A stretch of 5,206 nt of DNA from a bacterium (GTDB taxonomy: Bacteria > 4484-113 > JALSIF01): contig JALSIF010000046.1 in NCBI GenBank assembly GCA_026981635.1, positions 1-5,206 on the forward strand, in the 5' to 3' direction. Within the stretch, counting starts at the first letter, position 1; the number at the start of each line of letters is the position of its first letter. A program made the position numbers and the translations under genes. The notes beneath the pieces were generated by a model, which was not told the origin of the DNA, made no database searches, and saw nothing but the letters and a program-made list of their open reading frames with translations. This document shows, in pieces, positions 1 to 5,206 of this stretch.

Positions 1-782
1 TCCCTTTGGTCAATCAGAAGCTGGCCGCAGAATCTCCCTTCCCCCTGCCGGTGGAGCTGCTCAGCCCGGACGAGGTTATCCCCTTGGACGAGCTCAGTTC
101 CACCAAGGCTTCCCGCTTCGCTAGGGAGACCAGACGCAAGCAGGAGGAGCTGGGGGGAGTAAATGAGCTGGCCCACCTGGAGCATGCCGAAGTGGTGGAG
201 GAGCTTTCCCCCAAGCTCAGGCACCTGAAAGAGGCGGAGGATGCCCTGGGAAACCTTTCCCAGGCGGTGGCCCGCCTCAGGGAGGGAGCCAGCCGCCGCC
301 ACCGCCAGGCGCTGGAGGAGATCAGCCAGCGCTTCGGCGAGCTCATCCGCCAGGTTTTCACCGACCGGACCTCAGCCCGGGTGAACCTGCTAGAGCCGGC
401 CTCTCCCCTGGAATCGCCGGTTGAGGTGGAGATTACCCTGCCCGGCAAGGAGCGCTCCACCCTGCGCCAGCTCTCCGGTGGTGAGCGGAGCCTCGCCTTC
501 ATCGCCCTCTTTCTGGCCATCAACCTGGTTCACCCGCTGGGCTTCGTGGTGATGGACGAGGCCGACAGCGCCCTGGACGAGGTGAATGTGGTGCGCTTTG
601 CTTCCCTGGTTAGAAACCTCACCGACCGCCTGCAGGTAATCCTCATCACCCACAACAAGGCCACCATGGAGTTTGCCGACCTCCTGGTGGGAGTGACCGC
701 CGCCAGCGACGGGGCCAGCATGGTGGTGCCGGTAAGCCTGGAGGAGGCCCGCCGCCTGGTGGAGCAGGCGGAGGCCGGCTGA
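1..782 (+). CDS. smc: Chromosome segregation SMC-type ATPase, C-terminal part (5' end outside window)
   Basis: The reading frame is open at the left edge, so this is only the last ~259 residues of a protein that in full-length SMCs is about 1,150-1,200 residues. SMC proteins form ring-shaped ATPase dimers that organise and help segregate the chromosome in the cytoplasm. Numbering from the TTG at 6: a proline-rich stretch (11-28) leads into a charged helical region with the family hallmark GGVNELA (50-56), then the returning coiled coil (about 60-118). The C-terminal ATPase half follows: ABC signature LSGGERSLAF (156-165), Walker B FVVMDEAD (180-187), D-loop SALDE (188-192) and switch histidine in ITHNK (His216). 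The usual glycine-rich FGGG segment is absent; VFTDRTSARVNLL (117-129) stands in its place. Walker B reads DEADSALDE rather than the common DEVDAALDE. It could be a divergent housekeeping SMC or an SMC-like paralog. The ATPase family is certain from the motifs; the exact subfamily is less so. Confidence 0.88.
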   Translation, partial: PLVNQKLAAESPFPLPVELLSPDEVIPLDELSSTKASRFARETRRKQEELGGVNELAHLEHAEVVEELSPKLRHLKEAEDALGNLSQAVARLREGASRRHRQALEEISQRFGELIRQVFTDRTSARVNLLEPASPLESPVEVEITLPGKERSTLRQLSGGERSLAFIALFLAINLVHPLGFVVMDEADSALDEVNVVRFASLVRNLTDRLQVILITHNKATMEFADLLVGVTAASDGASMVVPVSLEEARRLVEQAEAG

Positions 783-811
783 GAGAGCTTTCCTGGGGGT
801 AGAATCAATCC

Positions 812-1117
812 GTGGGCCTGAGCATCCCCGAGAGCGCCTACTCGGTCCTCAGCCGCGCCCTGGTTGAGACCCGCCGGCACATTGACCAGACCGCCCTCCG
901 GGTGGTGGAGAAGAGTGCCCGCGGCGAGCTGGATAGCCTGGTGGTGGACCAGCTGGAGCTTTCCCGCCAGGTCCTCTCCCTGCGCGCCCTGGTGCGGACG
1001 GCAAAGCTCCTTCAGCTTGCTGACAGGGAGATCCTGGACCTGCCCCTCAGGGCCCGCTATGAGATCCGCCGCTTCCCCTCAGAGGGCCGGCGCGGCCTGA
1101 TTGACCTCTACGCCTGA
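812..1117 (+). CDS. Small helical protein of unknown function (101 aa)
   Basis: I do not recognise this protein with confidence. It starts at GTG 812, the only usable start because an in-frame TAG lies at 800-802. The Shine-Dalgarno is poor (GGGGGT at 795-800, about 11 bases upstream). It lies 29 bases after the SMC stop on the same strand, so co-transcription is likely. The sequence is rich in Leu, Arg, Glu and Ala and is predicted to be almost all helix, with no signal peptide or membrane segment. The C-terminal half (TAKLLQLADREILDLPL, about 62-78) faintly resembles the C-terminal helix of flagellar rod proteins such as FlgC (pattern K-x-x-Q-x-A-D...LLDL). This is too weak for a call. Codon use and GC bias look like the neighbouring real genes, which supports coding. 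Its last 39 bases overlap the end of the opposite-strand β-helix gene. Confidence 0.62.
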   Translation: MGLSIPESAYSVLSRALVETRRHIDQTALRVVEKSARGELDSLVVDQLELSRQVLSLRALVRTAKLLQLADREILDLPLRARYEIRRFPSEGRRGLIDLYA

Positions 1118-2419
1118 CTCCTTCTCCCCGGTGGAGAAGGGGAGGGGCGGGGTGTACCACCCTCCATAGGCCCCCATGTCGCTCCTTGAGCCGTCGGGGT
1201 CAAAGATGTTTGGGTCCCCCGCGTCAATCAGGGGAGAATCTGGCCGGAGGTGAAAGTCAAACTCCGAGACGAAGCGGGGGTCAACCGATAGGTTTCCCCC
1301 CTTCCCCGTCTGGTCCTCAATGCCCAGGTATTCCCCCTCCCGGTTGCCATAGACATCGTTGTAGGCGAGGAATACCTGCTTGCTGTTGATCCACACCCCC
1401 ACCCGGGGAGCCACCCACTGGTAGCGGCTGCCGTTGAAGGCCACGATGTTGTTTACCATGTTCAGGGTTGAGGTGGGGTGCCAGGCGGCCACCCCCACAT
1501 TGCCGTGGTAGGCGATGACGTTGTTGTAGAGGTCCAGTCGGCCTCGGTCGGCGGCGATGGCCCCCCAGCCTAGGGTGTGGTGGATGCGATTGCGGCTGGC
1601 AAAGATGTAGGAGCTGCCAAAGGCCCCCAGCCCCTTCCAGTAGCCGCTCACCTCGTTGTCAATCACCACCGCCCGGCTGTCCCAGGTGGTGGCGATGCCC
1701 ACTCCCCGCCCCCTCAGCACCCGGTTGCGGTAGGCGAGGAGGAACCCTCCCCGGTAGAGGGTGATGCCGTCCCAGCCGTTGCGGGTGATCAGGTTGTCGT
1801 GGGCGACGATAAAGGCCCCCTCGCGGCCAAAGATGCCCCCCACCCCCACCACCACCCCCTGGGTGTCCCCTTCGTTGTCGCGGATCACCACCTGGTCAAT
1901 CTCCACCAGGCTCCGCCTCACCACCACCGCCGCATCGGCTGCCCGCCCGTCGGGGTCCCGCTTGCCGCCGGTAATGGTCAGGTTGGTGATCCTCACCCGG
2001 GGAGCATCCTCAATGTAGACCCCATATCCTGCCCCCGTCTCTAGCACCGTCAGCTCCCGGCCCGAGCCTTTCAGGGTTAGGCTCTTTCCCCGGATGACAA
2101 AGCCGGTGGTGGCCTCGGCCCCCTCGCCGGGGTCTAGGCAGTTGGCGCACACCGGATCGTGAAAGCTTTCCACCTCTGCCCGGTAGGTGCCGGGAAGGAG
2201 CTGGATCACCGCCCCGTCGGGTGCCCGCTCAATGGCCACCTCCAGGCTCCGGAAGGGATCGCCCTTGGTACCCGTCCCCACCTTTCCGTCCCCAAGGTCG
2301 TCCACATAGACCACCGGTGGACCCTGCTCCGGGAAGGCTTCCCCCCTGGGGTAGGCCGAAGACAGGGCTGAAAGCCCCACTGCCAGCACTAAGGTCCCAT
2401 AAACAGCGGAGATTCTCAT
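1079..2419 (-). CDS. Secreted right-handed parallel β-helix repeat protein
   Basis: This is a 446-residue exported protein when started at ATG 2419. That start is preferred over an in-frame ATG 18 codons upstream because it has a strong purine-rich ribosome site and places a signal peptide at the very N-terminus: hydrophobic core about 4-20, likely cleavage after Ser-Ser-Ala at 22. After a short linker comes the N-terminal strand typical of pectate-lyase-like or DUF1565 proteins (FRSLEVAIERAPDG..LLPGTY, 56-79). Successive ~22-residue coils follow, each with an N-x-[VI] turn: HDNLITRNG (207), YRNRVLRG (230), IDNEVSG (253), SRNRIHH (275), YNNVIAYHG (298), VNNIVAFNG (322), YNDVYGN (353). The tail DPRFVSEFDFHLRPDSPLIDAG with DMGAYGG (380-420) is the usual C-cap of this family. 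CANC (91-94) is a possible disulphide. The fold suits surface polysaccharide binding or cleavage, but no catalytic set can be identified. The last ~25 residues, past GAYGG, are read through a palindrome and into the converging gene, and may be a random extension. Confidence 0.9.
   Translation of the reverse strand: MRISAVYGTLVLAVGLSALSSAYPRGEAFPEQGPPVVYVDDLGDGKVGTGTKGDPFRSLEVAIERAPDGAVIQLLPGTYRAEVESFHDPVCANCLDPGEGAEATTGFVIRGKSLTLKGSGRELTVLETGAGYGVYIEDAPRVRITNLTITGGKRDPDGRAADAAVVVRRSLVEIDQVVIRDNEGDTQGVVVGVGGIFGREGAFIVAHDNLITRNGWDGITLYRGGFLLAYRNRVLRGRGVGIATTWDSRAVVIDNEVSGYWKGLGAFGSSYIFASRNRIHHTLGWGAIAADRGRLDLYNNVIAYHGNVGVAAWHPTSTLNMVNNIVAFNGSRYQWVAPRVGVWINSKQVFLAYNDVYGNREGEYLGIEDQTGKGGNLSVDPRFVSEFDFHLRPDSPLIDAGDPNIFDPDGSRSDMGAYGGWYTPPLPFSTGEKESGVEVNQAAPAL
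1118..1142. repeat. Hairpin palindrome at the convergent gene junction (possible terminator or dispersed palindromic repeat)
   Basis: CCTTCTCC (1120-1127) pairs perfectly with GGAGAAGG (1133-1140) around a 5-base loop. A G:T and a C:G pair extend the stem to 10 bp. It begins at the base after the stop of the + strand small gene and lies inside the 3' end of the opposite-strand β-helix gene. There is no T-run on either side, so it is not a classic intrinsic terminator. It could still slow or end transcription between the converging genes. C/T-rich and G/A-rich palindromes of this kind are common as dispersed elements in some GC-rich genomes, so it may be a mobile palindromic repeat. No second copy was seen in this window. 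Confidence 0.5.
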
Positions 2420-2422
2420 GCG

Positions 2423-2432
2423 CCCTCCTCCC
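2423..2432 (-). promoter_or_regulatory. Ribosome binding site that decides the β-helix gene start
   Basis: On the minus strand this reads GGGAGGAGGG. Its central GGAGG lies 7 bases upstream of ATG 2419. No comparable site precedes the in-frame ATG at 2473, and starting there would bury the signal peptide behind 18 extra residues. This supports 2419 as the true start. Confidence 0.75.
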
Positions 2433-2466
2433 GCAGAAATCATCGGGGGAATTTTGCCAAAAAGCC

Positions 2467-2495
2467 TTGACAAGCTTCGCAGAGTACTCTAAGAT
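2467..2495 (+). promoter_or_regulatory. σ70-type promoter of the membrane-protein/regulator operon
   Basis: There is a perfect TTGACA -35 box at 2467-2472, a 17-base spacer and a TAAGAT -10 box at 2490-2495 (4 of 6 matches to TATAAT, keeping the key T-A and A-T positions). Transcription would start near 2502, giving a leader of about 23 bases that carries the ribosome site AAGGAGG (2513-2519). The local AT-richness contrasts with the GC-rich surroundings. The -10 box sits between two copies of a palindrome, so the promoter is probably regulated. Confidence 0.75.
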
Positions 2496-2507
2496 TTAGA
2501 GTACTCT
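2481..2507. promoter_or_regulatory. Double-palindrome operator flanking the -10 box
   Basis: The 10-bp perfect palindrome AGAGTACTCT occurs twice, at 2481-2490 and 2498-2507, with centres 17 bp apart. The intervening bases extend the symmetry, so the whole element is a perfect 27-bp inverted repeat with two 12-bp arms (2481-2492 and 2496-2507) around the triplet GAT. The first copy fills the -35/-10 spacer and touches the first base of the -10 box; the second covers the expected transcription start. A protein bound here would block RNA polymerase. The natural candidate is the winged-helix regulator encoded as the third gene of this operon (3736-4062), since such dimers bind short palindromes and often control their own operon. 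The sequence is seen directly; the pairing with that regulator is inferred. Confidence 0.75.
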
Positions 2508-2524
2508 ATCCCAAGGAGGTTGTC

Positions 2525-3106
2525 ATGGTTCAGGAGAGTTCAGGAATCGGCGACCTCACCTACGTGAGGCAGGTGGTGGAGCGGGCTGGCGACCGCTCCG
2601 TCACTCCCCCCGCCTGCATGTACATGTGGGCGGTGATTGTGCTGGCGGGCTTTGCCCTGTTTGACCTTGCGCCCCGCTACGGACTTCTCTACTGGCTGGC
2701 CATGCCGGTGGTGGGGGCGGTGGCCTCCGTCTTCATCGGCAGAAGCTACCGCCGGGCGCTGGGGATAAGGGACCGCCGACTGGGACTGAGGATCGGCTCC
2801 CACTGGTTCACCTTCCTTTTGGGCTACCTGATGCTCTTGGTGCTACCCCTTACCGGCCAGATCACCTGGCCCATCTTCGGGGTGCTGATGATGCTGCTTA
2901 CCTCCCTCTTCTTCCTTACCGCCTCCTTCCACCTTGACCGCCGCTACTTGCCCCTGGGCATCGTTACTGCCCTCATCTACCTGGCCCTGCTTTTCCTGCC
3001 CATCTTCAGCTGGACTCTGATTGGGGCGGTCTTTGCCGCCGGCTTCGTCATGGCAGGCTGGCTGGCCGGCGCCAGCCGCACTTCTGCTCACACTGGGGGG
3101 GAGTAG
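2525..3106 (+). CDS. Six-helix integral membrane protein of unknown function, first of a tandem pair
   Basis: This protein of 193 residues starts at ATG 2525, five bases after an ideal AAGGAGG (2513-2519). It has a short soluble N-terminus with an amphipathic stretch DLTYVRQVVE (10-19), then TPP (27-29), then six likely membrane helices at about 32-49, 53-72, 91-110, 115-135, 141-160 and 162-182. A basic loop lies between helices 2 and 3 (YRRALGIRDRRLGLR, 75-89), and by the positive-inside rule this loop and the N-terminus should be cytoplasmic. The tail is short and polar. No catalytic motif, transporter signature or metal site is apparent, so the function is unknown. It is a clear paralog of the next gene, with which it aligns without gaps for ~162 residues. 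It leads an operon with that paralog and an HTH_34 regulator, which suggests a membrane role (sensor, channel or stress protein) controlled by that regulator. The promoter and double operator lie immediately upstream. Confidence 0.9.
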   Translation: MVQESSGIGDLTYVRQVVERAGDRSVTPPACMYMWAVIVLAGFALFDLAPRYGLLYWLAMPVVGAVASVFIGRSYRRALGIRDRRLGLRIGSHWFTFLLGYLMLLVLPLTGQITWPIFGVLMMLLTSLFFLTASFHLDRRYLPLGIVTALIYLALLFLPIFSWTLIGAVFAAGFVMAGWLAGASRTSAHTGGE

Positions 3107-3145
3107 TAGGGTTGCCAGTCAAACCCCATCCAAGGAGGAACTGAA

Positions 3146-3736
3146 ATGGAACAGAGGACGACAGGTATAAGTGACCTCTCCTACGTGAGGGAGGTGGTTG
3201 AGCAGGTGGAGGATCGTCCCATCACCCCGCCCATCATCTTTTACCTGTGGGCGCTCATTGTCCTTGGCGGCTACCTGGTGGACCACTTCCAGCATTCTCT
3301 CGTTTTCAGCTACTGGACGGTGGTCCCCCTGCTGGGGGCCATCCTCAGTGCCTACCTGGGCAACCGCTACTGGCGGAATCTGGGCATCCAGGCCCGCCGG
3401 CTGGGTCGCCGCTACGGCCTCCACTGGCTGATCTTCTTTGCCGGCTTTGGGCTGCTTCTTCCCGCCGTCAAGGCCGGGCAGATGGACTGGCATGCCTTTG
3501 GCGTGATGGTGATGCTGCTTGTGGCCCTCTTCTACCTGCTTGCCGCCCTCCACTTGGACGGCCGCTTCCTGCTGGTCGGCCTGGTGCTGGTGGGAGCCTA
3601 CCTGACCATGCTCTACTTTCCGGCCGTAAGTGGTGTGGTGCTCATCGGTGCAGTGGTGGGAGCCCTGGTGCTGACCGGGCTGATCATCCAGTTCTCCGGC
3701 TCCTATGCCAGGTCCCTGGCTGGGAGGAGGGAGTGA
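3146..3736 (+). CDS. Six-helix integral membrane protein of unknown function, second of a tandem pair
   Basis: This protein of 196 residues starts at ATG 3146, with AAGGAGG at 3132-3138. It shares the architecture of the preceding protein: soluble N-terminus with DLSYVREVVE (10-19) and ITPP (26-29), then membrane helices at about 31-48, 54-72, 92-109, 115-135, 141-159 and 161-182. The basic loop YWRNLGIQARRLGRR (75-89) sits between helices 2 and 3. By hand count about 73 of the first 162 positions are identical between the two proteins. The strictest conservation is in the N-terminal segment, the LGI..RRLG loop, HW (93-94), FGV (118-120) and HLD (136-138). These shared soluble-face positions are the best clue to a common function, which I cannot name. 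The proteins may form a heteromer or be specialised copies. The gene lies 39 bases after its paralog, and its stop codon overlaps the start of the regulator gene, so the three are probably one transcript. Confidence 0.9.
   Translation: MEQRTTGISDLSYVREVVEQVEDRPITPPIIFYLWALIVLGGYLVDHFQHSLVFSYWTVVPLLGAILSAYLGNRYWRNLGIQARRLGRRYGLHWLIFFAGFGLLLPAVKAGQMDWHAFGVMVMLLVALFYLLAALHLDGRFLLVGLVLVGAYLTMLYFPAVSGVVLIGAVVGALVLTGLIIQFSGSYARSLAGRRE
3722..3731 (+). promoter_or_regulatory. Ribosome binding site of the regulator gene, inside the upstream coding sequence
   Basis: GGGAGGAGGG ends about five bases before ATG 3736 and lies wholly within the last codons of the second membrane protein. With the one-base stop/start overlap (TGATG), it fixes the regulator start and implies translational coupling to the membrane protein. 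Confidence 0.7.
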
Positions 3737-4062
3737 TGGCGGTGCGGGAGGAAGGCTCTCCCCAGAAGATCAACTCCGGTCTGGACCGGCTGCTGGAGCA
3801 CCGCACCCGCCTGGCTGCCCTGGTGCTGCTTACCCACTTTGACGAGCTGAGTTTCGTGCGCCTGCGCGACGACCTGGGGGAGACCGACGGCAACCTGGGC
3901 GCCCACCTGCGGAAGCTGGAGGAGGCCGGCTACATTGATGTGCGCAAGGAGTTTCAGGGGCGAAAGCCCATCACCTGGTACTCCATAACCAACCGGGGCC
4001 GCGAGGCCCTGCGCAAGCACCTTGCCACCCTGGAGCGACTCATCCAGGAGGCCAAGGTCTAG
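3736..4062 (+). CDS. Winged-helix transcriptional regulator, HTH_34 type (MarR/ArsR-like)
   Basis: This 108-residue cytoplasmic DNA-binding protein consists of essentially one winged-helix domain. It matches the HTH_34 family pattern along its length: LDRLLEHRTRLAALVLL (16-32, helix 1), ELSFVRLRDDLGETDGNLGAHLRKLEEAGY (37-66, helix-turn-helix with the hallmark TDGNL..HLRKLE), the wing DVRKEFQGRKPITWYSIT (68-85), and a C-terminal helix GREALRKHLATLERLI (88-103) likely used for dimerisation. No separate ligand domain or cysteine/histidine metal site is visible, so its signal is unknown. Such proteins are often repressors encoded beside membrane proteins. Here it is the third gene of the operon, overlapping the preceding stop by one base. 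Binding to the AGAGTACTCT pair at the operon promoter would give negative autoregulation; this is inferred. Start ATG 3736 is chosen by its ribosome site; the same frame stays open upstream only as an out-of-frame shadow of the membrane gene. Confidence 0.92.
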   Translation: MAVREEGSPQKINSGLDRLLEHRTRLAALVLLTHFDELSFVRLRDDLGETDGNLGAHLRKLEEAGYIDVRKEFQGRKPITWYSITNRGREALRKHLATLERLIQEAKV

Positions 4063-4075
4063 CCTCTTTCCAATG

Positions 4076-4118
4076 AAAAGCGGGGGAGGGCTGGTTCAGC
4101 TCTCCCCCGCCTGCTTTT
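4076..4118. terminator. Bidirectional intrinsic terminator between converging operons
   Basis: A 14-bp stem (4080-4093 with 4097-4110, including one G:T pair) closes a 3-base loop. Its outer 9 bp, GCGGGGGAG/CTCCCCCGC, are perfect. On the + strand the stem is followed by CTGCTTTT (4111-4118). On the - strand it is followed directly by TTTT (complement of AAAA at 4076-4079). It therefore fits as the terminator of both the membrane-protein/regulator operon and the thiolase-dinB pair. The stop codon of the DinB gene (4096-4098) lies in the hairpin, at the loop edge. Confidence 0.85.
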
Positions 4119-4605
4119 CGGGGCGAGGGAAGCCGTAAAGCTCCAGGGTCCCCATCTCCTCACCCAGTTGCTTCAGGTAGTGGAAGAGCTGGTGGCGGTG
4201 GCTTGACATGTGCTCAAAGCCAAACAGCAGCAGTTCTCCGATGCGCTGGCGGCCAAAGATGGGATGGTCCACCTGCCGGTCAAACTTCTCCTCGGGAATC
4301 TCCTCAAGCACCCTGAGGTTTTCCTCCGCCACCTGGCGAAGCTTCTTTATCGCCTCCCCCGGGGTCATCCATCCCTCCTCTGCCCGGGGCATCCGCCTCA
4401 CCTCTTCCTCACTGGGGGGAGGTGTCTTGACGAAGCGGGTGGGGAAGTTCATGCTCTCCACCAGGTGGTTTAGTAGCTGGCCCAGCTTCATAGTGGTGGG
4501 GCAGGGGGTCCAGTCAAGCTTTTCCTCGGGCACCCTTTTGAAGAGTTCCTCCAGGCCGAAGGTGTAGCGGCGGTAGAGCCTGGTTAGATAGTCCTTGATC
4601 TGCAT
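4096..4605 (-). CDS. DinB-family (four-helix bundle, metal-binding) protein
   Basis: This 169-residue soluble protein starts at ATG 4605, five bases after AAGGAGG (complement of 4611-4617). DinB/YfiT-like proteins fold as a four-helix bundle with a three-histidine metal site. Many act as thiol-dependent transferases (bacillithiol or mycothiol type) or are of unknown function. The triad is visible: His47 in QLLNHLVES, then His132 and His136 in EHMSSHRHQLFHYL, where HxxxHRxQ is the family signature. Other typical features are the N-terminal helix with RVPEEKLDWTP (24-34) and the PGEAIKKLRQVAEENLRVLEEIPEEKFD region (82-109). The length is normal for the family. It lies 15 bases downstream of the thiolase stop, so the two are probably co-transcribed. 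Its last codons form half of the shared terminator hairpin. The substrate cannot be deduced. Despite the name, there is no evidence of DNA-damage control here. Confidence 0.88.
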   Translation of the reverse strand: MQIKDYLTRLYRRYTFGLEELFKRVPEEKLDWTPCPTTMKLGQLLNHLVESMNFPTRFVKTPPPSEEEVRRMPRAEEGWMTPGEAIKKLRQVAEENLRVLEEIPEEKFDRQVDHPIFGRQRIGELLLFGFEHMSSHRHQLFHYLKQLGEEMGTLELYGFPRPEKQAGES

Positions 4606-4620
4606 CCCGTCCTCCTTGCC

Positions 4621-5206
4621 CTAGCGGGCACTCATATTTTCCAGGATGACTGCCATCCCCTGGCCCACCCCGATGCACATGGTGGCCAGCCCAAAGCGGA
4701 CTCCCCGCCGCTTCATCTCCTTGGCCAGGTGCAGGGTGATGCGGGCGCCGCTCATTCCCAGGGGGTGGCCGATGGCGATGGCTCCCCCGTTCACGTTGAT
4801 ATCCTCCAGCCGCTCCATCAGATCAAGCTCCCGCAGGCAGGCCAGCACCTGGGCGGCGAAGGCCTCGTTTAGCTCAATCAGCCCGATGTCGTCAAGGCTA
4901 AGCCCGGCCCTGGCGAGGGCCTTTTTGGTGGCGGGCACCGGTCCCAGCCCCATGCAGGCGGGGTCAACCCCCGCCACCGCCGCGGTCACTATCCGGGCCA
5001 GGGGCTCAAGCCCGTGCTTCTCGGCATAGTCCAGCGAGGTGACTAGGCAGGCGGCCGCTCCGTCGTTTATCCCCGAGGAGTTTCCCGCCGTCACCGTCCC
5101 TCCCTCGCGGAAGGCGGGCCTTAGCTTGGCCAGTTTTTCCAGGGTGGTGTCCGGGCGGGGGTGCTCGTCCACCTCCACCACTACCGGATCACCCTTGCGC
5201 TGGGGG
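4621..5206 (-). CDS. Thiolase (acetyl-CoA C-acyltransferase), C-terminal part (5' end outside window)
   Basis: The frame is open to the right edge, giving the last ~194 residues of an enzyme of about 390. Thiolases join or cleave acyl-CoAs (acetoacetyl-CoA or 3-oxoacyl-CoA with CoA) in β-oxidation, aromatic degradation or biosynthesis, in the cytoplasm. The visible part carries the family landmarks: [20 protein letters not shown] at the edge, [16 protein letters not shown], the NEAFAAQ loop, the catalytic histidine in [16 protein letters not shown] (His codon 4765-4767) and the second catalytic cysteine in MCIGVGQG (Cys codon 4675-4677). The nucleophilic cysteine of the N-terminal half is outside the window. 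HPLGMSGAR and CIGVGQG resemble 3-oxoadipyl-CoA or other degradative thiolases more than CIGGGQG-type acetoacetyl-CoA thiolases, but substrate cannot be assigned on that. A GTG at 5179-5181 is internal, not the start. The DinB gene follows after 15 bases. Confidence 0.95.

What the first reader, a model, noticed from the sequence alone, without database searches (positions are those of the whole stretch)
2467..4062. Self-regulated cassette of two duplicated membrane proteins plus an HTH_34 regulator
The sequence shows a strong promoter with a double palindromic operator, two tandem paralogous six-helix membrane proteins, and a one-domain winged-helix regulator overlapping the last of them, closed by an intrinsic terminator. 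This is a complete, self-contained unit. The membrane proteins carry no known catalytic or transporter motif, but share strictly conserved non-membrane positions (DLxYVRxVVE, LGI..RRLG, HW, HLD). I infer a regulated membrane function not described under any name I know. HTH_34 regulators next to small membrane proteins are seen elsewhere, so the general pairing may be known while its role is not.
Basis: partly seen in the sequence, partly recalled or inferred. Interest (0 to 1): 0.65.

Follow-up and report, generated by a model that had tools for sequence, protein, structure and literature searches.

The report
Self-repressing membrane-protein and winged-helix gene cassette
A small DNA-binding protein most likely switches off its own operon and that of two duplicated membrane proteins; the same unnamed pairing, with a related DNA switch site, recurs across many bacterial phyla and at least one archaeon, and one letter of the site follows one amino acid of the protein, so its DNA-reading code can be tested directly.

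Summary
Promoter and operator (2467-2508), two 46%-identical six-helix membrane proteins (2525-3106, 3146-3739), an overlapping HTH_34 regulator (3736-4062) and a strong hairpin (4080-4110) form one unit. It is one case of a widespread pairing that I found under no name. Of 65 HTH_34 genes from 385 genomes, 55 have a small multi-TM gene directly upstream; of 80 regulators nearest ours, 77 do (control: 7 of 66 downstream genes). No Pfam or NCBIfam family covers the membrane proteins. Their promoters share an inverted repeat ACTTTG-N5-CAAAGT: 35 of 55, against 0.9 expected. Operator letters follow recognition-helix residues: Gly55 goes with ACTCT (33/35; other residues 1/72), and Lys/Gln51 with AGTTT (8/8). 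The window obeys the rule (Gly55, ACTCTA-AGATT-TAGAGT) and its site is unique in its genome, so the regulator is most likely a local autorepressor. It resembles HAAS-PadR dyads and shares cdPadR1's operator geometry, but has neither a HAAS domain nor a PadR-scoring regulator. I think the membrane protein feeds a membrane signal to the regulator (about 50%); the rival is that it is the effector. The tandem duplication is rare (3-4 of 125 loci). Phylogenetically independent support for the code is still thin.

The parts
2467..2495 (+). sigma-70-like promoter, TTGACA (2467-2472) / 17 nt / TAAGAT (2490-2495)
   Evidence: 10 of 12 matches; 0.9 expected in the window by chance, so supported by position only
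2480..2508 (.). operator array of four half-sites CAGAGT|ACTCTA-AGATT-TAGAGT|ACTCTA; central 17-bp inverted repeat 2486-2502 covers the -10 box
2513..2520 (+). Shine-Dalgarno AAGGAGGT of the first membrane gene
   Evidence: sequence
2525..3106 (+). membrane protein M1, 193 aa, predicted six TM helices, paralogue of M2
3146..3739 (+). membrane protein M2, 196 aa; N-terminal helix 5-22 (DLSYVREVVE), TM helices 29-48, 50-79, 84-109, 115-136, 141-157, 159-194
3736..4062 (+). one-domain winged-helix regulator, PF13601 (HTH_34), 108 aa; start overlaps M2 stop (ATGA)
3886..3900 (+). codons for residues 51-55 (DGNLG) at the start of the recognition helix; Asp51 covaries with operator position 2, Gly55 with position 4
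4080..4110 (+). GC-rich hairpin, likely terminator (perhaps bidirectional; overlaps the end of the convergent DinB-like gene)

Best explanation
An autoregulated winged-helix / membrane-protein dyad. Step 1 (strongly inferred from comparative evidence, not measured): dimers of the HTH_34 protein bind the array of ACTCTA half-sites over the -10 box and repress the whole operon, which is the only clear target in the genome. Step 2 (inferred): the membrane protein, made from the same transcript, is the input side. Its cytosolic face (N-terminal helix DLxYVR, the Arg-rich loop LGI..RRLG/HW and the HLDRR loop) either senses the membrane state or holds the regulator, and so sets repression. The result is a feedback loop that keeps a membrane component at a level fitting the envelope. 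Step 3 (observed, function inferred): M1 and M2 are a tandem duplicate of this single partner, perhaps forming a hetero-oligomer.
For: Linkage: 55 of 65 HTH_34 genes from 385 genomes and 77 of 80 nearest relatives have a 3-6 TM gene directly upstream; the same test on downstream genes gives 7 of 66. In the other direction, all nine membrane-profile hits with E < 1e-6 outside the genomes used to build the profile lie next to an HTH_34 gene. Operator: ACTTTG-N5-CAAAGT at >= 10 of 12 in 35 of 55 upstream regions, 0.9 expected; other spacers 0-5. Half-sites abut the repeat on the left in 38, on the right in 63 and on both sides in 23 of 107 loci; chance is about 2% per side. Residue-base covariation: Gly55 with CC 33/35 against 1/72; residue 55 is the best of the 89 protein columns tested for operator position 4, and residue 51 the best for position 2. 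Plasmid-borne loci not used for the motif, one of them archaeal, carry the site in 7 of 8 cases (one of these just under the threshold), and Arg51 goes with AGTTTG. Unique site in the genome. The regulator has no room for a separate ligand domain (108 aa). Arg-rich loops put the N terminus and the conserved motifs on the cytosolic side. The closest described analogue, HAAS-PadR, is proposed to work this way (PMC11237479).
Against: No binding, expression or interaction has been measured. Nothing shows that the membrane protein touches the regulator. Winged-helix dimers of this size can bind small ligands at the dimer interface, so a cytosolic ligand is possible. One group of loci with an ACTTTG operator has a membrane partner that is not detectably homologous (DIQLG group, hhalign 3%), so a fixed sensor-regulator interface is not universal. 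On the regulator tree only two independent, well-supported switches could be tested for each residue.
Confidence: 0.52

Rival explanations
1. The membrane proteins are the effectors (envelope-protective proteins, transporter or channel subunits). The HTH_34 protein is an autorepressor that responds to a cytosolic ligand or stress by itself, and the membrane proteins do not signal to it.
For: Operons are extended by envelope or export genes in other lineages: ABC transporter ATPase in 13 of 48 downstream proteins scanned, LytB/IspH, undecaprenyl diphosphate synthase and septation protein A, creD in Bacteroides. In Listeria the DUF1700 membrane protein of a PadR operon is the gene that causes the cold-sensitive phenotype when derepressed (PMC6624303). 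TM helices are as conserved as the cytosolic face.
Against: Family-level pairing in both directions is tighter than for usual repressor/transporter operons. The regulator has only the winged-helix domain. No transporter or enzyme motif was found.
Confidence: 0.36
2. A toxin-antitoxin-like or defence cassette in which the membrane proteins are toxic and the regulator is only the repressor.
For: Small autoregulated cassette; the regulator scores with Csa3 winged-helix models in PADLOC (40 bits); occasional plasmid copies.
Against: Membrane proteins match no PADLOC or PHROG model. The regulator lacks the CARF domain of Csa3 and no cas gene is in the window. 44 of 72,556 plasmid records have a relative of the regulator, and in the loci read the pair mostly sits in chromosomes beside housekeeping genes.
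Confidence: 0.05
3. The regulator is a regional or global regulator and its place next to the membrane genes is incidental.
For: cdPadR1, with the same operator geometry, has about 200 predicted sites in its genome (PMC5050560).
Against: Only one perfect site in the window's genome, and near-matches are no more frequent than for the reversed control pattern. The linkage holds across phyla.
Confidence: 0.05

Closest known systems
HAAS-PadR-like wHTH dyad (Ravi et al. 2024, PMC11237479)
   Same: standalone one-domain wHTH always next to a multi-TM protein with an N-terminal cytosolic helical part; proposed membrane-to-DNA signalling without phosphorelay
   Different: no HAAS/DUF1700/DUF1129/DUF1048 match; the model has one 18-residue helix before TM1 instead of a three-helix domain with GxP; the regulator is HTH_34, under the PadR cut-off; the membrane gene usually comes first in the operon
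cdPadR1 of Clostridioides difficile (PMC5050560)
   Same: autoregulatory winged-helix protein; operator TACT-N11-AGTA, the same geometry as T-ACTCTAAGATTTAGAGT-A in the window; two sites in its own promoter
   Different: cdPadR1 is a PadR-s2 protein with about 200 predicted sites in its genome; here one site, and no membrane partner is described there
Listeria LltR operon (PadR repressor + DUF1700 membrane protein Lmo0600; PMC6624303)
   Same: strong autorepressor of a multi-spanning membrane protein of unknown function in one operon
   Different: different membrane family (DUF1700), different regulator family, regulator gene first
PH1061 of Pyrococcus horikoshii (PDB 1ub9)
   Same: only solved structure found by sequence for the regulator (E = 3e-5)
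   Different: function, operator and partner not known from the tools used here

Membership tests
HTH_34 (PF13601) | profile score over the curated cut-off | tested here: met
   92.8 bits against 27
PadR (PF03551) | profile score over the curated cut-off | tested here: not met
   22.8 bits against 27, 43 residues matched
PadR (PF03551) | operator geometry of a characterised member (cdPadR1, TACT-N11-AGTA) | tested here: met
   window 2485-2503 reads TACTCTAAGATTTAGAGTA; exact in 44 of 90 position-2-C sites
HAAS-PadR dyad | HAAS domain: three helices with kinked GxP third helix | tested here: not met
   no HAAS/DUF1700/DUF1129/DUF1048 match among 14 members up to E 10; AF2 model has a single helix 5-22 before TM1
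HAAS-PadR dyad | standalone one-domain wHTH gene next to a multi-TM gene | tested here: met
   but the wHTH is HTH_34, not PadR by score
HAAS-PadR dyad | signal passes from the membrane protein to the regulator | not testable with these tools
   no complex prediction or experiment available; only proposed for HAAS-PadR itself
Known membrane protein families (Pfam, NCBIfam) | match over cut-off to M1, M2 or relatives | tested here: not met
   no match for 28 members at E <= 0.01 except one spurious hit
Solved membrane folds (PDB) | fold match well above helical-bundle background | tested here: inconclusive
   Foldseek best E 1.3; VIA best Z 9.7, under the background of about 13 for helical bundles
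Csa3 CRISPR regulators | CARF domain plus wHTH, next to cas genes | tested here: not met
   108-aa protein, wHTH only; no cas gene in the window
Autorepressor | binds and represses its own promoter | not tested
   inferred from operator conservation and residue-base covariation; no binding assay

The most novel reading that the evidence does not exclude
HTH_34 / six-TM pairs are a third kind of minimal membrane-to-promoter signalling dyad beside two-component and HAAS-PadR systems. They occur across many bacterial phyla and in at least one archaeon, act only on their own operon through an array of 17-bp repeats, and read DNA by a two-residue code (residue 51 sets operator position 2, residue 55 position 4). 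In the window the sensor has been duplicated into a hetero-pair.
Probability: 0.4. Interest if true: 0.75.

Novelty: new variant of a known kind. Interest (0 to 1): 0.55.

Why it matters
A regulator family present in about 15% of the genomes sampled (58 of 385) gets a predicted operator, a predicted target (its own operon) and a predicted recognition code that one EMSA with a single-residue swap can test. Its obligate membrane partner, so far 'hypothetical protein', becomes a defined family with a candidate role in envelope homeostasis. Model organisms such as Caulobacter and Bacteroides carry members.

Tried and rejected
The first genome-contig scan with the two membrane proteins found no relatives, and the 60- and 10-genome searches with them found none outside the window's genome; the family looked like an orphan until it was approached through the regulator. 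A mixed regulator alignment was too diverse for the scan. HTH_34 relatives in the window's own class (G003, G006) have no membrane partner. Solved structures: no sequence match for the membrane profile. Structure matches (designed six-helix barrel Z 9.7, TMEM45A Z 9.4, urea channel Z 6.4) are at the level of helical-bundle background and were not used. Literature searches for HTH_34, PF13601, PH1061 and the operator words gave no prior description; the library is open-access only, so an earlier description elsewhere is possible. RNA families: none. An exact search for the full operator array in viral contigs gave none. Considered and rejected: the double palindrome as two independent 10-bp palindromes AGAGTACTCT; the comparison shows that the dimer site is the 17-bp ACTCTA-N5-TAGAGT, and the 10-bp palindromes are junctions of neighbouring sites. 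A promoter -35/-10 enrichment near the repeats in other loci was weak (47 against 31, 64 against 58) and is not used as evidence.

Full report
What is there. The window holds, on the + strand, TTGACA-17-TAAGAT, an operator, two membrane genes and a winged-helix gene, closed by a hairpin. M1 (193 aa) and M2 (196 aa) are 46% identical. The 108-aa regulator is HTH_34, PF13601, at 92.8 bits, and its ATG overlaps the M2 stop. Both membrane proteins are without a Pfam, NCBIfam, PADLOC or PHROG match. The genome (1.75 Mb, 85% complete) has no other HTH_34 match and no other copy of the membrane family.

The membrane proteins are not orphans. Direct searches found none outside the genome, but relatives of the regulator on plasmids all proved to have a roughly 200-aa 'hypothetical protein' or open frame directly upstream (8 of 8 read). 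A systematic sample followed. PF13601 at E <= 1e-12 in 385 genomes gave 65 places; in 55 of them a 3-6 TM gene lies directly upstream. Among the 80 genome-contig loci whose regulators are nearest to ours it is 77. The same test on the next gene downstream gives 7 of 66. The link also holds from the other side. A profile of five membrane proteins found nine matches with E < 1e-6 in genomes other than those it was built from, and all nine lie next to an HTH_34 place.

Homology of the partners. The closest relatives of M1/M2 are single-copy proteins in Acidobacteria, Gemmatimonadota, Planctomycetota, Latescibacterota and Gammaproteobacteria MAGs (L138-L150, L152; 26-33% identity to M2). They keep D10, V14, R15, W35, W57, H93 and H136 in nearly all members, and HLD or HLE in most. 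Profile-profile comparison ties this clade to the Chloroflexota group (98.2%), the group around L151-L166 (98.4%), the alphaproteobacterial group (95%), the Bacteroidota group (94%) and, less surely, the FTAVPGW group (78%). A negative control (septation protein A) scores 0.2%. One further partner group (DIQLG, L071/L080/L085/L097) does not join (3%), although its promoters carry the same operator. AlphaFold2 with 14 sequences gives an N-terminal helix 5-22 and six TM helices at pLDDT 87. The Arg-rich loop between TM2 and TM3 and the absence of K/R in the TM3-TM4 loop suggest N-in/C-in, which puts DLxYVR, LGI..RRLG and HLDRR on the cytosolic side. Fold searches gave nothing above background.

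The operator. In 55 upstream regions the 8-mer AAGTACTT occurs in 10, against 0.4 expected. A spacer scan shows what it is: half-sites ACTTTG / CAAAGT at spacing 5 (>= 10 of 12) in 35 of 55 regions against 0.9 in dinucleotide shuffles, while other spacings give 0-5. Neighbouring half-sites abut this 17-bp repeat on the left in 38, on the right in 63 and on both sides in 23 of 107 loci, chance about 2% each, so the site is an array for several dimers. The window fits: CAGAGT|ACTCTA-AGATT-TAGAGT|ACTCTA. In its genome it is the only perfect match to ACTCT-N7-AGAGT; 13 one-mismatch places exist, no more than for the control pattern.

A recognition code. The window and its clade have ACTCT where most loci have ACTTT. 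Over 135 loci (107 with a site) Gly at regulator residue 55 goes with C at operator position 4 in both halves in 33 of 35, and other residues in 1 of 72 (Fisher 5e-24). Lys or Gln at residue 51 goes with G at position 2 in 8 of 8, and others in 2 of 99 (1e-10). Among 89 protein columns, residue 55 is the most informative for position 4 and residue 51 for position 2. Both lie at the start of the recognition helix, TDGNLGAHLRKLE. Caveat: these counts are not independent. On a tree built without the two columns there are 6 changes of Gly55. On well-supported branches only two independent pairs can be formed for each residue; they nearly always agree and never run the other way. Held-out loci agree as far as they go. 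Of eight plasmid loci, including the archaeon Natronosalvus, six have a site over the threshold and one just below. None of these regulators has Gly55 and all sites have T at position 4; Arg51 (L011) and Ser51 (L015) go with G at position 2, Asp51 with C, and Glu51 (L012) with a mixed site. In further genomes of one phylum the new Gly55 loci (L223, L228) have ACTCT in the left half and AGAGT in the right; of the two Ser55 loci one (L220) has T in both halves and the other (L221) a mixed site.

What it works like. cdPadR1 binds TACT(N11-12)AGTA in its own promoter (PMC5050560). The repeat found here, written with its flanking T and A, is TACT-N11-AGTA (exact in the window and in 44 of 90 comparable sites). 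This supports the claim that the site is the regulator's own and that HTH_34 proteins bind like PadR-s2 proteins. The best functional analogue is the HAAS-PadR dyad, where a multi-TM protein with a cytosolic helical domain is proposed to signal to a standalone wHTH (PMC11237479). Membership fails on two tested features: no HAAS domain, and PadR score under the cut-off. So this works like, but is not, HAAS-PadR.

Function of the membrane protein. Shown: near-obligate linkage, conserved cytosolic-face motifs, no catalytic family. Inferred: it is the signal input to the regulator. The rival is that it is the effector. Operon extensions in other lineages point to the envelope: 13 of 48 downstream proteins scanned are ABC ATPases, and there are IspH, undecaprenyl diphosphate synthase, septation protein A and CreD. 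In the Listeria LltR operon, with a different membrane family, derepression of the membrane protein is what harms growth in the cold (PMC6624303). I put the dyad reading slightly ahead because both partners are so rarely seen apart.

The duplication. Only the window, L087 (53% identity), L202 (65%) and, weakly, L208 have two tandem copies among 125 loci with room to see it. The two-copy state is therefore a rare, probably repeated, elaboration and not the essence of the cassette.

Verdict. Observation confirmed; interpretation partly supported. The window is a member of a widespread, apparently undescribed regulator/membrane-protein pairing. The new and testable content is the conserved operator and the two-residue recognition code; autorepression is strongly inferred, and the role of the membrane protein is open.

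Noticed in passing
L071, L080, L085, L097 (regions 0.2 kb upstream of the membrane gene): A second, not detectably homologous membrane family (IERKVYxxxFxDGLxDIQLG) sits in the same slot before HTH_34 with the same ACTTTG-type operator, so the membrane partner appears to be exchangeable.
   Followed up: partly
L115:2739-3518: HTH_34 locus with no membrane gene upstream but a 7-TM protein with the same kind of N-terminal helix directly downstream: order swapped.
   Followed up: no
L157, L163, L164, L174, L177, L181, L189, L200, L175, L195, L009: In Chloroflexota and Actinomycetota the cassette runs on, often with overlapping start/stop, into an ABC transporter ATPase (and in L009 a permease).
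   Followed up: partly
L093, L112 (LytB/IspH), L124 and L014 (undecaprenyl diphosphate synthase): In several loci the next gene after HTH_34 belongs to isoprenoid / undecaprenyl phosphate supply, a possible hint to the signal.
   Followed up: no
L091, L095 (G355, G226) and L120, L122: Regulators with Pro51/Ser55 or Asn55 have operators with one ACTCT and one ACTTT half: mixed half-sites, useful for testing the code.
   Followed up: no
window 1082-2419 (-): Secreted right-handed beta-helix / NosD-like protein divergent from the cassette; the intergenic region of about 105 bp may hold both promoters.
   Followed up: no
window 812-1117 (+): 101-aa ORF after the SMC gene without any Pfam match.
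   Followed up: no
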